Below, one piece after another: positions 1 through 64,000 of a stretch of 64,000 nt of DNA. How positions within the stretch are numbered: the first letter of the stretch is position 1; every line of letters starts with the position of its first letter. The DNA lies in assembly GCA_016788425.1 (NCBI GenBank), contig JAEURQ010000002.1, forward strand, positions 992,001 to 1,056,000, given 5' to 3'. Both the position numbers and the translations under genes were made by a program. Source of the DNA: Chthonomonas sp. (lineage in GTDB: Bacteria > Armatimonadota > Fimbriimonadia > Fimbriimonadales > Fimbriimonadaceae). Below the pieces are notes generated by a model. That model ran no database searches and had not been told where the DNA came from. It saw only the letters and a program-made list of their open reading frames with translations.

Positions 1-864
1 GTGCCCTTCCACGGTGTCAACTCAGTTGGTACTGGCACCCCCACGGCTGCGGCAACGCTGACAAATCTGGCTAACACCGGATCCGGCGGCAACCCGGTCA
101 ACGGTTCGCCGTACGACTTCGAAATCGTGGGCAACACGATGTTCGTGGCCGACGACCGCACCTCGGGCGGCATCCTGAAGTACACCTTCTCGAGCGGCGT
201 CTGGAGCTTCGACTCCACCCTGACGGTGGCCGCTGGCGTTGGCGCCCGCGCAATCGCTAAGGCGAGCTCCGGCTACTTCGTGACCGGCACCGACAACCAA
301 ATCTACTCGTTCGACGGCGTTTCGTCGTTCGCTTCAATCGTTGCGGGTGCAGCGAACACCAACCTGCGCGGCATCGGCGTCGTTCCGGGTTCGGTCGGCG
401 GCTCCATCAGCGGCACCGTGAACCTCGGCAGCTACGTTGGCACGGCCTCGGGCTCGGCCAGCGTTACGCTGAACTACCAAATCACCGATCTCTCGGACAA
501 CGTATTGAGTTCGGGCACCGTCTCGGTCACCCCGTCGGGCGGCGTGGCTCCTTATTCGATCAGCGCTGGTTCGGCGACCGGATCGGTCAAGGTGAAGCTC
601 TCGGGCGGCACCTGGCTCAAGCGATCGGCCACCACCACGGTGGGCGCGGTCAACGCCAACATGACGTTGCCGAACGGTAACGTTGCTCTCGACGGTTCGT
701 TCGAACTGATCGACGTGGCCGACTACTCCGGTCTCGCCGCTGCCTTTGATGGCGTGGAAGGGGATGGCACCTACGCCGCTCGCGCCGACCTCAACAAGGA
801 TGGAATCGTCGACATTGCTGACTACACCATCTTGGCTGGTAGCTTCGACCTGACCGACGAATAA
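1..864 (+). CDS. Secreted protein with C-terminal dockerin-like EF-hand pair (5' partial)
   Basis: The reading frame is open from the first base of the window, so the true start probably lies upstream; 287 residues are visible. The first 125 residues resemble a repeat-rich propeller-like surface region (Gly, Ser, Thr rich). Around residues 135-225 there is a beta-sandwich-like stretch. The last 50 residues hold two calcium-loop-like segments, the second reading DLNKDGIVDIADYTIL, which matches the type I dockerin/EF-hand pattern. The same tail ends the gene at 21679. Known: dockerins bind cohesins, but many bacteria carry such tails without cellulosomes. Inference: an exported surface or extracellular protein. 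No catalytic domain is visible in the part seen. Confidence 0.7.
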   Translation: MPFHGVNSVGTGTPTAAATLTNLANTGSGGNPVNGSPYDFEIVGNTMFVADDRTSGGILKYTFSSGVWSFDSTLTVAAGVGARAIAKASSGYFVTGTDNQIYSFDGVSSFASIVAGAANTNLRGIGVVPGSVGGSISGTVNLGSYVGTASGSASVTLNYQITDLSDNVLSSGTVSVTPSGGVAPYSISAGSATGSVKVKLSGGTWLKRSATTTVGAVNANMTLPNGNVALDGSFELIDVADYSGLAAAFDGVEGDGTYAARADLNKDGIVDIADYTILAGSFDLTDE

Positions 865-890
865 GTCGGCTCGTTCGGGAACCCAACCTT

Positions 891-920
891 GGGCCGTTCC
901 TCACTCGTGAGGAACGGCCC
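891..920. terminator. Intrinsic hairpin shared by convergent genes
   Basis: A 14-bp perfect inverted repeat (GGCCGTTCCTCAC and its complement) with a two-base loop sits between the convergent genes. The stop codon of the minus-strand MFS gene (901-903) lies inside the stem, so one hairpin probably ends transcription from both sides. The T-tract is short on both strands. Confidence 0.75.
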
Positions 921-2205
921 TTTGAATTTCGATGAGGCGACTATCCAGTTCGCCGAGGCTTTTATCAAACGCGGCGTAGGCCAGCGCCGTGACGAGCACC
1001 ACGCCGCCGCCAATGCCCAGAGTGGGCTGCAAGCCGCGCGTTTGCGCCATCCACCCAAAGAATGGCAGGCTCAGCGGGCCAATGCCACTGAGCGCCCACA
1101 CGTGCATCGAGATCACACGGCCCCGCATGCGCTCCGGCGCAAGAATTTGGAACAGTGCGCCGGTCGTGTTGAACTGAGCGACGGCGCCCGCCCCGGCCAG
1201 CATAAAGCACATCGAGGCGAGAAAGAGATTAGTCGTCAGCGACATCCCCACGACAGCCAGCCCCACCATGATCATCGCGGTTTGCACGATCTTGGCTTTG
1301 ACCGGACGATTGGCGAGGACGCTGATGACAATCAGGCCACTGATCGCGCCGAGCCCGATGGTCGTCATCACGCCGCCCAGACCGCGCTCGTCCATGCGCA
1401 GCACGTCCTTGACGTACGCCGACAACAGGTTGAGATAAAACAGCGCGAAGATGCTGAGCACCATCTCCATGATGAACAGCGTGCGGAGCATCGGCTCGCG
1501 CCAGGTGTAGCGCATGCCTTCGACGATGAGGTCGCGCACGGGTTCGGTGCGCTTGGTGCGCACGCTGAGGTCGGCCTTGATCTTCACGACCGCGCCGATG
1601 AGGAAGATGTAGCTAATGCCGTTGACTCCGTAGTTCGCGGTCGGGCCGAGCCAGTAGTACAGCAAACCGCCGACCGAGGGTCCCAGAATCCGGGCCAAGT
1701 TGAACGTCATCGCGTTGAGCGGGATCGCCGCGTGCAACTGCTCCAGCGGCACCACGCGGCTCACAATGCTTTGGCGAGTCGGCATTTCCAGCGCGCCCGT
1801 GAGGCCATTCATAAAGGCCGCGATGAGGATGTACTCGTACCGAATATGGCCCGACCAGCACATGAACGCCATGGAGAACGCCGACATGGCGAACATGATC
1901 TGGCAGAAGATCAGCACCTTGCGCTTGTCGAGCGTATCCACCAACGCGCCCATGATAGGCGCGCTCAAAAACACCGGGATGGTGTTGATGAACCCGACCA
2001 GCGCGAGCTTGCTTTTGTCGCCGGTGAGTTCATACACGAGCCAGCCCTGGGCGACCATTTGCACCCAGCTGCCACAAAAACTAAGAAATGCTCCCAGCCA
2101 CATGAGCCGGAAGTCGGGGATGCGCAACACCTGCGCGCTGGGGTGGGCGCGCAACCGATCGCGCCATGCTATCGGCTCCGTTCGACTATCTCCTTCCCCG
2201 CTCAC
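901..2205 (-). CDS. MFS transporter (MFS_3 / EntS-like)
   Basis: A 434-residue integral membrane protein with about 12 hydrophobic segments. The motif between helices 2 and 3 reads GALVDTLDKRKVL, the usual MFS loop (G-x-L-x-D-x-x-x-R-K). The N-terminal segment RIPDFRLMWLGAFLS is typical of the MFS_3 group, which includes the enterobactin exporter EntS. Role inferred: proton-driven efflux of a small molecule, substrate unknown. It starts inside the upstream gene: the ATG overlaps that gene's stop as ATGA (2202-2205), so the two are probably co-translated. The gene ends within the shared hairpin at 891-920. Confidence 0.85.
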   Translation of the reverse strand: MSGEGDSRTEPIAWRDRLRAHPSAQVLRIPDFRLMWLGAFLSFCGSWVQMVAQGWLVYELTGDKSKLALVGFINTIPVFLSAPIMGALVDTLDKRKVLIFCQIMFAMSAFSMAFMCWSGHIRYEYILIAAFMNGLTGALEMPTRQSIVSRVVPLEQLHAAIPLNAMTFNLARILGPSVGGLLYYWLGPTANYGVNGISYIFLIGAVVKIKADLSVRTKRTEPVRDLIVEGMRYTWREPMLRTLFIMEMVLSIFALFYLNLLSAYVKDVLRMDERGLGGVMTTIGLGAISGLIVISVLANRPVKAKIVQTAMIMVGLAVVGMSLTTNLFLASMCFMLAGAGAVAQFNTTGALFQILAPERMRGRVISMHVWALSGIGPLSLPFFGWMAQTRGLQPTLGIGGGVVLVTALAYAAFDKSLGELDSRLIEIQRAVPHE

Positions 2206-3503
2206 CCGCGGCGCCCCTTGAGGGCGGCAATATACATGCGGGCGAACACGTCGCGATTCTCTTCGATTAACTTCATAAATGTTTGTTTCGCCAGATGCCG
2301 GAGGCCAGGATTGCGAATCGCCGATTCCCAGTGAATCGCCATCTCCTGCGGAGTGCAGGTGAGCCAGGCCGCGCCCGACTGCAGGGCCGCCAGCGTGACT
2401 GGCTCTTGCCGACCGTACTCCGGTCCGGTGGTGAAAGGTACGCCAAAGGTCAGTGGCTCCACTGGCGTATGTCCGCCGAGTTTTGCCGATTGCGTTCCCC
2501 CTATATGTGCTACGTTCGCCAGCGCGTACAGTTCGCCCAGTTCGCCGCTGGTATCGAGAATGACAATTCTCCGGTTCCCGCGATGCTCCTCGGCCAGTTT
2601 GGACCTGTGTACAGCGTTAGGGTAGGCACTCATCGATCGGTGCAGGTGGCGCGGGGCAACGACCAATATGGCGTTCAGCGCGGGGTCGAGGCGGCCAAAG
2701 GCTTGAACTATCAGGGCGTCGTCCTCCTCGTACGTGCTCCCGGCGAGGATGACGGGTTGGTCGGGCAATATCTGCAATATCCTTCGCCACTTCTCGGCGA
2801 GGCTCGCCACCTCCTGTTCGGTGGGGATGGATTGCGGTAGCGAGACGCCCCCGATGTGGACGATCTCGGGCCAGACGCCGCTCTGGCGCAGTCGCTGCGC
2901 GTAGCCCTCGCCTTGCGCGTAAATGCGCTCGGCCAGGTTCATGCGCCAAGCGCCAAGGACGTTACGTCGCATCCGGTGGGCGAGGTGTTCCGACACGTTG
3001 ACGCTGATCAGCGCGGTCGGGACGCGGCACACGCGGGCCCAAAACGCGAGGTGATAGTTGCTGCAAGTCTCAATGAAAATGATCTCGCGGGGGCGAGCCT
3101 TGGCGAGAAACAGCAACGCCGAAAAGGGGTTGTGCGCCGCCGAGTATCCGACAACGCGCCCCGAAGTTTGTCCGAGCGCAAACGCTGGGTCTTTTTGCAC
3201 CATCAGCGCCACCCGAGCCGAATGCTTCTCGATCTGGTCGTAAGCGACCAGTCCGACTCGCGTCTCGCCGAGGCCGTTCGCTTCGATAATCGTGCCGTGC
3301 GGAGCAATGGGGGTGCCGCCCGACATGCGGACTTTGCGACCGGCGCCGGTCATGCCGCGCTTACGGCGACGCCGCTCCCGGATGAGGCTAAACGGCAGCG
3401 CCACCACCTTGATGAGGCAGTACAGCGTGTAGCCGGGCAACAAGGTGATCCAGGGCCGCGACTTAACCGCCGCCTGAACCTGATGGTCAGCGCGTACGCT
3501 CAT
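2202..3503 (-). CDS. KdtA/WaaA-like glycosyltransferase (Kdo transferase family)
   Basis: This looks like a GT-B glycosyltransferase of the 3-deoxy-manno-octulosonate transferase family, which adds Kdo to lipid A at the inner membrane. The C-terminal half carries the family signature: LAGSTYEEDDALI, then VVAPRHLHR, then DTSGELGELYALANVAHIGG, and finally GHTPVEPLTFGVP. The N-terminal acceptor domain is divergent; the usual SVGE motif reads GLGE. A membrane-anchor-like segment lies near residues 15-40. The ATG at 3503 is chosen; an in-frame TTG at 3533 lies nearer a TATAAC box (3549-3554). Length (433 aa) fits WaaA. The substrate could differ, since no other LPS genes are nearby. Confidence 0.75.
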   Translation of the reverse strand: MSVRADHQVQAAVKSRPWITLLPGYTLYCLIKVVALPFSLIRERRRRKRGMTGAGRKVRMSGGTPIAPHGTIIEANGLGETRVGLVAYDQIEKHSARVALMVQKDPAFALGQTSGRVVGYSAAHNPFSALLFLAKARPREIIFIETCSNYHLAFWARVCRVPTALISVNVSEHLAHRMRRNVLGAWRMNLAERIYAQGEGYAQRLRQSGVWPEIVHIGGVSLPQSIPTEQEVASLAEKWRRILQILPDQPVILAGSTYEEDDALIVQAFGRLDPALNAILVVAPRHLHRSMSAYPNAVHRSKLAEEHRGNRRIVILDTSGELGELYALANVAHIGGTQSAKLGGHTPVEPLTFGVPFTTGPEYGRQEPVTLAALQSGAAWLTCTPQEMAIHWESAIRNPGLRHLAKQTFMKLIEENRDVFARMYIAALKGRRG

Positions 3504-3590
3504 ATTCCGCGAGACCGACAAAACGCAAAGCAACCATACGACATAAAAGTTATATCTAATTGACGATGGCGCGGCGGAGATTTTGTCAAT
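3504..3590 (-). promoter_or_regulatory. Upstream region of the KdtA-like gene
   Basis: Read on the minus strand, this gap has a perfect TTGACA (3584-3589) with no well-placed -10 partner, and a TATAAC box (3549-3554) about 15 nt before the in-frame TTG at 3533. The region is AT-rich compared with its surroundings. A promoter is likely here, but the exact boxes are unsure. Confidence 0.4.
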
Positions 3591-4670
3591 TTACTGCGAG
3601 GAAAGCACGGCGCGAACCTCTTCCTGGCCCTTCTTGTTCACCCGCCAAATGTACGCATCTAAGATGTAGTGCGTGACCTGCGGCATCGTCAGGAGCGGCA
3701 CCAGAATCATGAGCGCCAAGCCGTTCGCCTCAAAGAAGGTGGAGCCGAAGAGGTTGGGATGCTCCTTCCACACGAAGAGGTCCCAGATTCCCTCCTCAAA
3801 GTAGGCGAGTCCCACCAAAAGCAGCACATAGATCGGGATGAACTTAAGCTGGAAGAATCGCAAAAAGCCGGGTTGCGGCTCGGGGGTTTTGGCGCGCTTT
3901 CGGTATTGGTATATCCACACCAGCGCCATGTACGGGATGCCGTGCGAAATGATGTTGATCAGCGTGAAGGTGAGGTCGCCGTTGAACAAGATGATCCCGG
4001 TTCCCCACGCAGCCGCCGTCGCCACGAGCAGCGTTACTTTGCCGACGTTCACCTCGTGATGTCGAATCCCGCGCCAAATCTCCTTGCCCAAGAAAGCGGC
4101 GAGCACGATCACCGTCACCGCGCGCGCAATCAGGTCGGGCCAAACGCTCGGGATGCGGATGACCTCGAATGAATCGAACCACTGAAACTCGCGTCCGTAG
4201 GTGTGCCAGTAAATCAGCGGGTAGATCGTCGCCAAGTAAATCGCCGTCTGGTCAATCCGGTAATCCCAGCCGCCGACCGGCTCGCCCCGGCGATATAGCA
4301 TCAAAAAGCCGTACTGTTGGCGCACAAAGTGGTAGATGGCAAAATACGCGACTCCCGCCCAAAACACGACGGGTCCGGCGAGCATGTAGATGGCCATTCC
4401 GCCCAGCCACGCGACAAGCGGCGCGATGATGTAGAGCGAGCGTCGCCGTTGAAACTCCTCTTTGTCGAAGTAAGTGCGGAACAGCGAGCTGTAGACGTGC
4501 GCCACATCCACGCCGAGAACCAGGAAAATCCACAGCCAAGTCGGCGTGGACTCAATCCCTACAATCTGTCGCCCCCAAATCAGGACGACGAGGGTGATGA
4601 GGATGGGGGGACCAAGGATGGCCCCCGCATCGAACTTTGCGCTATAGATCCACGGCGTGCGAACGCGCAT
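3591..4670 (-). CDS. Multi-pass membrane protein of unknown function
   Basis: A 359-residue protein with about nine or ten hydrophobic helices. Conserved-looking polar residues sit inside helices, for example FAIYHFVRQQYGF and TLINIISHGIPYM, where buried His and Arg residues suggest an enzyme or redox role in the membrane. The last 25 residues are charged and soluble. I do not recognise the family with certainty. Its start codon overlaps the stop codon of the GyrI-like gene upstream by one base (TAATG at 4668-4672), so the two are translationally coupled. This pairing hints that the soluble protein senses something tied to the membrane protein's job, but that is inference. Confidence 0.7.
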   Translation of the reverse strand: MRVRTPWIYSAKFDAGAILGPPILITLVVLIWGRQIVGIESTPTWLWIFLVLGVDVAHVYSSLFRTYFDKEEFQRRRSLYIIAPLVAWLGGMAIYMLAGPVVFWAGVAYFAIYHFVRQQYGFLMLYRRGEPVGGWDYRIDQTAIYLATIYPLIYWHTYGREFQWFDSFEVIRIPSVWPDLIARAVTVIVLAAFLGKEIWRGIRHHEVNVGKVTLLVATAAAWGTGIILFNGDLTFTLINIISHGIPYMALVWIYQYRKRAKTPEPQPGFLRFFQLKFIPIYVLLLVGLAYFEEGIWDLFVWKEHPNLFGSTFFEANGLALMILVPLLTMPQVTHYILDAYIWRVNKKGQEEVRAVLSSQ

Positions 4671-5140
4671 TACTTGAGCGGCATGTAGAATTCCGTGATC
4701 AAATCCGCCGGCGCGGTGTCGCTCGGGTCGTTCACATACACCTCGAAGGCCGGGTTGTCGCTGATTTCGCGACCCAGTTGACCTTCAATCATCTGCATGA
4801 ACTGGCCCCAAGCGGCTTCCAATTCTTCGTAGGGTCCGGTGACGGTCGTCATCGCATAGTCGCCAGCCGCGAGGTTGCCGAGTTGAAACCCTTGCCCTGC
4901 GAACCCGGCGGGCGGCTCGTAGCCAAGCGGCACCTGCACGCACGCAGCGGAGCGGAGTTCGGCCTCGGGCGTGAACTCGGGGTTATCCCAGTAGATACCG
5001 AGCGTCTTTTGCGCGGGCACGTTGTTCGGCCCGACCCAGCCCCAAAGTTGCTCAAACTTCGGACCGATTTGGTTGTACGCGCCGCGGTGCGGATTCATGA
5101 TTACGGGCGATGGTGGCAGAGATACGATTTGGATATTCAT
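4670..5140 (-). CDS. GyrI-like small-molecule-binding protein
   Basis: A 156-residue soluble protein with the layout of the GyrI-like / AraC effector-binding (SRPBCC-like ligand pocket) family: an N-terminal strand (IQIVSLPPSPVIMNPHRGAY), a YWDNPE segment in the middle, AACVQVP, GDYAMTTVTGPYEEL, and a closing FYMPLK. This family binds hydrophobic small molecules, either as the sensor part of BmrR/Rob regulators or alone. No DNA-binding domain is attached here. A TAAAAT box (5148-5153 on the plus map) lies 7 nt before the ATG with no ribosome-binding site, suggesting a leaderless transcript. Confidence 0.75.
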   Translation of the reverse strand: MNIQIVSLPPSPVIMNPHRGAYNQIGPKFEQLWGWVGPNNVPAQKTLGIYWDNPEFTPEAELRSAACVQVPLGYEPPAGFAGQGFQLGNLAAGDYAMTTVTGPYEELEAAWGQFMQMIEGQLGREISDNPAFEVYVNDPSDTAPADLITEFYMPLK

Positions 5141-5168
5141 CTTCGTGATTTTAGTCTAATCTTGTTAC
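5141..5168. promoter_or_regulatory. 28-bp divergent region with two leaderless-type -10 boxes
   Basis: Only 28 bp separate the divergent start codons at 5140 and 5169. Minus strand: TAAAAT at 5148-5153, 7 nt from the ATG. Plus strand: TAATCT at 5157-5162, 6 nt from the GTG. The two -10 boxes are 3 bp apart, so the two promoters must use overlapping DNA and their -35 regions must lie inside the opposing genes. Confidence 0.65.
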
Positions 5169-6893
5169 GTGATTTACCGAATTGAGGTTGAGCCGCCGGC
5201 ACAAATTGTCAATCTCAGCACGGGTGTGGCGACGCCTCTTCGCGGTCATGCGGCGCTGCTGGTGGCGCTGGCACTCGCGCCCGAACCCCTGCGGCGCGAC
5301 GACCTCATTCGGGCGGTGTGGCCCGACACAGAAATGGAGGTCGGCCGCAACCGCTTGCGAGTCGCGCTCAGCAAGTTCCGCGCGAGTCACCCGGGCCTCG
5401 TTGTCGCCGAAGGCGATCGTCTCGGGCTGGGAACCGACGCGGAATGCGCCGTGCTGCACCTCCCTTCGGCGCTCGGCGATATCGAATCGGCCGTGGATAA
5501 CGAGCAGGAACGCCTGGCGATTGGCCAGACCCTGCAACGCCTCGGTCCGATCAGCGAAATCGTGGCGCGGGTGTTCCCTGGTTACGAGAGTCTTGCCGTC
5601 GAGCTTGCCACTAGGTATCTCGAAGTCATTCGCAGCGACGCCGATCAGGGGATTCCTCACGCTCTATTTCGTCCGTTGCTGGCGACGCTCGCGGGGCAGG
5701 AAAGCTTTGTTCTGGCTTACCTCGACGCGGCCATCCTCGCCGGGGAAGGCGCGGTGGCGTGGGCTGCGCTTCGACCGCACCTGGTCGGCGACCGCCTCAC
5801 CGCCGCGATTCGTGATCGCGGCAAGGTGGCCTCACTTCCCGCCGATCGCGAGGGGGCGGCCTACGGCACGGAGGAGCAAACACTGCTACTCGCGTTGCTG
5901 AAAACCCTGGAGGACTCGCGGCCCGATCTCCTCCGCAGCTTGCTCGGCTCGCCGGAATCGCTGCTCCTCTCGGGCAAGCATCCCCGCGCCATGCACGACC
6001 TGCTGGAGCGGGCCACGCGCGACGAGCCGAAAGACCACGACGAGACGTGGCAGCGATGCATGGCGCGCCTCACCGGCCTGAAAGCCTGGCTCGGCGATGC
6101 CGATGGCGTGCTCCAGAGCGCGCCGCGCGTGCTCGCGCATGCCGAGAATCCGCTTATCCTGCGGGCGGTGTGGAACACCATCGCCGTCGCCCATTCGCTC
6201 AACCGCAATTGGGCGGAAGCGCAGTCGGCTCTCGAAAAAACGATTGACTACGCTCGAGCCGCGGACCGGCCGATTGACGTTTTGACCGCCCAAGGTAACG
6301 GCGCGTTCTTCATGATGCAGCAAGGCGAGTACCGCCGCGCCTACGCCGAGTACGAGCGATTGCAGGCTGAAATGGGCAAAGTGGGCACCAACCAAGCCAA
6401 GTTTGAGCTCGCGCTCGGCATCGGGCATCAGGCATTCATCCCAATGTTCGAACGCGATTGGCCGAGCGCAGAGGGTCACTTTGCGCACGCCATCGAGATC
6501 CGCAGCGCGGCCGGCTCGGAAGTGCAAATGGGGTTGCTCCAGCTCGGATTAGCCTGCTCGCGCATGATGCAAACGCATACAACTGAGGTTGAGAGCCTGA
6601 CCCGCGCTGGCTTACGCGATGCCTTTGGCGCGGCGAGCGTCCGCTCGATTCAGACCTCGTTGGAGATCGTGGCCGTGACCCTCTGGGGTGCCGGCGACCC
6701 GCTTCTGGCGTTGGGGATCGTGGAGTGGGTGACCCGCTGGCGCAGCGAGACCCGCTGCCCGCGCAGCTTCGCCGAGCAAAGTTGGGTCGACCAGATTCCG
6801 GCGGGCCAATCCGAGCCGCTCGACGCCAACCTGACCGCGCCCGAGGTCGGTCGGCTCGCGATGCGGCGCCTGCGCCAACTAATCCGCGCCTAG
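5169..6893 (+). CDS. Transcriptional regulator with winged helix and TPR-like repeats (SARP/BTAD-like)
   Basis: A 574-residue protein. Residues 1-90 form an OmpR/SARP-type winged helix: LRGHAALLVALALAPEPL, then DDLIRAVWPD, then RNRLRVALSKFR. This resembles the N-terminus of SARP regulators and of LuxR-like ATPases lacking the ATPase. Residues 230-500 are helical repeats with TPR spacing, for example WNTIAVAHSLNRNWAEAQSA and GNGAFFMMQQGEYRRAYAEY. Likely role: DNA-binding regulator with a protein- or ligand-binding TPR body; target unknown. GTG start, 6 nt after a TAATCT box and without a Shine-Dalgarno. Its stop overlaps the convergent DinB gene by 4 bp. Confidence 0.75.
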   Translation: MIYRIEVEPPAQIVNLSTGVATPLRGHAALLVALALAPEPLRRDDLIRAVWPDTEMEVGRNRLRVALSKFRASHPGLVVAEGDRLGLGTDAECAVLHLPSALGDIESAVDNEQERLAIGQTLQRLGPISEIVARVFPGYESLAVELATRYLEVIRSDADQGIPHALFRPLLATLAGQESFVLAYLDAAILAGEGAVAWAALRPHLVGDRLTAAIRDRGKVASLPADREGAAYGTEEQTLLLALLKTLEDSRPDLLRSLLGSPESLLLSGKHPRAMHDLLERATRDEPKDHDETWQRCMARLTGLKAWLGDADGVLQSAPRVLAHAENPLILRAVWNTIAVAHSLNRNWAEAQSALEKTIDYARAADRPIDVLTAQGNGAFFMMQQGEYRRAYAEYERLQAEMGKVGTNQAKFELALGIGHQAFIPMFERDWPSAEGHFAHAIEIRSAAGSEVQMGLLQLGLACSRMMQTHTTEVESLTRAGLRDAFGAASVRSIQTSLEIVAVTLWGAGDPLLALGIVEWVTRWRSETRCPRSFAEQSWVDQIPAGQSEPLDANLTAPEVGRLAMRRLRQLIRA

Positions 6894-7363
6894 CTCATCC
6901 AGTGCCAGGTGTCGTCGCCGAGCAGGGTCTGAATGAAGTTCACTTGCCCCGCGTGATAGAACATGTGCACGACCATGAACCGAACCTGCTCCACGGTGTT
7001 CGTGGGGCCGTGCTCATTCGTCACTTCAGCCAGCATTTGCTCCTCGCTCATCGCCTCCAGCGTCGCCAACACGCCCTGAGACGAGCGCTCAAAGTTGCTG
7101 ATCACCGCCTCCTTGCTCGTGAGCTCGTCGGGCGCCAACACCCAAGTGCCCGGTGCGAACGGCCAATCGGGAGGATTGTCACCCCTGACGGTGGCCGCGA
7201 TGTGGTCGTTCACCAGCGTGACCTCGTACATCATGTCGGCCACGGTGCGGGCCTTCTCCGCGAACTTTCGATGCATCGCCTCCTCCGGTAAGGCGTTGAG
7301 GTCCTTGAGCAGCAGAGTGTAGATGTTGGTGAAAGATTTGATGGCCTTGGCCTGGGCGTCCAT
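6890..7363 (-). CDS. DinB-family protein
   Basis: A 157-residue four-helix protein of the DinB/YfiT-like superfamily (unrelated to DNA polymerase IV). Metal-site histidines are visible in VTLVNDHIAATV (residues ~48-54) and VVHMFYHAGQVNFI (~132-139), matching the usual three-His pattern. Members are often thiol transferases using bacillithiol or mycothiol, or of unknown function. It follows the YjbR-like gene by 4 nt and probably shares its transcript. A second DinB-family gene lies at 26776. Confidence 0.8.
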   Translation of the reverse strand: MDAQAKAIKSFTNIYTLLLKDLNALPEEAMHRKFAEKARTVADMMYEVTLVNDHIAATVRGDNPPDWPFAPGTWVLAPDELTSKEAVISNFERSSQGVLATLEAMSEEQMLAEVTNEHGPTNTVEQVRFMVVHMFYHAGQVNFIQTLLGDDTWHWMS

Positions 7364-7367
7364 GGGC

Positions 7368-7724
7368 TCACTTTACCCAGCAGTTATATCCCGCTTGTAG
7401 CAGTTCCGCCAGGGCGGACCGCTTAATCAGCGGGAGTCGCACAATAACGGCGGGATAGCTGTTGTAGTGATCGTCGTCCACCCAATACGGTTGCGCCTCG
7501 GCGAGTATCGCCGCCTTCACTTCCAGGTTCGCGACCCGGATCGCCAGCACCTCGCGGTTCGGGATGCGCGCCTTTTTGGGGTGAAACCGCTCAAGCCACG
7601 TCCAGGCGTAGCCTTTCACCTTGCCCTTGACCGGCACGCCGACCGAAAACTGCTCCGCCAAATGGTCAATCTCGCTCCCGGCAAGCCCTTCGCAAATCTC
7701 AATCACGTCAGCCAGGCTTGTCAT
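7368..7724 (-). CDS. MmcQ/YjbR-family protein
   Basis: A 118-residue protein with the YjbR fold pattern: short helix, a GYAWTWLERF strand, a middle NREVLAIRVANLEVKAAIL, then YNSYPAVIVRLPLI and a C-terminal helix ending in YNCWVK. Members were named for a double wing-like DNA-binding fold, but function is not established. The gene starts 6 nt downstream of a TAACGT box (7731-7736) with no Shine-Dalgarno sequence, and heads a two-gene unit with the DinB gene. Confidence 0.7.
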   Translation of the reverse strand: MTSLADVIEICEGLAGSEIDHLAEQFSVGVPVKGKVKGYAWTWLERFHPKKARIPNREVLAIRVANLEVKAAILAEAQPYWVDDDHYNSYPAVIVRLPLIKRSALAELLQAGYNCWVK

Positions 7725-7740
7725 GCTTTCACGTTACCCG

Positions 7741-7775
7741 GCACAACAAAAGTGGCCACCCCGAAGGGCGGCCAC
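7741..7775 (-). terminator. Rho-independent terminator of the nrdBA operon
   Basis: On the minus strand a 10-bp stem (GTGGCCGCCC with GGGTGGCCAC, one G-T pair) is capped by a TTCG tetraloop and followed by TTTTGTTG. It lies 24 nt after the nrdA stop codon and just before the YjbR-like gene. Confidence 0.9.
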
Positions 7776-7798
7776 CATGAGATAAGAACAACCAAAGA

Positions 7799-10672
7799 CT
7801 ATTGACAAGCTTCGCAGATTTCGCCATTGCGCATGGCTTCGATGCTGCACGCTTCCTTTTCTTCCGGCGTGAACACCTGCTTCTTCACGCTCACCGTGGC
7901 CTTCTCGATGTTCGAGGCGCCCAACGTGCGGAGGTAGTAGGTGGTCTTGAGGCCGGTGTGCCAGGCTCGGCGGTACATGTGCGAGAGCGCCTTCATGTCG
8001 GGCTCACCCATGAACAGGTTCAGCGATTGCGACTGGTCAATCCACTTTTGGCGACGGGCCGCGGCGTCGATGATGGCCTCAAACGGTACGCGGAAGGCGG
8101 TGACGTAGCGATCCTTGATCTCTTGTGGAATCTCGCTGATCCCTTCCAGTTCGCCGTCGAAGTACTTGACTTGATCAATCACGTCGGGCGTCCAAAGGCC
8201 AATCGCCTTGAGGTCGTCCACCAGGAACGGGTTCACCACGAGGAAGTCGCCGGAGAGGTTGCTCTTGGCAAACATGTTTTTGTACATCGGTTCGATGCAC
8301 GGCGAGGTGCCCATGATGTTGGCGATGGTCGCCGTCGGAGCGATCGCGAGCACGTTCGAGTTGCGCATGCCCTGCTTGGCGATCTTATCGCGCAGAGGCT
8401 GCCAATCGAGTTTGCCGCCACGCGGCACTTCGACCGGTTCGCCGCGCTCGGCTTCCAGAATGTCCAGCGTGTCCTGCGGCATCAGGCCGCGATCCCACTT
8501 GGAACCTTTGTACGTCGAATACGCGCCGCGCTCGGCGGCGAGGTCGCTGCTGGCCTCGTACGCATAGAAGGCGATGGCCTCCATGAACTCGTCGTTGAAC
8601 TCGATCGCTTCTTCGCTGGAGAAGCCAACGCCCTTGCGATAAAGTGCGTACTGCAGACCCATCACGCCGAGCCCAATCGGGCGGTGACGCATGTTGCTGG
8701 TCTTGGCGGCTTCCGTCGGATAGAAGTTGATGTCAATGACGTTATCCAGCGCGCGAACCGCGACGCGAATGGTTTCGCGAAGCTTCACGTGGTCCAGATC
8801 GCCCTTCGGCGTCAGGTGCGTGTCCAGGATAATGGAGCCCAGGTTGCACACCGCGGTTTCCTCGGCGTCGGTGTTGAGCGTAATTTCCGTGCAAAGGTTG
8901 CTGCTGTGCACCACGCCGACGTGATCCTGCGGGCTGCGCACGTTGCACGGATCCTTGAAGGTGATCCACGGATGGCCCGTTTCGAAAATCATCTGGAGCA
9001 TGCGCTTCCAAAGGTCGAGGGCTTCGATCTTCTTGCCGTAGATTTCGCCGCGCTCGGCCATCTCTTCGTACTGCAGATACTTCTCTTCGAACGCCTTGCC
9101 GTACAGATCGTGCAGATCGGGCACTTGACTGCTTTGGAAAAGCGTCCAGAAGCCGCGAGCTTCCATGCGCTTCATGAACAGGTCCGGAACCCAGTTCGCG
9201 GTGTTCATGTCATGCGTGCGGCGACGATCGTCGCCGGTGTTTTTTCGAAGCTCCAGGAAGTCGAGGATGTCGCTGTGCCAGCTTTCCAGATACGCGCAGC
9301 CCGAACCTGCGCGCTTGCCGCCTTGGTTCACCGCGACCAGTTGGTCGTTGTGCATTTTCAGGAACGGAATGACGCCTTGGCTCTCGCCGTTGGTGCCCTG
9401 AATGTAGGCGCCGGTGCCGCGCACCGCCGTCCACGATCCGCCCAATCCGCCGGCCCACTTGGAGAGCATGGCGTTTTCGGCGATGCCCCGATTGACAATC
9501 GATTCCAGTGAGTCGTCGATCTTATACAGGTAGCACGAGGAAAGTTGCGAGCGAAGGGTGCCCGAGTTAAACAGTGTCGGCGTCGAGTTGCAGAAGCGGC
9601 GCTCTTTGTAGAGACGATACAGTTCGATCACGCGTGCTTCGCGGTCGCCCGGCTCGGCCTTGAAGAGACCCATGGCGACGCGCATCCAAAACATCTGCGG
9701 CGTCTCGAGGCGGCGCGTGTGACCGGTGCTCTTGTCGCACATCAGGTAACGATCGTATAGAGTTTGGATCCCGAGGAAATCGAACGCAAGGTCGGCAGTC
9801 GGATCGAGCTCGGCGGCGAGGCGAGCGACATCGTATTCCAGCATGTCCGGCGAGAGGCGCGAAAGTTCTACCGCCGCCGCAAGATACGGCTGGAACGCCT
9901 CGGCGTGGAGTTGCTTGAGCTTGCCAACGCCGTCACGGACGATGTCCCAGCCCAGGCATTCTTCGTAAATGTAAGTCAGCAGGATGCGGGCGGCGAAGAA
10001 CGCGAAGTCCGAATCGCGCTCCATGAGCGACTTGGCGTTGAGCGTGATGACCTTGCGGATTTCGCCGATGGTGATGTTTGATCCCATCGAGCGGCGGAGT
10101 TCTTGCTCCAGATCGAGCGTGCTCAGCGTCAGGTTGAGGCCCTGGCTCGCGAACTCGATGCGATTGCGCAAGTCCGCGCCGGACCAGAAGAACGAGGTGC
10201 CGTCCTCATCGATCGCTTCAACTAAGGCGAAAATGGACTCAGCTTCGACCTCGGCGACCGGCTGCTCTTGCTCGCGCAGGAAGGTCCGCCGCGCGCGGTA
10301 GACGATGTAGCTTTCGGCGACCTTAAAGTGGCCGGCGCGCATGATCTCTTCTTGCACGAGGTCTTGCACCATTTCGATGCTGATGACCTCTTCGCCGAGG
10401 CCGCGGACGCGGTCTTCGACGGCGCGAGCGACGTCCACGGCGGGTTCGGAATCGAGTTCCAGCGCCAGAAACGCCTTGCGAATCGCGACCTCAATCTTGT
10501 TGGTATCCCACTCCACAATCATGCCGTTGCGGCGCGTAAGGCGCGGCGTCGGGCGCAGTTGGGCGGGTTGATGCGGGCGAGCCGCGTCCAGCGACGGCTC
10601 TACAGAGTGGTCAATGTCATCAAACAAGTTAGAAGAAGAGTCTTTCATGAGTTCAAGATTAAAGTTCGTCAT
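7799..10672 (-). CDS. nrdA: Class I ribonucleoside-diphosphate reductase, alpha subunit
   Basis: The 957-residue catalytic subunit reduces ribonucleoside diphosphates to deoxyribonucleotides. Residues ~45-135 form an ATP-cone (RNGMIVEWDTNKIEVAIRKA) for allosteric activity control. Active-site residues can be read: the cysteine in SSCYLYKID, the radical Cys with its Asn and Glu in NLCTEIT, the second redox Cys in AVCNLGSI, the tyrosine pair in TYYLRTLG, and the C-terminal shuttle pair in CEACQ. It overlaps the end of nrdB by 14 nt and is followed by a strong terminator. An N-terminal extension of about 40 residues precedes the cone. Confidence 0.95.
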   Translation of the reverse strand: MTNFNLELMKDSSSNLFDDIDHSVEPSLDAARPHQPAQLRPTPRLTRRNGMIVEWDTNKIEVAIRKAFLALELDSEPAVDVARAVEDRVRGLGEEVISIEMVQDLVQEEIMRAGHFKVAESYIVYRARRTFLREQEQPVAEVEAESIFALVEAIDEDGTSFFWSGADLRNRIEFASQGLNLTLSTLDLEQELRRSMGSNITIGEIRKVITLNAKSLMERDSDFAFFAARILLTYIYEECLGWDIVRDGVGKLKQLHAEAFQPYLAAAVELSRLSPDMLEYDVARLAAELDPTADLAFDFLGIQTLYDRYLMCDKSTGHTRRLETPQMFWMRVAMGLFKAEPGDREARVIELYRLYKERRFCNSTPTLFNSGTLRSQLSSCYLYKIDDSLESIVNRGIAENAMLSKWAGGLGGSWTAVRGTGAYIQGTNGESQGVIPFLKMHNDQLVAVNQGGKRAGSGCAYLESWHSDILDFLELRKNTGDDRRRTHDMNTANWVPDLFMKRMEARGFWTLFQSSQVPDLHDLYGKAFEEKYLQYEEMAERGEIYGKKIEALDLWKRMLQMIFETGHPWITFKDPCNVRSPQDHVGVVHSSNLCTEITLNTDAEETAVCNLGSIILDTHLTPKGDLDHVKLRETIRVAVRALDNVIDINFYPTEAAKTSNMRHRPIGLGVMGLQYALYRKGVGFSSEEAIEFNDEFMEAIAFYAYEASSDLAAERGAYSTYKGSKWDRGLMPQDTLDILEAERGEPVEVPRGGKLDWQPLRDKIAKQGMRNSNVLAIAPTATIANIMGTSPCIEPMYKNMFAKSNLSGDFLVVNPFLVDDLKAIGLWTPDVIDQVKYFDGELEGISEIPQEIKDRYVTAFRVPFEAIIDAAARRQKWIDQSQSLNLFMGEPDMKALSHMYRRAWHTGLKTTYYLRTLGASNIEKATVSVKKQVFTPEEKEACSIEAMRNGEICEACQ

Positions 10673-11744
10673 CGCTTACGGCCGCCAAGGCAGAGGATTT
10701 TTGGTATTCAGTCACGCGACCCTCAAAGAAGTTCTGTTCCTTGCGCACGTCCATGAGCTCGGCCAACCAGGGTAGGGGGTTCTTAATGCCGGGGTTCATG
10801 GGGTTCAGGCCCACACCTTCCAGTCGCCGATCCGCGATGTATTCGATGTACTGCGAAAATTCATCCGCATTTAATCCTACTCCACCAACCGGTAGACAAT
10901 CGTGTATGAATTGCTTTTCTAGCGAAACTGCTTCGCGCATGAGATCCGTGAGCTCGCTGCGGAAAGCGGGTGTCCAAATGTCGGGGTTTTCGTCGATGAG
11001 GCTCAGGAACAGTTGGCGGAAGAGATCAATGTGATTGCTCTCGTCGCGCAACGTGTAGCGGAACATCTGCCCGATGCCAGGGAACTTGCCCTGCCGATAG
11101 AGCGACAGGATCATGCCGAAGAGCCCGTAAAATTGCGTGCCCTCCATGCACTGACCGAACACGAAAATGTTCTTGGCCAGCTTTTGCTTGTTTTCCAGCA
11201 GAGTCCAGTCGAGGTCCCGGCGCAGCGATTGGCTGATGCGGGTGACGAACTCGTTCTTGCGTTTGATCGTGGCAATGTCCTCAAACATCGCCTCGCACTC
11301 GTGCGGATTGATGCCCAGGCTCGAGATCATGTAGAGCAGCGAGTCGGCGTGGATGTTCTCCTCATGAGCGTGGCGGCCTAAAACCAGCTTCAGCTCGGAA
11401 GCAGTCACGGCTTCGCGCACCACGTGCAGAATGTTGTCGCCAACAATCCCTTCGGCGGCGGAGAAATAGCCGATGCCCATGCGGATGATCCAGCGGTCGA
11501 CGTCGGTCAGAGCGCGATCGCTGCGCCACTGCTCAATGTCCTTTTGCATCGGGATGTCTTCGGGCTCCCAGTGGTTCGCCTTCATCGTGCGATAAAGGTC
11601 GTAGGCCCAGTGATATTTGAGCGGAAGCAGATTGAATGTCATGGTCTCGCGACCATTGATGACCTTCTTGGCGTGCAAAGCCTCCTTCGCCTTGGTTTCA
11701 TCCAATTCGAACGTCCTTCCACCAACTTCAAACTTCACATTCAT
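10659..11744 (-). CDS. nrdB: Class I ribonucleotide reductase, beta subunit, tyrosine-less (class Ic-like)
   Basis: The 361-residue ferritin-like subunit makes the radical initiator for NrdA. Metal ligands are visible in YFSAAE (Glu as first ligand), EENIH (Glu and His), CMEGTQF, and RDESNH. The position normally held by the radical tyrosine (four residues after the first helix-pair His, in HADSLLYM) is leucine. From memory the sequence aligns well with Chlamydia trachomatis NrdB, where this site is Phe and the first ligand is also Glu; that enzyme uses a Mn/Fe cofactor. A GAGG ribosome-binding site precedes the ATG. First gene of the nrdBA operon. Confidence 0.92.
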   Translation of the reverse strand: MNVKFEVGGRTFELDETKAKEALHAKKVINGRETMTFNLLPLKYHWAYDLYRTMKANHWEPEDIPMQKDIEQWRSDRALTDVDRWIIRMGIGYFSAAEGIVGDNILHVVREAVTASELKLVLGRHAHEENIHADSLLYMISSLGINPHECEAMFEDIATIKRKNEFVTRISQSLRRDLDWTLLENKQKLAKNIFVFGQCMEGTQFYGLFGMILSLYRQGKFPGIGQMFRYTLRDESNHIDLFRQLFLSLIDENPDIWTPAFRSELTDLMREAVSLEKQFIHDCLPVGGVGLNADEFSQYIEYIADRRLEGVGLNPMNPGIKNPLPWLAELMDVRKEQNFFEGRVTEYQKSSALAAVSDDEL

Positions 11745-11980
11745 ACATTTGCCTCAAGCACTGCGTGGACAATTCGGCCACGCGACGGCCCTAAAATTTC
11801 GTGACATCCAAGGAGGAACCGCAGTTCCGAATCGGAGTCGGACAATGCGGGCCACGTCAATCAAACCTCGCTTTTGCGGGCGGCTGATTACCAAAAGGGA
11901 GGACGCCACCCTGAGGAAAAAAGTACCAAAATTTCGCGGGGAAATTCGGTGGGAAAAATTTGATTTTTGAATTCGAATGA
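11745..11980 (-). promoter_or_regulatory. Leader and promoter region of nrdBA, with hairpin before the ribosome-binding site
   Basis: This 236-bp gap holds no convincing gene. On the minus strand it is AT-rich near the L,D-transpeptidase stop, then carries several short inverted repeats. The clearest is GCGTGG and CCACGC around a 9-nt loop at 11763-11783, ending about 20 nt before the nrdB ATG. I saw no NrdR box pair and no cobalamin-riboswitch B12 box. The hairpin could control nrdB translation, but that is unproven. Confidence 0.4.
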
Positions 11981-12694
11981 TCAGTCTTTCACCAATGCAT
12001 AGCCGTCTCGGGTTACCTTCACGCGGGGGACCAGAAACGACCGGTTGAACGCCGCCTCGACGGGTTGAAGTTGCCGCCAAAACGCGGCCCACTTGGGTTG
12101 AGACTTCGCCGCGGCGGCAAGGTTTGCGGCGGTCATGCGGAACGGGAAGATGTGGCAGCTCACCGGGTTCTTCCCCGCTCGCCAAGCATCCGCGACGAGC
12201 GGATAAATCTCGCGAATCTTGGGGTCGGTCATGGCCAGGCACCCGATGCTCTTGGCGTCGCCATGGATAAAAATGTCGCCGCCCGGACGAGCCGCCCCCA
12301 CCTCCCGATCGTAGGCGTTGGGATAGTTGAGGCCGATGCTCAAATAGAACTGGCTCGCCGGGTTCAGGCGATCCACTCGATAGATGCCCTCAGGCACCTG
12401 GCGATCGCCTTCCTTGCGCTTGGGTCCCAGTTCCCCGCTCGCCGCCGCGATGGCGTAGGTTCGATACAGTTTGAGCGGCCCATCGGCGTTCCCAACCCAA
12501 AGCTCCAGTTCCCGTTCCTGTTTGTAGGCCCGTAAAAATACGCGCGACGCCGGGAATTCCACCTTGAGCGCCTTCAGTCTCGCGTTTGTCGTTTGCGTCC
12601 ACTCCCGCCGGGCCCGCGCTACGCGCTGGTCAGGCGTTTCCGAGCTGGCGGCGCACCCAACCGCGAGCATCGCCACCAGGGCAACTTTTCCCAT
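11981..12694 (-). CDS. YafK-like L,D-transpeptidase (YkuD domain)
   Basis: A 237-residue exported protein. The N-terminus has a signal peptide ending in a possible lipobox (AVGC, residues ~11-14), so it may be a lipoprotein. The YkuD catalytic motif is present as FIHGDAKSIGCLAM: His, then Ser-x-Gly-Cys with the nucleophilic cysteine. The preceding EGIYRVDRLNP and LNYPNAYD match the YafK/ErfK subgroup, which cross-links or trims peptidoglycan, or cuts lipoprotein links. Promoter: TTGTGG (12727-12732), 17-bp spacer, TAGACT (12704-12709), 9 nt before the ATG. Confidence 0.85.
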   Translation of the reverse strand: MGKVALVAMLAVGCAASSETPDQRVARARREWTQTTNARLKALKVEFPASRVFLRAYKQERELELWVGNADGPLKLYRTYAIAAASGELGPKRKEGDRQVPEGIYRVDRLNPASQFYLSIGLNYPNAYDREVGAARPGGDIFIHGDAKSIGCLAMTDPKIREIYPLVADAWRAGKNPVSCHIFPFRMTAANLAAAAKSQPKWAAFWRQLQPVEAAFNRSFLVPRVKVTRDGYALVKD

Positions 12695-12739
12695 TCTGCT
12701 TAAAGTCTACATCGGCAGTGGCGGTGCCACAATAGACGC
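12695..12739. promoter_or_regulatory. Overlapping divergent promoters (L,D-transpeptidase / leuB)
   Basis: Minus strand: TTGTGG (12727-12732) and TAGACT (12704-12709) with a 17-bp spacer. Plus strand: a CACAAT box at 12728-12733 lies 6 nt before the leuB ATG. The leuB -10-like box therefore coincides with the -35 box of the opposite promoter, so the two cannot easily be occupied at once. Confidence 0.55.
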
Positions 12740-13807
<1,068 letters not shown>

Positions 13808-13814
13808 AGAAAAT

Positions 13815-13890
13815 TGGAGGCGACGAGCGGATTCGAACCGCTGCGTAAAGGTTTTGCAAACCTCCCCCTTAACCACTTGGGTACGTCGCC
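13815..13890 (-). tRNA. tRNA-Cys (anticodon GCA)
   Basis: On the minus strand the acceptor arms GGCGACG and CGTCGCC pair perfectly. The anticodon loop TTGCAAA gives GCA, reading UGC/UGU. The T-loop GGTTCGAATCC is canonical. CCA is encoded at the 3' end (13815-13817). It sits 7 nt after the leuB stop on the opposite strand. Confidence 0.95.
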
Positions 13891-13927
13891 GGTGCTGAAA
13901 ATATACCTGCTCGCGGGCTGAGCTAGC

Positions 13928-15130
13928 TTAGCCGGGGAGCAGGTGACCCAGCTTTTCCTTCTTGGTCGAAAGGTATTTCTGAGTGTGTTCGTGCGGCTCG
14001 CAAACGATCGGCACGTGCTCGGTGATTTCGATTCCGAAGCCCGCCAAACCTACCAACTTCTTGGGGTTGTTCGTCATCAGACGCAGCTTCTTAACGCCGA
14101 GATCGGCCAGCACCTGCGTGCCCAGACCGTAGTCGCGAAGGTCGGCTTGGAAGCCAAGGGCGATATTCGCCTCGACCGTGTCCAAGCCTTGATCCTGCAA
14201 TTCGTAAGCACGCAGCTTGTTGATAATGCCAATGCCGCGACCCTCTTGCGCGATGTACAGCACGACGCCGCGACCCTCGGTCTCGATGGCGGTGAGCGCC
14301 GCCGCGAGTTGGTCGCCACAATCGCAGCGCAGCGAACCGAGCAGGTCGCCCGTAAGGCAGCTGCTGTGCACGCGGCCCAGCACGGGCTCACCGTTGGCCA
14401 CATCGCCCTTGACAATCGCGATGTAGGGCGTCGGCTCAATCGTGGTTTCGTAGGCGTAAAGCTGGAAATGTCCGAACTTGGTCGGGAAGTCAATCGGCCC
14501 GGCTTTGCGCTCGACCAGGTTTTCGGTGCGGCGACGGTAGGCGATGAGGTCGGCGATCGTGATGACCTTGAGGTTGTGCTCGGCGCCGAACTTGAGGAGC
14601 TCGGGCGTGCGCATCATCGTGCCGTCGTCGTTGAGAATCTCGCAGCCCACCGCGACCGGCTGAAATCCCGCCAGAACCGCGAGGTCCACGCTGGCTTCGG
14701 TGTGACCCGACCGGCGCAACACGCCACCCTTTTCGGCTCGAAGCGGAATCACGTGACCCGGGCGACCGAGGTCGTTGGGCTTGGCGTTGGGGTCGCAGAA
14801 CACTTCCACCGTGCGGGCGCGATCATGCGCACTCACGCCGGTTGTCGCGCCGTGCAACGCGTCCACGGTTTCGCCCATCGCGGTGCCATGACGCGCCGTA
14901 TTCGACTTGGTCATCATCGCGATGCCAAGCTCGGTCATGCGCTCTTGCGTCGTGGGAATAAAGGGCACCCCGCGGCCATAAGTGATCATGAAATTCATGG
15001 CCTCGGGGGTGCAGGTTTCGCCCGGCATAATGAGGTCGCCCTCATTCTCGCGGTCGGGATCGTCAATGACGATGATCATGCGGCCCTGCCGCAATTCAGC
15101 GAGCGCTTCTTCGATCGTGGCGAAACTCAT
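13928..15130 (-). CDS. ribBA: Bifunctional DHBP synthase / GTP cyclohydrolase II
   Basis: A 400-residue fusion catalysing both entry reactions of riboflavin synthesis. Residues 1-200 are 3,4-dihydroxy-2-butanone-4-phosphate synthase (DDPDRENEGDLIMPGE, and the RSGHTEAS region). Residues 205-400 are GTP cyclohydrolase II: zinc cysteines in SSCLTGDLLGSLRCDCGDQ, and IAQEGRGIGIINKL. All expected active-site residues appear present in both halves. It follows groES by 11 nt, with no Shine-Dalgarno, and is probably co-transcribed with it. Confidence 0.95.
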   Translation of the reverse strand: MSFATIEEALAELRQGRMIIVIDDPDRENEGDLIMPGETCTPEAMNFMITYGRGVPFIPTTQERMTELGIAMMTKSNTARHGTAMGETVDALHGATTGVSAHDRARTVEVFCDPNAKPNDLGRPGHVIPLRAEKGGVLRRSGHTEASVDLAVLAGFQPVAVGCEILNDDGTMMRTPELLKFGAEHNLKVITIADLIAYRRRTENLVERKAGPIDFPTKFGHFQLYAYETTIEPTPYIAIVKGDVANGEPVLGRVHSSCLTGDLLGSLRCDCGDQLAAALTAIETEGRGVVLYIAQEGRGIGIINKLRAYELQDQGLDTVEANIALGFQADLRDYGLGTQVLADLGVKKLRLMTNNPKKLVGLAGFGIEITEHVPIVCEPHEHTQKYLSTKKEKLGHLLPG

Positions 15131-15141
15131 TGGTGCAGGAT

Positions 15142-15435
15142 TTAGCTCAGAACGGCGTAGACTTGATCCTCGTCCAGGATCGTGTAATCCCGACCGTCGA
15201 GGTTCACTTCGTTGCCACCGTACTTGCTGAAAATGACCTTATCGCCCACCTTGACGGTCAGCGCATTGCGCTCACCGGTCTCCAAAACGCGACCGGTGCC
15301 AACGGCGACCACAGTGCCTTCGGTCGGCTTCTTCTTGGCCGCATCGGGAAGGTAGATGCCACCGGCAGTCTTGTCTTCGGCGGTCGAGAGTTCAACGACG
15401 ATCTTATCTCCAAGGGGCTTAAGCGAAATCGACAT
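15142..15435 (-). CDS. groES: Co-chaperonin GroES
   Basis: A 97-residue GroES beginning [14 protein letters not shown], with the mobile-loop segment [12 protein letters not shown] that docks on GroEL and a canonical ending in [13 protein letters not shown]. GroEL is not adjacent, so this is a lone groES, paired here with ribBA. Start choice: homology favours the ATG at 15435, but an in-frame ATG at 15477 lies 7 nt after a good promoter (TTGACG, 18 bp, TAAAAT) and would add 14 residues. Neither ATG has a clear ribosome-binding site. Confidence 0.93.
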
Positions 15436-15484
15436 AGTGTGTTCCATTGGGCGGCAGTTAGCAGTCTGCGTGCCCATTTGCTAA

Positions 15485-15514
15485 ATTTTACTACGCCGGG
15501 AGGTCCTGCGTCAA
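15485..15514 (-). promoter_or_regulatory. groES-ribBA promoter
   Basis: On the minus strand TTGACG (15509-15514) and TAAAAT (15485-15490) are separated by 18 bp. The predicted transcription start falls on or next to the ATG at 15477, which is in frame with groES. No CIRCE element (the HrcA operator of many groE operons) is visible. Confidence 0.7.
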
Positions 15515-15543
15515 CTCACCAACCGCTTAGGTATCGTCTCTTC

Positions 15544-15924
15544 ATGCCAAAAATTGTGGTCTCCACCGACCAAGCGCCGGGTGCTATCGGCCCCTACTCG
15601 CAAGCCATTCGTTGCGGGGACTTGCTGTTTTGTTCTGGTCAGATTCCGCTGACGCCCGGCGGCGAACTCATCGGCGGCGACGTTCGCGAGCAGACCGAGC
15701 AGGTGATGAAGAACATTGCCGGCGTGCTCGGCGCGGCCGGTCTCGGGTTTGAGAACGTAATCAGGACCACGATTTTCCTAAGCAGCATGGACCACTTCGG
15801 CGCGGTGAATGAGGTGTATGGCAGCCGCTTCCCGAGCGATCCGCCCGCCCGAAGCACGGTCGCGGTGGCCGGGTTGCCGCGCGGCGTGGACGTGGAAATC
15901 GAAGTCTTGGCCAGTTTCTCCTAA
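15544..15924 (+). CDS. ridA: RidA-family enamine/imine deaminase
   Basis: A 126-residue RidA/YER057c/UK114 protein. It hydrolyses reactive 2-aminoacrylate and related enamines made by PLP enzymes. Signatures: PGAIGPYSQAI at the start, CSGQIPL, the trimer-interface arginine in NVIRTTIFL, and a closing RSTVAVAGLPRGVDVEIEV with the active-site Arg. The ATG at 15544 is chosen because it gives the standard N-terminus; a TATCGT box (15532-15537) lies 6 nt before it. The stop overlaps the next start as TAATG. Confidence 0.93.
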   Translation: MPKIVVSTDQAPGAIGPYSQAIRCGDLLFCSGQIPLTPGGELIGGDVREQTEQVMKNIAGVLGAAGLGFENVIRTTIFLSSMDHFGAVNEVYGSRFPSDPPARSTVAVAGLPRGVDVEIEVLASFS

Positions 15925-16835
15925 TGGATCGTAAACGCATCGTCTCGGTTTCGCTCGGCTCGAGCAAGCGTAACAAGTCCAGCGAGGCGACCATGCTCGG
16001 GCAGGATTTTCTGCTCGAACGCATCGGTACCGACGGCGACATGGCCGCATTCCAGCGGATGTTTGAGGAACTCGATGGCAAGGTCGCCGCGCTCGGCGTT
16101 GGTGGGGCCGACATCTATCTGGTCGCGGGCGAGCGGCGGTATGCGTTCCGGCAGATTCTCAACTGCATCAAGAACGTCAAAGTCACGCCGGTGGTGGATG
16201 GGAGCGGCCTCAAACACACGCTTGAACGCCGCGCGATCCATTGGCTGCAGGAATCCGGGACGGTGGACTTTAAGCAAGAACGGGCGTTGCTGGTCAGTGC
16301 CACCGATCGCTACGGCATGGCGCAGGCTCTGGACCAGCTTTGCCCGAACGTGGTGTACGCCGACCTCATGTTCGGCGTCGGCTTGCCGATTCCGCTGCGC
16401 TCGTATCGAGCGGTCGAGCGGTTGGGGCGGATCGTTCTGCCGCTCATCACTCAACTTCCCTTCAAGTGGGTCTATCCGACGGGGGAAAAGCAGGATTCGC
16501 GCACGCCTAAGTTTGCCAAGACTTGGGCCGAGGCGACGTTCATCTGCGGCGATTCGCTCTACGTGCTGCGGTACGCACCCGACCGCTTGGATGGCAAGAC
16601 CATCCTCACGCAAAGCGTGCGACAGGCGAACCTCGATTGGCTCAAGTCGGCGGGGGTTCGGCGCGTAATCACGACGACGCCGGTGATTGGAGGCGAGACC
16701 TTCGCCACCAACGTCATGGAGGCCATGCTCGTGGCGATCCTTGACAAGCCCGTCGCCGAGATTACTGAGGCGGATTACCTGGGGATTCTGGACCGACTGG
16801 ACTGGAAACCGACGGTGATTGAACTAAACGCTTGA
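15924..16835 (+). CDS. 'Quinate 5-dehydrogenase'-annotated conserved protein
   Basis: A 303-residue protein matching, from memory, a conserved family usually annotated 'quinate 5-dehydrogenase' in Deinococcota and Bacillota. Signatures: VSVSLGSSKRNK at the start, RIGTDGD, LGVGGADIYL, PVVDGSGLKHTLE, LLVSATDRYGMA and ITTTPVIGG. True quinate dehydrogenase motifs are not evident and the family has no established function that I know of. Translation is coupled to ridA (TAATG), suggesting a shared metabolic role. Its last 74 bp overlap the convergent PAP2 gene. Confidence 0.75.
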   Translation: MDRKRIVSVSLGSSKRNKSSEATMLGQDFLLERIGTDGDMAAFQRMFEELDGKVAALGVGGADIYLVAGERRYAFRQILNCIKNVKVTPVVDGSGLKHTLERRAIHWLQESGTVDFKQERALLVSATDRYGMAQALDQLCPNVVYADLMFGVGLPIPLRSYRAVERLGRIVLPLITQLPFKWVYPTGEKQDSRTPKFAKTWAEATFICGDSLYVLRYAPDRLDGKTILTQSVRQANLDWLKSAGVRRVITTTPVIGGETFATNVMEAMLVAILDKPVAEITEADYLGILDRLDWKPTVIELNA

Positions 16836-17352
16836 TCGCCCACTCGGCCACCAATCCGCCGATGACGCCGCCAAAAATCGCGCCGGCCACCACGTCGGTC
16901 GGGTAGTGCACGCCGACATAGATGCGGCTAAACGCCACTAGCGCGGCCCAGACCCAGGCCACAACCCCGAGCCACGCGTACCGAGTGCCCCGCAGCAGCA
17001 GCCACAGGGCAACCGCGGTGGCAAAGGCCGCGGTCGTATGACCGCTCGGGAAGCTCGATTCGTAGCTGTAGACGTTTTCCAGCGGGGTCGCCCACTGGTA
17101 GTTGCTCGGACGCATTCGCCCCACCAGCTTCATGAGCGGCAACCGCGCCAAACCAGCCGCCGCCGTGGCGAGCACAACCACCCACGCATGGGCACGGGTG
17201 CGTGGCCAAAGCAGGGACGGCAAAATCAGCGCCGCCTTGATTGAATCAAGCCCGGAATTGCTGATGAGCATCATGAACCCGTCCAGCCATTCGCGGCGCA
17301 GATTGACGTGGATTTCACGAAACAGGTTCGTGTCGAAAACGAAGAGATTCAA
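16762..17352 (-). CDS. PAP2-superfamily membrane phosphatase
   Basis: A 196-residue membrane protein with the three-part PAP2 acid-phosphatase signature: KLVGRMRP, PSGHT, and SRIYVGVHYPTDV (catalytic His and Asp). Family members remove phosphate from undecaprenyl diphosphate or phosphatidic or phosphatidylglycerol phosphates, facing the periplasm. About five helices. Start: the TTG at 17352 is preferred because a CACAAT box (17360-17365) lies exactly 7 nt upstream; a GTG at 17379 would add nine residues but sits beyond that box. The 3' end overlaps the convergent gene by 74 bp. Confidence 0.8.
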   Translation of the reverse strand: MNLFVFDTNLFREIHVNLRREWLDGFMMLISNSGLDSIKAALILPSLLWPRTRAHAWVVVLATAAAGLARLPLMKLVGRMRPSNYQWATPLENVYSYESSFPSGHTTAAFATAVALWLLLRGTRYAWLGVVAWVWAALVAFSRIYVGVHYPTDVVAGAIFGGVIGGLVAEWAIKRLVQSPSVSSPVGPESPGNPPQ

Positions 17353-17381
17353 CGACCCTATTGTGCCGTATAATTCCACCC
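17353..17381. promoter_or_regulatory. Divergent leaderless promoters (PAP2 / acyl-CoA dehydrogenase)
   Basis: In 29 bp there is a TATAAT box on the plus strand (17369-17374) 7 nt before the acyl-CoA dehydrogenase ATG at 17382, and a CACAAT box on the minus strand (17360-17365) 7 nt before the TTG at 17352. Neither gene has a ribosome-binding site. Good -35 boxes are not evident. Confidence 0.6.
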
Positions 17382-18986
17382 ATGTCCGACGTTCGCGTCA
17401 TCCATGCTGACTCCGCAATGGTGGGGGGTCACTTTCTTGCCGTCACTCCCTCCGAAATTTTCTGTCCCGAAGACTTTGCCGCCGACGAAAAACTGATGAT
17501 CCAGACGGCGGAGCAATTCTCGCGCAACGAAGTGTTGCCGCTCGCCGAACGCCTTGACAAGCAAGAAGACGGCCTCATGCCCGAGCTCATCCGCAAGGCC
17601 GGCGAACTCGGGTTTTGTGGCATCGACACTCCCGAAGAAGCAGGCGGACTCGGCCTCAGCAAAAACCTAGCCGCGCGCATCCTGGAGTTTCTTAGTCTTA
17701 ACGCCTCGTTCTCGGTGACGGTCGGCATCACCAGCGGCATCAGCCAAGTGGGCGTGGCCCTGTTCGGCAACGCCGAGCAGCAACAAAAGTACTTGCCTAA
17801 ACTGGTGATGGGCGAGGAGATTGGGGCCTACTGTCTAAGCGAACCGAACAGCGGTTCGGACGCGCTTTCCATGTCCACCAAGGCCGAGTTTGTCGGCGAC
17901 CACTACGTGCTGAACGGCACGAAAATGTGGATTTCCAACGCCAAATGGGCGCAGCAGTTTCTGGTTATGGCGAAGGTCAACGACAAGGTCACCGCGTTCC
18001 TTGTTGAGCGCGATTTCCCCGGCGTGAGCATCTCCCGCGAGGAACACAAAATGGGCCTCAAGGGTTCGTCCACCGCGCGGGTTGTGCTGGAAGATGCGCG
18101 GGTGCCGCGCGAAAACCTGATTTGGGAGGAAGGCAAGGGCCACTATATCGCGTTTAACGCCCTTAATCTGGGTCGATTCAAGTTGTCCTCCATGTCCATC
18201 GGCCCGGCCCGCGAGGCCATTGGCTGCGGCCTCCAATACGCGCTCGACCGCAAGCAGTTTGGGCAAGCCCTGTTCGATTTCGGCCTCATCAAGAAGAAGC
18301 TCGTCGAGAGCGCGGCCCGCTACTACGTCGCCGAGAGCATGATCTATCGCACCGGCGCGCTCATTGACAGCGCATTTGACCATTGCAAGACGCTCGACAC
18401 CGACCCCATCAGCCGCAACCGTCTGGCCGCCGAGGAGTACGCCATCGAGTGCTCGGCTTGCAAGGTCTTCGCGACCGAAGTCGAAGCGTTTATCGTGGAC
18501 GAAATGCTCCAAATTTTCGGCGGTTATGGGTTCACCGAAGAGTTTCCGCTGGCCCGGATCTACCGCGACGCGCGCATCAGCCGCATCTACGAAGGCACCA
18601 ATGAAATCAATCGCCTGTTTCTCGCCGACCGCTTACTGCGCCGTGTGAAGGAAGGCAAATCAAGCCTCAATTACTCGGGCGATTCGTTCGTGAATGATCT
18701 CGCCGGGCGCGCGCTCAACCTGTGTCTGCCCGATTGGGGTCAGGTCAAAATGGCCGCCCTCAGCGACCTTCTGATGCTGGCCTATGCTCACCAGAGCTCG
18801 GCATTGCGGGCGGCCAAGTATCCGAAGTTTGCCGACCTTCACCACTGCGCGAGCAACTGGATCAACGCCGAGGCGGCGGTGGCGTTTGGCACCGCGACGG
18901 GCCAAAGCGTGACCATTCCCGCGCCCTTCGAAGTGGATTACAACGGCATCAGCGAGGCGATCGCCGCGGCCAAGGGGCCGCTCTAA
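17382..18986 (+). CDS. Acyl-CoA dehydrogenase with C-terminal extension
   Basis: A 534-residue flavoprotein catalysing the first beta-oxidation step, with electron transfer to ETF. FAD and substrate regions are visible: GAYCLSEPNSGSDA, KMWISNAKWA, and the catalytic-base region ISRIYEGTNEIN near residue 405. About 120 residues follow the standard dehydrogenase core, as in very-long-chain acyl-CoA dehydrogenases. The ATG at 17382 (MSDVRVIHAD) is chosen over an upstream in-frame codon because of the TATAAT box 7 nt before it. The next gene starts directly after the TAA. Works with the fused enzyme at 29558 and possibly the second dehydrogenase at 49912. Confidence 0.9.
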   Translation: MSDVRVIHADSAMVGGHFLAVTPSEIFCPEDFAADEKLMIQTAEQFSRNEVLPLAERLDKQEDGLMPELIRKAGELGFCGIDTPEEAGGLGLSKNLAARILEFLSLNASFSVTVGITSGISQVGVALFGNAEQQQKYLPKLVMGEEIGAYCLSEPNSGSDALSMSTKAEFVGDHYVLNGTKMWISNAKWAQQFLVMAKVNDKVTAFLVERDFPGVSISREEHKMGLKGSSTARVVLEDARVPRENLIWEEGKGHYIAFNALNLGRFKLSSMSIGPAREAIGCGLQYALDRKQFGQALFDFGLIKKKLVESAARYYVAESMIYRTGALIDSAFDHCKTLDTDPISRNRLAAEEYAIECSACKVFATEVEAFIVDEMLQIFGGYGFTEEFPLARIYRDARISRIYEGTNEINRLFLADRLLRRVKEGKSSLNYSGDSFVNDLAGRALNLCLPDWGQVKMAALSDLLMLAYAHQSSALRAAKYPKFADLHHCASNWINAEAAVAFGTATGQSVTIPAPFEVDYNGISEAIAAAKGPL

Positions 18987-21611
18987 ATGGACTTTTTCGA
19001 TGGCGCGCAGAGCGAGCTGAGCGGCAGCCTCATCAGCATGGAGTTCAGCCCGAGCGGCCGGATAACCGAGCTGTGGGCGAGCGACCCTTCCCTGCCCGAC
19101 GAGGGCGAAGACTTCCAATTCTGCCTCCCGCCGCTGTTCTTCGGCGACGAATCAAGCGAGAACTATCTGCCCGGAACCATCCTTATTGGCGCGCGGACTG
19201 ACCCCGACGGGCCGTGGATCGTCAGCCGCAACCAATCGGCGCGGAACCCGTTCGGTGGCGAGGATATGGACGAGGACATGGACCTCATGGTCCCGCGCGA
19301 CAAGGTCGAATTCGAATACGACTTCCCTTTCCTCCCCGAGATTCAGGCGACGGGTCGCTTCTACGAAATCGCCGGCCAAGTGCCGCAGATCGTGTGGGAA
19401 CTCACGATCAAGAACATCGGCAACAAGTCCATCGAAATCGGCGAACTCGGCTTCCCGCTCGCGCTGAACAACTTTTACGACGGCTTCGGTTGGAGCGACG
19501 AACAGCTGCGCAAGCTTTGGAACTCGCGCCTCTACATTCACAAGTTCATCGGCGGCGCGGCCAGTTGGGTATTCGCCCAGCGCATGACCAGCGAACCGCC
19601 CGGGCTCTTGGTGTTTCCGGGCGACAACACCGGCTGGGAGTTTTTCGCTCACATCCCGGGCAGCCTCACCACGCCGCACCAGTGGGAAGGCATCCCGGTG
19701 GTCTACATCTACAGCCGCGCGACCATTGAGCGCGAGGGCTGGAAGAGCTGGACCAACGACCACACCTCGCTGATTCTTGAGCCCGGCGACTCGCGCACCT
19801 TCCAAATGCGGTTTGTGCCGGGCGAGCGCGACAAGGACGACGCGGTGAACTCGACGCTCACGGCGTGTGGCCGTCCCACCGTCAAGCTGTTGCCGAGCGC
19901 CGTCGCCCCGACCGACGTGGGCATCGCGATTGAAGTGCAAGGCACCGGAGTGCGCCGGTTCTTCTGCAGCAAAGATGCGATCATCGAAGTAGATAGCGAC
20001 GAGGAAAGCGGCTTCTGCTTCATTCGCCCCAAAACGCCGGGCCCGGTGCGCGTTTCGTTTGAGGATGGCAAGGGCCGCCTCAGCCATGTGCACTTGATGT
20101 TCACCGAGCCGGTCGAGAACTTGATCCGCAAACGTGCGGCTTGGATCGTCGAAAACCAGGTTCACCGCGACCCGAATAGTCAGCTGTTCCACGCGATTTT
20201 GCTCGCCGATTGCGCGCGGGCTGAGCGCGTGGTGGATGCCGAGGAGTATCAGGGCGCGAGCGGGGTCGAATGCTCTCTGGCCGATGCGCTCTTCCTCGCG
20301 GAAAAGAACACGATCTACCCGGTGCGGGAAGAGATCGAGGCGCTGGATGACTACATCGCCGACTTCCTTCGCGACGACATTCAGAACCCGGGCGACTTCA
20401 GCGTCGGATGCGTGCTGCAAGAGGGCGCGACCGCCAGCTATGTGGGCCGCCCGCTTACCTACCCCAGCGTCTTCAACATCTATCACGCGATGTATCGCAT
20501 CGCCAGCATCTACGGCACCACACGCGAAAAGCCAGGCACGTATCTGCAATGGTCGGCGCGCACCGCCATTGCCTTGTTCCAGTTTGGATGGCGGCACTAC
20601 GTGCGCACGGTCGGCATCCCCGGCTTTGCCCGTATTGACGAAATTCTCGACGACCTCCAGAAGGAAGGATTGTACGAAGAACTCAACGTGCTGCGCCCAC
20701 TCGTCGCCGAAAAATCCAAGGAAATGGTTCGGCAGCAGTTCCCCTATGCCGGCGAATCCGTGCTGGATACCAGCGGTTTTGAGGAAGTGTTCGCGGCCGG
20801 GCTCCGCGAGCAAAACGACGCGCACTTGGAGCGGACTCTGCGATGCGCGTTCGCCGCGCGCTCTCTGGCGCCAAGTTGGTGGTGGTATGGCAGCGATAAG
20901 CGCAGTTGGGACGGCGCGGATTCGACGCCGCTCAAAGCTCTGATTGACCGCGGCGAGGCCTGTTTGGCCCACACCACGATTCCGAACAGCAGCATCTTCT
21001 TTCGCCAGCTCGACCGCGACTATGCTGCGATTCCGGAAGCCTATATGCGCCTCGCGTTCGGCGGCATGATGGGGCCGTGGGCGCTGATTCGCTCCGATGG
21101 CGCGAGTTCGATGTGCTACACCCCGGACCTCGCCAGCAAGCACCACGGGTACAGCAATTTTACGGGGGCAAGCGGGCTGGGGTACTTCCATTACCTGCGG
21201 ACGGCGGGTGCTTACGTGCTGCCGAGCCATGTGCAGGGCACGTTCACGTTTGGCTGCCACTTCGAAACCGGCGAAAACTCGTACACCGTCACCCCGTGGG
21301 ACGGCGTGTTCCAGCTGATCGTGCTGCGCCAACTCAACGCCGAGTTCGAAGTCAACTTCGGCCAAATGCGCCGAGTGGAACTCGACATGCGCAAGCGTTG
21401 GGCCAACATCACGATTAAGAATCCGTCTGACCAAGCGGTCAAATTCCGCCTCAAAGTCAAGGGTTTGTGGGGCAACCTGCTGGAGATGGACGGCAAGTCG
21501 TACCACTCCAACGAGGGCGTCTCGCACCTGCCCTGCGCGCTGGAGCCATTCGAAGAGAAGGTCATCCAACTCCGCGTAATTTCACTAGCTGAGACGAAAC
21601 TGCCGCTTTAG
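18987..21611 (+). CDS. DUF5695-type protein, probable carbohydrate-active enzyme
   Basis: An 874-residue protein without a signal peptide. It resembles DUF5695 proteins: an N-terminal beta-sandwich (residues 1-270, GFGWSDEQLRKLWNSRLYIH), then a helical six-hairpin-like region (400-720, with YPSVFNIYHAMYRIASIYG, PSWWWYGSDKRSWDG and SDGASSMCYTPD), and a C-terminal beta domain. Such folds are typical of glycoside hydrolases and lyases, but I cannot assign a catalytic residue or substrate. The ATG directly abuts the acyl-CoA dehydrogenase stop, so it is likely in the same transcript although the functions seem unrelated. Confidence 0.7.
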   Translation: MDFFDGAQSELSGSLISMEFSPSGRITELWASDPSLPDEGEDFQFCLPPLFFGDESSENYLPGTILIGARTDPDGPWIVSRNQSARNPFGGEDMDEDMDLMVPRDKVEFEYDFPFLPEIQATGRFYEIAGQVPQIVWELTIKNIGNKSIEIGELGFPLALNNFYDGFGWSDEQLRKLWNSRLYIHKFIGGAASWVFAQRMTSEPPGLLVFPGDNTGWEFFAHIPGSLTTPHQWEGIPVVYIYSRATIEREGWKSWTNDHTSLILEPGDSRTFQMRFVPGERDKDDAVNSTLTACGRPTVKLLPSAVAPTDVGIAIEVQGTGVRRFFCSKDAIIEVDSDEESGFCFIRPKTPGPVRVSFEDGKGRLSHVHLMFTEPVENLIRKRAAWIVENQVHRDPNSQLFHAILLADCARAERVVDAEEYQGASGVECSLADALFLAEKNTIYPVREEIEALDDYIADFLRDDIQNPGDFSVGCVLQEGATASYVGRPLTYPSVFNIYHAMYRIASIYGTTREKPGTYLQWSARTAIALFQFGWRHYVRTVGIPGFARIDEILDDLQKEGLYEELNVLRPLVAEKSKEMVRQQFPYAGESVLDTSGFEEVFAAGLREQNDAHLERTLRCAFAARSLAPSWWWYGSDKRSWDGADSTPLKALIDRGEACLAHTTIPNSSIFFRQLDRDYAAIPEAYMRLAFGGMMGPWALIRSDGASSMCYTPDLASKHHGYSNFTGASGLGYFHYLRTAGAYVLPSHVQGTFTFGCHFETGENSYTVTPWDGVFQLIVLRQLNAEFEVNFGQMRRVELDMRKRWANITIKNPSDQAVKFRLKVKGLWGNLLEMDGKSYHSNEGVSHLPCALEPFEEKVIQLRVISLAETKLPL

Positions 21612-21678
21612 GCACCGAACTTGCGGCGAACTAAACTGCCCGAATCTCCCTCTAAAAGGCGGTACTCGGACAGGGAAC
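21612..21678 (+). promoter_or_regulatory. Short gap before the BNR/dockerin gene
   Basis: This 67-bp gap carries no clear terminator. An AGGGA sequence 4 nt before the ATG at 21679 is a weak ribosome-binding site. No convincing -10 box could be chosen. Confidence 0.25.
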
Positions 21679-24600
21679 ATGAATTTTCGAACTGCTTTTG
21701 CTTCGTTCGCCGCGCTTGTCGCGGCTTTTGCTTTTGGTGGGCCTGAGCCTACCGAAGCCGGTCTTCTCCGGCTGCAACTCACCTACAGCGACGCCAAGCT
21801 CGCGGCGCGCTCGATCAAAAAGGAGTTTGGCGGTAAGTTCCACCTGCAGGGCAACTTGCTGCTCATCCGCACGAAGCATGGGTTCGCGACCGCGAAGCGA
21901 GTGAAAGCCCTCAAGGGCATCCGCGCGATCACCCCGGTTGCGCCGGCCCCGCCGATTCATGCCAACGGCATCAACAGCGTCAGCCGTGTGCGCGCCGCGA
22001 TCCACGAATACGAAGCGGACTACTACGTGTACTACCGCTCGACCCGCGGCGACAAGGCCAAGATCGTCGGCGAAATGCCGGGCTGCGATTACCTGGAAGC
22101 GTATCTTCACTTCCTGCGCGAACGAGCGAACCCGGGATCGGATAGCGTTGACTTTGCCGCTTACGACATCGCCGAACAGCAGCGCGATCGCATGCCGCGT
22201 GGCACCATCGGCGGCAGCGGAATTGGCACCGAACTAGTGGGTAACTGGCAATTTGTCGGCCCGACCAATTTCAGCATCCCCTACCGCACCTATTACGGCC
22301 AGTCGCCACTTGGCGGGCGCTTTAACTACGTCGCTTACGACCCGAGCAACACGAATACCTATTACATCGCGGGAGCCCAGTCGGGTATTTGGAAGACGAC
22401 CGACCAAGGCGTGAACTGGACCTGCCTCAGCGACAATTGGGCGCGCCTGCTCACTTCCTGTATCGTGGTCGATCCGGTCAGCACAAACGTTCTTTACGTG
22501 GGGACGGGCGACTACGACGGCGGCCTCGGCAACGGGTTCGGAATTCGCAAATCCACCAACGGCGGAAACACTTGGACCACGATTGGCGTATCCGCGTTCG
22601 GCAGCGCGATCATCAAAGACATCTGGATTGACCCGGACGACACGGACCGTCTCATTGCTTTTACCGACCGAACTCAAATCAAAAAGAGCACCGACGGCGG
22701 CTTCTCTTGGTCCAACGCGACGACCAACTCGTACAACATCAGCGCCTATTCCGTCGGGGTAAAGGACTCATCGAACGTGCGGGCTCTGTACGCATCGGTC
22801 CGTGGTTCTTCGAACTCAATCCTTCGTAGCCTTGATGATGGGGACACGTGGACGGCACTAGCTGGTCCATCGCCCAACACAAATCGGGGCGATGTTGCGG
22901 CGAGCAAGATTGACCCCAACACCGTCTACGCGATGGCGAGTAACACGCAATCTATCTATAAGAGCACCGATCGCGGCGCAACCTGGGTGGATATCAGCGC
23001 GGGATTCCCGGACGGGAACGCCAGTTTGGGCGCGCAGTACAACTGGTCGCAATCCACCTACGACATGCACATGGAGACCTCGACGAACGGGGCGCAAGAT
23101 GTCATTTACGTCGGCCTCATTGACGTTGCTCAGAGCCGCGACGGCGGAGCTACATGGCGTGCCTACGGACGCAGTTACGAGAGCAATTCGAACCTGCACA
23201 ACGATCAGCACAACATGACCGTTAGCCCGGTGAACCCGGAGGAAATTCTGATCGCCAATGACGGCGGTATCTATCGCGGCAACAACTCCAACCAGAACAC
23301 GTTCACGATTCAATCGCTGAATGCACAACTCGGCGGCACGACGCAGTTTTATCATGCGGCGTATCACCCGACCAACAACACCCGGATGATCGGCGGCACT
23401 CAAGACAACGCCTCGCCTTGCGCCAACGGCAACCTTGCAAGCTGGATCAACCCCGGCGCGGGCGACGGTTCATACCACTTTGTTAGCCAATCCAACCCCA
23501 ACAACCAGGTCACAACGTGGCAATACATGGGCGCCGAGCGCACCACGAATAGCTGGAGTTCCAGTGGCGGAATCTCGCCAAACTTTCCTAGCGGTGACAA
23601 CGTGGCCTTTATCGCCCCCATTGAAGGCGACCCCACCAACGGCGCTCAGTTCTATGCCGGGAGTCGCTATCTCAACAAATATAGCTTCGGCACGAATAGC
23701 TGGTCCTATTCCATCGGGGCGACATTGCTCACAGGGGGGACGATTCGATCAATTGCCGTGGCGCCGTCCGACGGCAACCGGATCTACACGGGCGGTTCGG
23801 ATGGGCAGGTGTGGATGACCACCAACGGAGGAACTTCCTGGACGCAAATCACGTCGGGCGGTCTGCCGACCGGCAATATCAAAGATATTGCCGTGCACCC
23901 GCTCAATCCCGACCACATCATTCTGGTGCAGTCGAGCAGCACCTCAGCCAGTCGCATCTGGCAGTGCACCAACCCGACCGCGGGCGCGGGCCGTGTTTGG
24001 ACTTCGCGGTCCGGCGCGGGTGCTACGGCCACACCGAACATCTCGCACATGAGCATCTGTCTGGACCCGCGCGCGCCGAGTACGGACTGGTACGTGGCCA
24101 CCGACGTCGGCGTCTTCATGAGCATCAATGGCGGCGGATCGTGGTCGAACATCACCAACCCGCTCGGTCTGCCGAACCTGCGCGTCGACGACTTGACCTT
24201 TGTCCCTGGACAAGGCTATCTCTACGCCGCCACGCACGGCCGCGGAATCTGGCGCGTTGATGCGGGCGGACTTGTCTGGATGATGGCGCTGGAAGGCCCC
24301 AGCAGCATGTATGGCGCGAACAGCACCACGTGCCGCGTACGACTGGCGAACCTCGCCCAAACCGGCGGTGCGGTGGTGACGCTGCAATCCAGCGATACGA
24401 ACTCGGTCACGGTTCCGGCCTCGGTGACCGTTCCGGCGGGCAGCAACACGGCGACCTTTACGGCCAACGCCGTATGGCGACGCGACAACGGCAGCTCCCA
24501 GGTAACGGCGACGTTAAATGGCGACACCAAGTCCATCACGATCAATGTCGTGGGCCTGGTCGCCGACATCAATCGCGACGGCACGGTGGATATCGGCGAC

Positions 24601-24738
24601 TACACGTTGCTGGCCGCCGCCTTTGACACCGTGTTAGGTGGGCCTGGCTACAACGCCAACGCCGACCTCAACCAGGATGGCGTCATCGATATCGCCGACT
24701 ACACCATCCTCGCCCAACAGTTCGATCTCGGCGGCTAA
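21679..24738 (+). CDS. Secreted BNR/sortilin-like propeller protein with C-terminal dockerin-like EF hands
   Basis: A 1019-residue exported protein with a signal peptide (residues 1-27). Residues ~185-860 contain BNR/Asp-box repeats typical of ten-bladed sortilin/VPS10 propellers: SGIWKTTDQGVNWTCL, IRKSTNGGNTWTTI, IKKSTDGGFSWSNA, IYKSTDRGATWVDI, VWMTTNGGTSWTQI and VFMSINGGGSWSNI. Residues 865-955 are a beta-sandwich. The final 65 residues are two EF-hand-like loops (DINRDGTVDIGDY, DLNQDGVIDIADY), the same tail as at 1-864. Inference: a surface or secreted glycan-binding or hydrolysing protein. No sialidase arginine triad was verified. Confidence 0.85.
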   Translation: MNFRTAFASFAALVAAFAFGGPEPTEAGLLRLQLTYSDAKLAARSIKKEFGGKFHLQGNLLLIRTKHGFATAKRVKALKGIRAITPVAPAPPIHANGINSVSRVRAAIHEYEADYYVYYRSTRGDKAKIVGEMPGCDYLEAYLHFLRERANPGSDSVDFAAYDIAEQQRDRMPRGTIGGSGIGTELVGNWQFVGPTNFSIPYRTYYGQSPLGGRFNYVAYDPSNTNTYYIAGAQSGIWKTTDQGVNWTCLSDNWARLLTSCIVVDPVSTNVLYVGTGDYDGGLGNGFGIRKSTNGGNTWTTIGVSAFGSAIIKDIWIDPDDTDRLIAFTDRTQIKKSTDGGFSWSNATTNSYNISAYSVGVKDSSNVRALYASVRGSSNSILRSLDDGDTWTALAGPSPNTNRGDVAASKIDPNTVYAMASNTQSIYKSTDRGATWVDISAGFPDGNASLGAQYNWSQSTYDMHMETSTNGAQDVIYVGLIDVAQSRDGGATWRAYGRSYESNSNLHNDQHNMTVSPVNPEEILIANDGGIYRGNNSNQNTFTIQSLNAQLGGTTQFYHAAYHPTNNTRMIGGTQDNASPCANGNLASWINPGAGDGSYHFVSQSNPNNQVTTWQYMGAERTTNSWSSSGGISPNFPSGDNVAFIAPIEGDPTNGAQFYAGSRYLNKYSFGTNSWSYSIGATLLTGGTIRSIAVAPSDGNRIYTGGSDGQVWMTTNGGTSWTQITSGGLPTGNIKDIAVHPLNPDHIILVQSSSTSASRIWQCTNPTAGAGRVWTSRSGAGATATPNISHMSICLDPRAPSTDWYVATDVGVFMSINGGGSWSNITNPLGLPNLRVDDLTFVPGQGYLYAATHGRGIWRVDAGGLVWMMALEGPSSMYGANSTTCRVRLANLAQTGGAVVTLQSSDTNSVTVPASVTVPAGSNTATFTANAVWRRDNGSSQVTATLNGDTKSITINVVGLVADINRDGTVDIGDYTLLAAAFDTVLGGPGYNANADLNQDGVIDIADYTILAQQFDLGG

Positions 24739-24744
24739 GCGAGA

Positions 24745-25629
24745 TCACTTCGGCGCGATCGTAGTGAAGGGGATCGTGCCGTCGCCGACGACGCTGGGGG
24801 CGCCGCCCCCGGCCTTCCACTTCGCAATCGCCTTGCGGCGGATATCAATCCGCTTCAGGGCGATTGCTTTGTCGCCTTGCTCGCTCATCAGGCGGCTGAT
24901 TTCGGCTTGCTTCTTTGCGTTGGTCTCCACTGTGAGAGCGTCAATCTTGGCGCGTTCCAGTTCGTTACGGGCGGTATCCAGTTGGGTTCGCACCGCGATG
25001 GACTCGCTCACCTTCTCGCGCACCTCGGCGCTCGGATATACCTCGCCGATGAACACGTCGTCAATGGTGATGCCGTAGTCGGCGAGAATCGGGGCCAATA
25101 CTGCCTTGACATCCGGGCCAAACTGGGCGCGTTCTTTGGTCGTCAGGTCGAAAATCGAGCGAGCGCCCGACACCACGTTGATGGCGTAGGTAGCCGCCGA
25201 TCGGATGAAGTGATCATCCAGTTCGGACAGTTCGGCGGTCCCGAAGTTTTCGAAGGCCTTCACCACGTTGGCGGGGTCAATATGAAACGCCACGGTGACA
25301 TCCACGGGCAGAGTCGCGCCTTCAAAGGTGCTTGCCGGTATCGCGTCATCTCCCTCCGCGGCGCCTTCGTTGGCGCGGCGGACGTAGCTCGCGTTCTTGA
25401 TGCTTGTTGGATAGATGATCAGCTGCTCCCAGGGCAGCACAATCTTCACCTCGGGCTTGAGCAACTTCTCGCTGATTCCCGATGACCCGTTAAACTTGAT
25501 CCCCACCGTGCCGGGCGGAATCTGCTTGACACAACCCTTGAAGCTCCCCATCACGATGATGGCGATGACCACAAACACGATGCCCAGGCCCAGCTTTTTC
25601 ACCGCGGCGGGCGACATTTGCTCACTCAT
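24745..25629 (-). CDS. SPFH/prohibitin-domain membrane protein (second of pair)
   Basis: A 294-residue protein with one N-terminal membrane helix (residues 12-28) followed by an SPFH/prohibitin domain (IPPGTVGIKFNGSSGIS, DVTVAFHIDPANVVKAFENFG) and a C-terminal coiled coil (residues 200-260, RTQLDTARNELERAKIDALT). Such proteins form large membrane-bound rings, as HflK/HflC do around FtsH, or organise lipid domains. It overlaps its paralogue upstream by one base. A cysteine follows the helix (FKGCVKQ). No protease partner is in the operon. Confidence 0.85.
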   Translation of the reverse strand: MSEQMSPAAVKKLGLGIVFVVIAIIVMGSFKGCVKQIPPGTVGIKFNGSSGISEKLLKPEVKIVLPWEQLIIYPTSIKNASYVRRANEGAAEGDDAIPASTFEGATLPVDVTVAFHIDPANVVKAFENFGTAELSELDDHFIRSAATYAINVVSGARSIFDLTTKERAQFGPDVKAVLAPILADYGITIDDVFIGEVYPSAEVREKVSESIAVRTQLDTARNELERAKIDALTVETNAKKQAEISRLMSEQGDKAIALKRIDIRRKAIAKWKAGGGAPSVVGDGTIPFTTIAPK

Positions 25630-26531
25630 TACTTCCCTCCTTGCAGCGAACTAAGCGCATCCGCGCCAAGCACGATCGTCTGGCCGGGCTTGCTTTGAAT
25701 CCGCGGCAGTTTGCCGTTCCAGGCGTCAATCGCCTCTTCCTGTAGCTCAAGCTCCATCAGCTGGAGGCTCTTATCTTTGGTTTGCGACGCCGTGAGCGTC
25801 CGCGCCTTGACGTCGGACTGGGCGCGAACCACGCCGCTTTGGCGACTCACCTCGGCGATCTGCGAAAGCAATCGCGAAATGGTGAGCTGCGTGAGCGAGT
25901 TGACGCGGGTCGTAATCTTCTGAGTGATGTCCGCCTGTGACGTCGCGGTCATCAGCATGGTGCGTTCAATGGTCACGCCCTTGCGACCAAGGTTCGCCAC
26001 CAGCCGCTCGTTGATGCGCTCGCTCGCTTCTTGGCGTTTATCCCCGAGCAACTGAAAGACGTCGTACTGCGTGCCGACGGCATTGGCCGCCTCGCGAACC
26101 GCACGGCGAATGTGCTGTGACTGCACGTCTTCAATGGGAATTGCCCCAAACGACTTGAACGCGGTGAACACATTTTCCTTGCGAATTCGGTAGTAGACCG
26201 CCACATCAAACGTGGTGGTCGCCTGGTCACTGGTCGTAATTTGAATGCCGTCCGAGGCACTCACCTCGCCCCACTGCGGCGTGCTGGAATAGATCGCCGC
26301 CTGTAAGCGGGTGGGATACACGTAGAGCGTTTGGAACCAGTTGACGAAGACTCGCCGCGGGGTGTAGACCTTGTCTTGCAAGCCGCCCGAGGCGTTGTAG
26401 ATCACGCCGACGTAGCCGGCGGGGATCCATTGAAAACGGCTCCAGATGATGCTAAAGGCGATCAGGATGCCAAGGGGAATGACGATGCAACCAAGCTTCA
26501 GCTTGCGTTCGGAGGAACCCATTTCAATCAT
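25629..26531 (-). CDS. SPFH/prohibitin-domain membrane protein (first of pair)
   Basis: A 300-residue paralogue of the following gene, with an N-terminal membrane helix (residues 14-30), SPFH domain (IPAGYVGVIYNASGGLQDKVY, AVYYRIRKENVFTAFKSFG) and a C-terminal coiled coil rich in Leu, Gln and Glu. Paired SPFH genes usually encode alternating subunits of a hetero-oligomeric ring, as in HflK/HflC. The start ATG at 26531 overlaps the small membrane gene upstream by 8 nt; a second ATG at 26522 is possible. Confidence 0.85.
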   Translation of the reverse strand: MIEMGSSERKLKLGCIVIPLGILIAFSIIWSRFQWIPAGYVGVIYNASGGLQDKVYTPRRVFVNWFQTLYVYPTRLQAAIYSSTPQWGEVSASDGIQITTSDQATTTFDVAVYYRIRKENVFTAFKSFGAIPIEDVQSQHIRRAVREAANAVGTQYDVFQLLGDKRQEASERINERLVANLGRKGVTIERTMLMTATSQADITQKITTRVNSLTQLTISRLLSQIAEVSRQSGVVRAQSDVKARTLTASQTKDKSLQLMELELQEEAIDAWNGKLPRIQSKPGQTIVLGADALSSLQGGK

Positions 26532-26745
26532 GTTTATCTTCTACTTCGGCGCGAGCTTCCTCTTCAAAGCGTCGGCGAATCTCCTCTTCTTCCTGCTCCA
26601 TTTTGGCGAGGCGCGCGCGGCGCTCATCGTTTTCTTTGGCTTTGCGCATCGCCATTCGAAAGGCAGGAACTCCGAAAATAACCAAGGCGAGGACGGCGGA
26701 AGCCATCACGACAAAAGTTAGAACACCCACGATGCTTGAGATCAT
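26524..26745 (-). CDS. Small single-pass membrane protein with coiled coil
   Basis: A 73-residue protein: one membrane helix (residues ~6-28, VGVLTFVVMASAVLALVIFG) then a highly charged helix of about 45 residues (EEEEIRRRFEEEARAEVE) likely to form a coiled coil in the cytoplasm. It begins the operon that continues with the two SPFH genes and overlaps the first by 8 nt. This layout suggests a small accessory subunit or adaptor of the SPFH complex. I do not recognise the family. Confidence 0.7.
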   Translation of the reverse strand: MISSIVGVLTFVVMASAVLALVIFGVPAFRMAMRKAKENDERRARLAKMEQEEEEIRRRFEEEARAEVEDKHD

Positions 26746-26775
26746 AGATCAACAACCAATACGCAGTCGCCGGGC

Positions 26776-27303
26776 CTAGGTTGCGGGAGTTGCCTTGGGC
26801 GGCATATCGGCATAAGTAAAGCGTTCGATGTGATAGTGGTGATGCGCGGCCATGAGGTCCAAGGCGTGGTCCGCCGACATCTTGCCGAGCGGCTTGGCGA
26901 TAACCCAAATCTCGGCGGGCTTGGCTACCTCCAGGTGCTTGGTCAGGCGCTCGCGCTGCTTGTCCCACTCCTTGATCGCTTCATCCACACCCGGCACCCA
27001 CTTCGGGGTGGTCTGCTTCGGCGCGGGCGAGGCCTTTGCCTCCTTCATGCGTTTGAGCACAAAGTTGTAGATGAACCCAGGCTTGGCGACGCTGCCCTCG
27101 TAACGACCGATCGGTGTTTCATCAAGAATGTCCGCGTAGTTCGATTCGAGGAGCGCCATGTGCATGAGCATCTCCACCGGCGAAAAGCTGCCGTCTTTCG
27201 GGTGAAGCACCCGTTGCGAGTCGGGCACGGCCCACACCATGTCAATGAGCCGCTGCTTTTGCGCGTTGAGGCGATCGAGTTTCTGCGCGAAACGGTCGTA
27301 CAT
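26776..27303 (-). CDS. DinB-family protein
   Basis: A 175-residue four-helix DinB-superfamily protein. Putative metal histidines are in EMLMHMALLESNYADI and AHHHYHIERF near the C-terminus, matching the family's metal site. Start: the ATG at 27303 is used; an extra in-frame TTG precedes it. It lies 6 nt after the birA stop, in the gcvPB-birA-dinB unit. Function unknown; possible thiol-dependent hydrolase or transferase. Confidence 0.8.
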   Translation of the reverse strand: MYDRFAQKLDRLNAQKQRLIDMVWAVPDSQRVLHPKDGSFSPVEMLMHMALLESNYADILDETPIGRYEGSVAKPGFIYNFVLKRMKEAKASPAPKQTTPKWVPGVDEAIKEWDKQRERLTKHLEVAKPAEIWVIAKPLGKMSADHALDLMAAHHHYHIERFTYADMPPKATPAT

Positions 27304-27309
27304 CAATCG

Positions 27310-28026
27310 CTAGGACGATGCCGGACCGAAAATCGCGTCAGCCGCCAGCACAGTTTGTGTTTCGCCCTCGACAGAGCAAATCAGTTCGCCCTCGGGGCCA
27401 ATGCCCATGCCGATGGCATCGCCGCCGTTGGCGAGGCGATACTGCTTTTGCGGCGTGGCGTCGAAGAGGCTCCACACCGGTCGCAGCGACGACCAAGCGT
27501 CAGGCTCAGGCAGGCCTTCGATGCGGTCAATCAGGTCCTTGGCGAGTTGCTCTACGTCGTCGGCACTCACTGCACCCTGATGCACGTTGGCCGCGCTCTC
27601 CGTGAGGCCATCCGGAAACTCGGCGACGGCAAAATTGATGCCGACCCCGACCACCGGAATCAGCCTTCCGTCCGGGTTGGTGACAAGCTCGGTGAGGATG
27701 CCGCCCACCTTCTTGCCTTGCAGCACCAGGTCGTTCGGCCAGGCAATTTTGCAGTGGCACGCCGAGGCCGCCGCCAAGCCGACCGCCATGCCGATAAGCC
27801 ACGGTTTGGGATGATCCGCGTATTCGTGAAACGCCAGCGAAATCGTCAGCGAGTTGCCCGCCTCGCTGTACCACTCACGCCCGAATCGGCCCTTGCCTTC
27901 GGTTTGATGCTTGGCCCAGAGCGCGCCCACGAACTCGCCCTTCTGAACCAAGGCGGCAAGGTCGCGCTGAGTGGAGGCCGTGGCCTCTACGGCCTGCCAG
28001 GTGGCCCCCGAAAGCGGCGACTTCAT
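27310..28026 (-). CDS. birA: Biotin--[acetyl-CoA-carboxylase] ligase
   Basis: A 238-residue biotin protein ligase. It activates biotin as biotinyl-AMP and attaches it to carboxyl-carrier proteins. The nucleotide loop reads EGKGRFGREWYSEAGNSLTISL (key residues K-G-R-x-G-R), followed by IAWPNDLVLQGKKVGGILTE with the catalytic Lys. There is no N-terminal winged helix, so unlike E. coli BirA it should not act as a repressor. Its start overlaps the gcvPB stop as ATGA (28023-28026). Confidence 0.93.
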   Translation of the reverse strand: MKSPLSGATWQAVEATASTQRDLAALVQKGEFVGALWAKHQTEGKGRFGREWYSEAGNSLTISLAFHEYADHPKPWLIGMAVGLAAASACHCKIAWPNDLVLQGKKVGGILTELVTNPDGRLIPVVGVGINFAVAEFPDGLTESAANVHQGAVSADDVEQLAKDLIDRIEGLPEPDAWSSLRPVWSLFDATPQKQYRLANGGDAIGMGIGPEGELICSVEGETQTVLAADAIFGPASS

Positions 28027-29507
28027 TTGCTAACCAGTTGCTTGGCGCGCCATCGCACGTCAAGGTTCTTGACGGCGGCGGCCTCGTCCACGCGGCCCAC
28101 AATCTGCGCCGTCGGCGCGGCCTTCAGCAGCTCGGGATTCGTCTTCGCCTCTTCGCAAATCGCTATGAGCGCGTCGCAGAACGCATCCAGGGTTTCCATG
28201 GCTTCGGTCTCGGTCGGCTCAATCATAAAGCCCTCCGGCACGATCAGCGGGAAGTAGTTGGTCGGCGGATGGAAACCGTAGTCAATCAGTCGCTTGCTCA
28301 GATCGAGCGCGCGCACGCCATATTCCTTCTTGTATTTCTCGGCGGTGAGCACGCACTCGTGCATGCACGGGCGGTCGTGCGCTTGCGGCAGCACGTCTTT
28401 CAGGCGTGCCTGAACGTAGTTCGCGTTGAGCACCGAGTAGTACGAAATTCGGTGCATGTTTTCGCGGCCATACGCCAGCAAGTAGGTGAGCGCGCGCACT
28501 TCCATAAGGAACTGGCCAAAAAACGGCGAAACGCGACCAATCGAGTGGGGCCGGGCCCAGTCCAATGTGGCTTCGCCGTTCGCTTTGCGCTCGACAACCG
28601 GCACCGGCATGTACGCGGCCAGGTGCGACTTCAGACCGATGGCTCCGCAGCCGGGGCCGCCGCCGCCGTGCGGCGTACTGAACGTCTTGTGCAGGTTGAG
28701 GTGCATGCAATCGAACCCGTGATCGCCCGGGCGCGTGGTGCCGACCATGGCGTTCATGTTCGCGCCGTCGCAGAACACTTGTCCGCCGACCTCGTGCACC
28801 ATCGCCGTAATCTGCAAAATGTTCGGTTCAAACAAGCCCAGCGTCGAGGGGTTGGTCACCATGAACGCGGCAACCTCGGGGCTGAGCGCCGCGCGCAGAG
28901 CTTCCAAGTCGGTGTTCCCTTCGGCGTTGGTCGGCACGGATCGCACCTCGTAGCCACACATGGCGGCGGAGGCGGGATTCGTCCCGTGAGCGCTGTCGGG
29001 AACCAAAACTATGCGCCGCTGCGCGCCTTCGCCTCGACTCTCGTGGTACGCCTTAATGAGCATCAGGCACGTGAACTCGCCGTGAGCCCCGGCGAGCGGT
29101 TGCAGAGTGATCTCGTCGAAGCCGGTCACCTGCATGAGAATTTCTTGCACCTCGCGAAGCACCGTAATGGCGCCGGGCACCGTGCTCGCCGGCTGCATCG
29201 GGTGAATCGCGGCGAAGCCGGGGAGGCTGGCCGTTCGCTCGTTGATACGCGGGTTGTACTTCATAGTGCACGAACCCAGCGGATAGAACCCGTTGTCGAT
29301 GCCGTAGTTGATATGGCTAAGGTTCGTAAAGTGTCGAACGACTTCGAGTTCGCTCACTTCGGGCAGGTTCAACTCCTTGCGAGTGGCGCCGAGAGTGGCC
29401 TCCAAATCAACCGCGGGCGTGTCGCATTTCGGAAGGTTGCAACCGACGCGTCCGGCGCGGGATCGTTCGAAAATAAGCTTGGGCTGGGGAACGAGCTTTT
29501 GCGGCAT
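28023..29507 (-). CDS. gcvPB: Glycine dehydrogenase (aminomethyl-transferring), subunit 2
   Basis: The 494-residue C-terminal subunit of split P-protein, the PLP-dependent decarboxylase of the glycine cleavage system. The PLP lysine is in HLNLHKTFSTPHGGGGPG, and SAHGTNPASAAM and GANMNAMVG are family hallmarks. Split GcvPA/GcvPB occurs in Bacillota, Thermus and Armatimonadota-like genomes. The partner subunit 1 and the T and H proteins are not in this window. It heads the gcvPB-birA-dinB unit and is divergent from the beta-oxidation gene at 29558. Confidence 0.93.
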   Translation of the reverse strand: MPQKLVPQPKLIFERSRAGRVGCNLPKCDTPAVDLEATLGATRKELNLPEVSELEVVRHFTNLSHINYGIDNGFYPLGSCTMKYNPRINERTASLPGFAAIHPMQPASTVPGAITVLREVQEILMQVTGFDEITLQPLAGAHGEFTCLMLIKAYHESRGEGAQRRIVLVPDSAHGTNPASAAMCGYEVRSVPTNAEGNTDLEALRAALSPEVAAFMVTNPSTLGLFEPNILQITAMVHEVGGQVFCDGANMNAMVGTTRPGDHGFDCMHLNLHKTFSTPHGGGGPGCGAIGLKSHLAAYMPVPVVERKANGEATLDWARPHSIGRVSPFFGQFLMEVRALTYLLAYGRENMHRISYYSVLNANYVQARLKDVLPQAHDRPCMHECVLTAEKYKKEYGVRALDLSKRLIDYGFHPPTNYFPLIVPEGFMIEPTETEAMETLDAFCDALIAICEEAKTNPELLKAAPTAQIVGRVDEAAAVKNLDVRWRAKQLVSK

Positions 29508-29544
29508 TGCTTGTACCCAAAATGTACCTTGTTTGCGCTTTCGG

Positions 29545-29550
29545 TATCCT
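29545..29550 (+). promoter_or_regulatory. Leaderless-type -10 box of the beta-oxidation fusion gene
   Basis: TATCCT ends 7 nt before the ATG at 29558 and no Shine-Dalgarno is present. The 50-bp gap also has to carry the gcvPB promoter on the other strand; there I found only a TACATT (29522-29527 on the plus map) about 14 nt from its ATG, a weaker fit. Confidence 0.5.
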
Positions 29551-29557
29551 TACGCCT

Positions 29558-31729
29558 ATGAGTTTTCCCGCCTCCACCAAGGTGTGTGTGATCGGTGCTG
29601 GCACCATGGGCAGCGGCATCGCCGCCCTGCTGGCCAACCTTGGCTTTCAGGTGACCCTGCTGGACCAAACGGCAGCCTCGGCGAAGGCCGGTTTAGATCG
29701 CGCGCGCAACATGCGTCCGCCGCACTTCTACTCGGCGAATCACGCCGAAAGCATTCGCGTCGGCGGCATTGACGAGAATCTCGATTGGGTCCGCGAAGCC
29801 GACTGGGTGTGCGAGGCGATTATTGAAAAGCTGGACGCCAAGAAGAACCTCTACGCGTTGATTGAGCCGCTCGTCCGGCCCGAAGCTCTGGTCTCCACCA
29901 ACACCAGCGGTCTGCAAATTGAACTGCTGATTGAGGGCCGCAGCGACGACTTCTGCCGCAAGTTTGTGGGTACCCACTTCTTCAATCCGCCGCGCTATCT
30001 TAAGCTCCTGGAACTCATCCCCACTTCGCGCACGGACACCGCGATCCTGCAGAATTACGTCGAGTTTTTGGAGGAGCATGTGGCTCGCCGCGTGGTGCTC
30101 GCCAAAGACACACCCGGATTTATCGCCAACCGCTACGGTATGTGGAGCATGTTCCACGCGACCCACATCGCCGAGAAGTTGCAGCTTCCGATTGAGGCCG
30201 TAGACGCGATCACCGGGCCGTTCCTGGGACGTCCGCGAAGCGGCTCGTTCCGCCTCAACGACCTGGTCGGCATGGACATCATGGTGGATATCGCCGCGAA
30301 TCTGCGCGAGCGTTGCCCCCAAGACCCTCGGACCGACGCGCTGGCCACGCCAAAGTCCATTGAGTTCTTACTGAGCCAGGGCCACCTTGGCGCGAAGTCC
30401 GGCATGGGCTTTTATCGCAAGGAAGGCAAAGAGCTTCTGGCGCTCGACCTGACCACCCACGCCTATCGACAGCAACTGCCAGTGAGTATTCCAAGCCTCG
30501 AAAAATTTGCCAAGATGCCGCTCGGCGAGCGCATCCGCGCGACCCTGACCGAACGCGACGAGGCGGCCGAGTTCCTGCGCCTCTACTTGATCCCGACCTT
30601 GCGCTACGCCGAAGAACTGCGCGCCGAGATCAGCCACTCGGTGGAAGATTTTGACCGCGTGATGATGTGGGGATTCGGTTGGGAAATGGGTCCGTTTGCC
30701 CTCATCGACGCGATTGGCCGCGACGCCCTCGGTTGGTCGGAAGCGCCGCCCAACTTCCAAGGCAAGGAGCAGCTCGACTTCACCGGCATCTACGTCAACC
30801 GCAAAGTCGAACCGCAGTTTGCGACAATCCACGAGTTTCCCGTGACCGAAACCGGCGAAGGCTTCAATGTGCGGGACCTCGGCGACGGCGTTCGGGCGAT
30901 CACCACGACCACCAAGATGGGGACTTACAACCCCGCGGTGTGTCGAGCGCTCACCGCCTGGCTCAACGGAACTACCGGGCCGCTCGTGCTCACCAGCGAG
31001 GCGAAGCACTTCTCGCTCGGATTCGATTTGCGCGTCTTTAGCGAGGCGATGGCCGCCAAGGACATGGATATGGTCAACGACGGGCTGCTCGCTCTGCAGG
31101 GCCTCGCCGACACGCTGAGCAAGAAGCAGGTGGTCGCCGCGATTTTTGGTTACACATTGGGCGGAGGACTTGAAATGGCCATGGGCTGCCCGCAGGTGAT
31201 CGCTCACTCGGAAAGCATGATCGGCCTGCCCGAAGTGCGGGTCGGCCTTCTGCCCGGCGGCGCCGGCACCTGCGAGCTTCGACGCCGCGCGGGGAGCAAT
31301 CTCAAGCTCATCGCTCACTACGCGAAGTCCGCGATGTCGGGTGCGGTGACGACGAACGCCTTTGAAGGCTTTGGTCTCGGCTACCTTCGCGCGAGCGACG
31401 TGATCGCTCCGCACTCCGACCGCTTGCTCCACGACGCCAAGCAACTTGCGTTGAACCTGCAAGTGCAGGAACCAGCGAAGTGGGAAATGCCCGAAGGGCC
31501 GCTCGTGGGCGTGGTTGATCGCGTGATTGACGAACTGAAAACCGGCAGCGACTGGGCGCCCTACGACGAGCACGTGTGCGAGGCGATCAAGTGGACGATG
31601 ACCAAGCCCGGCACCTGGACCGAGGCGGTTGCCCGCGAGCGCGAGGAATTCGTCAAGCTTTGCCAGCACGGCAACACCGTGCTGCGCGTGCAGCACATGC
31701 TCGACGTCGGCAAGCCGCTGCGCAACTAG
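29558..31729 (+). CDS. 3-hydroxyacyl-CoA dehydrogenase / enoyl-CoA hydratase fusion
   Basis: A 723-residue beta-oxidation enzyme. Residues 1-400 are the NAD-dependent 3-hydroxyacyl-CoA dehydrogenase: VCVIGAGTMGSGIAALLA, VSTNTSGLQI, GTHFFNPPRYLKLLEL, with the catalytic His and Glu. A second C-terminal dehydrogenase subdomain lies around 310-410. Residues 440-700 are enoyl-CoA hydratase/isomerase: FGYTLGGGLEMAMGC and IGLPEVRVGLLPGGAGT. The order is dehydrogenase-hydratase, as in Bacillus FadN, opposite to E. coli FadB. The ATG at 29558 lies 7 nt after a TATCCT box. No thiolase gene is nearby. Confidence 0.92.
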   Translation: MSFPASTKVCVIGAGTMGSGIAALLANLGFQVTLLDQTAASAKAGLDRARNMRPPHFYSANHAESIRVGGIDENLDWVREADWVCEAIIEKLDAKKNLYALIEPLVRPEALVSTNTSGLQIELLIEGRSDDFCRKFVGTHFFNPPRYLKLLELIPTSRTDTAILQNYVEFLEEHVARRVVLAKDTPGFIANRYGMWSMFHATHIAEKLQLPIEAVDAITGPFLGRPRSGSFRLNDLVGMDIMVDIAANLRERCPQDPRTDALATPKSIEFLLSQGHLGAKSGMGFYRKEGKELLALDLTTHAYRQQLPVSIPSLEKFAKMPLGERIRATLTERDEAAEFLRLYLIPTLRYAEELRAEISHSVEDFDRVMMWGFGWEMGPFALIDAIGRDALGWSEAPPNFQGKEQLDFTGIYVNRKVEPQFATIHEFPVTETGEGFNVRDLGDGVRAITTTTKMGTYNPAVCRALTAWLNGTTGPLVLTSEAKHFSLGFDLRVFSEAMAAKDMDMVNDGLLALQGLADTLSKKQVVAAIFGYTLGGGLEMAMGCPQVIAHSESMIGLPEVRVGLLPGGAGTCELRRRAGSNLKLIAHYAKSAMSGAVTTNAFEGFGLGYLRASDVIAPHSDRLLHDAKQLALNLQVQEPAKWEMPEGPLVGVVDRVIDELKTGSDWAPYDEHVCEAIKWTMTKPGTWTEAVAREREEFVKLCQHGNTVLRVQHMLDVGKPLRN

Positions 31730-32136
31730 TCGATTTCGAGGTTGTTGAACCGCTTTTCGACCGCCGGTACTTCGGCCGAGAGGATTCGATAGGCGGTTTC
31801 GATGCGGGCGTGGAGTTCTTCCGAGAGGCGACGTTCCTCGGTGCCGACCACAAATTTGGCGGGGTCGCTGCGCTTGCTCAGCCGCTCATACGCGCGGCGC
31901 ACATCCGTGAACGGCGCGCCTTCCGGGACGCCCAAAATCTTGCGCGCGATCTCCTGCTGATTGATCGGCTCGGCGCTCGGTGCCTGAGTTGTCGGCGCGG
32001 CATCCACCCCGCCGGGACTGAGCGAGGCGTTGAGTTCCTCGCGAGCGGCCGCGTCCGAATCGAGGTCGCGAATGCGATCCATGTGATGGTTGACGTAACC
32101 TCGAAGTAAGTCGTAAGCGCGGCGCGAACTGCCCAT
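31726..32136 (-). CDS. J-domain-like protein lacking HPD motif
   Basis: A 136-residue protein whose second half resembles a J-domain: ARKILGVPEGAPFTDVRRAYERLSKRSDPAKF followed by helices EERRLSEELHARIETAYRIL. The spacing fits DnaJ helices I-IV, but the Hsp70-stimulating His-Pro-Asp is absent (KRSDPAKF instead). The N-terminal 50 residues are charged and helical. Such degenerate J proteins act as adaptors rather than Hsp70 activators. A TAAAAT box (32146-32151) lies 9 nt before the ATG. It is convergent with the beta-oxidation gene, overlapping it by 4 bp. Confidence 0.6.
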   Translation of the reverse strand: MGSSRRAYDLLRGYVNHHMDRIRDLDSDAAAREELNASLSPGGVDAAPTTQAPSAEPINQQEIARKILGVPEGAPFTDVRRAYERLSKRSDPAKFVVGTEERRLSEELHARIETAYRILSAEVPAVEKRFNNLEID

Positions 32137-32157
32137 AGAAGCTCTATTTTAGACGCC

Positions 32158-33027
32158 TTACAGCCGGACTCGCGTTCCGATGCTCAAGTCGCGCCATTCG
32201 CCGCCCTGAAAACGCAAGTAACCCAGCAGACTGAGGTTCTTGCTGAGCGGGACTTCGGTCTCCAATCGGTAGAAATCTCGCCGCGAGCGCCAATCGCGAG
32301 CCCAACCCGCCACCATTTGACGGTTCACGGTGCGGATGAACACGACTCGCAGGTCGCTCAGGTCCAGCGGCGGTGCGCCGGCCTTGCCCCGGCGAAACGC
32401 GGCGACTTCACCCTCCACGCGAGCGATGCCCCAAGGGATCGCGCCGTCCAGGGCAATCGCCGCGCGATACCCTTGGCCAGGCATGGCGACTTCCAAAGTC
32501 CGGAGCGCGGCAAAATTGGTCGACGAGCGGAAGAGCCGCTCGCCGTAAGCCGCGCTAATCCCGAGGCGATCCGTCCCCGCGCGACCGGCGATCCCGCGCG
32601 CGTTGCGCGGGCCATTATCAAACGCGGCGATGACCATCGGGAATCTCCGACCCGCCGGATCGGCCTCAACGCGCACCCCCTGGATGCTTTCCTGCACCAA
32701 CGAATCTCCGCCGAACACCATTTTTTGGCGACCGACCCGCCACAGACCGGGGTCTTCAATGTAGAGGTCCTCCAGAACCTCGCGATCGGGATTGCCGCGC
32801 ACGGTCTGCAGGCGCTGCGTAACCAGCACGTAGTAGCCCGGCTCCAGGTTGATGCCAAAGCCCACGGTGCTCATTTTGCCGCGCGGATCGAACCAGCGCA
32901 CGCGGTTTTGGCTGCCCTTGGTGCTCGTGTAGTTGAGGTTTAGGTCCACCCGAAACGCGACGTTGGGGTCCTGCGCCAGGCACATGCCCGCGATCAGCGC
33001 TCCCCCCAGGATAGCGGCAACCTTCAT
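32158..33027 (-). CDS. Exported protein, probable outer-membrane beta-barrel
   Basis: A 289-residue protein with a signal peptide (MKVAAILGGALIAGMCLAQ) and then alternating-polarity strands throughout: VAFRVDLNLNYTS, EPGYYVLVTQRLQ, GIARVEGEVAAFRRG and a final strand pair LSLLGYLRFQ and LSIGTRVRL. A protein ending in such a strand is typical of outer-membrane barrels. I do not recognise the family. It overlaps the hisS stop as ATGA and is the last gene of the long glmU-to-here block. Confidence 0.6.
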   Translation of the reverse strand: MKVAAILGGALIAGMCLAQDPNVAFRVDLNLNYTSTKGSQNRVRWFDPRGKMSTVGFGINLEPGYYVLVTQRLQTVRGNPDREVLEDLYIEDPGLWRVGRQKMVFGGDSLVQESIQGVRVEADPAGRRFPMVIAAFDNGPRNARGIAGRAGTDRLGISAAYGERLFRSSTNFAALRTLEVAMPGQGYRAAIALDGAIPWGIARVEGEVAAFRRGKAGAPPLDLSDLRVVFIRTVNRQMVAGWARDWRSRRDFYRLETEVPLSKNLSLLGYLRFQGGEWRDLSIGTRVRL

Positions 33028-34277
33028 TCCTTCTTGAACGTTGCCGGGAGTTCCGCGGGATCAACCAAGCTTTGGTCGCCCGACACGAGGTCGCGCAGGG
33101 AGACCTTCCCCGCCGCCAACTCGTCGGTGCCGATAACCACGGCGAATCGCGCACCCAGCCGGTCGGCCTCTTTGAACTGGTTCTTCAGGTTCGCCCGGTC
33201 GAGGCTCCACTGGCAGCCGATGCTTTGCCCGCGCAAGGTGCGCACCAGGCTTTCGACGGCTTCCCACACCTCGGGTGTGGCCGCGACCACGTAGGCGGTC
33301 GGACGACCGGGTTCGCGGGCGATGCCCATGCCTTCAAGCACGATGCCGAGGCGCTCGACCCCGATACCCACCCCGACGCTCGGTGTGGCCGGGCCGCCGA
33401 GTTCCTGAATCAGGCCATCGTAGCGTCCGCCTCCGCAGAGCGCGCCCTGCGCGCCAAGGTGCTCGCTGTGAACCTCGAACACCGTGTCGGTGTAATAGTC
33501 GAGCCCGCGCACGACCTCGGGCGCTAGACGATACTTCACTCCGGCGCGATCAAGCGCCGCTCTGACCCCGTCAAAGTGCGCGCGGCTGTCGTCCTCCAAG
33601 TAGTCCAGAATCTGGGGCGCGCTTTTCAAAAGTTCCAGCGCGACCGGCTCCTTGGTATCAATGAGCCGCAGTGGATTCTTAGTGACCTTCGCGCGGTCTT
33701 CGTCGCTAATGGTTTCGATGTAGCCCGCCATGTGCTCCAGCAGCACGTCGCGAAACGCGGCGCGCGTCGCCGAGCGTCCGATCGAGTTGAGCAACACCAC
33801 CGTGTCCTTGATCCCGACCGCTTCGTAGAAGCGGCAGGTCAGCTCGATGATTTCGGCATCAGCCGCCGGCCCCTTCGCCCCGATCAGTTCCAAGCCAAAC
33901 TGGTGCGGCTGGCGGAAGCGCCCCTTCTGTGGGCGCTCATACCGAAAAAATGGGGTGAGGTACCACAGTTTGGTCACCTGATTCGGCTGGCCCAGGCGGT
34001 GCTGCAAGTAAGCGCGAATCACCGGCGCGGTGCCCTCGGGCTTCAGCGTGAGCGAGCGGCCCTTCCGGTCGAGGAAGGTGTACATCTCCTTGGTCACCAC
34101 CTCGCTGGTATCGCCGCTGCTGCGCTCGAAAAGCTCGGTCGCTTCGAAAATCGGGGTGCGGATTTCTTGGTATCCGTAAGCATGAGCAAGCGCGCCAAAC
34201 GTCTGCTCCAGCCATTGCCACAGGGCAATTTCAGCCGGAAGAATGTCGTGCGTGCCGCGAATGTTTTGGTAACTCAT
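33024..34277 (-). CDS. hisS: Histidyl-tRNA synthetase
   Basis: A 417-residue class II aminoacyl-tRNA synthetase charging tRNA-His. Motifs: RGTHDILPAE at the start, motif 2 region TLKPEGTAPVIRAYLQH, the histidine-binding RGLDYYTDTVFEVH and GGRYDGL, motif 3 PSVGVGIGVERLG, and a C-terminal anticodon-binding domain from residue ~325. The ATG at 34277 (MSYQNIRGT) is used; the frame is open far upstream, but that extension has no family match. An AAGGA lies 5 nt before the ATG. It follows recO by 11 nt. Confidence 0.95.
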   Translation of the reverse strand: MSYQNIRGTHDILPAEIALWQWLEQTFGALAHAYGYQEIRTPIFEATELFERSSGDTSEVVTKEMYTFLDRKGRSLTLKPEGTAPVIRAYLQHRLGQPNQVTKLWYLTPFFRYERPQKGRFRQPHQFGLELIGAKGPAADAEIIELTCRFYEAVGIKDTVVLLNSIGRSATRAAFRDVLLEHMAGYIETISDEDRAKVTKNPLRLIDTKEPVALELLKSAPQILDYLEDDSRAHFDGVRAALDRAGVKYRLAPEVVRGLDYYTDTVFEVHSEHLGAQGALCGGGRYDGLIQELGGPATPSVGVGIGVERLGIVLEGMGIAREPGRPTAYVVAATPEVWEAVESLVRTLRGQSIGCQWSLDRANLKNQFKEADRLGARFAVVIGTDELAAGKVSLRDLVSGDQSLVDPAELPATFKKE

Positions 34278-34288
34278 GCTTCCTTGCC

Positions 34289-35029
34289 TTAGGATACTAG
34301 GTTCAAGGACTGCAGGACAGCGACCGTGGCGGGCAGCGGCTTGTGCGCGTACTCCACCCAAAAGTCGTACACGAGGCGGATGGATTCGGCGAGGAACTTC
34401 ATCTTCGCGGGCGGACGCTCGAGGGGTGTAAGGGCGGCGAGCCCGAGCAATACTTCGGCCCGCACCTGAAATCGGTCGGGCGCGTCGCGGTGCGCACCCG
34501 CAGAAAGATATCCGCCGACCATCGGCGAGACCCACGCCGGGTTTTCAGCGACGGCCACGCCGGTCTCAACGCAGCGGTTCCAACTCGGCTGGCGTCCTTC
34601 GTGATCCATCAGTTGCAGCGCCGACCAAAGGAAGCACGTGCCCGGGTTCTCGTGCAGGCTAAGGTACGTCAGGCTCAGCTTGAACAGGTCAAAGAGTTCC
34701 GCTGCGCCTTGTTCGCTCACGGCGATCGCTTCGACGATTTCGGCCAGGGCAAGCCCAAACGTCAGGCGTTCGTAGTCGGTGCGCAGTTCGCGGAAGGATT
34801 GCAACGGTACCGCCTGGGTGACGTAGGCACGCCGCGGGCCACTCGAAAGATGAAGATTCGCCTCGCAGAGGGGTTCGCTGATGCCGGCCAGCCGCGAGCC
34901 GCTCTTGCGCGAGCCGCGGGCGATTGCCTCCAATTTGCCCTGCTCTCGGCAAAGCAGGGTGAGTCGGCGGTCCGACTCACCCTGATCCCGCCGCCGCAAC
35001 ACGATGGCGTGAACGCTTTGCTCGGCCAC
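34289..35029 (-). CDS. recO: DNA repair protein RecO
   Basis: A 246-residue recombination mediator that helps RecR load RecA on SSB-coated gaps. The N-terminal OB-fold starts HAIVLRRRDQGESDRRLTLLCREQGKLEAIARGSRKS, diagnostic for RecO. The C-terminal helical part (YERLTFGLALAEIVEA, SLTYLSLHENPGTCFLWSALQL) fits. The four-cysteine zinc site present in some RecO proteins is missing here. Its start overlaps the stop of the membrane gene upstream by one base, so recO is translationally coupled to the uncharacterised membrane cluster. Confidence 0.9.
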   Translation of the reverse strand: MAEQSVHAIVLRRRDQGESDRRLTLLCREQGKLEAIARGSRKSGSRLAGISEPLCEANLHLSSGPRRAYVTQAVPLQSFRELRTDYERLTFGLALAEIVEAIAVSEQGAAELFDLFKLSLTYLSLHENPGTCFLWSALQLMDHEGRQPSWNRCVETGVAVAENPAWVSPMVGGYLSAGAHRDAPDRFQVRAEVLLGLAALTPLERPPAKMKFLAESIRLVYDFWVEYAHKPLPATVAVLQSLNLVS

Positions 35030-35769
35030 TATTCCATCTTAAAAACGGTTCGCTTGAAGAACTCGATGAAGATGTAGAAGAGGCGGTCAATGACGAGCGT
35101 AAAGCGCATCAGAACCGTGCTGCCGAAGATCGCGCCAAGGCCGACCATCAGGATGTAGCGACCCAGTTTGTTGGTGCTCGCAATGAACTTGTTCTTCAAG
35201 TCGAAACTAAAGAAGAAGTAGCTGAGAACCGTGATGAAGGTGATGACCAACGCCAGGTTCGTCAAGGCTTCGCTCGGATAGACCTCCGCCCCGATTCGCG
35301 TGATGTCCGCGTTGCTCAGACCTGCGGTTCCCGGAACCGTAAACCGCGTCATGTTGGTCGGATAGATCGGCTGCATCGTGTTCAACAGCTGCGGAATCCA
35401 ACCGTTGTTGAACACCTGAATCTGCTGACCCGCCCAAAGGCCGATGATGATGAGGATCGGAATCCGGCTCATCCACGCGTTCTTCTTGCTGAACGCCATG
35501 TAGCCCATCATCGCGATCGGCAGCAGGGCGGCGTACATCCAAAACGCGGGCTGAGTATCAGCCGCCGTTTCGCCAACGCGCCCAAAGGCTTGGTCGTACC
35601 AGTCAGTGCGAACTGTTTCCTTCCAGTAGCTGATGATCGCGAAGCCGCTCGCCAGACCCAGGAAGATGTGCTCGACCAATCGGTAGAACTTGTTTTCCCG
35701 GTAGAGAACCGAGTAGAGGCCGATGGTAACCAGGACCCCAGTGACAATTTTCAGTGTGCCGTAGTCCAT
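35029..35769 (-). CDS. Membrane protein of the DUF6754-associated cluster (last gene)
   Basis: A 246-residue membrane protein with about six helices (near residues 7-24, 31-48, 76-94, 103-120, 168-188, 202-222). A loop of about 50 residues between helices 4 and 5 (NNGWIPQLLNTMQPIYPTNM) probably faces outside. The N-terminus LKIVTGVLVTIGLYSVLYRE and the RLVEHIFLGLASGFA segment look conserved-type rather than random. No known family recognised. It lies 1 nt after the previous gene and overlaps recO by one base. Confidence 0.75.
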   Translation of the reverse strand: MDYGTLKIVTGVLVTIGLYSVLYRENKFYRLVEHIFLGLASGFAIISYWKETVRTDWYDQAFGRVGETAADTQPAFWMYAALLPIAMMGYMAFSKKNAWMSRIPILIIIGLWAGQQIQVFNNGWIPQLLNTMQPIYPTNMTRFTVPGTAGLSNADITRIGAEVYPSEALTNLALVITFITVLSYFFFSFDLKNKFIASTNKLGRYILMVGLGAIFGSTVLMRFTLVIDRLFYIFIEFFKRTVFKME

Positions 35770-35770
35770 G

Positions 35771-36730
35771 TTATTTGCCTCCGTTCCGCTTACTCATCAG
35801 GAGTCCAACGTTGCCGATGATCACGAGGATGATCAGCAAGGCTAAAGCAAAGTGCAGGGCCGGATAGTAGGCCATCGCCCGATCCATGTTTTTCTTACCC
35901 GGGAAGCCTTCGATGTACTTGCCGGCGTACTTGGGATTGTTCGTCTTGACCGCTTCCTTGGGAGCGGACGCCAAACTTTCGTGAGCGAGGCCGCGCTCCA
36001 TCATGCCTTCGATGTCGTACACGCCCTTAATCCCGCCGCTCAGGCCAGTGAGCTGCCCGGATTTGTGATACGGGAGAGCTTCGGGAGACATAACCCCCGT
36101 GAGCATCGCGACGATGGGGATTTTGCCGGCGAGTCGGTCGGTGACGATCTGCCACGAACCGGTGCCGGTGACGATGACCAATGCGCTGAAGTCACTGAGT
36201 TTCTTGACGTTCTGCAAGACCGGTGAATCTTTGGCGAACCCGGGCGAGCCATCCGTCTTAAACGAACGGTTGGCGGCGAGGGCCTTACCCATGTCTTGCT
36301 CAAACGCCTTGACGGTCGCTTCAAGACCGGGCTTTACGCCGAGGTCCACGTAATCGTCCCAGCGCCTGTACTCCTTGCCACCCGCGTCGAGGTTTTCTTT
36401 CGACAATCGAGCGATGGTGGTGCGAGCAACGGCGATGTTAATCGGGTCCACCGAGTAAAAGGCGAACTTGATCTCTTGCCGCATGAGCATGCGCATCAGA
36501 GCTTCGAATTGGCCACCCGATTCGCCGCGTGTGCTCAGCGACCAGTCGGTTTCGATGAGGACCGGTTTATCCTTCGAGAGTTCGCGGAGCGTGGCAAACG
36601 CGTCAATCGAACTCGCCTCGGGCTCATTGGGAATCTTGCAGCTGAGGAAGAGCGGGAGTCCCGCAAACAGAATGAGTAGCACGTACAGTGTGTGCGAGCT
36701 CAAACCTTGGAGCTTTCGTCCGATATCCAT
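35771..36730 (-). CDS. Membrane-anchored alpha/beta domain protein of the DUF6754-associated cluster
   Basis: A 319-residue protein anchored at both ends: an N-terminal helix (residues 14-32, ending in LSC, a poor lipobox) and a C-terminal helix (residues 287-310, LHFALALLIILVIIGNVGLL). The 250 residues between look like a Rossmann-type alpha/beta domain, with strands KPVLIETDW, IKFAFYSVD, ALVIVTGTGSW and IPIVAMLTGVM and an internal repeat-free layout. A glycine-rich segment QLTGLSGGIKGVYDIEG follows. The soluble part most likely lies outside the membrane. Function unknown. Overlaps the upstream gene by one base (TAATG). Confidence 0.75.
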   Translation of the reverse strand: MDIGRKLQGLSSHTLYVLLILFAGLPLFLSCKIPNEPEASSIDAFATLRELSKDKPVLIETDWSLSTRGESGGQFEALMRMLMRQEIKFAFYSVDPINIAVARTTIARLSKENLDAGGKEYRRWDDYVDLGVKPGLEATVKAFEQDMGKALAANRSFKTDGSPGFAKDSPVLQNVKKLSDFSALVIVTGTGSWQIVTDRLAGKIPIVAMLTGVMSPEALPYHKSGQLTGLSGGIKGVYDIEGMMERGLAHESLASAPKEAVKTNNPKYAGKYIEGFPGKKNMDRAMAYYPALHFALALLIILVIIGNVGLLMSKRNGGK

Positions 36731-37650
36731 TAGTTACCCGTCCCCTTTTCGAGTCCCAGCCAGAGTCGCAGGCCCATGGCCAACGCCCCGACGGCAATCC
36801 CGAAGTTAATCGCCCGTAGGCTTCCCGATTGAATCGTCCCGCGAATCCAGGCCGCGATTTCGCTAAGCTTCAAGTTGTTCAACAAGTGAGAGGATTCGCC
36901 TCCGGTCCACCTCTCGACCATGCTCGTCGAAAGTTGCGCGACGGCCCCCATGTTGGCGAGAATCAGGATCAGCGCGGTGGCGAGCAGCACGGTTGATTCC
37001 ACGCTGCGAATGCGGAACGCCCGATAGGCGGCGCTCAGAATGAAGAAGGCGATGATGGAGAACATCGTCGCGTCCATCTGCTGGAACATGCCATCGAACA
37101 GGAAGTCGAACCCGTAGACTGAAAGCCAATTGAACCCACTCAGCTTGGCCCAGTTATCCATGAGCTCAAGGTCGGGATTCAGTTCACGAAGGTGGTAGTC
37201 CCACACGCCGAACGTCAGCATGAGCAGGAACGAAACCAGCAGAACAACACTGAACGACCAGTTCTCCTGCTTCCTTCGAACCCGCGTCACGTGCAGCCTC
37301 ACCAGGCTAAACGTACCAAGCCCAATGAGGAAGGCGGTGAGAACGTTGCTGAACCGGCCGACGTGGGTTGCCCCGTCATCGAGCCAGAACTTGACGGCTT
37401 CCATGGTGTTGCGCGGAAGTTCGCCGGGATCGCGCCCGATCGGATCGGGGAGCAGGTATTGGAAAATATAGTAGCTACCGCAAACAAAGGGGATAACCCA
37501 CAGAATGTACTTGCGGAACTGCGTCGGCAGGAAGTAGCACAGCGCAAAGAATGCGAGGCCGATAAACAAGCCGAGCAGCGTCTTGCCATTGAATCCGGGC
37601 GCGGCTTGCCAGAACGTCAAGTCCTGGGCTTGCATCAAGAATTGGTTCAC
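36730..37650 (-). CDS. Eight-helix membrane protein of the DUF6754-associated cluster
   Basis: A 306-residue membrane protein with about eight helices (for example LLGLFIGLAFFALCYFLP, ILWVIPFVCGSYYIFQYLL, FSVVLLVSFLLMLTFGVWDY, MFSIIAFFILSAAYRAF, TVLLATALILILANMGAV). A long extracytoplasmic-type loop follows the second helix (DPIGRDPGELPRNTMEAVKF). No family recognised. The start is coupled to the DUF6754-like gene by ATGA (37647-37650) and the stop to the next by TAATG, so stoichiometric production is likely. Confidence 0.75.
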   Translation of the reverse strand: MNQFLMQAQDLTFWQAAPGFNGKTLLGLFIGLAFFALCYFLPTQFRKYILWVIPFVCGSYYIFQYLLPDPIGRDPGELPRNTMEAVKFWLDDGATHVGRFSNVLTAFLIGLGTFSLVRLHVTRVRRKQENWSFSVVLLVSFLLMLTFGVWDYHLRELNPDLELMDNWAKLSGFNWLSVYGFDFLFDGMFQQMDATMFSIIAFFILSAAYRAFRIRSVESTVLLATALILILANMGAVAQLSTSMVERWTGGESSHLLNNLKLSEIAAWIRGTIQSGSLRAINFGIAVGALAMGLRLWLGLEKGTGN

Positions 37651-38567
37651 TTCGTGGCCTCCGCCGTTTCCTTCTGTCGCGGATTACGCTCCTTCCACAC
37701 CTCAACTTCTTCCGGAGTCATGGCGTCGGGTGAAAGGTACTTCGTCATCGTAAAATCAGCTTTGCCGTTGTTAATCCATTGGGGCTGTTCACCGTTCGGG
37801 CCAGGATCACTTGGCTTTTTCTCACGCACTTCCCACGAAGTAAGCAGGCTGCCCGCGATCACCAGTAAGGCGCTGGCGATCTTCGCCCAGTCTTGACCCA
37901 CGAGTGAACCGACCAAGATCGGCTCACGCGACAGGTAGGCGCTGGCGGCGTAGTATTCGTCGCCGATGAGAACGTAGTCGCACGAGGCGATGAAGAACGG
38001 GGTTTGCGTGGTCGAGGTCGTGCCCGCCACCTGGATCGCGCCCATGGCGTTGGCCGATTCGGCGAAGATAAGCGATTCGGCAAAGAACTCGCCGAGCAGG
38101 AACGCGGCGGCGACCTTTTCGCGGCGAATGAGGCCGCTTACGCCCGCGGCAAATGCAAACTGCTGGTTCGAAAGGAACTGCACGTAGTCGTTTTGGTAAC
38201 GATCCATCGCGCCTTCCCGCATGTACACGTCGCGGATGACTTCCTGCGCCACGGTAAAGACCGCCGGCTCACCGCAACAAACGCGGATGGGCGTGGCGAA
38301 CTTGATACAGATGCCGGTGACGTATTGAAAGACGTTGAGCGCCTGCACGGCGATGGCGTTGAGGCCACCAAGACCAGGCACCATCAGAACCGGGCGCCCC
38401 ATTTCGGTGGCCCGCCCGACGGCGTCATCAATTGCGTTGAGGCCGGCGATGCGGCGAATAAATAGGTTCCCTCCGGACCGTTTCGCCCGCCATATGTTCA
38501 AGAGAATGAACAGACAGAAGGTGATCGTGATCAGATATGGCACCCAACCATAACCTTGATATTGCAT
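37647..38567 (-). CDS. DUF6754-like membrane protein
   Basis: A 306-residue protein. One N-terminal helix (residues 9-26), then a soluble domain resembling, from memory, DUF6754: MGRPVLMVPGLGGLNA, VAQEVIRDVYMREGAMDRYQ, VQFLSNQQFAFAAGV, FFAESLIFAESANAMGAIQ, IASCDYVLIGDEYYAASAYL and SREPILVGSLVGQD. A second helix sits at residues 238-254, followed by a charged tail. The domain function is unknown to me. It is the most recognisable member of this operon and the handle for finding relatives. Confidence 0.75.
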   Translation of the reverse strand: MQYQGYGWVPYLITITFCLFILLNIWRAKRSGGNLFIRRIAGLNAIDDAVGRATEMGRPVLMVPGLGGLNAIAVQALNVFQYVTGICIKFATPIRVCCGEPAVFTVAQEVIRDVYMREGAMDRYQNDYVQFLSNQQFAFAAGVSGLIRREKVAAAFLLGEFFAESLIFAESANAMGAIQVAGTTSTTQTPFFIASCDYVLIGDEYYAASAYLSREPILVGSLVGQDWAKIASALLVIAGSLLTSWEVREKKPSDPGPNGEQPQWINNGKADFTMTKYLSPDAMTPEEVEVWKERNPRQKETAEATK

Positions 38568-38875
38568 TAGGCGGATTGCTCCTTGTTGTCGGGTTGTAGG
38601 CGCGACTCTTCAAGCGCGTTGATGAGCCGTTCCCAATTCTCCCTTTTGGAGAGAAGACGAGTGTAGTCGTCAAAAGCATCAAAACCCAAAAATGGGATGA
38701 GCATTGGCGATACCGTGACGGCCAGCGTCGCGCCGACATTCGCGAGCGGCTTGTGCATTTCGAGGGCGAAGATAGCGGGAGTCTCCATACGGTACTTATG
38801 CACCCTCGCCGCGATCTTCTCGATCAGTTGATCGATCTGCTCCGGCGTCAGCTCCTCCTTCCAAAGTTCCTTCAT
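38567..38875 (-). CDS. Small protein of the DUF6754-associated cluster
   Basis: A 102-residue protein starting MKELWKEELTPEQIDQLIEK, with one moderately hydrophobic segment near residues 50-65 (VGATLAVTVSPMLIPFLGF). The ATG at 38875 has a very strong Shine-Dalgarno (GGAGG, 4 nt away), unusual in this window; an ATG seven codons upstream lies before that site and is less likely. The first 80 nt overlap the 3' end of the preceding gene in another frame. The stop overlaps the DUF6754-like start as TAATG. Confidence 0.7.
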   Translation of the reverse strand: MKELWKEELTPEQIDQLIEKIAARVHKYRMETPAIFALEMHKPLANVGATLAVTVSPMLIPFLGFDAFDDYTRLLSKRENWERLINALEESRLQPDNKEQSA

Positions 38876-39287
38876 CCTTCCTCCAAAGTCCCGCAATTTT
38901 AGCCAAAACTTCCTCGCGGTTGCTTGAGAATCTTAACCTAACTCCGCGGAAGCGGTCAAGCTTTGATTGCTTAGAAAACGGAGATAAGAGCACATTTGTG
39001 CCCTCATCTTCCACACGTTGCACCAAATCCCAGGTGATTTCACTGGCAATGAAGCCACATTTCGCCTGCGCGGATTTTTCGTCGAGGCGAAACTTAAGCG
39101 GAAAAAACAGTTCGAGCGAGCTTCCGAGAATGGCGAGCAACCCGAACAAACCGGCGATGAGGTTGTGCGTGAGCAGAAATCCGAGCACCCCGACGATCAC
39201 CGCCACCGACCCAACAATCACCCGATTGATAGGCTTGGCCTGCGGCAGCATGACCTGCCATTCCAAGGGTGCCGACTCGCCGCTCAT
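38796..39287 (-). CDS. Two-helix membrane protein with PH-like domain, first gene of the cluster
   Basis: A 163-residue protein: two close membrane helices (residues 21-58, VIVGSVAVIVGVLGFLLT and LIAGLFGLLAILGSSLELFF) followed by a strand-rich region (PLKFRLDEKSAQAKCGFIAS, ITWDLVQRVEDEGTNVLLS, FRGVRLRFSS) resembling bacterial PH/YcxB-like membrane domains. The last 27 residues are low complexity (GADAGADRSTDRED) and are encoded in the 80-nt overlap with the next gene, so they may simply be a by-product of that overlap. It starts 3 nt after the prs stop. Confidence 0.7.
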   Translation of the reverse strand: MSGESAPLEWQVMLPQAKPINRVIVGSVAVIVGVLGFLLTHNLIAGLFGLLAILGSSLELFFPLKFRLDEKSAQAKCGFIASEITWDLVQRVEDEGTNVLLSPFSKQSKLDRFRGVRLRFSSNREEVLAKIAGLWRKDEGTLEGGADAGADRSTDREDRGEGA

Positions 39288-39290
39288 GCG

Positions 39291-40250
39291 CTATCTCCAG
39301 TTTTCGAAGATGCCGCTGACCGATTCGTTGTTATGAATACGGCGGATGGCCTCGCCCACCAGCGGCGCGCAATGCAGCACATGCAGCTTGGGGAATCGCT
39401 TTTCGCTGGCGATGGGAATCGTGTCCGTGACGACAACCTTTGAAATCACGCTGTCTTGCAGGCGCTGGCTGGCGTTGCCGCTGAGCACCGGGTGGCTTGC
39501 GCAAACGATAATCTCGGTCGCGCCGCGCTTCATCAGCTGTTCAGCACCCATCACGACGCTTCCGCCGGTGTCAATCATGTCGTCAATGACCACGCACTTT
39601 TTGCCCGCGACATCACCGATGATTTCGATGATGTCCACCTTGTTGGGTTCGGGACGACGTTTGGCGATGATGGCCAGCGGGGCCTTGAGGCGCTCAGCCA
39701 GGCTTCGAGCGCGACTCACGCCACCCACGTCCGGGCTCACGACCACAACATCTTCTTCGGGGCTGATGGTCTCCTCAAAGTGGCGAGCCAAAATCGGGCC
39801 GGCGTAAAGGTGATCCACCGGGATGTCAAAGAAACCTTGAATCTGTTCGGCGTGAAGGTCCACACAGACAATGCGGTTAGCCCCCGCCACCGTAAGCAGG
39901 TCGGCGATCAGTCGAGCGGTAATCGGTTCGCGCGGCTTGACCTTTTTATCTTGGCGGGCATATCCAAAGTAAGGCATCACCACGGTGATGCGCTGGGCGC
40001 TGGCGCGGCGGAAGGCATCCAGCAAGATCAGCAGTTCCATGATGCTGTCGTTGGCGGGCGCGCAAGTCGGCTGAATCACGAAAACGTCGTTCCCGCGGGC
40101 GCTCTCATCAATCATCAGACGGATTTCGCCGTCGCTAAACTTGGTTGACGTCGCCGATCCCAGGTGAATGCCCAGATAATCCGCGACGCGCTCGCCGAGT
40201 TCGCGGTGCGCGTTGCCGCAGAATAGCCGAAGCCGATTATCCAAGTTCAT
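39291..40250 (-). CDS. prs: Ribose-phosphate pyrophosphokinase (PRPP synthase)
   Basis: The 319-residue enzyme makes PRPP from ribose 5-phosphate and ATP for nucleotide, His and Trp synthesis. Signatures: FCGNAHRELGERVADYLG, FSDGEIRLMIDESARG, QPTCAPANDSIMELL, MPYFGYARQDKK, VDLHAEQIQGFFDIPVDHLY and the PRPP-binding CVVIDDMIDTGGSV. The ATG at 40250 is used, 2 nt after the glmU stop; upstream in-frame codons would extend into glmU. GlmU-Prs adjacency is common in bacteria. It sits between glmU and the uncharacterised membrane cluster in one long transcript. Confidence 0.96.
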   Translation of the reverse strand: MNLDNRLRLFCGNAHRELGERVADYLGIHLGSATSTKFSDGEIRLMIDESARGNDVFVIQPTCAPANDSIMELLILLDAFRRASAQRITVVMPYFGYARQDKKVKPREPITARLIADLLTVAGANRIVCVDLHAEQIQGFFDIPVDHLYAGPILARHFEETISPEEDVVVVSPDVGGVSRARSLAERLKAPLAIIAKRRPEPNKVDIIEIIGDVAGKKCVVIDDMIDTGGSVVMGAEQLMKRGATEIIVCASHPVLSGNASQRLQDSVISKVVVTDTIPIASEKRFPKLHVLHCAPLVGEAIRRIHNNESVSGIFENWR

Positions 40251-40252
40251 GC

Positions 40253-41644
40253 TTAAGGAGTCCCCTTCCGTTGCTTGTAGCGTGCTGCCCATTGTGGTTT
40301 TTCTTCCGTTCTCGCTCGTCCGATTCCGAGCGAATCCGCTTCAATATCCTTGGTGATTGTGCTGCCCGCGGCAATGTATGCGCCGTCACCAATGGTTAAG
40401 GGTGCAACCAACGTGGAGTTGGTCCCGACGAAGGTATTCGCGCCGATGGTGGTTCGGTGCTTGGCATAGCCGTCGTAGTTGCACGTGATCGTCCCGGCCC
40501 CGATGTTTGTGCCGTCGCCAACGGTGGCGTCGCCCAAATAAGCCAGGTGCCCGGCGGCGACTTTGTCGCCAAGCTGAGCGTTTTTCAGTTCCACAAAATT
40601 TCCGATCTTGCAGCCGCGGCCCACGGTGCTTCCGGGCCGGATGTGCGCGTAGGGGCCGACTTTGACTCCGTCGGCGACCTTGGAGGCTTGCACCTGGCTT
40701 TGGCGCACCCAGCACTCGCGCCCAATTTCGGCGTCAATGATGACGCTCATGGGGCCAATGATGGAGCCCGCGCCGATGCGGGTCTTCCCCCGAAGTGTGG
40801 TCATCGGCTCGATCAGGCAATCGGGCTCCAATTCCACGTCGGGCTCAATGAAGGTGGTGGCGGGATCCACGATGGTCACGCCGTTCATGGCGTGCTCGCG
40901 CAGTAGGCGTCGGCGCAGAATTTCGCCGGCCTCGGCGAGTTCCCAGCGGTTGTTGACGCCCTTGAAGATGCTCTCGTCGGGGAACTCGACAATGCCGACT
41001 CGGTCGCCATCTTCCACCATAAACCGCAGCACGTCGGTGAGGAGATACTCCTCCTGAGCGTTGTTCTTGTCCAGCCGAGGCAGAATCGCGCGGAGCCGCG
41101 CCGCATCAAAACAATAGACCGCCGAGTTCACCTCGCCGATCTTGCGTTCTTCTTCGTTGCAGTCCTTGGCCTCGACAATCTTGGCGAAGTCGCCGCTCGC
41201 GTTGCGGACAATGCGGCCATAGTTGCCCGCATCGGGCACGGTGAAGGTCGCGACCACGGCGGCAAACCCGCCCTGGTTGAACAGTTCTAGCACCTGCGCC
41301 AAACCCTCGCGATTAAGCAGCGGCGTGTCGCCGGGCGTCAGCAGGACCGGACCTTCGAAATCCGGCAGGGATCGCATCGCCATTTTCGCCGCGTGCCCCG
41401 TGCCTTCTTGGGTCTCCTGCATCTCGAACAGGTAGTTCGGATCGGTGAGTGAGGCTTGCAATTGGCTCGCGCCATGACCCACCACGAGCACCGGAGTTTC
41501 CACGCCGAGCGCCTTCATCGCGCGGCCGATATGCTCAACCATGGCCAGTCCGCAAACCGGGTGGGCGCACTTGGGCAACTCAGATTTCATCCGGGTTCCC
41601 TTCCCGGCGGCGAGTATCACCCCAGCGACGCGTCTTTGAGCCAT
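40253..41644 (-). CDS. glmU: Bifunctional GlcN-1-P acetyltransferase / UDP-GlcNAc pyrophosphorylase
   Basis: The 463-residue enzyme performs the last two steps of UDP-GlcNAc synthesis for peptidoglycan and lipid A. Residues 1-235 are the uridyltransferase (VILAAGKGTRMKSELPK, QEGTGHAA, GDTPLL, GEVNSAVYCF). Residues 255-463 are a left-handed beta helix acetyltransferase (IRPGSTVGRGCKIGNFVELKN, NYDGYAKHRTTIG with the catalytic His region). Length fits. First gene of the long minus-strand block. A TAGATT box lies 12 nt before the ATG, less ideal than the usual 6-9 nt here. Confidence 0.96.
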   Translation of the reverse strand: MAQRRVAGVILAAGKGTRMKSELPKCAHPVCGLAMVEHIGRAMKALGVETPVLVVGHGASQLQASLTDPNYLFEMQETQEGTGHAAKMAMRSLPDFEGPVLLTPGDTPLLNREGLAQVLELFNQGGFAAVVATFTVPDAGNYGRIVRNASGDFAKIVEAKDCNEEERKIGEVNSAVYCFDAARLRAILPRLDKNNAQEEYLLTDVLRFMVEDGDRVGIVEFPDESIFKGVNNRWELAEAGEILRRRLLREHAMNGVTIVDPATTFIEPDVELEPDCLIEPMTTLRGKTRIGAGSIIGPMSVIIDAEIGRECWVRQSQVQASKVADGVKVGPYAHIRPGSTVGRGCKIGNFVELKNAQLGDKVAAGHLAYLGDATVGDGTNIGAGTITCNYDGYAKHRTTIGANTFVGTNSTLVAPLTIGDGAYIAAGSTITKDIEADSLGIGRARTEEKPQWAARYKQRKGTP

Positions 41645-41791
41645 AAACGAAACGTTAATCTACCCGTTTGAAGCAAAAAGGGGCTGGAAAACTAATCCCC
41701 GCAAAACTACTGGCTTTCCGGCTTAAGCAAGGTTTTCGACCAAAGACTCGCTATAACGGTGGTGTCCGGCAATTTTGCCAAGGAATTTGTT
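41645..41791. promoter_or_regulatory. Divergent region between glmU and the blue-copper gene
   Basis: A 147-bp gap. Plus strand: TATAAC at 41752-41757 would place transcription start near 41764, and AAGGA (41780-41784) is a good ribosome-binding site for the ATG at 41792. Minus strand: TAGATT about 12 nt from the glmU ATG. The middle holds GGGG...CCCC and GGCTTTCCGG-type short repeats that can fold, but no family-specific RNA could be assigned. Confidence 0.4.
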
Positions 41792-42169
41792 ATGCGTATT
41801 TTCGTGTGTCTCGCCCTCGTGGGCTCGTGTGTGGCGGCTCAGGCCGCCCTCTTCAATGTGGATATCCGCAACTTTGCGTTTAGTCCCGACATGCTCACCA
41901 TCAATGTGGGCGACCAGGTGCGTTGGACGAACAACGATTTTGCCCCGCACACCGCCAGCAGCACGGCCGGGCCGATGTCGTTCAACAGCGGGACTCTGGG
42001 CAATGGCCAATCGTTCACCTTTACGTTCACCGCGGCGGGCAGCTACGACTACATGTGCAACTTCCACCACGACATGATGGGGAGCGTGAACGTGGTGCCG
42101 GAACCTAGTTCGATCCTGGCGATGGGCCTAGCTGGCCTGATCCTGATGCGTCGCCGACGCTCAAACTAA
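41792..42169 (+). CDS. PEP-CTERM-anchored blue-copper (plastocyanin-like) protein
   Basis: A 125-residue exported protein: signal peptide (MRIFVCLALVGSCVAAQA), a cupredoxin domain, and a PEP-CTERM tail (VPEPSSILAMGLAGLILM then RRRR). Type 1 copper ligands can be read: His in FAPHTASS, then Cys, His and Met in YMCNFHHDMMG, matching plastocyanin and halocyanin. The tail is the substrate signal of the exosortase system, which transfers proteins to the cell surface. Likely a surface-attached electron carrier. AAGGA ribosome-binding site. Its last 65 bp overlap the convergent cyclase gene. Confidence 0.88.
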   Translation: MRIFVCLALVGSCVAAQAALFNVDIRNFAFSPDMLTINVGDQVRWTNNDFAPHTASSTAGPMSFNSGTLGNGQSFTFTFTAAGSYDYMCNFHHDMMGSVNVVPEPSSILAMGLAGLILMRRRRSN

Positions 42170-43445
42170 ACTCGCGCTGAAACGCCTTGAGCTGGCGGGT
42201 GACTTCGGCAGTCGCCAGCTCGGGCTTCGCTTGCCCAATCGCGTTCGCAATCGCCACGACCCCGCCGGGTTGCATCTCGTCCACCGTGATTTCGGCCCAG
42301 TTGCCGTCGCTCCCCAGCACCATGAGGCGACCTCCGTCGCCCGCGATTTTGCTCCCCATCACATCGAGCGGCGCGTCCTTGGGGAACTGCGTGGCGTTGG
42401 TTTGCACGAACGCCATAAACTGCGAAAGCTGACTGTAGTGGTTGGCAAACTGCCGACCCTTCGGCGTGCCGCTCAGGCTGCTTGACGCAACCCGCTGGGC
42501 AATGAAGCTGAATTCGTACTTCTTACGAAACTCGGCGATGGCAGCCAAGCGCTCGGGGTCCGCCGAGAGCGCGGCATCTAACTCGCTGACCGGGGCCAAA
42601 ATGTCGGCGTCCGGGTCCACTTGCTCCGGCGTGGTGGGCGGGGTGGCGGGCTTGTCCGCATCCTTTTTGGCGGTATCCCGCTTCTCGCGATTGATGGCGG
42701 CTTGCTCCACCGCGCGCTGCGAATCGCTTGCCTGCTTCGCCGAATTCTTGAGAATCGTGAGCACGCCCACGGCGGCCACGGTCAGGGCCACGAGCGCCCC
42801 AAACATGACCAGCAGCGACCGACCGCGCGTGGGTTCGGCGACCTGAATCGGCGTGAGGTCAATCCCCTCCATGGGCGGCGTGGCGGTCATGCGGTGCACC
42901 GTTCCGGAGCCGCCAATAGGCGGAATCATCCACACCACCACGGGTTCGATGATGTGCTTGAGGTGCTTGGTTCCGAGGCTGAGCGGACTCACCTTGATCT
43001 TGCCTTTAATCGTGTCGTACACCACTTGCGACATGCAGATCGCGCCAGGTTTTGCTTCGCCCTGCAGACGCTGAGCCACGTTCACGCCGTCGCCAATGAC
43101 GTCGTTTTCGGTTATCACGACGTCGCCCAGGTGGATGCCCATGCGATGCTCCAGAAGCTGGCCCGGCGCGATGTTGCGCGCCTGGTCGTGCAGAAGCTGC
43201 TGCATCGAAAGGGCCGATTGAACGGCGTCGGACGCGCTGACGAAGTACATCAGCAAGCCGTCGCCGGTGCGCTTGATTACTTGGCCGCCGTGCAGGGCGC
43301 ACTCTTGCTCCATCAGAGCAAAGTCGCGATCCAGGGCCGTCATGGTGCCGCGTTCGTCGCGCCCCATGAGCATGGAGAAGCCGACGATATCGGTGAACAT
43401 GATGGCGGCGAGAATGCGCTGACCCGAGTGATGATAATCCTGCAT
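42105..43445 (-). CDS. Class III nucleotidyl cyclase with membrane helix and periplasmic-type tail
   Basis: A 446-residue protein. Residues 10-180 are a class III cyclase catalytic domain: metal Asp in MFTDIVGFS and RTGDGLLMYF, substrate-type Lys in VIKRTGDG and Asp in NDVIGDG (the pattern of adenylate rather than guanylate cyclases), and the transition-state Asn and Arg in VNVAQRL. A membrane helix lies at residues ~213-232. Residues 235-290 are Ala/Lys/Pro-rich linker, and 295-446 a helical domain on the far side. The orientation (catalytic domain first) is reversed from most receptor cyclases. Convergent with, and overlapping, the blue-copper gene. Confidence 0.85.
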   Translation of the reverse strand: MQDYHHSGQRILAAIMFTDIVGFSMLMGRDERGTMTALDRDFALMEQECALHGGQVIKRTGDGLLMYFVSASDAVQSALSMQQLLHDQARNIAPGQLLEHRMGIHLGDVVITENDVIGDGVNVAQRLQGEAKPGAICMSQVVYDTIKGKIKVSPLSLGTKHLKHIIEPVVVWMIPPIGGSGTVHRMTATPPMEGIDLTPIQVAEPTRGRSLLVMFGALVALTVAAVGVLTILKNSAKQASDSQRAVEQAAINREKRDTAKKDADKPATPPTTPEQVDPDADILAPVSELDAALSADPERLAAIAEFRKKYEFSFIAQRVASSSLSGTPKGRQFANHYSQLSQFMAFVQTNATQFPKDAPLDVMGSKIAGDGGRLMVLGSDGNWAEITVDEMQPGGVVAIANAIGQAKPELATAEVTRQLKAFQREFSLSVGDASGSGQLGPSPGSN

Positions 43446-43566
43446 TGAAATCCTACTGAATACAGACTCATTCTAGGCGGATTCGGTGCCATGTTTCACG
43501 CGTTGGCTTCAAAACCCGCAGTTCGTGCCGACAATCCAATGGAGCCCATTTGGACCTCATTGAACG
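43446..43566. promoter_or_regulatory. Divergent gap between cyclase and flhA
   Basis: A 121-bp gap. Minus strand: AGGAT lies about 7 nt before the cyclase ATG. Plus strand: no clear ribosome-binding site or well-placed -10 box could be fixed for flhA. Nothing else recognised. Confidence 0.3.
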
Positions 43567-45663
43567 ATGCCCACCATTCAAAAGCTTCTTCGGCAAACTG
43601 ACCTCCTGATCGGGGCGGCCCTCCTTGTGGTCGTCGCCATGCTGATTTTGCCGTTGCCGCACTGGATTCTCGACCTTGGCTTGGTTGCCGCCATCGCATC
43701 CAGTGTCGTGATTCTGCTGTCCGCGGTGAACGTGGACGACCCGCTCAAGATGAGCGTCTTCCCCTCGCTGCTGTTGCTCACCACGCTGTTTCGATTGGCG
43801 CTAAGCATTGCCGCCACGAAGCTGATTTTGGGTTCGGGAACCGCGGGTGCCGTCATCGAAACCTTCGGGAACTTCGTCATGGGTGGCGACTTCATCGTCG
43901 GGTTTATCGCGTTCCTTATCCTGATGATCGTGCAGTTCATGGTCATCACGAATGGTTCGGGCCGGGTCTCGGAAGTTGTGGCCCGCTTCACGTTGGACGC
44001 CATGCCCGGTAAGCAGATGGCAATTGATGCCGACCTCGCGGCCGGGATGATTGACGAAACCCAAGCTCGCGAGCGCCGTAAAAACGTCAAGCGAGAGGCC
44101 GACTTTTACGGGGCAATGGACGGTGCCTCGAAGTTTGTCAAGGGCGACGCGGTTGCCTCGATCCTCATCATCATCGTCAACATCGTCGGTGGATTCGCCA
44201 TGGGCTTTATGCGCGGCGACGGCGACGCGATGACGATTCTCAAGACGTACGCCCTGCTTTCGGTCGGTGAGGGTCTGGTTTCGCAGATTCCCGCGCTGCT
44301 GATTTCCACCGCGAGCGGTTTGCTCGTGACCCGCGCCGGGCAAGAGCGCGGCATGGGCGGCGAAGTGCTGAGCCAGGTGCTCGGCCAGCCTAAGGCTCTG
44401 CTTTCTGGGGCGGGTGCGCTCGCCGTTTTCGCGTTCATTCCCGGGTTCCCGGCCACCATTTTCCTGGGCATGGCGGCGGCCCTTTTTGGCGCGTACAAGT
44501 TTGCGACTAAGAACCCCGACCTCACTCAAGTTTTGAAAACCGACGAAGAGAAAAGAGCCGAAATCGATGCTCAAGCCCAGCAGGTGGCGCAGGCGCAACC
44601 GACCGGACCCGAGGCCGTGCTCCCGCTTTTGCAGGTGGACGCCCTCGAAATCGAGATCGGGCATGGCCTCACGCGTCTCGCCGATACTCGCGCGGGCGGC
44701 GACTTGCCCGATCGCATCGGCGCGAGCCGCCGCGAAATCGCGATGGAACTTGGCTTTGTCATGCCGAGCGTTCGCATCCGCGACAACATCAACCTCGGCC
44801 CCAATGAATACTGCATCAAGGTCCGGGGCGAAGAAATTGGCCGGGCCCGCATCGAACCGAGCATGCTCTTGGCAATGAAGGGCGGTTCGGATAACCCGCC
44901 GCTGGTGGGGATTCCGACTAAGGAGCCGGTGTTTGGCCTCGAAGCGTACTGGATCGACCGCGGCCACGCCGAAGACGCGAAGATGTCGGGCTACACCGTC
45001 GTCGAGCCCAATATCATGATCTCGACTCACCTCACCGAGATCGTCAAGACCCACGCGCCTGAACTCCTCACCCGGCAAGATGTCAACACGCTGCTCGACC
45101 AGGCGAAGGTCCAAAACCCGACCGTCGTCAACGAGTTGGTGCCGAGCGTGGTGAAGGTGGGCGACGTGCAAAAGGTGCTCCGGCACCTGCTCCGCGAACG
45201 TGTGCCGATCCGCGACATGGTCACGATCCTGGAAACCATGTCGGACTACGCCGACCGCGTTAAGGACTTTGATTCGATGGGCGAGCTTGTGCGCGCCGAA
45301 ATCTGCCGCACCGTGACTCGCCAGAACATGGACGGCGATAAGCTGTTCTGCTTAACGCTCGACGCCCATGTGGAGGACGTGCTGAACGGCGCGCTGCAAA
45401 ACACCACGCTCGGCTCGGTGCTGGTGCTCAACGCCCAAATGCGCGAACAACTCTTTACGGCGTTGCGCGCGGAGACGGATAAGGCGATGATGATGGGCAA
45501 CCAGCCCGTGCTGCTCGCCTCGAACATGGTGCGGTTGCCGCTGCGCCGGTTTATCGAGCACGAGTTCCCCTTCTTGCAGGTCATGGCCTACAACGAAGTC
45601 GCGAGCAAGGTGGACGTCGAGCTTCTCGGGTCTATCCGGTTCGCCGAACAGTTCGCTGCTTAA
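43567..45663 (+). CDS. flhA: Flagellar export-gate protein FlhA (orphan)
   Basis: A 698-residue FlhA, the nine-ring component of the flagellar type III export gate. Residues 1-320 hold about eight membrane helices with the conserved cytoplasmic loop ARFTLDAMPGKQMAIDADL and ETQARERRKNVKREADFYGAMDGASKFVKGD. Residues 350-698 form the four-subdomain cytosolic part (HGLTRLAD, PSVRIRDN, AYWIDRGHAEDAKMSGYTVVEP, VVNELVP). All regions appear complete, so it is probably functional. No other flagellar gene is in the window. It ends overlapping the convergent repeat protein by 4 bp. Confidence 0.95.
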   Translation: MPTIQKLLRQTDLLIGAALLVVVAMLILPLPHWILDLGLVAAIASSVVILLSAVNVDDPLKMSVFPSLLLLTTLFRLALSIAATKLILGSGTAGAVIETFGNFVMGGDFIVGFIAFLILMIVQFMVITNGSGRVSEVVARFTLDAMPGKQMAIDADLAAGMIDETQARERRKNVKREADFYGAMDGASKFVKGDAVASILIIIVNIVGGFAMGFMRGDGDAMTILKTYALLSVGEGLVSQIPALLISTASGLLVTRAGQERGMGGEVLSQVLGQPKALLSGAGALAVFAFIPGFPATIFLGMAAALFGAYKFATKNPDLTQVLKTDEEKRAEIDAQAQQVAQAQPTGPEAVLPLLQVDALEIEIGHGLTRLADTRAGGDLPDRIGASRREIAMELGFVMPSVRIRDNINLGPNEYCIKVRGEEIGRARIEPSMLLAMKGGSDNPPLVGIPTKEPVFGLEAYWIDRGHAEDAKMSGYTVVEPNIMISTHLTEIVKTHAPELLTRQDVNTLLDQAKVQNPTVVNELVPSVVKVGDVQKVLRHLLRERVPIRDMVTILETMSDYADRVKDFDSMGELVRAEICRTVTRQNMDGDKLFCLTLDAHVEDVLNGALQNTTLGSVLVLNAQMREQLFTALRAETDKAMMMGNQPVLLASNMVRLPLRRFIEHEFPFLQVMAYNEVASKVDVELLGSIRFAEQFAA

Positions 45664-48350
45664 GGCGTCAGACGCCGCGCCACCGCCTTGACGGTCGGCA
45701 CGGGGTCGTCGCGTAGCGAGGTGAACAGCGGACGGAACTCCGCCGGGCAACGCCCGGCGAGGCCGAGCAACGCCTGAATTCGCATCCCCGCGCTCGGGTC
45801 GCCAAGTCGCTCGCCGAGTTCCTTCAGCGCATCGGCGGTGCCGATTAGCGAGAGAAGTTCCAGCCCAGTGCGCGCCTGGGTTTCGCTCGTGCCTTCGAGC
45901 AGTCGTCGCGACGTGGCCAACGCGTTGGTCGGGAACTTGGCGAGAAGGGCCAGCGCGGCCTTGCGCATCATCAGGTTGGGCTGGGTCACCACGGCCTCGG
46001 CGGTCGTGTACGCCTCTTCCGATCCGATTTGGCTGAGCGAAACCATCGCCGCCAAAGCAATCGTGCGGTCAACTCCCGCGACGAGCGGCAACAGCTCAGG
46101 CACGGCCTCGCGAGCCTGAATCGTGCCCGCGGCCCGCACCGCTTGGCGCTGCAGACTCGGCGTCCGGATCAGACGGCTGAGCACCGGGCCGACTTCCCTA
46201 ACCCCGGCTTCGGAGGCGATGCTGAGCCCATTGCGCAATTCGGCTTCCTTCTGACTCTGGAGCAATCGTTCGGCCAGGCGATCGCGAGCCGGTTGGCCGA
46301 TGCCGCGAATCACCGCTGCGAAAGTACGCACGGAGAGCCGATCCACGTTGGCGAGCTCCTTGTCGAGCATCCAATCGAAGGCAGGCATGCCGATCAGCAC
46401 GAGCTTTTGGATGTTATCGGCCACGCTTTGTTGGGCTGTGCCGACGCCCCACTGCCGCGCCAAATCGTAAATGCGCTTGAGCTCGGCGTCGTTGGGGCGG
46501 GCAAGCGACCCCGGCTGGGCGACGGGTTGCTCGACCTCGGGCGTTTCACTCTTCGGCCGGAAGGGGTCTTCGAGGTCGTAGGCCACCCCCCAACTTCCGC
46601 TGGCGGCGGCTTCGCTGTCGTGGATGCCCGCGTAGTACTTGTCCTGACCGCCGAGATCAACGAACAGGCCCACCGATCCGCTCCCGCGGCTCGGGTTTCC
46701 TTGCCCCGGCGGGCCCTGATAGCGGTCTTCGCCGCTCGAATCCAGGAAAATGCCGACGCCACCGGCGTTGCCGGTGCCGGGCGCACTATCGCGCGCGGAG
46801 TAGATGTCGTTCCCATCCCGATCCAGCAGCATCGCGGTCGCCGCGTCGTGACCGATCGCGTGACTCGCGCCGAACTTGGTGAGATACCCATCGTCGCCGC
46901 GCAGATCAAAGAGGTACGCCGCGCAAATGTGCATCGCGCTGGCCTGGGCGTAGTGGTAGGCCGAATAGGTGTCGTGGCCCGAGCCATCGAAGAGTGACCC
47001 CAGGCCGTACCAATAGCTTGCGCCTTGGCAATAGGTCTGGCCGAGATAGCTGTCCATGCCCGAGAGGTCGGTCAGCAGGCCAATGCCGCCGCTCGTGCCG
47101 CCCGAATCCTCTCGGTAACCCATTCCGAAGCCTTGCGCGAACGAATAGTAAATGTCTTTGAAGAGCGGCGAGTTCAAGGTGATGCCACCCGCTTTGTAGG
47201 TGTCGTCGCCAGTGCGATCGACGAGCCATCCGAGCCCTTGCGTGCGGCCAGCCCCTTGCCCCATGAGCCCCAACCGATACTGGTCGGTCCCATCGGTATC
47301 AATGAGCACGCCCATGCCGAACTGGCCGAAGCCCTGGCTCAGAGTTTGCGCAATATAAACGTCTTCCCCGCCCTCTTTGGCCAGCGCGCCGACGCCCAGC
47401 AAACCTGCGCCGAAGGCAAGGTTTCCACCGCGAAACACATCGTTGCCGCCGACCACCCGCATGATTCCGCAACCAAGGAGACCGACTCCGCCGCCGCCAT
47501 CCGCCACATCAAAGGTGTCGTTGCCGCCCAGATCAATGGCCACTCTGGCGCGCTGAACGCCAAACGCGGGGCGTCCCGAATAGGTGTCGTTGCCGCCGAG
47601 GTCCAGAATGAGGTCGTAGTCGCTGCCCGAAATCTTGTCGTCGCCGCGCCCGGTGACCAGAATTTTGAGATCGCCAAGCTGCAACTTGATCGGCGCGGGA
47701 ATGTCGGCCACGACCCCGCGAAGCTGATTCATGGCCTTCTCCACCCCGACGCTCAGGCTCACGCCGGCCGCCAGCAGTTTGTCAAAATCCACCTGTCGGG
47801 CCAAGCCGAGGGTCTGCTCCCAACTCGCGGGCGCGCGATTGACAAAGTCGAACTTGACCGCCTTTTCCTCCACCGCCCAGTAGGGGAGCGACTGTATAAG
47901 AGTCTGCCGCTCCGCCGGGCCGAGCGCGCTCAGCGCAAGTTCCACGTCCGCGTTGGCGGTTTGCAAGGCCGAGATCAGCGTGCCGAATGGCTTGCGGATG
48001 TTCGCGGGCAGGGCCGGAAACATTTCCATATCCTTGGTCACGGTTTCAATGGCCCGCTGGGTCGGGACGAGTTTCTGTCGCCCGGCTCGCAGCATGTCGG
48101 ACATGCTGCGTTTGGTGACCAAGTGCATCTCCATCACGGCGTTGGCGGTCTCAATCGGTCGCTGAATCGCGTCGTCAATGATGCTGGGTCGCAGGCGGTC
48201 GAGGAATCCGCGGCGCTCGTAATTGAGTTCCTCCACCCGCATATTGCCGATGAACAGCGCGTCTTCGAGGCCCGCGCGCTCCGCTTCAGTGAGCTGGGCC
48301 GCACCCAGAGCGGGCAACGCACACAAACTCCCCAGGATCAAAAACTTCAT
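45660..48350 (-). CDS. Exported GND-repeat protein with C-terminal HEAT repeats
   Basis: An 896-residue exported protein with signal peptide (MKFLILGSLCALPALGAAQ). Residues 20-215 are mainly helical. Residues 218-590 contain at least ten tandem units of about 30-40 residues built on D-x-G-G-N-D-T-Y, such as LILDLGGNDTYSG, AIDLGGNDTFDVA, LVDRTGDDTYKAG, LFDGSGHDTYSAY, LLDRDGNDIYSAR and FVDLGGQDKYYAG. These resemble calcium-binding or beta-solenoid repeats but are not RTX nonapeptides. Residues 620-896 are HEAT-like helical repeats. Start: the ATG at 48350 has AAGGTGA 8 nt upstream; a GTG at 48362 overlaps the VanZ-like stop. Confidence 0.7.
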   Translation of the reverse strand: MKFLILGSLCALPALGAAQLTEAERAGLEDALFIGNMRVEELNYERRGFLDRLRPSIIDDAIQRPIETANAVMEMHLVTKRSMSDMLRAGRQKLVPTQRAIETVTKDMEMFPALPANIRKPFGTLISALQTANADVELALSALGPAERQTLIQSLPYWAVEEKAVKFDFVNRAPASWEQTLGLARQVDFDKLLAAGVSLSVGVEKAMNQLRGVVADIPAPIKLQLGDLKILVTGRGDDKISGSDYDLILDLGGNDTYSGRPAFGVQRARVAIDLGGNDTFDVADGGGGVGLLGCGIMRVVGGNDVFRGGNLAFGAGLLGVGALAKEGGEDVYIAQTLSQGFGQFGMGVLIDTDGTDQYRLGLMGQGAGRTQGLGWLVDRTGDDTYKAGGITLNSPLFKDIYYSFAQGFGMGYREDSGGTSGGIGLLTDLSGMDSYLGQTYCQGASYWYGLGSLFDGSGHDTYSAYHYAQASAMHICAAYLFDLRGDDGYLTKFGASHAIGHDAATAMLLDRDGNDIYSARDSAPGTGNAGGVGIFLDSSGEDRYQGPPGQGNPSRGSGSVGLFVDLGGQDKYYAGIHDSEAAASGSWGVAYDLEDPFRPKSETPEVEQPVAQPGSLARPNDAELKRIYDLARQWGVGTAQQSVADNIQKLVLIGMPAFDWMLDKELANVDRLSVRTFAAVIRGIGQPARDRLAERLLQSQKEAELRNGLSIASEAGVREVGPVLSRLIRTPSLQRQAVRAAGTIQAREAVPELLPLVAGVDRTIALAAMVSLSQIGSEEAYTTAEAVVTQPNLMMRKAALALLAKFPTNALATSRRLLEGTSETQARTGLELLSLIGTADALKELGERLGDPSAGMRIQALLGLAGRCPAEFRPLFTSLRDDPVPTVKAVARRLTP

Positions 48351-48358
48351 CGACACAT

Positions 48359-49108
48359 TCACCTTGATTCAGGACGCGGACGCACTAAGCGCCACACCAT
48401 AAAGATTCCCACAATCGTGACGACGCCTGCCAGGTCGAGCGCGACATCCCACACCGAACCGCTCCGCCCGACCAAAAAGCTCTGCCGCCATTCATCGAAA
48501 ATCGCATGCGACATCGCCCACCCCACGCCAAACCAAACGGCTCGCCGGAGGTCATCCCGAGCGGCCAACGCCGCGCGCATCGTGCTGTACGCGAGCAATC
48601 CGTAGAACACAAAATGAATGGTCTTGCGGACGATGTGCGTAAGCGCGTACGCCGCGTCGTAGCTCAGCCCAAAGGCCTGAATAAAGAAGTTGCGCATCGG
48701 GTCGGGTCCGCCGCGCGCTCCGCTGAGATAGGCGATCGAGAGCCCGAGCAAGCCGGCGACGACAAACCACCCTAAACTCCGACGCAGGGAAACATCGCGA
48801 ACCAAGCTTGGAAGGCTCACACAAACGCTCACTCCGGCCAGCGCCAAATAGGGCTGCCACATTGCACTCGGAATACTGCTCTTATAGGCCGACCACAAAA
48901 ACGCGGTTGTGACCAACGGTAGGTAGGCGACCAATCCGTGAAGAAAGGTGGCCACGGCAAAGCTCTGCGCGGAGCCCGCGCCAAGCGTCAACATGGCCGC
49001 CAGGGCCAGCGCCAAAAACGTGCGCAAGTCATACTGCGCCCAGCCCACGACCAGCCACCCAAGGAACGCGAGCCCGACGACTATAATGAGGGGGCTGGGT
49101 TTTTGCAT
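48359..49108 (-). CDS. VanZ-like membrane protein
   Basis: A 249-residue membrane protein. The first 150 residues hold five or six hydrophobic helices; residues 150-249 match the VanZ-like domain: VRKTIHFVFYGLLAYSTM, then AMSHAIFDEWRQSFLVGRSGSVWDVALDLAGVV, with the conserved His, Asp-Glu and Asp-x-x-x-Asp. VanZ gives low-level teicoplanin resistance in enterococci, but most relatives have no known role. The frame is open far upstream across surE; the ATG at 49108 is the sensible start, only 3 nt from the divergent surE start. Confidence 0.8.
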   Translation of the reverse strand: MQKPSPLIIVVGLAFLGWLVVGWAQYDLRTFLALALAAMLTLGAGSAQSFAVATFLHGLVAYLPLVTTAFLWSAYKSSIPSAMWQPYLALAGVSVCVSLPSLVRDVSLRRSLGWFVVAGLLGLSIAYLSGARGGPDPMRNFFIQAFGLSYDAAYALTHIVRKTIHFVFYGLLAYSTMRAALAARDDLRRAVWFGVGWAMSHAIFDEWRQSFLVGRSGSVWDVALDLAGVVTIVGIFMVWRLVRPRPESR

Positions 49109-49111
49109 TCC
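49082..49111 (+). promoter_or_regulatory. Probable surE promoter region
   Basis: A perfect TATAAT (49082-49087) inside the 5' end of the divergent VanZ-like gene lies 24 nt before the surE ATG. That gives a leader of about 17 nt with no Shine-Dalgarno before the ATG. No matching -35 box was found. Confidence 0.45.
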
Positions 49112-49897
49112 ATGAAGATTTTGATCACCAACGACGATGGCGTGCATGCCAAAGGAATTGCCGTGCTGGCGCGGGTTGCCCAGCGACTCGGCGACGTGAA
49201 GATTTACGCTCCGGACCGCGAGCGCAGCGCCTGCGGTCACGGCATGACGCTGCGCGATCCGTTGCGCGTGCGTCAGGTGAATTGGGAGCGAGTCTGCGGC
49301 TATTGGGGTGAACCGAGCCGGGCCGAGGCGTTTGAAGTCAACGGCATTCCCGTGGACTGCGTCAACGTCGGCCTGACCGAAGGCTGGCCCGAGTGCGACC
49401 TGGTGCTGAGCGGCATCAATCACGGCCCGAACCTGGGGTTCGACGTGACCTACAGCGGGACCGTCGCGGGGGCAATGGAGGGCGCCATTAATAATGTCCG
49501 CGCGATTTCGCTGAGCATGGCGCTGTTTGTCGAAGGGCAACCGCTTCACTTGGACACCGCCGAAATCTGGCTGAACGAATATCTGCCTCGATTGGTGGAG
49601 ACCAAACTGCCTGAGCGCACCTTCCTCAATGTCAACATTCCCGCGATTGCCGCGCCCGAGATTCAGGGCGTCAAGGTGGTGGGCATGGGGCAACGTGTCT
49701 ATGAAGACCGCGTCGAGCTCCGCAGCGATCCCTGGGGACGGCCTTATTACTGGCAGGGCGGCGTGGTGGTGATGGACGCGAAGGCGCCGGATACCGATGT
49801 TCACAGCGTGAGCCAAGGCTATGTAAGCGTGACTCCGATTACGCTGGATTGGACCGATCGGGGCGCGATGGCGGCCTTGGCCGACGAACTCGCCTAG
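49112..49897 (+). CDS. surE: 5'/3'-nucleotidase SurE
   Basis: A 261-residue metal-dependent nucleoside monophosphate phosphatase. The N-terminus MKILITNDDGVHAKGI carries the two metal Asp residues, followed by APDRERSACGHGMTL (metal Ser) and LVLSGINHGPNLG (metal Asn). YSGTVAGAMEGAI and SLS follow as in the family. The ATG at 49112 gives the standard N-terminus. It is followed 14 nt later by the acyl-CoA dehydrogenase, which has its own -10 box. SurE helps survival in stationary phase in E. coli. Confidence 0.95.
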   Translation: MKILITNDDGVHAKGIAVLARVAQRLGDVKIYAPDRERSACGHGMTLRDPLRVRQVNWERVCGYWGEPSRAEAFEVNGIPVDCVNVGLTEGWPECDLVLSGINHGPNLGFDVTYSGTVAGAMEGAINNVRAISLSMALFVEGQPLHLDTAEIWLNEYLPRLVETKLPERTFLNVNIPAIAAPEIQGVKVVGMGQRVYEDRVELRSDPWGRPYYWQGGVVVMDAKAPDTDVHSVSQGYVSVTPITLDWTDRGAMAALADELA

Positions 49898-49898
49898 G

Positions 49899-49904
49899 TA
49901 CAAT
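49899..49904 (+). promoter_or_regulatory. Leaderless-type -10 box of the second acyl-CoA dehydrogenase
   Basis: TACAAT starts 1 nt after the surE stop codon and ends 7 nt before the ATG at 49912. No Shine-Dalgarno precedes the ATG, so a leaderless transcript starting at the ATG is expected, in addition to read-through from surE. Confidence 0.6.
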
Positions 49905-49911
49905 CTTAGGC

Positions 49912-51102
49912 ATGGACTTTGCCCTGACGCAAGAACACGAACTCGTCCGCGAGATGGCCTACAAGTTTGGCCAAAACGAAATTCTCCCCGGCCTCGCCGA
50001 ACGCGATCGCAACCATGTGAGCGACGCGACAATGCTGGAAACCATGGCCCGCGGAGGAATCTTGGGAACGTCGATCCCGGCAAAGTACGGCGGCACCGAC
50101 ACGGACTATATTTCGCTGGGCATCGTGTGCGACGAGCTTGAGCGCGCCGATACCAGCGCGCGCGTGGTCATGAGCGTCCACAGCGGCCTGCACTGCATGA
50201 CCTTGATGCAATGGGGCACCGAGGAGCAAAAGCAGCGCTGGCTTCCCGACCTTGCTTCCGGCAAGCGCTGGGGTGGGTTTGGCCTGACCGAACCGAACGC
50301 CGGTTCCGACGCGGCCAACATCAAGACGACCGCCCGAAAGGATGGCGACAGCTACATTATTAATGGCAGCAAGACGTGGATCAGCCTTGCGGACTACGCG
50401 CACCAGTTTTTGGTGGTCACGCGGCTGAGCGACAGCAACGCCAAAGCGCCCTACGCCGCGTTTATTGTCGATCGAACGACGCCGGGCTTTTCCAGCCGAC
50501 CGCTCAAGGGCAAGCTAGGCGTGCGCGCCGGTAACACCGGCGAACTCTTTTTCGAGGACATGCGCATTCCTGCCGATTGCATGCTGGGCGAGGAAGGCGA
50601 CGGATTTAAGGTCGCCATGTCGGCGCTCGACCACGGTCGCTACACGGTGGCCGCGGGCGCAGTGGGCATCATCGAAGCTTGTCTTGATGCGAGCGTCAAG
50701 TACGCCAACGAGCGAACGGTCGGCGGCGAAGCCATCGGCCGCAAGCAGCTCGTCCAACAGATGATCGCAAGCATGGTGCAAGGCCGCGAGATCGGGCGAC
50801 TGCTTTACTACAAGGTGGGTTGGATGAAGAACACCGGCCAGCGGCACACCAAGGAATGCAGCCTGGCGAAGTGGCACAACTGCGCCGCCGCCTTTGACGC
50901 CGCCAACAAGGCGATTGAAATCCACGGCGCATACGGCTTTAGCGACGAGTTCCCGGTGGAGCGATACTTCCGCAACTCGCGCGGCGCGATGATCTACGAG
51001 GGCACGCACGAGATCCACACGATCATGCAAGCCGAGTATGAGCTCGGTTACCGCCAGGATCGGCCCCTAGCAAAGGTGCTTCCTACGTACCCGTTCGCCT
51101 AA
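49912..51102 (+). CDS. Acyl-CoA dehydrogenase (short/medium-chain type)
   Basis: A 396-residue flavoenzyme of standard length. FAD/substrate region: GGFGLTEPNAGSDAANI and KTWISLADYAHQFLV. The catalytic-base region is AMIYEGTHEIHTIMQ, with Glu in the position typical of short/medium-chain and butyryl-CoA dehydrogenases; HGAYGFSDEFPVERYFRN is also conserved. The substrate could be a short fatty acyl or a branched-chain acyl-CoA. ETF genes are not in the window. A strong terminator follows. Confidence 0.93.
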   Translation: MDFALTQEHELVREMAYKFGQNEILPGLAERDRNHVSDATMLETMARGGILGTSIPAKYGGTDTDYISLGIVCDELERADTSARVVMSVHSGLHCMTLMQWGTEEQKQRWLPDLASGKRWGGFGLTEPNAGSDAANIKTTARKDGDSYIINGSKTWISLADYAHQFLVVTRLSDSNAKAPYAAFIVDRTTPGFSSRPLKGKLGVRAGNTGELFFEDMRIPADCMLGEEGDGFKVAMSALDHGRYTVAAGAVGIIEACLDASVKYANERTVGGEAIGRKQLVQQMIASMVQGREIGRLLYYKVGWMKNTGQRHTKECSLAKWHNCAAAFDAANKAIEIHGAYGFSDEFPVERYFRNSRGAMIYEGTHEIHTIMQAEYELGYRQDRPLAKVLPTYPFA

Positions 51103-51118
51103 GAGCGCACAAAAATGT

Positions 51119-51144
51119 GGGCGCCCCGCGGGGCGCCCTTTTTT
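51119..51144 (+). terminator. Rho-independent terminator after the acyl-CoA dehydrogenase
   Basis: A perfect 20-nt GC-only inverted repeat (GGGCGCCCC and complement around GC) is followed directly by TTTTTT. It lies 16 nt after the stop codon. Confidence 0.95.
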
Positions 51145-51441
51145 ATTGCTCTTCTCGAACTATCGCGGGTCCCGCCGGCCTTAGGGGTGGCCTTTGTTTC
51201 CCGCTTTGGGTTTGTCGCCAACTATTCTTCGTCTGTTCGAGCCCTGTTAATAATATGGTTCGAAAGTCCCAAAATGAGCTTTGGCCCGGAAGTTGCCGAT
51301 AATCCTGATGTGACCAAACGAAATCCGGTTTGTGACAGTATTTTTTAAACCTAGTACTTTTACTGTACTAAATTTGGAGACCCGCTGATACACTAATCCC
51401 GTAGGTTCCTTTGAATCTTAAATCCGTTTGGAGAGGTAGAA
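51145..51441 (+). promoter_or_regulatory. Long leader/promoter region of the first tandem PEP-CTERM gene
   Basis: About 300 bp between a terminator and the ATG at 51442. It holds no convincing gene; a short open frame over 51115-51348 crosses the terminator. A sigma-54-type sequence lies at 51282-51297. Further on are AT-rich stretches with TTTTTTAAA and a TACACT (51391-51396) that could be an alternative -10. The ATG has a clear GGAGAGG ribosome-binding site. Confidence 0.45.
51282..51297 (+). promoter_or_regulatory. Possible sigma-54 promoter
   Basis: TGGCCC, 5 nt, TTGCC matches the -24/-12 consensus TGGCAC-N5-TTGCW, with GG (51283-51284) and GC (51295-51296) at the required spacing. Transcription would start near 51308, leaving a leader of about 134 nt before the PEP-CTERM gene. 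PEP-CTERM genes in Proteobacteria are often under sigma-54 control with the PrsK/PrsR pair, which makes the match worth testing. Confidence 0.35.
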
Positions 51442-52047
51442 ATGAATAACAAGCTCGCACTTAGCGCTTTCATTATGGTTGCCGCCGCATCGGCGCACGC
51501 TGCCATTACTTTTAATGTGATCTCGATCACATCGGCCCCGCTTAGCACTGGCGCGTCATGGACGACCAGCGGCAACGCAATTTCGTTCAGCACGCCGAAC
51601 GCCATCGTTGGCGACCCGGCAGCAACCCGCAGCGGCATCCTGAACATCATCTACGATGTGGACGCAGGTGCAGGTTCGGCCATCAACCAAGTTCTCGCCA
51701 ACCTCGGCGCAGTAACCATGGGCAGCGGCCAAATCAACTTCATTGAGCAAGTCTTCGAACTCGACTCGATGGGCAACGAAGTTGGCGGCGCCATCGGTAC
51801 CGCAACCCACAACTTCACGCCGATGTCGAGCGGCAACTGGTCGGGTGCCACCAACGTCTTCGCTCCGAAGCGCTACCTGCGCATCAAGAAGTCGTTCGTC
51901 ATGACCGCTTCGCCCGACACTCCTGCTCTGGACCTCGCCGCCCTCGCGATCAACAACCAATCGGTTGCCATGGTCGTTCCGGAACCGGCAAGCATCCTGG
52001 CAATCGGCCTGGCTGGCGTCGCCTTCCTGGCTCGCCGCAAGAAGTAA
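51442..52047 (+). CDS. PEP-CTERM surface protein, tandem paralogue 1
   Basis: A 201-residue exported protein: signal peptide (MNNKLALSAFIMVAAASAHA), a beta-rich domain, and a PEP-CTERM tail (VPEPASILAIGLAGVAFLA, then RRKK). The domain shares landmarks with the next two genes: NAISFSTPNAIVGDP, FELDSMGNEVGGAIG, HNFTPMSSGNWSG, and DLAALAINNQSV just before the tail. Exosortase recognises the tail and moves such proteins to the surface. The domain itself is not one I recognise. GGAGAGG ribosome-binding site; possible sigma-54 promoter upstream. Confidence 0.88.
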   Translation: MNNKLALSAFIMVAAASAHAAITFNVISITSAPLSTGASWTTSGNAISFSTPNAIVGDPAATRSGILNIIYDVDAGAGSAINQVLANLGAVTMGSGQINFIEQVFELDSMGNEVGGAIGTATHNFTPMSSGNWSGATNVFAPKRYLRIKKSFVMTASPDTPALDLAALAINNQSVAMVVPEPASILAIGLAGVAFLARRKK

Positions 52048-52090
52048 GAACAGTCTAAATCTTTAGGCTTTTTCTGCCTCGAAAGGAAAA

Positions 52091-52134
52091 AAGGCACTGA
52101 AACCCGTATATTTACGGTGGTCAGTGCCTTTCTT
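52091..52134 (+). terminator. Hairpin between PEP-CTERM paralogues 1 and 2
   Basis: AAGGCACTGA (52091-52100) pairs perfectly with TCAGTGCCTT (52121-52130); inside it CCGTA and TACGG also pair, giving a long two-part stem followed by TTCTT. It lies 43 nt after the stop. A TACAAT box (52141-52146) immediately after could start a separate transcript for the next gene. Confidence 0.8.
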
Positions 52135-52198
52135 ATGCTTTACAATAGTGGAGTCTGCACCAACGAGTGTGGACCCAGGAATCAGAGGAGAGATACTT

Positions 52199-52837
52199 AT
52201 GAGAACTTTAGTAGTAGCTGGTCTTGCCACGATGGCAGCCGCCAGCCAGGCATCGATCATTTTCAGCAACTTCTTTATTAATAGTGTTGCCATGACCGCC
52301 GGCGTACCCGTCGTCAGCTCGAACCAAGTCATTAACGGTGCGTCGTACACGACCGCTGGTAATGCAGTTTCGTTCAGCACCCCGGGCGCACTCGTTGGCG
52401 ATCCGGTTGCTCCGCTCCGCAGCGCAATCGTGAATCTTCAATACGACGCTAAGTCGACTGCTGGCAACGCCAACGTGGTGACGGCCAACGTCAACCTCGG
52501 CGCAGCCGTCCTCGGCCCCAACAGCTCGGTCTACTTCCTTGAGCAAGTTTTCGAACTTGACTCGCTGGGTAACGAAGTCGGTGGCGCAATCGGTTCGATC
52601 AGCCACATCTTTACGGCTGCATCCAACCCCAACTGGAGTGGTGCCATCACCCTCAGCCGCCAAGTCGCTTGCCTTCGCATGAAGAAGAGCCTCATCCTGG
52701 CTGCTCCGGATACGCAAGGTCTTGACCTCGCCGCCGTGGCCATCAACAACCAAAGCGTCCAAATCGTGCCGGAACCCGCAGGTCTCGCCGCATTGGCCCT
52801 TGGTGGTGTGCTCGTTCTGCGACGCCGCAGCAAGTAA
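52199..52837 (+). CDS. PEP-CTERM surface protein, tandem paralogue 2
   Basis: A 212-residue exported protein with signal peptide (MRTLVVAGLATMAAASQAS), the shared beta-rich domain (NAVSFSTPGALVGDP, FELDSLGNEVGGAIGS, HIFTAASNPNWSG, DLAAVAINNQSV) and a PEP-CTERM tail (VPEPAGLAALALGGVLVL, RRRSK). The ATG at 52199 has an AGAGGAGAG ribosome-binding site; an in-frame upstream extension to 52124 is rejected because it lacks one and would remove the signal peptide from the N-terminus. Likely its own promoter (TACAAT at 52141-52146). Confidence 0.88.
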   Translation: MRTLVVAGLATMAAASQASIIFSNFFINSVAMTAGVPVVSSNQVINGASYTTAGNAVSFSTPGALVGDPVAPLRSAIVNLQYDAKSTAGNANVVTANVNLGAAVLGPNSSVYFLEQVFELDSLGNEVGGAIGSISHIFTAASNPNWSGAITLSRQVACLRMKKSLILAAPDTQGLDLAAVAINNQSVQIVPEPAGLAALALGGVLVLRRRSK

Positions 52838-52852
52838 CAATCAGCTCAACTC

Positions 52853-52896
52853 GTGAGGGAGTGTTTCCCACTCCCTCACCCTGGCAAACTTTTTTT
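52853..52896 (+). terminator. Rho-independent terminator between PEP-CTERM paralogues 2 and 3
   Basis: GTGAGGGAGTG (52853-52863) pairs perfectly with CACTCCCTCAC (52869-52879) around a 5-nt loop, and a run of seven T follows at 52890-52896. The 10-nt gap before the T run makes it less than perfect. Confidence 0.75.
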
Positions 52897-52925
52897 CGGC
52901 CATTTGGCCACCTTAAAGGAGATTC

Positions 52926-53573
52926 ATGAAAAAGCAATTCTTAGTAATGGCCTGTCTGGCTGTAGCCTCGGTGCAGGTTGCTTCCGCCGCAATCACGTTC
53001 AGCAACGTGATGGTGAACGGAAACGCCCTTGCCGCCGGTGTTCCCCTCTCGAGCGCTAACCCGTTCATCGACCAAACGACTTACAACATCCCCGTGATGG
53101 GTGGCAACTCGATCTCGTTCAGCACGCCGAACGCGATTGTGGGTGACGGTAGCCCCACTGCGGCTGATTCGATGAACCTGACCTACGTCGCCGCAAGCGG
53201 CCCGGCCATGGTTGCAGTCAACGCCTTCTCCAACATCGGTGCTCCGGCACTCGGTTCGGGAATGGTCGTCTTCACCGAAACGGTGTACTCGTACAACCTC
53301 ATGACCATGACGGTTGGCGGAATCCTCGGTTCGATCAGCCACACATTCAACTCGATGAGTAGCCCGAACTTCTCGGGCACCATCAGCCTGAGCACACCGG
53401 CTAACGCGATCTACGTTGTGAAGAACTTCCAACTGAGCGCGCCGAACTCGCCGGCCTTCGACCTCGCCGCGGTTGCCGTAAACAACCAAAGCATCGAAGT
53501 CGTGCCGGAACCGGCCGGAATCGCCGCCATCGCCCTTGGCGCTGGCATGCTGCTCCGACGCCGAACAAAGTAA
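52926..53573 (+). CDS. PEP-CTERM surface protein, tandem paralogue 3
   Basis: A 215-residue exported protein: signal peptide (MKKQFLVMACLAVASVQVASA), the shared domain (NSISFSTPNAIVGDG, VYSYNLMTMTVGGILGS in place of the FELDSxGNEVGGAIG motif, HTFNSMSSPNFSG, DLAAVAVNNQSI) and a PEP-CTERM tail (VPEPAGIAAIALGAGMLL, RRRTK). The middle motif has diverged most, so this copy may have a different partner. AAGGAG ribosome-binding site 5 nt from the ATG. Confidence 0.88.
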   Translation: MKKQFLVMACLAVASVQVASAAITFSNVMVNGNALAAGVPLSSANPFIDQTTYNIPVMGGNSISFSTPNAIVGDGSPTAADSMNLTYVAASGPAMVAVNAFSNIGAPALGSGMVVFTETVYSYNLMTMTVGGILGSISHTFNSMSSPNFSGTISLSTPANAIYVVKNFQLSAPNSPAFDLAAVAVNNQSIEVVPEPAGIAAIALGAGMLLRRRTK

Positions 53574-53656
53574 ACCGGGAACTCTCTCTCCCAAACCAAG
53601 GCCCCATGCAACGGATTTTGTGTGGGGCTACCTGGCTACTTCTGGGGCTTAGCCAT

Positions 53657-53690
53657 AAAAAACTCCATCCGAATCCGGATGGAGTTTTTA
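53657..53690. terminator. Bidirectional terminator
   Basis: ACTCCATCCG (53662-53671) pairs with CGGATGGAGT (53676-53685), flanked by AAAAA on the left and TTTTT on the right. It works on both strands, ending the PEP-CTERM array and the convergent MqnD-like gene. Upstream, GGCCCCA and TGGGGCT (about 53602-53627) can form a second weaker hairpin. Confidence 0.9.
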
Positions 53691-53709
53691 GTTTTCCGGG
53701 GGTCGGGTT

Positions 53710-54570
53710 TTAGTCGACGACTTCGACTTCAACCGCCGGCACCAAGCCGATGCGAGCGCCTTCGGCCAGCAAAAGCTTGATCGCTTTCACGCCTTCGTCG
53801 CCCATATCGAGTGTGCGATTGTTCACGTACATGCCCACGAACTCGTCGCTGGTCGGCGTGTCCATGCCGCGCGCAAATTGCAGCGCATAATCTAGGGCCT
53901 TGCCGCGATTATTGAGGCCCGCGCTGATCGACTCGCGCATGCAGCGGCTCACTTCGGTCACCACATCCGGGCCGAGGTCCTTACGCACGACGTTCACGCC
54001 GAGCGGAAGCGGCAACCCGCCGGTCTTTTCATTCCACCAAATGCCCATGTCGGCGAGCTTGATCAGGCCCTCGCGCTCGTAAGTCAGTTGACCTTCGTGA
54101 ATGATGAGGCCCGCGTCGAAGCGGCCTTCTTGAATCGCCGGGATGATCTCGTCGAACGCAACGATCTCATAGTTCGGCTTGAATTCCGGGCCAAACTGGT
54201 CTTCGAACCACAGATTTAGCTGCAAAAAGGCGCTGGTCAGCAGGCCGGGAACGGCGATCACCATGCTCTTGAGGGCTTCCTTCTCCACGCCCGGCTTCGC
54301 CACAATCATCGGACCGTAGAGTTCGCCGAAGCTGCCCCCGTGTCGGAGCAGCGCGTACTTGTCGGCCACATAAGCGAAGGCGTGGACGCTCACCGCCGAG
54401 GATTCGAGCTTGCCTTCCATTGCCCAAACGTTGAGCGTTTGAATGTCGCGCAGAATGTGCTCGAACTCAAGGTCGGTCTTCACTTCGCCCGAAGCGAGGC
54501 CCCAGAACATGAACGCGTCGTCGGAGTCGGGGGAGTGGCCCAACTGAATATGCTTTGTGGTCGTCGCCAT
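53710..54570 (-). CDS. MqnD-like menaquinone biosynthesis protein (MqnA/MqnD/SBP family)
   Basis: A 286-residue protein of the MqnA/MqnD family, which has a periplasmic-binding-protein fold without a signal peptide. MqnD converts cyclic dehypoxanthine futalosine to 1,4-dihydroxy-6-naphthoate in the futalosine route to menaquinone. Signatures: LGHSPDSDDAFMFWGL near the start, SAVSVHAFAYVADKYALL, YGPMIVAK, FDAGLIIHEGQLTYE and GLPLPLGVNVVRKD. The SPDSDD variant (instead of SPCPND) marks a subgroup whose exact step is less certain. TAAAAT box (54577-54582) 6 nt before the ATG. Confidence 0.8.
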   Translation of the reverse strand: MATTTKHIQLGHSPDSDDAFMFWGLASGEVKTDLEFEHILRDIQTLNVWAMEGKLESSAVSVHAFAYVADKYALLRHGGSFGELYGPMIVAKPGVEKEALKSMVIAVPGLLTSAFLQLNLWFEDQFGPEFKPNYEIVAFDEIIPAIQEGRFDAGLIIHEGQLTYEREGLIKLADMGIWWNEKTGGLPLPLGVNVVRKDLGPDVVTEVSRCMRESISAGLNNRGKALDYALQFARGMDTPTSDEFVGMYVNNRTLDMGDEGVKAIKLLLAEGARIGLVPAVEVEVVD

Positions 54571-54625
54571 ATTTCAATTTTATCTGAAAGTTGGCATTTC
54601 AAACCGCCGGGGTATTGTTTTGAAC
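54571..54625. promoter_or_regulatory. Divergent leaderless promoters (MqnD-like / nuclease)
   Basis: In 55 bp: minus-strand TAAAAT (54577-54582), 6 nt before the ATG at 54570; plus-strand TATTGT (54613-54618), 7 nt before the GTG at 54626. Neither gene has a Shine-Dalgarno sequence. Confidence 0.6.
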
Positions 54626-55417
54626 GTGGCAACGCGCCGTCCCTCCGTCAGTCCTTCTCGGCTCAGCACCTATCTGGCTTGCTCGCTCAAGTATCGGTGG
54701 ACCTTCCTGGACCCGCGGGGCCGCTACCTGCTGCGCTCGCACTCCTACTATTCCTTTGGATTGTCGCTCCACAAAGTCTTGGAGCGATTTCATGATTCGG
54801 AGGATCAAGGCGTGAGCACCCTCACCGAGGCGAAAGCCGCCTTAGAAGAATCGTGGCTCACATCCGGCTACGATTCGCAGCAAGAGATGGAGGAAGCCTG
54901 GGGTACGGGCGTCGAGATTTTGGAGGGCCACGTGCGGCAACACCTCGACCGGCCCTCGGAGGCGACCACCATCGCGGTGGAAAAGCGCATGAAAATTGAC
55001 CTCGGCCAGTTCGATTTGGTCGGGCAGATTGACCGCCTCGACGAATATCCCGATGGCCGCTTGGAGATCGTTGATTACAAATCCATGCGATCGGCCACGC
55101 CGCTGGACATGCTGAAATCCGACCTCGCGATGAACTGCTACCAGCTCATGATCCGCGAAGAATTCCCGGATCGGCCCGTGACCAGCACGATTCTGGCCCT
55201 CCAGACCGGCGACAGCACCTCGTACACTCCGACCTCAGACGAGCTCACCGAGTTTCGGCGGGAGCTCATCTTCCTGGGCGATCACATGCTCAATCGCGAT
55301 TGGGAACACGTGGTCCCGACGTGGAAACCGCTCTGCCGCAACTGCGACTTCGTGTCGCTGTGCCGCAAGAGCGGAGATTTCAACGAGCCGGAAGAATCTG
55401 AACCTGACCTTCCGTAA
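54626..55417 (+). CDS. PD-(D/E)XK nuclease with probable 4Fe-4S site (Cas4/AddB-like)
   Basis: A 263-residue nuclease of the PDDEXK_1 superfamily. Catalytic residues: FGLSLHKVLERF (His), FDLVGQIDRLDEYPDG (Asp) and LEIVDYKSM (Asp-x-Lys), then NCYQLMIRE (Gln-Tyr motif, order YQL). A lone Cys near the N-terminus (TYLACSLKYRW) plus three at the C-terminus (CRNCDFVSLC) match the Fe-S cluster arrangement of Cas4 and AddB nucleases. No CRISPR or helicase gene is nearby, so a stand-alone DNA repair role is likely. GTG start chosen by the -10 box 7 nt upstream. Overlaps the convergent M16 gene by 38 bp. Confidence 0.82.
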   Translation: MATRRPSVSPSRLSTYLACSLKYRWTFLDPRGRYLLRSHSYYSFGLSLHKVLERFHDSEDQGVSTLTEAKAALEESWLTSGYDSQQEMEEAWGTGVEILEGHVRQHLDRPSEATTIAVEKRMKIDLGQFDLVGQIDRLDEYPDGRLEIVDYKSMRSATPLDMLKSDLAMNCYQLMIREEFPDRPVTSTILALQTGDSTSYTPTSDELTEFRRELIFLGDHMLNRDWEHVVPTWKPLCRNCDFVSLCRKSGDFNEPEESEPDLP

Positions 55418-56558
55418 GCAGCTTCGTCGCGAGCGCGCGGACGTCACCGATCTTTGGGTTGTCGGTCATGCTCAGCAGCATCGAACGCGACAGTGGCCGC
55501 CCGATAATGAGGCGGTTGAGTGCGCCCATGGCCGACTCGCCCCACGCGCCGTCGCCGATGGCGATGCCGGGGCTCGACATCGCCGGATCAAACGGAAACA
55601 CGCCGTCGTTGGCGGCCAGCCACTGCCGCTTCGCCCGCAGCAGGTCGGCATCGGTCCACTTGCTCACGGCCTCTTGCAGCCGCAGCCGTTGGGCGGCGAC
55701 CGTTTCGGTCGTGGTGCGTTGAGTGCTAAACGCGGAGAGGCCCAAAAGCCATCCTTCTCGGGTTGGGAGCAACGTTGCCTCTTGCCGATAGGAGTAGGCC
55801 AGGTCGGTGCGAAGCACGCGGAACATTGTGGAGGCTTTGCCCACGCCCAACAGGTTCGCCGCGAGCATCGCCGTGCTCACGCCCGCGCCCGATTTTGCGA
55901 GCGGCAAGCGGGTCGTCCAAGCATTCGCCTCGGCCAGTGAGGTGGTCAGCGGGAAGCGCTTGTGGCGCAAAAATTCGCGCCGCTCCGGCAGATCGCTCCA
56001 AGTCCAATTCGCCTTGCGCATGGCGGCGACGCCGTCGCCCGCCTTAAAGGCCCCCGCCAAACAAAATGAAACCCGCTCGGGTCGGACAAACTTCCGCAAC
56101 ACGTACTGCACGTCGCGTTCGGTGACGTCGCCCTTGAACTCCACCGGACGCCAAACCCGTCTGAGCAGGTCGGGCGAAACCGACAGCCGCGACTGCGCCG
56201 CGGCCACCGAATCCTCGTTGACAATCGGCTCGGTGATCAGCGAGGCCAGCATCGGCGCGGCCACATCGGGCGTGCTTGTTTGCACTGCCATGCGAATGAG
56301 CAAGTACCCCTGCCCTGCTTCTACCACTGGCAGCTGGGCCACGCCATCGGTGTTGGCCATGGCCGCGCGGGTGTAGGTTTTTCCGCCTTGCTCCATGCAA
56401 CCGGCCAGCACCTGCAGCGCTGCTTCTTCGCCGTCGGTCGCGCCCTTCAAATCAATGACGGCCGCCACCGCCAGCACCGGACTGGTGGGCAGATAAATTT
56501 CATCAACCGGCGGCAGCGCCGCCTGAGCCAACAACCAAGCGGAGGCTAAGATCGGCAT
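55380..56558 (-). CDS. M16-family peptidase homologue, non-catalytic subunit
   Basis: A 392-residue exported protein of the M16 (pitrilysin/processing peptidase) fold without the HXXEH zinc motif. Recognisable parts: AALQVLAGCMEQGGKTYTR near the start, LLGVGKASTMFRVLRTDLAYSYRQEA (the R-x-x-x-x-Y-S-Y region of the C-terminal M16 domain) and WTDADLLRAKRQWLAA. In two-subunit M16 proteases one partner is catalytic and one binds substrate. It starts within the end of the catalytic gene (13-nt overlap). The ATG at 56558 gives a signal-peptide-like N-terminus (MPILASAWLLAQAA). Confidence 0.78.
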   Translation of the reverse strand: MPILASAWLLAQAALPPVDEIYLPTSPVLAVAAVIDLKGATDGEEAALQVLAGCMEQGGKTYTRAAMANTDGVAQLPVVEAGQGYLLIRMAVQTSTPDVAAPMLASLITEPIVNEDSVAAAQSRLSVSPDLLRRVWRPVEFKGDVTERDVQYVLRKFVRPERVSFCLAGAFKAGDGVAAMRKANWTWSDLPERREFLRHKRFPLTTSLAEANAWTTRLPLAKSGAGVSTAMLAANLLGVGKASTMFRVLRTDLAYSYRQEATLLPTREGWLLGLSAFSTQRTTTETVAAQRLRLQEAVSKWTDADLLRAKRQWLAANDGVFPFDPAMSSPGIAIGDGAWGESAMGALNRLIIGRPLSRSMLLSMTDNPKIGDVRALATKLLTEGQVQILPAR

Positions 56559-57679
56559 AGTCGTTGCCACTCCTCCCAGGCCCTGGCTTTGGTCGGAGCC
56601 TTCAGATCGGCGATCGCCTCGAGCACCTTTTCGGGCGTCAAGAAGGGTTGCGCGGCGATGAGACGCCCGCGAAGCGTGCCGCTTCGAGTCGGATCCGCAG
56701 CCTCGGCGTTGAACCAACGACGCATCGCCCGCAGCCCGTACCACGTAATCGCGTCCGCATTCTGCGCCAGGGCCCAGCGGTAGGTGTCGTCGTTCGGCAC
56801 GTCAATCATCGCCAAGCCGTGGTCGCGGGCGGGCGAAAAACTCACTTCCCCGCCGGCCAATGTCGCCAAGCCAAATGCCTGCGCGATGCGGGCAATCGAA
56901 TCGGGCGCGGTGAGCTCTCGGTAAGGCATGGCGAAGGTCCACGCGTTATCGTTGAGCATGCGCGCGGTCTGCGCGATCGGACGGGCTCGCCATTCCAGTG
57001 GCAACGCCGGGCTCGCTGGCGCAAGTTTGGCAATCTGATCGGCCCAAGTCTCGCCCTCGGTCAGGCTCACCGCGCCGCTCACCACCACGGTCAGGTTCGC
57101 TTGACAAAAGTGAGTTTGATGAAGCTTTTTCAGCGCATCCGGCGTGACGCGAGCAATGAGTTCTGGCGTGCCCAGCGGATCCCACGCGGGCGACCCGAGC
57201 GCCATCTCAGTGATCTCGCGGAACCGGTTGCGGCGATCCGAAACCAAAGCCAATTCTTCTTTGATCAGGCGGGCCTCGCGCTTGATGTCATCTTCGCTGA
57301 CGCGTAATCCGCTCAGAATGTCGTCGAGCGCGCGGATCGCCAGCGGCACCTGACTGCGCCGGCAGCTGACCTCAAATCGCATCGTTTCCAGGTTCGTCGC
57401 AGCGGTGAGGTACAGCCCTTCGCCTTCGAGCAGCGCGTCAACTTGGCCGGTTCGTCCCAACGCGGCGAGGTGCTCGAGCAAGTGGCGCGCGCCATGAGTT
57501 TCGGCGGAATCTTCAGTTCCGCGCGCCGAGGCAATGACCTGGAGACTGACTTTCTCGGCATCCTTAAACGACTCGACAAAGATCGTCGCGCCGCCGACCA
57601 AGGTGCGGCGGATTCGGGTCGAATCGGCCCACGCGCTCGCCGCGGCCAGGCACACCAAAGCTGCGGCGAACGGCTTCAA
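56546..57679 (-). CDS. M16-family zinc peptidase, catalytic subunit
   Basis: A 377-residue exported peptidase with signal peptide (MKPFAAALVCLAAASAWA). The zinc motif HXXEH is intact in GARHLLEHLAALG (residues ~64-70), with the distal Glu in ARLIKEELALV about 75 residues later, as the family requires. VVVSGAVSLTE closes the first domain. Paired with the non-catalytic gene that follows, this forms a probable periplasmic or surface heterodimer degrading peptides. The start overlaps the SDR stop as ATGA. Confidence 0.85.
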   Translation of the reverse strand: MKPFAAALVCLAAASAWADSTRIRRTLVGGATIFVESFKDAEKVSLQVIASARGTEDSAETHGARHLLEHLAALGRTGQVDALLEGEGLYLTAATNLETMRFEVSCRRSQVPLAIRALDDILSGLRVSEDDIKREARLIKEELALVSDRRNRFREITEMALGSPAWDPLGTPELIARVTPDALKKLHQTHFCQANLTVVVSGAVSLTEGETWADQIAKLAPASPALPLEWRARPIAQTARMLNDNAWTFAMPYRELTAPDSIARIAQAFGLATLAGGEVSFSPARDHGLAMIDVPNDDTYRWALAQNADAITWYGLRAMRRWFNAEAADPTRSGTLRGRLIAAQPFLTPEKVLEAIADLKAPTKARAWEEWQRLCRS

Positions 57680-58422
57680 TGGAAGTAACTCGCCCCGTTG
57701 ATATCGATCACGTTGCCGCTGAGATACTCCGCCTCATCGCTGAGCAGGAAGTTCACCACCGCCGCGCAATCCTTCGGCGAGGCCATGCGGCCCGCCGGAA
57801 TATCTCGCAAAATTTGGTCCAATCGATCGTTCATTCCTTCGCGCGCCATGGCGGTATCCACCCAGCCCGGCGCAATGCCAAACAGCCGCACGTTTTTGCT
57901 CGCAAGCTCCATGGCCAGCGACCTTGTGAGGTTAATCAGCGCGGCTTTCGAGGCGGCATACAGCGCCGCGCCAGCCTCGCCTTTGAATCCAACCCGGCTG
58001 CACACGTTGACAATCTTGCCGCCATCGCGCTCGGCAAAATAGATCGCAGCCGCGCGGCAGAGTCGTAAGGGGGACTCGAAATTAACAGCGAAAGTTCGAT
58101 AGAACGTGGCGTCGAACTGGGTGCTCGTTGAGCGCAGAAAATCCATCGGCATGTAAATGCCCGCGTTGTTGACCACCGCATGCAAGGGTCCGTCGTCAAT
58201 CACTTCTTGGAACAGCTTTTCCGAGGCCTTTGGATCGCTCAGGTCAGCGGCATATGCGCCCGCGGCCTGGTTGCCCAGTTCCTTGATGATCGTGCTGAAA
58301 TCAGCGGACTTTCCGCGCGCGCCATGAACCGCGACCGAGGCGCCCGCCTCGCGCAATCGAAGCGCAATCGCGCGGCCAATGCCTCGCGAAGAACCAGTGA
58401 CAAGAACCCGTTTACCTTGCAT
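57676..58422 (-). CDS. Short-chain dehydrogenase/reductase (FabG-like)
   Basis: A 248-residue SDR oxidoreductase. NAD(P)-binding motif VLVTGSSRGIGRAIA; NNAGIYMPMD; catalytic Ser in VCSRVGFKG, and Tyr-x-x-x-Lys in LYAASKAAL; and IAPGWVDTAM. The C-terminal SGNVIDINGA is typical of FabG-like enzymes. Substrate unknown. The ATG at 58422 is used. It overlaps the small membrane peptide gene upstream by 11 nt and the M16 gene by 4 nt, giving a four-gene unit. Confidence 0.9.
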   Translation of the reverse strand: MQGKRVLVTGSSRGIGRAIALRLREAGASVAVHGARGKSADFSTIIKELGNQAAGAYAADLSDPKASEKLFQEVIDDGPLHAVVNNAGIYMPMDFLRSTSTQFDATFYRTFAVNFESPLRLCRAAAIYFAERDGGKIVNVCSRVGFKGEAGAALYAASKAALINLTRSLAMELASKNVRLFGIAPGWVDTAMAREGMNDRLDQILRDIPAGRMASPKDCAAVVNFLLSDEAEYLSGNVIDINGASYFH

Positions 58423-58513
58423 CGTGATTGTTACCGTTGCGTGCTTGGCTCGCTGTGTACGCCACGATCCCACCGGCAATCAGCAAGACCGCGATACACA
58501 GGAAGTAAAGCAT
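58412..58513 (-). CDS. 33-residue single-pass membrane peptide
   Basis: A small open frame encoding MLYFLCIAVLLIAGGIVAYT plus a 13-residue polar tail. It is almost entirely one membrane helix. Support: its ATG lies exactly 7 nt after a TAGCCT box (58521-58526), the arrangement seen for many genes here; it overlaps the SDR start by 11 nt; and no other start for the SDR unit has a ribosome-binding site. Without homologues it remains a candidate; it might be only a leader enabling translation of the SDR by coupling. Confidence 0.5.
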   Translation of the reverse strand: MLYFLCIAVLLIAGGIVAYTASQARNGNNHDAR

Positions 58514-58549
58514 GGCAATTAGGCTACCCGGTCGGGTTAAAATGAGCGT
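58514..58549. promoter_or_regulatory. Divergent leaderless promoters (membrane peptide-SDR / M48 protease)
   Basis: Minus strand: TAGCCT (58521-58526), 7 nt before the ATG at 58513. Plus strand: TAAAAT (58538-58543), 6 nt before the ATG at 58550. The whole gap is 36 bp. No ribosome-binding site on either side. Confidence 0.6.
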
Positions 58550-59371
58550 ATGATGCGCCAGGGTTCCGGCATGGATATGATGAAGGGGAGGCTCGCAATT
58601 GCGGTTCTCATTGCTCTTTTCTCGCTTTGCTCCTACTATTCCAGTTCGCAAAAGAACCCCGTGACGGGCGAAGTGCAGCACATTGGCAGCATCACGCCCG
58701 CCCAAGAAGTTCAAATGGGGCTGCAAGCGTTACCGCAGATGCTGCAAGAATTCCGTGGCGAGAGCCGCGATGCCCGCGCCACGCAACTGGTGAAAGAAGT
58801 GGGCGCCGAGTTGGTCCGCAACTCGGTCGCCGCGCAATCTGACTATCGCTTTGATTTTCACCTGTTGGCCGATCGCGATACGGTGAACGCGTTTGCCCTG
58901 CCGGGCGGGCAGGTGTTCATCACCGAGTGTTTGCTCGGCAAACTTGAATCTCAGGCCCAGCTCGCCGGCGTTTTAGGCCATGAGATTGGCCACGTATTGG
59001 CGCGTCACGGCGCGGAGCGCATGGCCAAACAACAACTCACGCAGGGATTGACCGGGGCCGCGGTGATGGCCAGCGGGAGCCAAAACTCCGCGCAACTGGC
59101 GATGATGGTGGGCAACATGATCAACATGAAATATGGCCGCGAAGACGAACTTGAAAGCGACAAACTCGGCCTGCAGTTTATGGTGGATTCGGGCTACGAT
59201 CCGCGTTCGATGATCGGCGTGATGGAGATTTTGGAACGCGCCACCGGCGGGGGCCGCGGGCAACCCGAATTCATGAGCACGCACCCGAACCCGGGCAACC
59301 GCATTGGCCACATCAAAGAGCACATCCGCGAGATGTTCCCCAACGGCCTTCCGGCCAACCTACGACAATGA
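58550..59371 (+). CDS. M48-family metalloprotease (BepA/LoiP-like)
   Basis: A 273-residue exported zinc protease. Signal sequence with a Cys near residue 27 (LFSLCSYYSS), possibly a lipoprotein. Zinc motif HEIGHVLARHGAER (residues ~143-152) and the third ligand Glu in EDELESDKLGLQFM. ALPGGQVFIT before the motif and STHPNPGNRI after it are M48C hallmarks. BepA-like enzymes degrade misfolded outer-membrane proteins. It overlaps the next gene as ATGA. A second ATG at 58553 directly follows the first. Confidence 0.9.
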   Translation: MMRQGSGMDMMKGRLAIAVLIALFSLCSYYSSSQKNPVTGEVQHIGSITPAQEVQMGLQALPQMLQEFRGESRDARATQLVKEVGAELVRNSVAAQSDYRFDFHLLADRDTVNAFALPGGQVFITECLLGKLESQAQLAGVLGHEIGHVLARHGAERMAKQQLTQGLTGAAVMASGSQNSAQLAMMVGNMINMKYGREDELESDKLGLQFMVDSGYDPRSMIGVMEILERATGGGRGQPEFMSTHPNPGNRIGHIKEHIREMFPNGLPANLRQ

Positions 59372-60132
59372 GAGTTCTCGCGGCGCTGATTTTGCTCGTG
59401 GGGTTGGTGATCCCGGCAGCGGCGATTCCGCCGTTCTTGGATTCGTTGCACAAGATTGTGATGCCCATCAAAGGCTCGGATTACGAGGCGGCGAAGTGCC
59501 AAACGTGCCATCTGGGCGGCCCGCCCAAGCTCAATCCGTTTGGCCTGCAGATCAAGAGCAAGCTCACCAAACGCGAACTGAACGCGCAAGTTCTCTGGGC
59601 GATTGCCAACGATGATGCCGACAAGGACGGCGCGCGCAACATGGCCGAGCTCGAAGCCGGCAAACTCCCCGGCGATGCGTTGTCCACTCCCGCGACGGGT
59701 TCGACATCGGCCGCCACGCCGCCGACCGAAGCGGCGACCTCCCCGATTCCGAAGCATGGCTTCCACCCATTGGTGGTGCACTTCCCCGTAGCCCTGTTTC
59801 TGTTCGGCGCGTTTTTGGATGCGCTGGGGCATTGGCGCAAGCGACCCGAGTTACGGATCGCAGCGCTGTGGAACCTGGGCTTTGGCGCCATCGCCTCAAT
59901 CGGGGCGGTCGTCAGCGGCCTGTTAGCGCGCTATCTAAACGAATACACCTTTGAGGGCACCGTGCTGATCCACCTCATTTTGGGCGTGTCGAGTTCGGTG
60001 CTGATGCTGAGCGTGGCGTGGTGGCGCAAGGGTCGCGAACCGGTGAGCGCCGGATATTGGGCGTTTTTGGCAACGGCCTGCATCGTGCTGACGGTCGCTG
60101 GCCACTTCGGCTCCATGCTGGTTTACGGCTAG
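59368..60132 (+). CDS. Haem-motif protein fused to DUF2231-like membrane domain
   Basis: A 254-residue protein: signal peptide (residues 1-19), then a single c-type haem motif CQTCH (residues ~44-48) within KCQTCHLGGPPKLNPFG, an EF-hand-like DDADKDGARN, a Pro/Thr/Ala linker (residues ~110-130), and a C-terminal four-helix membrane domain starting KHGFHPLVVHFPVALFLFGAF, which matches the DUF2231 pattern with its conserved His pair. The combination suggests a membrane-bound cytochrome that passes electrons outside the cell. Translation coupled to the M48 protease (ATGA). Confidence 0.78.
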   Translation: MRVLAALILLVGLVIPAAAIPPFLDSLHKIVMPIKGSDYEAAKCQTCHLGGPPKLNPFGLQIKSKLTKRELNAQVLWAIANDDADKDGARNMAELEAGKLPGDALSTPATGSTSAATPPTEAATSPIPKHGFHPLVVHFPVALFLFGAFLDALGHWRKRPELRIAALWNLGFGAIASIGAVVSGLLARYLNEYTFEGTVLIHLILGVSSSVLMLSVAWWRKGREPVSAGYWAFLATACIVLTVAGHFGSMLVYG

Positions 60133-60214
60133 AGTTTTCCACCGCACTTTTTTGCGAAAAAAGGTCCTGTTTACTCTTGTGATTCAGTAGACATGTCGTT
60201 ATAATAGTAGACGT
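60133..60214 (+). promoter_or_regulatory. Promoter of the imuB-dnaE2 cassette
   Basis: TTGTGA (60177-60182), a 17-bp spacer and a perfect TATAAT (60200-60205) form the best promoter in the window; the ATG at 60215 is 9 nt after the -10, so the leader is at most about 3 nt. The heptamer AGTAGAC occurs twice, 20 bp apart (60186-60192 and 60206-60212), flanking the -10. GACATGTC (60190-60197) is a perfect palindrome in the spacer. These are candidate operator elements for an SOS-type repressor. A weak hairpin CTTTTTT-gcg-AAAAAAG sits at 60147-60163. Confidence 0.75.
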
Positions 60215-61402
60215 ATGTACCATTTCGTCTACATTCGAATTGATGGGTTTTACTTCCCCCAAGCCGAAGAGACACCGCGCGTGTTGCTTCACGACGACTT
60301 GGTTTTGGCCGCGTGTCCGCTGGCTCAGGAAGCTGGAATCCGCCTCGGGATGACTACCCGCGAGGCGCGCACGCTCTTGCGGATGCCGCTCGCGTTTCGC
60401 GTCTATTCGGCGTCGGATTTTGAGGAAGCGCGGAATCTGTGGCTCAATCGCTGCCTCACCTGCGTGGATCGGCTGGAGCCGATTTTGGCGCACGAGGCGT
60501 TGCTCGATTTTTCGGGTCACCCCGACCCGGCCGGTCCGGCGCTGGAGCTTTACGAAACCTTGCGCCGCGCGGGATATCGCGCCGTCATCGGCATGGGTTC
60601 GAGCCCATGGGTGGCGCGTCGGTGCGCGCAATTGATGCCCGATTACGATCGCCTGGCTTGGCAATTGCAATGGGAGGAAGCCATTCGCCATCCGCGCCGC
60701 TTTTTGGAATCGTGCCCGATTATGGAGTGCGAACCGCTGGAGCGCAAGGCACGCGAGCGTCTGCTATTTTTGGGCTACCCCACCCTGCGCGACGTGGACA
60801 CCGTGCCCGCCGCGGTGCTTCGTCGCCAGCTGGGTATGGCGTATTCCACCTATGTCGCGGCTCGCGAGGGCGGGCCGTGGCAATCGCTGCGCACCAGCTA
60901 CCCCGACCAGCGCATCATGGCCGCGTTTGAGTTCCCCGGTGGGTGCAGCGAGGAGGCCACGTTGCAAGGAATCGCGCGCCGCCTGAGCGAGCGCCTGGTG
61001 ACTCAGCTACAGCAACGCGACGAGACGAGTTCGGAGTTGGTGCTGGAACTCGAATGGGAAGATGGTCAGCGGCAAGAGATTTGCCGTCCCTTTGCCAAAC
61101 CGCTTTCGGGTCAAGCGATGCTCTATCGGGCGATCACACTCACCTTGCCGCCCGCCCATCAGGCCCTGGTGCGCCTGCAGGTGGAGCTGCGCGGCTTGGA
61201 AAAGAAGGGTCAGGCGCAGCCGCGACTGGACGGTTTGCCCGATCGCAAAGAGGCGCAAGCGGCGGCCCACATGGCCCTGAACACGCTGAAGAAAGCGCTC
61301 GGCGACACCGTGGTGCAGCGCGCCGGCGAGTTGCCGCGGCCCCGCCGCGTGCAGGTGCTGCAAGCCTGGAACTTCGGCCCCGGACGGTCGGCGCGGGTGT
61401 AG
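60215..61402 (+). CDS. imuB: ImuB-like Y-family polymerase homologue with altered active site
   Basis: A 395-residue Y-family fold protein: palm start FVYIRIDGFYF, the fingers region CPLAQEAGIRLGMTTREARTLL, the helix-hairpin-helix around FLGYPTLRDVDTVPAAVL, and a little-finger domain from residue ~235. The second catalytic motif, normally S-I-D-E-A, reads LAHEALLDFSG: Asp is replaced by His. ImuB proteins are inactive Y-family homologues that bridge the sliding clamp and the DnaE2 polymerase in mutagenic repair. The adjacent DnaE2-type gene (3-nt gap) supports this. No ImuA gene is present here. Confidence 0.85.
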   Translation: MYHFVYIRIDGFYFPQAEETPRVLLHDDLVLAACPLAQEAGIRLGMTTREARTLLRMPLAFRVYSASDFEEARNLWLNRCLTCVDRLEPILAHEALLDFSGHPDPAGPALELYETLRRAGYRAVIGMGSSPWVARRCAQLMPDYDRLAWQLQWEEAIRHPRRFLESCPIMECEPLERKARERLLFLGYPTLRDVDTVPAAVLRRQLGMAYSTYVAAREGGPWQSLRTSYPDQRIMAAFEFPGGCSEEATLQGIARRLSERLVTQLQQRDETSSELVLELEWEDGQRQEICRPFAKPLSGQAMLYRAITLTLPPAHQALVRLQVELRGLEKKGQAQPRLDGLPDRKEAQAAAHMALNTLKKALGDTVVQRAGELPRPRRVQVLQAWNFGPGRSARV

Positions 61403-61405
61403 GTC

Positions 61406-64000
61406 ATGAAGTCGCGGGAGGTGATGGCGCAATGGCGCGAAATTGGGGAGTGGTGGCAATACGAAAGCCCCCGCGAGATCACCCAATTTTTGGACGCCAA
61501 AGGGATTCGACGAGAAGAAATTCGCGAGTTCAACCCGCTGGCGCTCACCCCGATCTCGGAGCCCGAACCGGAAAAGCACACCGAAGACTGGAGTCTGCGG
61601 ATCCAAAAGCGGCGCGACGAAAAGGTGGCGCAGGCGTGCGGCTACCTTCCACCCGACCCGCTCGATGGGCCGACCACGCTCATCCGATCGGCGCGCCCGG
61701 AATCGGTGGGGTTGCTCACCACGCTCAGCGGCTACAGCTTCGGCCAAAGCTGCATGCTCGCCGAGGAGATTCCGGTGCTGGCCGCGCAAGCCGACTTGCG
61801 CGCGATCGGTCTCGCCGACCGATTCAGTCTGTGCGGGGCGGTGGAGTTCACCAAGCGCGCGCTCAGTTCGGGCATCAAGCCGCTCATCGGCGCGACGATT
61901 GAGCTCCCCGAAGGCGGGAGCTTTGCCCTCTTTGCGCGGAGCAAGCGCGGCTACAGCAACCTCTCGCAGTTCATCACGGCCTGCCATTTGGAGCAGCCGC
62001 TGCGGTTCCCCATGGCGACCTGGGCGAATCTTGCCCGCTACGCCGGCGATTTGGTCTGCCTCACCGGCGGCCACAACAGCCCCGTCAACCTGATGCTCGC
62101 CCACAATCAAGATCGCGAGGCCGAGCAGTGGATCGGGCGCATGCGCGAATTGATGCCGGTTTGGATCAGCATCGAGCGCAGTTTTGTGCCGTGGGAAATG
62201 AGCGTCAACCGCCGCTTGGAGGATTTGGCCGCCGCCCACAGCCTCACCTGCGTGGCGGGCGGTCTGGTGACCCACGCCCGGCCCGAGCATTTTCTCTGCC
62301 AAGACACGCTAGTTTGCGTGGAGAGCCTGAGCCTGGTGGAGGAGATTACGGGCCGCAAACCGCGCCGCGACGAGCACCAACCCGCGCCGCGCTGGGAGGC
62401 TCCGCAGCGCGGAATCAACGCCGAGCGCTACTTGCGCACCGCGCGCGAGATGACGCAGCTTTTCGGCGATCGCCCCGACCTGCTGGCCAACACGTTGCGC
62501 TTTGCCGAGCTTTGCGATGACGACGTGCTGCCCAGCCGCACCCGCCTGCCGCAGCTCTATCCCGATCCGGTGCACGCCCTGCGCGAAATCACGTGGGCCG
62601 GCGCGCACGCGCGGCACCCCAAAATCACCGCCGCCCTGCGCAAACGCCTGGATTTTGAACTCACGCGCATCTGCGATCTTAACTTTGCCGACCATTTTTT
62701 GACGATGTGGGATATCTGCCAGTGGTCCAACGAGCACGGCATTTTGTTCTCCGGTCGCGGGTCGGTGGTGGATGCCGCGGTTTCGTATTGCCTCGGCTTT
62801 TCGCGGATTGATGCCTTTGCCCACCGGCTCCACTTCGACCGATTTTTGCCCGCCGACGGCAGTAAGCGACCCGACATTGATGTGGATTTTGAGGCCGCGC
62901 GGCGCGAGGATGTGCGGACCTACGTGACCAAAAAGTACGGCGTGGATCGCGTGGCCACCGTCGCCGCGGTCGGCACCTACGGCTCGCGCGGCATCATTCG
63001 CGAGGTCGGCAAGGTGATGGGGCTGCCCCCGGCGGTCATCGGATTCCTCGCCAAAAAACTCCATGGCGGCATTTCGCCGCGCAATATCGAAAGCGCGCTG
63101 GAAAACCGGCCCGAGCTCCGCAACAGCAACATCCCGCGCGAACGATTTCGCTGGGTGATGGAGCTTGCCGAGCGGATGATGGACGTGCCGCGCAACATGC
63201 GCAGCCACTCCTCGGGCGTGGTCATTTCCGATCGCCCGATGGCCGAGACGGTGCCGCTCCAATTTTCGGCGACCACGATTGATGATGACCTCGGGCAACC
63301 GGACCCCGACGAGCCCGCGCATCTGCGGATTATTCAGTGGGATAAGCGCAGCGCCAAGCACTTTTTCGACAAATTCGACATTCTTTGCCTGCGCGGGCAG
63401 GATGTGCTTTCCGGCACGCAGACCCGGCTCCGGGTTCGCGAACCGGGATTTTCGGTGGAACAGGTGCCGATTGACGACGAGGAGACCTACCGGGCGATGC
63501 GCTCGGGCGAGCTCATCGGCATCCCGCAATCGGCCTCACCCGCCATGCGGCAAGCCCACATTCGCATGCGCACGGCGAACCTGCACGACGCCAGCCTTGT
63601 GCAGGCGGGCATCCGCCCCGGCGTGGGCGGCGCGGTCAAAATCAACGAGCTCATCGCGCGGCGACGCGGGCGACCATTCACCTACGTCCACCCCGACCTC
63701 GAGCAAATTCTGGGCCTCACCTACGGGCTGGTGGTGTTCCAGGAACAGGTAGATCAGCTGCTCCAGACCTTCGCCGGATACTCCTCGGGCGAGGCCGAAG
63801 ACACGCGCGAGGCGATTCATAAGCGGCGCGGCGAAGACTACGGACGGCAGATTCGCGAGCAGGTGATGAGCCGAATTTTGGGCCAAGGCTATGCGCCGGC
63901 GGTCGCCGAGCACGTCTTCGAATTGGTCGCCGCGTTCAAGGGTTACGGCTTTGCTCAGGGCCACGCCCTGGCCTTTGCCGAGGTCTCCATCCGCTCCATC
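61406..64000 (+). CDS. dnaE2: Error-prone DNA polymerase III alpha subunit, DnaE2/ImuC type (3' partial)
   Basis: Open for 865 codons to the window end. Residues 1-100 are an unusual N-terminal extension. Residues 101-300 are a PHP domain whose metal-binding histidines are lost: the expected H-x-H-S-x-Y-S reads LTTLSGYSFG and T-D-H reads LADRFSL. The polymerase core is intact: FSGRGSVVDAAVSYCLG, catalytic aspartates in RPDIDVDFEAARRED, the third in DKFDILCLRG, plus HSSGVVISDRP, FQEQVDQLLQTFAGYSSGEA and GYGFAQGHALAFAE. The pairing with ImuB marks it as the translesion enzyme rather than the replicative DnaE. Start ATG at 61406, three bases after the imuB stop. Confidence 0.9.
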   Translation, partial: MKSREVMAQWREIGEWWQYESPREITQFLDAKGIRREEIREFNPLALTPISEPEPEKHTEDWSLRIQKRRDEKVAQACGYLPPDPLDGPTTLIRSARPESVGLLTTLSGYSFGQSCMLAEEIPVLAAQADLRAIGLADRFSLCGAVEFTKRALSSGIKPLIGATIELPEGGSFALFARSKRGYSNLSQFITACHLEQPLRFPMATWANLARYAGDLVCLTGGHNSPVNLMLAHNQDREAEQWIGRMRELMPVWISIERSFVPWEMSVNRRLEDLAAAHSLTCVAGGLVTHARPEHFLCQDTLVCVESLSLVEEITGRKPRRDEHQPAPRWEAPQRGINAERYLRTAREMTQLFGDRPDLLANTLRFAELCDDDVLPSRTRLPQLYPDPVHALREITWAGAHARHPKITAALRKRLDFELTRICDLNFADHFLTMWDICQWSNEHGILFSGRGSVVDAAVSYCLGFSRIDAFAHRLHFDRFLPADGSKRPDIDVDFEAARREDVRTYVTKKYGVDRVATVAAVGTYGSRGIIREVGKVMGLPPAVIGFLAKKLHGGISPRNIESALENRPELRNSNIPRERFRWVMELAERMMDVPRNMRSHSSGVVISDRPMAETVPLQFSATTIDDDLGQPDPDEPAHLRIIQWDKRSAKHFFDKFDILCLRGQDVLSGTQTRLRVREPGFSVEQVPIDDEETYRAMRSGELIGIPQSASPAMRQAHIRMRTANLHDASLVQAGIRPGVGGAVKINELIARRRGRPFTYVHPDLEQILGLTYGLVVFQEQVDQLLQTFAGYSSGEAEDTREAIHKRRGEDYGRQIREQVMSRILGQGYAPAVAEHVFELVAAFKGYGFAQGHALAFAEVSIRSI

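Follow-up and report, generated by a model that had tools for sequence, protein, structure and literature searches.

DUF6754 (PF20539, IPR046642) is a protein family whose definition carries no function, gene cassette, partners or fold, and no paper naming the family was found in the literature searched. GlmL/MutL proteins (PF13941, TIGR01319, NF040745) are actin-fold accessories of glutamate mutase; for them, nothing relevant was found in the literature searched. Fold likenesses to the proteins described below are offered by CdhB, the epsilon subunit of CODH/ACDS, by MT0777 and by domain III of transhydrogenase. Group II ECF transporters provide a likeness in logic rather than homology, with several membrane modules served by one shared energiser; that energiser consists of ABC ATPases there, whereas here it would be an actin-fold MutL protein. 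The main text of a published catalogue of uncharacterised protein families from uncultivated taxa names neither Armatimonadota nor any DUF (PMC10849945).

Here, a six-gene operon (g1 to g6) encoding a full member of DUF6754, g3, was analysed together with two partners, a GlmL/MutL-type protein (MutL) and a barrel-sandwich/KOW protein (BSH-KOW). The MutL partner has the PF13941 match and the phosphate motifs in common with GlmL/MutL and differs in its longer C-terminus, its tie to a membrane cassette and its scores below the NCBI GlmL cut-offs. No description of this eight-part system was found in the literature searched.

Results

Six ORFs, all on the minus strand, were located at 35029-39287 of the window (the whole 64,000-nt stretch of Chthonomonas sp. 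DNA that was analysed), between prs (39291-40292) and recO (34289-35029). Both flanking genes were assigned by Pfam, and glmU and hisS nearby were identified by reading their sequences. The ORF check returned the coordinates, junctions and flanks of the six-gene operon as originally predicted. The first gene, g1 (38796-39287, 163 aa), starts 3 nt from prs and encodes a helical hairpin at its N-terminus and then a beta-rich tail, which, read by eye, is possibly PH-like. It overlaps by 80 nt, in a different frame, with g2 (38567-38875, 102 aa from the ATG at 38875), which encodes a small helical protein and has GGAGG upstream of its start. The following junctions are an overlap of 1 nt between g2 and g3, of 4 nt between g3 and g4 and of 1 nt between g4 and g5, a spacing of 1 nt between g5 and g6 and an overlap of 1 nt between g6 and recO.

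The assignment of g3 (37647-38567, 306 aa) to DUF6754, proposed earlier as a resemblance, was borne out by a PF20539 score of 298.9 bits against the curated cut-off of 27 (3e-89, residues 9-247). Searches of Pfam and NCBIfam returned no family for g1, g2, g4, g5 or g6. Polytopic membrane proteins are encoded by g4 (36730-37650, 306 aa) and g6 (35029-35769, 246 aa). Hydropathy suggests 6-7 helices for g4, fewer than the eight originally counted, and six or seven for g6, originally counted at six. A domain between two membrane anchors is predicted both in g3 and in g5 (35771-36730, 319 aa), where a TM helix, a Rossmann-like domain and a further TM helix, C-terminal in g5, follow one another.

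Profile relatives were found at 46 loci for g1, where they lie upstream of g2, at 53 loci for g2, at 116 for g4 and at 111 for g6. The loci with all four core genes (g3 to g6) span more than a dozen phyla; the four genes lie on one strand in 111/111 of them and in the strict order g3-g4-g5-g6 in 107, with median gaps of 12, 0.5 and -1 nt. Since the profile matches in many phyla keep the same order, the ORFs are genes and not chance reading frames. The relatives thus form one conserved set, as had been predicted, rather than occurring singly in unrelated contexts. Of 194 near-complete Armatimonadota genomes, 181 carry DUF6754, which supports the core trait that had been proposed: the phylum has kept it widely. 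The set was also found in anammox bacteria, Zixibacteria, WOR-3, Cloacimonadota, Poribacteria, Latescibacteria and others. Outside Armatimonadota, the cassette is often present in multiple copies.

The argument from genomic position did not hold. Only within the family to which the window's organism belongs do glmU-prs and recO flank the set; the remaining Armatimonadota, like other phyla, carry it at different sites. The housekeeping position, being confined to one family, is therefore no evidence of a core function. The neighbouring genes outside the eight, including those for a 2-hydroxyacid dehydrogenase, PPDK, DHQ synthase, GcvP, a TonB plug protein and a sigma factor, showed no common theme and none that names a substrate, and the contexts vary by phylum.

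The six genes are a conserved set, but an incomplete one. In deep Armatimonadota and in other phyla, the genes for MutL and BSH-KOW share an operon with the cassette (g1-g6-mutL-bsh at one locus, L172), and MutL and the cassette are in one operon in many loci; in the window's genome both partners are unlinked to the operon, with mutL at C4:474719-476209 (Pfam MutL, 433 bits against a cut-off of 27). MutL and DUF6754 agreed in 127 + 10 of 141 near-complete Armatimonadota genomes (Fisher p 5e-12, phylogeny ignored). Ten near-complete Armatimonadota genomes, representing at least four separate losses, were without all tested parts: BSH-KOW is absent from the same ten that lack MutL and DUF6754, and g4, g5 and g6 were absent from all five of the ten in which they were looked for. 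PilM, an actin-like but unrelated protein, was kept in 8 of these 10 genomes, and therefore the absences are not due to assembly incompleteness. MutL and BSH-KOW belong to the set because they share its operon in deep lineages and were lost with it in the ten genomes.

For the MutL partner, the PF13941 match is at about 1e-126, and the scores fall below both NCBI GlmL cut-offs (173.5 or 175 against 204 bits for TIGR01319 and 223.3 or 226 against 475 bits for NF040745). The actin-fold phosphate motifs DCGSTTTK and DIGGATTD are conserved; from these motifs MutL is predicted to bind ATP, and it is likely an ATPase.

Two complete chromosomes each carry six DUF6754 copies, one MutL and one BSH-KOW. 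In tandem arrays, copies 1, 2 and 3 mostly have their orthologues in the corresponding copies of other genomes, and this holds for each of the four core genes, and paralogue distances within a genome correlate between the cassette genes (r 0.79-0.91, 32 pairs). The core genes g3-g4-g5-g6 thus duplicate as one cassette, and MutL and BSH-KOW are single-copy in the two complete chromosomes.

Structure models were obtained for g3 (pLDDT 87.6) and g5 (pLDDT 87). For g5, the model and the fold matches placed a Rossmann-like domain between two anchors, in agreement with the original prediction. By the positive-inside rule, the g3 domain is predicted to be cytoplasmic and the g5 domain, which follows an N-in TM helix, extracytoplasmic, so that the two proteins would present the same modelled fold on the two sides of the membrane. 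When the profiles of g3 and g5 were compared with each other, sequence homology was not supported; what the two share is a predicted fold, which need not mean a common origin. Fold matches were obtained with CdhB (about 140 aligned residues; Z 10.5 for g3, 8.6 for g5), MT0777 (Z 10.0 and 9.1), the RCK domain of MthK (Z 10.0 and 7.3) and, for g3, transhydrogenase domain III (Z 10.3, 137-140 residues). Such values may reflect no more than the common Rossmann arrangement, and many unrelated Rossmann folds score Z of about 10 with g3. Universal stress proteins also resemble g3. A Foldseek search against the PDB gave no match below 1e-3 for g3 or g5 (best E 3.5e-3), and g3-g6 profiles compared with solved-structure chains gave nothing beyond an fn3 domain in g3 relatives. 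This domain, predicted to be extracytoplasmic, precedes the TM-anchored part in deep relatives of g3; long, variable N-terminal regions of up to about 900 aa are found among g3 relatives.

Invariant positions are E70, Q226, G229, G233, G236, E241 and N307 in g5 (alignment A2) and S20, E33 and Q127 in g6 (alignment A5). The motifs SAAYRAFR and GxER are conserved in g4 (alignment A4).

As the original prediction had stated, the set was not recognised as any known transporter, secretion system or respiratory complex. For g4 and g6 of the window and two relatives, no Pfam family scored above its cut-off, whether transporter, EcfT, ABC membrane or other. PilM and GspL are actin-fold proteins of pilus and type II secretion platforms; a link to these systems was rejected, PilM being present with or without the cassette in 26 of 27 genomes. 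Anti-phage defence was also rejected, as none of the eight proteins had a credible PADLOC-DB match.

Discussion

The six operon proteins, MutL and BSH-KOW very probably constitute one functional system that is kept or lost as a unit, and its parts probably form a physical complex; the stoichiometric complex originally proposed is still an inference. As the best explanation overall, we propose a membrane transporter or translocator that is energised by ATP and has a soluble module serving several membrane cassettes, to which we assign a probability of roughly 0.38. The operon would supply the membrane part of the eight-component system, with g4 and g6 forming the membrane body and g3 the cytoplasmic docking face for the shared MutL/BSH-KOW module. 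ATP-driven cycling of this module would alter the state of the g4/g6 path, and g5, together with the fn3 domain of those g3 proteins that have one, would bind a substrate or an envelope partner. One soluble energising module would serve several membrane cassettes per genome. ATP-energised transport as the function is less likely than not. None of the fold matches singles out transport, and KOW domains are better known in transcription and translation factors than in transporters.

It is rather unlikely that the set is instead an envelope assembly or scaffold complex. In such a complex, g5 and the fn3 domain of g3 would be organisers of the periplasm or outer envelope, and assembly or remodelling would be driven by MutL, much as PilM and GspL drive it in their pilus and secretion platforms. 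The extracytoplasmic fn3 domain, the long N-terminal regions of g3 relatives and the multiplied cassettes are consistent with such a complex, and the phyla that carry the set are presumably mostly two-membrane bacteria; however, its occurrence is unlinked to that of PilM, and no secreted or S-layer gene repeats near the loci.

A membrane sensor, in which g5 would perceive an outside signal, g3 would relay it in the manner of RCK or universal stress proteins and MutL/BSH-KOW would act on expression via the KOW domain, is improbable. Two conserved polytopic proteins exceed the needs of a sensor and no output or regulator gene repeats near the loci, although both Rossmann-like domains resemble the MthK RCK domain, g3 also resembles universal stress proteins and the C-terminus of BSH-KOW is KOW-like (3/25 members, best E 0.006).

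The matches of BSH-KOW to RnfC_N (18 of 25 proteins) and, weakly, to NQRA_N (9 proteins), together with the fold of g3 near transhydrogenase domain III, would fit an ion-pumping redox complex with a logic like that of Nqr/Rnf or of the proton-translocating transhydrogenase, in which BSH-KOW would be peripheral and the two Rossmann-like domains would bind nucleotides. This reading is very unlikely: no Cys or His is conserved at 85% in BSH-KOW, the g3-g6 alignments likewise hold no set of conserved Cys or His residues that could ligate Fe-S or haem (a single Cys is invariant, in g3), the g3 consensus has no GxGxxG-type dinucleotide loop, and the Z score is one that unrelated Rossmann folds share. 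That MutL serves a cobalamin-dependent mutase as an accessory, as its family name suggests, with the co-occurrence of the cassette reflecting that metabolism, is hardly credible despite its GlmL-family similarity. Of 22 MutL-bearing genomes, 21, among them that of the window, lack glutamate mutase E (PF06368), the only B12 mutase tested (one weak partial match), and MutL scores well under the GlmL cut-offs and shares its operon with the cassette.

At somewhat less than even odds, the set may represent an undescribed class of ATP-energised membrane machine. Its common soluble module, shared by 1-6 interchangeable membrane cassettes, would consist of an actin-fold MutL and a BSH-KOW adaptor. Each cassette would comprise two Rossmann-like subunits of the same fold, one at each membrane face, and two polytopic subunits, and the machine would belong to the core of Armatimonadota and occur widely among uncultured phyla.

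The membrane system analysed here is nearly universal in a whole phylum, and its missing partners, MutL and BSH-KOW, are now supplied. The analysis suggests a role for a GlmL/MutL branch that is named after an enzyme which most of these genomes lack. Eight unknown proteins are recast as one system, and thereby as a single testable question.

Six-gene operon and its conserved core

All six open reading frames of the original prediction, on the minus strand at 35029-39287 between prs and recO, held up in strand, lengths and tight junctions. The prs gene lies 3 nt upstream of g1, and on the other side the end of g6 shares 1 nt with recO. The third gene product, g3, was a member of DUF6754 (PF20539; Pfam, 299 bits), and no Pfam or NCBIfam family was matched by g1, g2, g4, g5 or g6. 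The g1 and g2 genes share 80 nt in different frames (38796-38875); long overlaps of this pair were also seen elsewhere in the same family and none in the deep relative L070. Two further genes were observed nearby: one divergent from glmU (41759-42169, plus strand) encodes a small, cupredoxin-like protein that carries a PEP-CTERM sorting signal, and an ORF downstream of hisS (31726-32136, minus strand) has a C-terminal part that reads by eye as J-domain-like.

DUF6754 was detected in 252 of 291 Armatimonadota genomes (181 of the 194 near-complete ones) and was absent from all 14 well-known control genomes. Among 84,980 species genomes scanned, at least 575 DUF6754 stretches were found; the best 80, placed by record title, belong to Armatimonadota, WOR-3/Stahlbacteria, Zixibacteria, Latescibacterota, Eisenbacteria, Poribacteria, Planctomycetota (anammox), Cloacimonadota, Fermentibacteria, Edwardsbacteria, Coatesbacteria, Methylomirabilota and others. 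Six-protein profiles applied to 40 flanking regions showed the order g1-g2-g3-g4-g5-g6 to be uniform in nearly all Armatimonadota families, with glmU-prs upstream and recO downstream in the window's family only. The core status predicted for the gene set was thus upheld, but the housekeeping position from which it had been argued, being confined to one family, is a local accident.

Across loci, g3-g6 lay on one strand wherever all four were held (111/111) and in strict order in 107, the other four appearing as split or overlapping ORF calls, indicating that the core is the g3-g4-g5-g6 cassette; g1/g2 stood beside it in part of the loci. One genome was an exception to linkage (G067 of family f2), with parts over three contigs (C2, C5 and C6). 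The cassette was split in this family (L044, G067), and one g4 ORF was 536 aa. As for neighbouring genes, a pyruvate phosphate dikinase-type gene followed the cassette array in seven Zixibacteria-type loci (including L133, 12286-15120), and large genes lay downstream of g6 in several loci (L142, L147, L148 and L112); the one tested, from L112, encoded a carboxypeptidase-regulatory domain and a TonB plug.

MutL and BSH-KOW are lost together with the cassette

A GlmL/MutL-type protein (MutL, PF13941) and a barrel-sandwich/KOW protein of ~375 aa (BSH-KOW) were found inside the operon in deep Armatimonadota and several other phyla, as in L172, with the order g1-g6-mutL-bsh. BSH-KOW gave RnfC/NqrA/biotinyl-like barrel-sandwich signals and has a KOW-like end, and MutL carries the actin-fold motifs DCGSTTTK and DIGGATTD, which support its assignment as a likely ATPase. 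In the window's 2.67-Mb Armatimonadota genome, probably of the family Fimbriimonadaceae, MutL (C4:474719-476209) and BSH-KOW (C1:124151-125263) are unlinked to the cassette, which is on C2.

Ten near-complete genomes without DUF6754 (G001-G003, G046, G048, G049, G051, G132, G133 and G253) span four families (f6, f13, f1 and f41), indicating at least four losses. MutL was absent from all ten, with a marginal match in G253 (8e-5), as was BSH-KOW, and g4, g5 and g6 were absent from the five searched (G001-G003, G132 and G133). PilM was kept in eight of the ten and was weak in a ninth, so the pattern is not explained by incomplete assembly. G132 and G133 belong to the same family as the window; the cassette, MutL and BSH-KOW are gone from these 1.5-Mb genomes, as is most or all of PilM, and they may simply be reduced, possibly host-dependent lineages. 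MutL and BSH-KOW were found and DUF6754 was undetected in G004, G012 and G196, assemblies of 440-1060 contigs, possibly owing to an assembly gap; G197 had a cassette gene, a marginal MutL match and a partial BSH-KOW at a contig end. Co-occurrence of MutL and DUF6754 gave a Fisher p of 5e-12 from hand-compiled counts; since this value ignores phylogeny, the number of times that the set was lost independently is the fairer guide.

The cassette duplicates as a unit

Complete cassettes occurred in tandem, two in eight loci and three in another eight. In Zixibacteria-type arrays, copies 1, 2 and 3 were each generally nearest to the same-numbered copy in other genomes for all four genes, and distances between same-genome paralogues correlated between cassette genes (r 0.79-0.91, 32 pairs). 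Judged from these sequence comparisons, g3-g6 duplicate and diverge together, a pattern that speaks for a physical or functional match between the members of a cassette. Two complete chromosomes, CP070705.1 (WOR-3) and CP070824.1 (Zixibacteria), each had six DUF6754 matches (one partial in the latter), one MutL and one BSH-KOW. Several drafts held three DUF6754 versus one MutL, and some had at least two MutL-type matches.

Predicted structures of g3 and g5

AlphaFold2 models built from window-plus-loci alignments (mean pLDDT 87.6 for g3 and 87.0 for g5) were confident and alike: between two anchor helices, a helix is followed by six strands alternating with helices. Both aligned to CdhB (3cf4_G; Z 10.5 for g3, 8.6 for g5) and MT0777 (Z 10.0 and 9.1), and g3 further to transhydrogenase domain III (Z 10.3) and MthK RCK (Z 10.0). 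Foldseek returned nothing below 1e-3 for either, so a predicted Rossmann-like fold is the safe statement; sequence-profile comparison gave no g3-g5 link. Charge bias around the anchors would place the g3 domain inside, which the fn3 domain before its first helix fits, and the g5 domain outside. Prediction thus supports two same-fold domains on opposite faces together with two polytopic proteins, g4 and g6. In g3 relatives from Cloacimonadota and Mcinerneyibacteriota (L132 5811-8744 and 11081-14083; L136; L085 567-4049), DUF6754 is preceded by roughly 700-900 residues in which hardly any domain was recognised.

A candidate energised membrane system

DUF6754 was named in no paper of the open-access literature searched, and Pfam, NCBIfam, PADLOC and solved-structure searches recognised no known system with these parts. 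The system is therefore rated new as a whole, its single parts including the known domains fn3, MutL and KOW-like.

The cassette, MutL and BSH-KOW are co-inherited as a single set, in which the cassette was duplicated as a unit and MutL and BSH-KOW are single-copy in two complete chromosomes. Alternative functions would be envelope scaffolding, sensing or redox pumping, of which the last is less favoured because no conserved metal ligands were seen. A role in glutamate mutase chemistry is likewise disfavoured, glutamate mutase E being absent from 21 of 22 MutL-bearing genomes and GlmL scores falling below the cut-off. In the energised system that we propose, MutL and BSH-KOW would dock onto the cytoplasmic domain of g3 and energise movement or transport via g4/g6, and g5 would form the external binding face.
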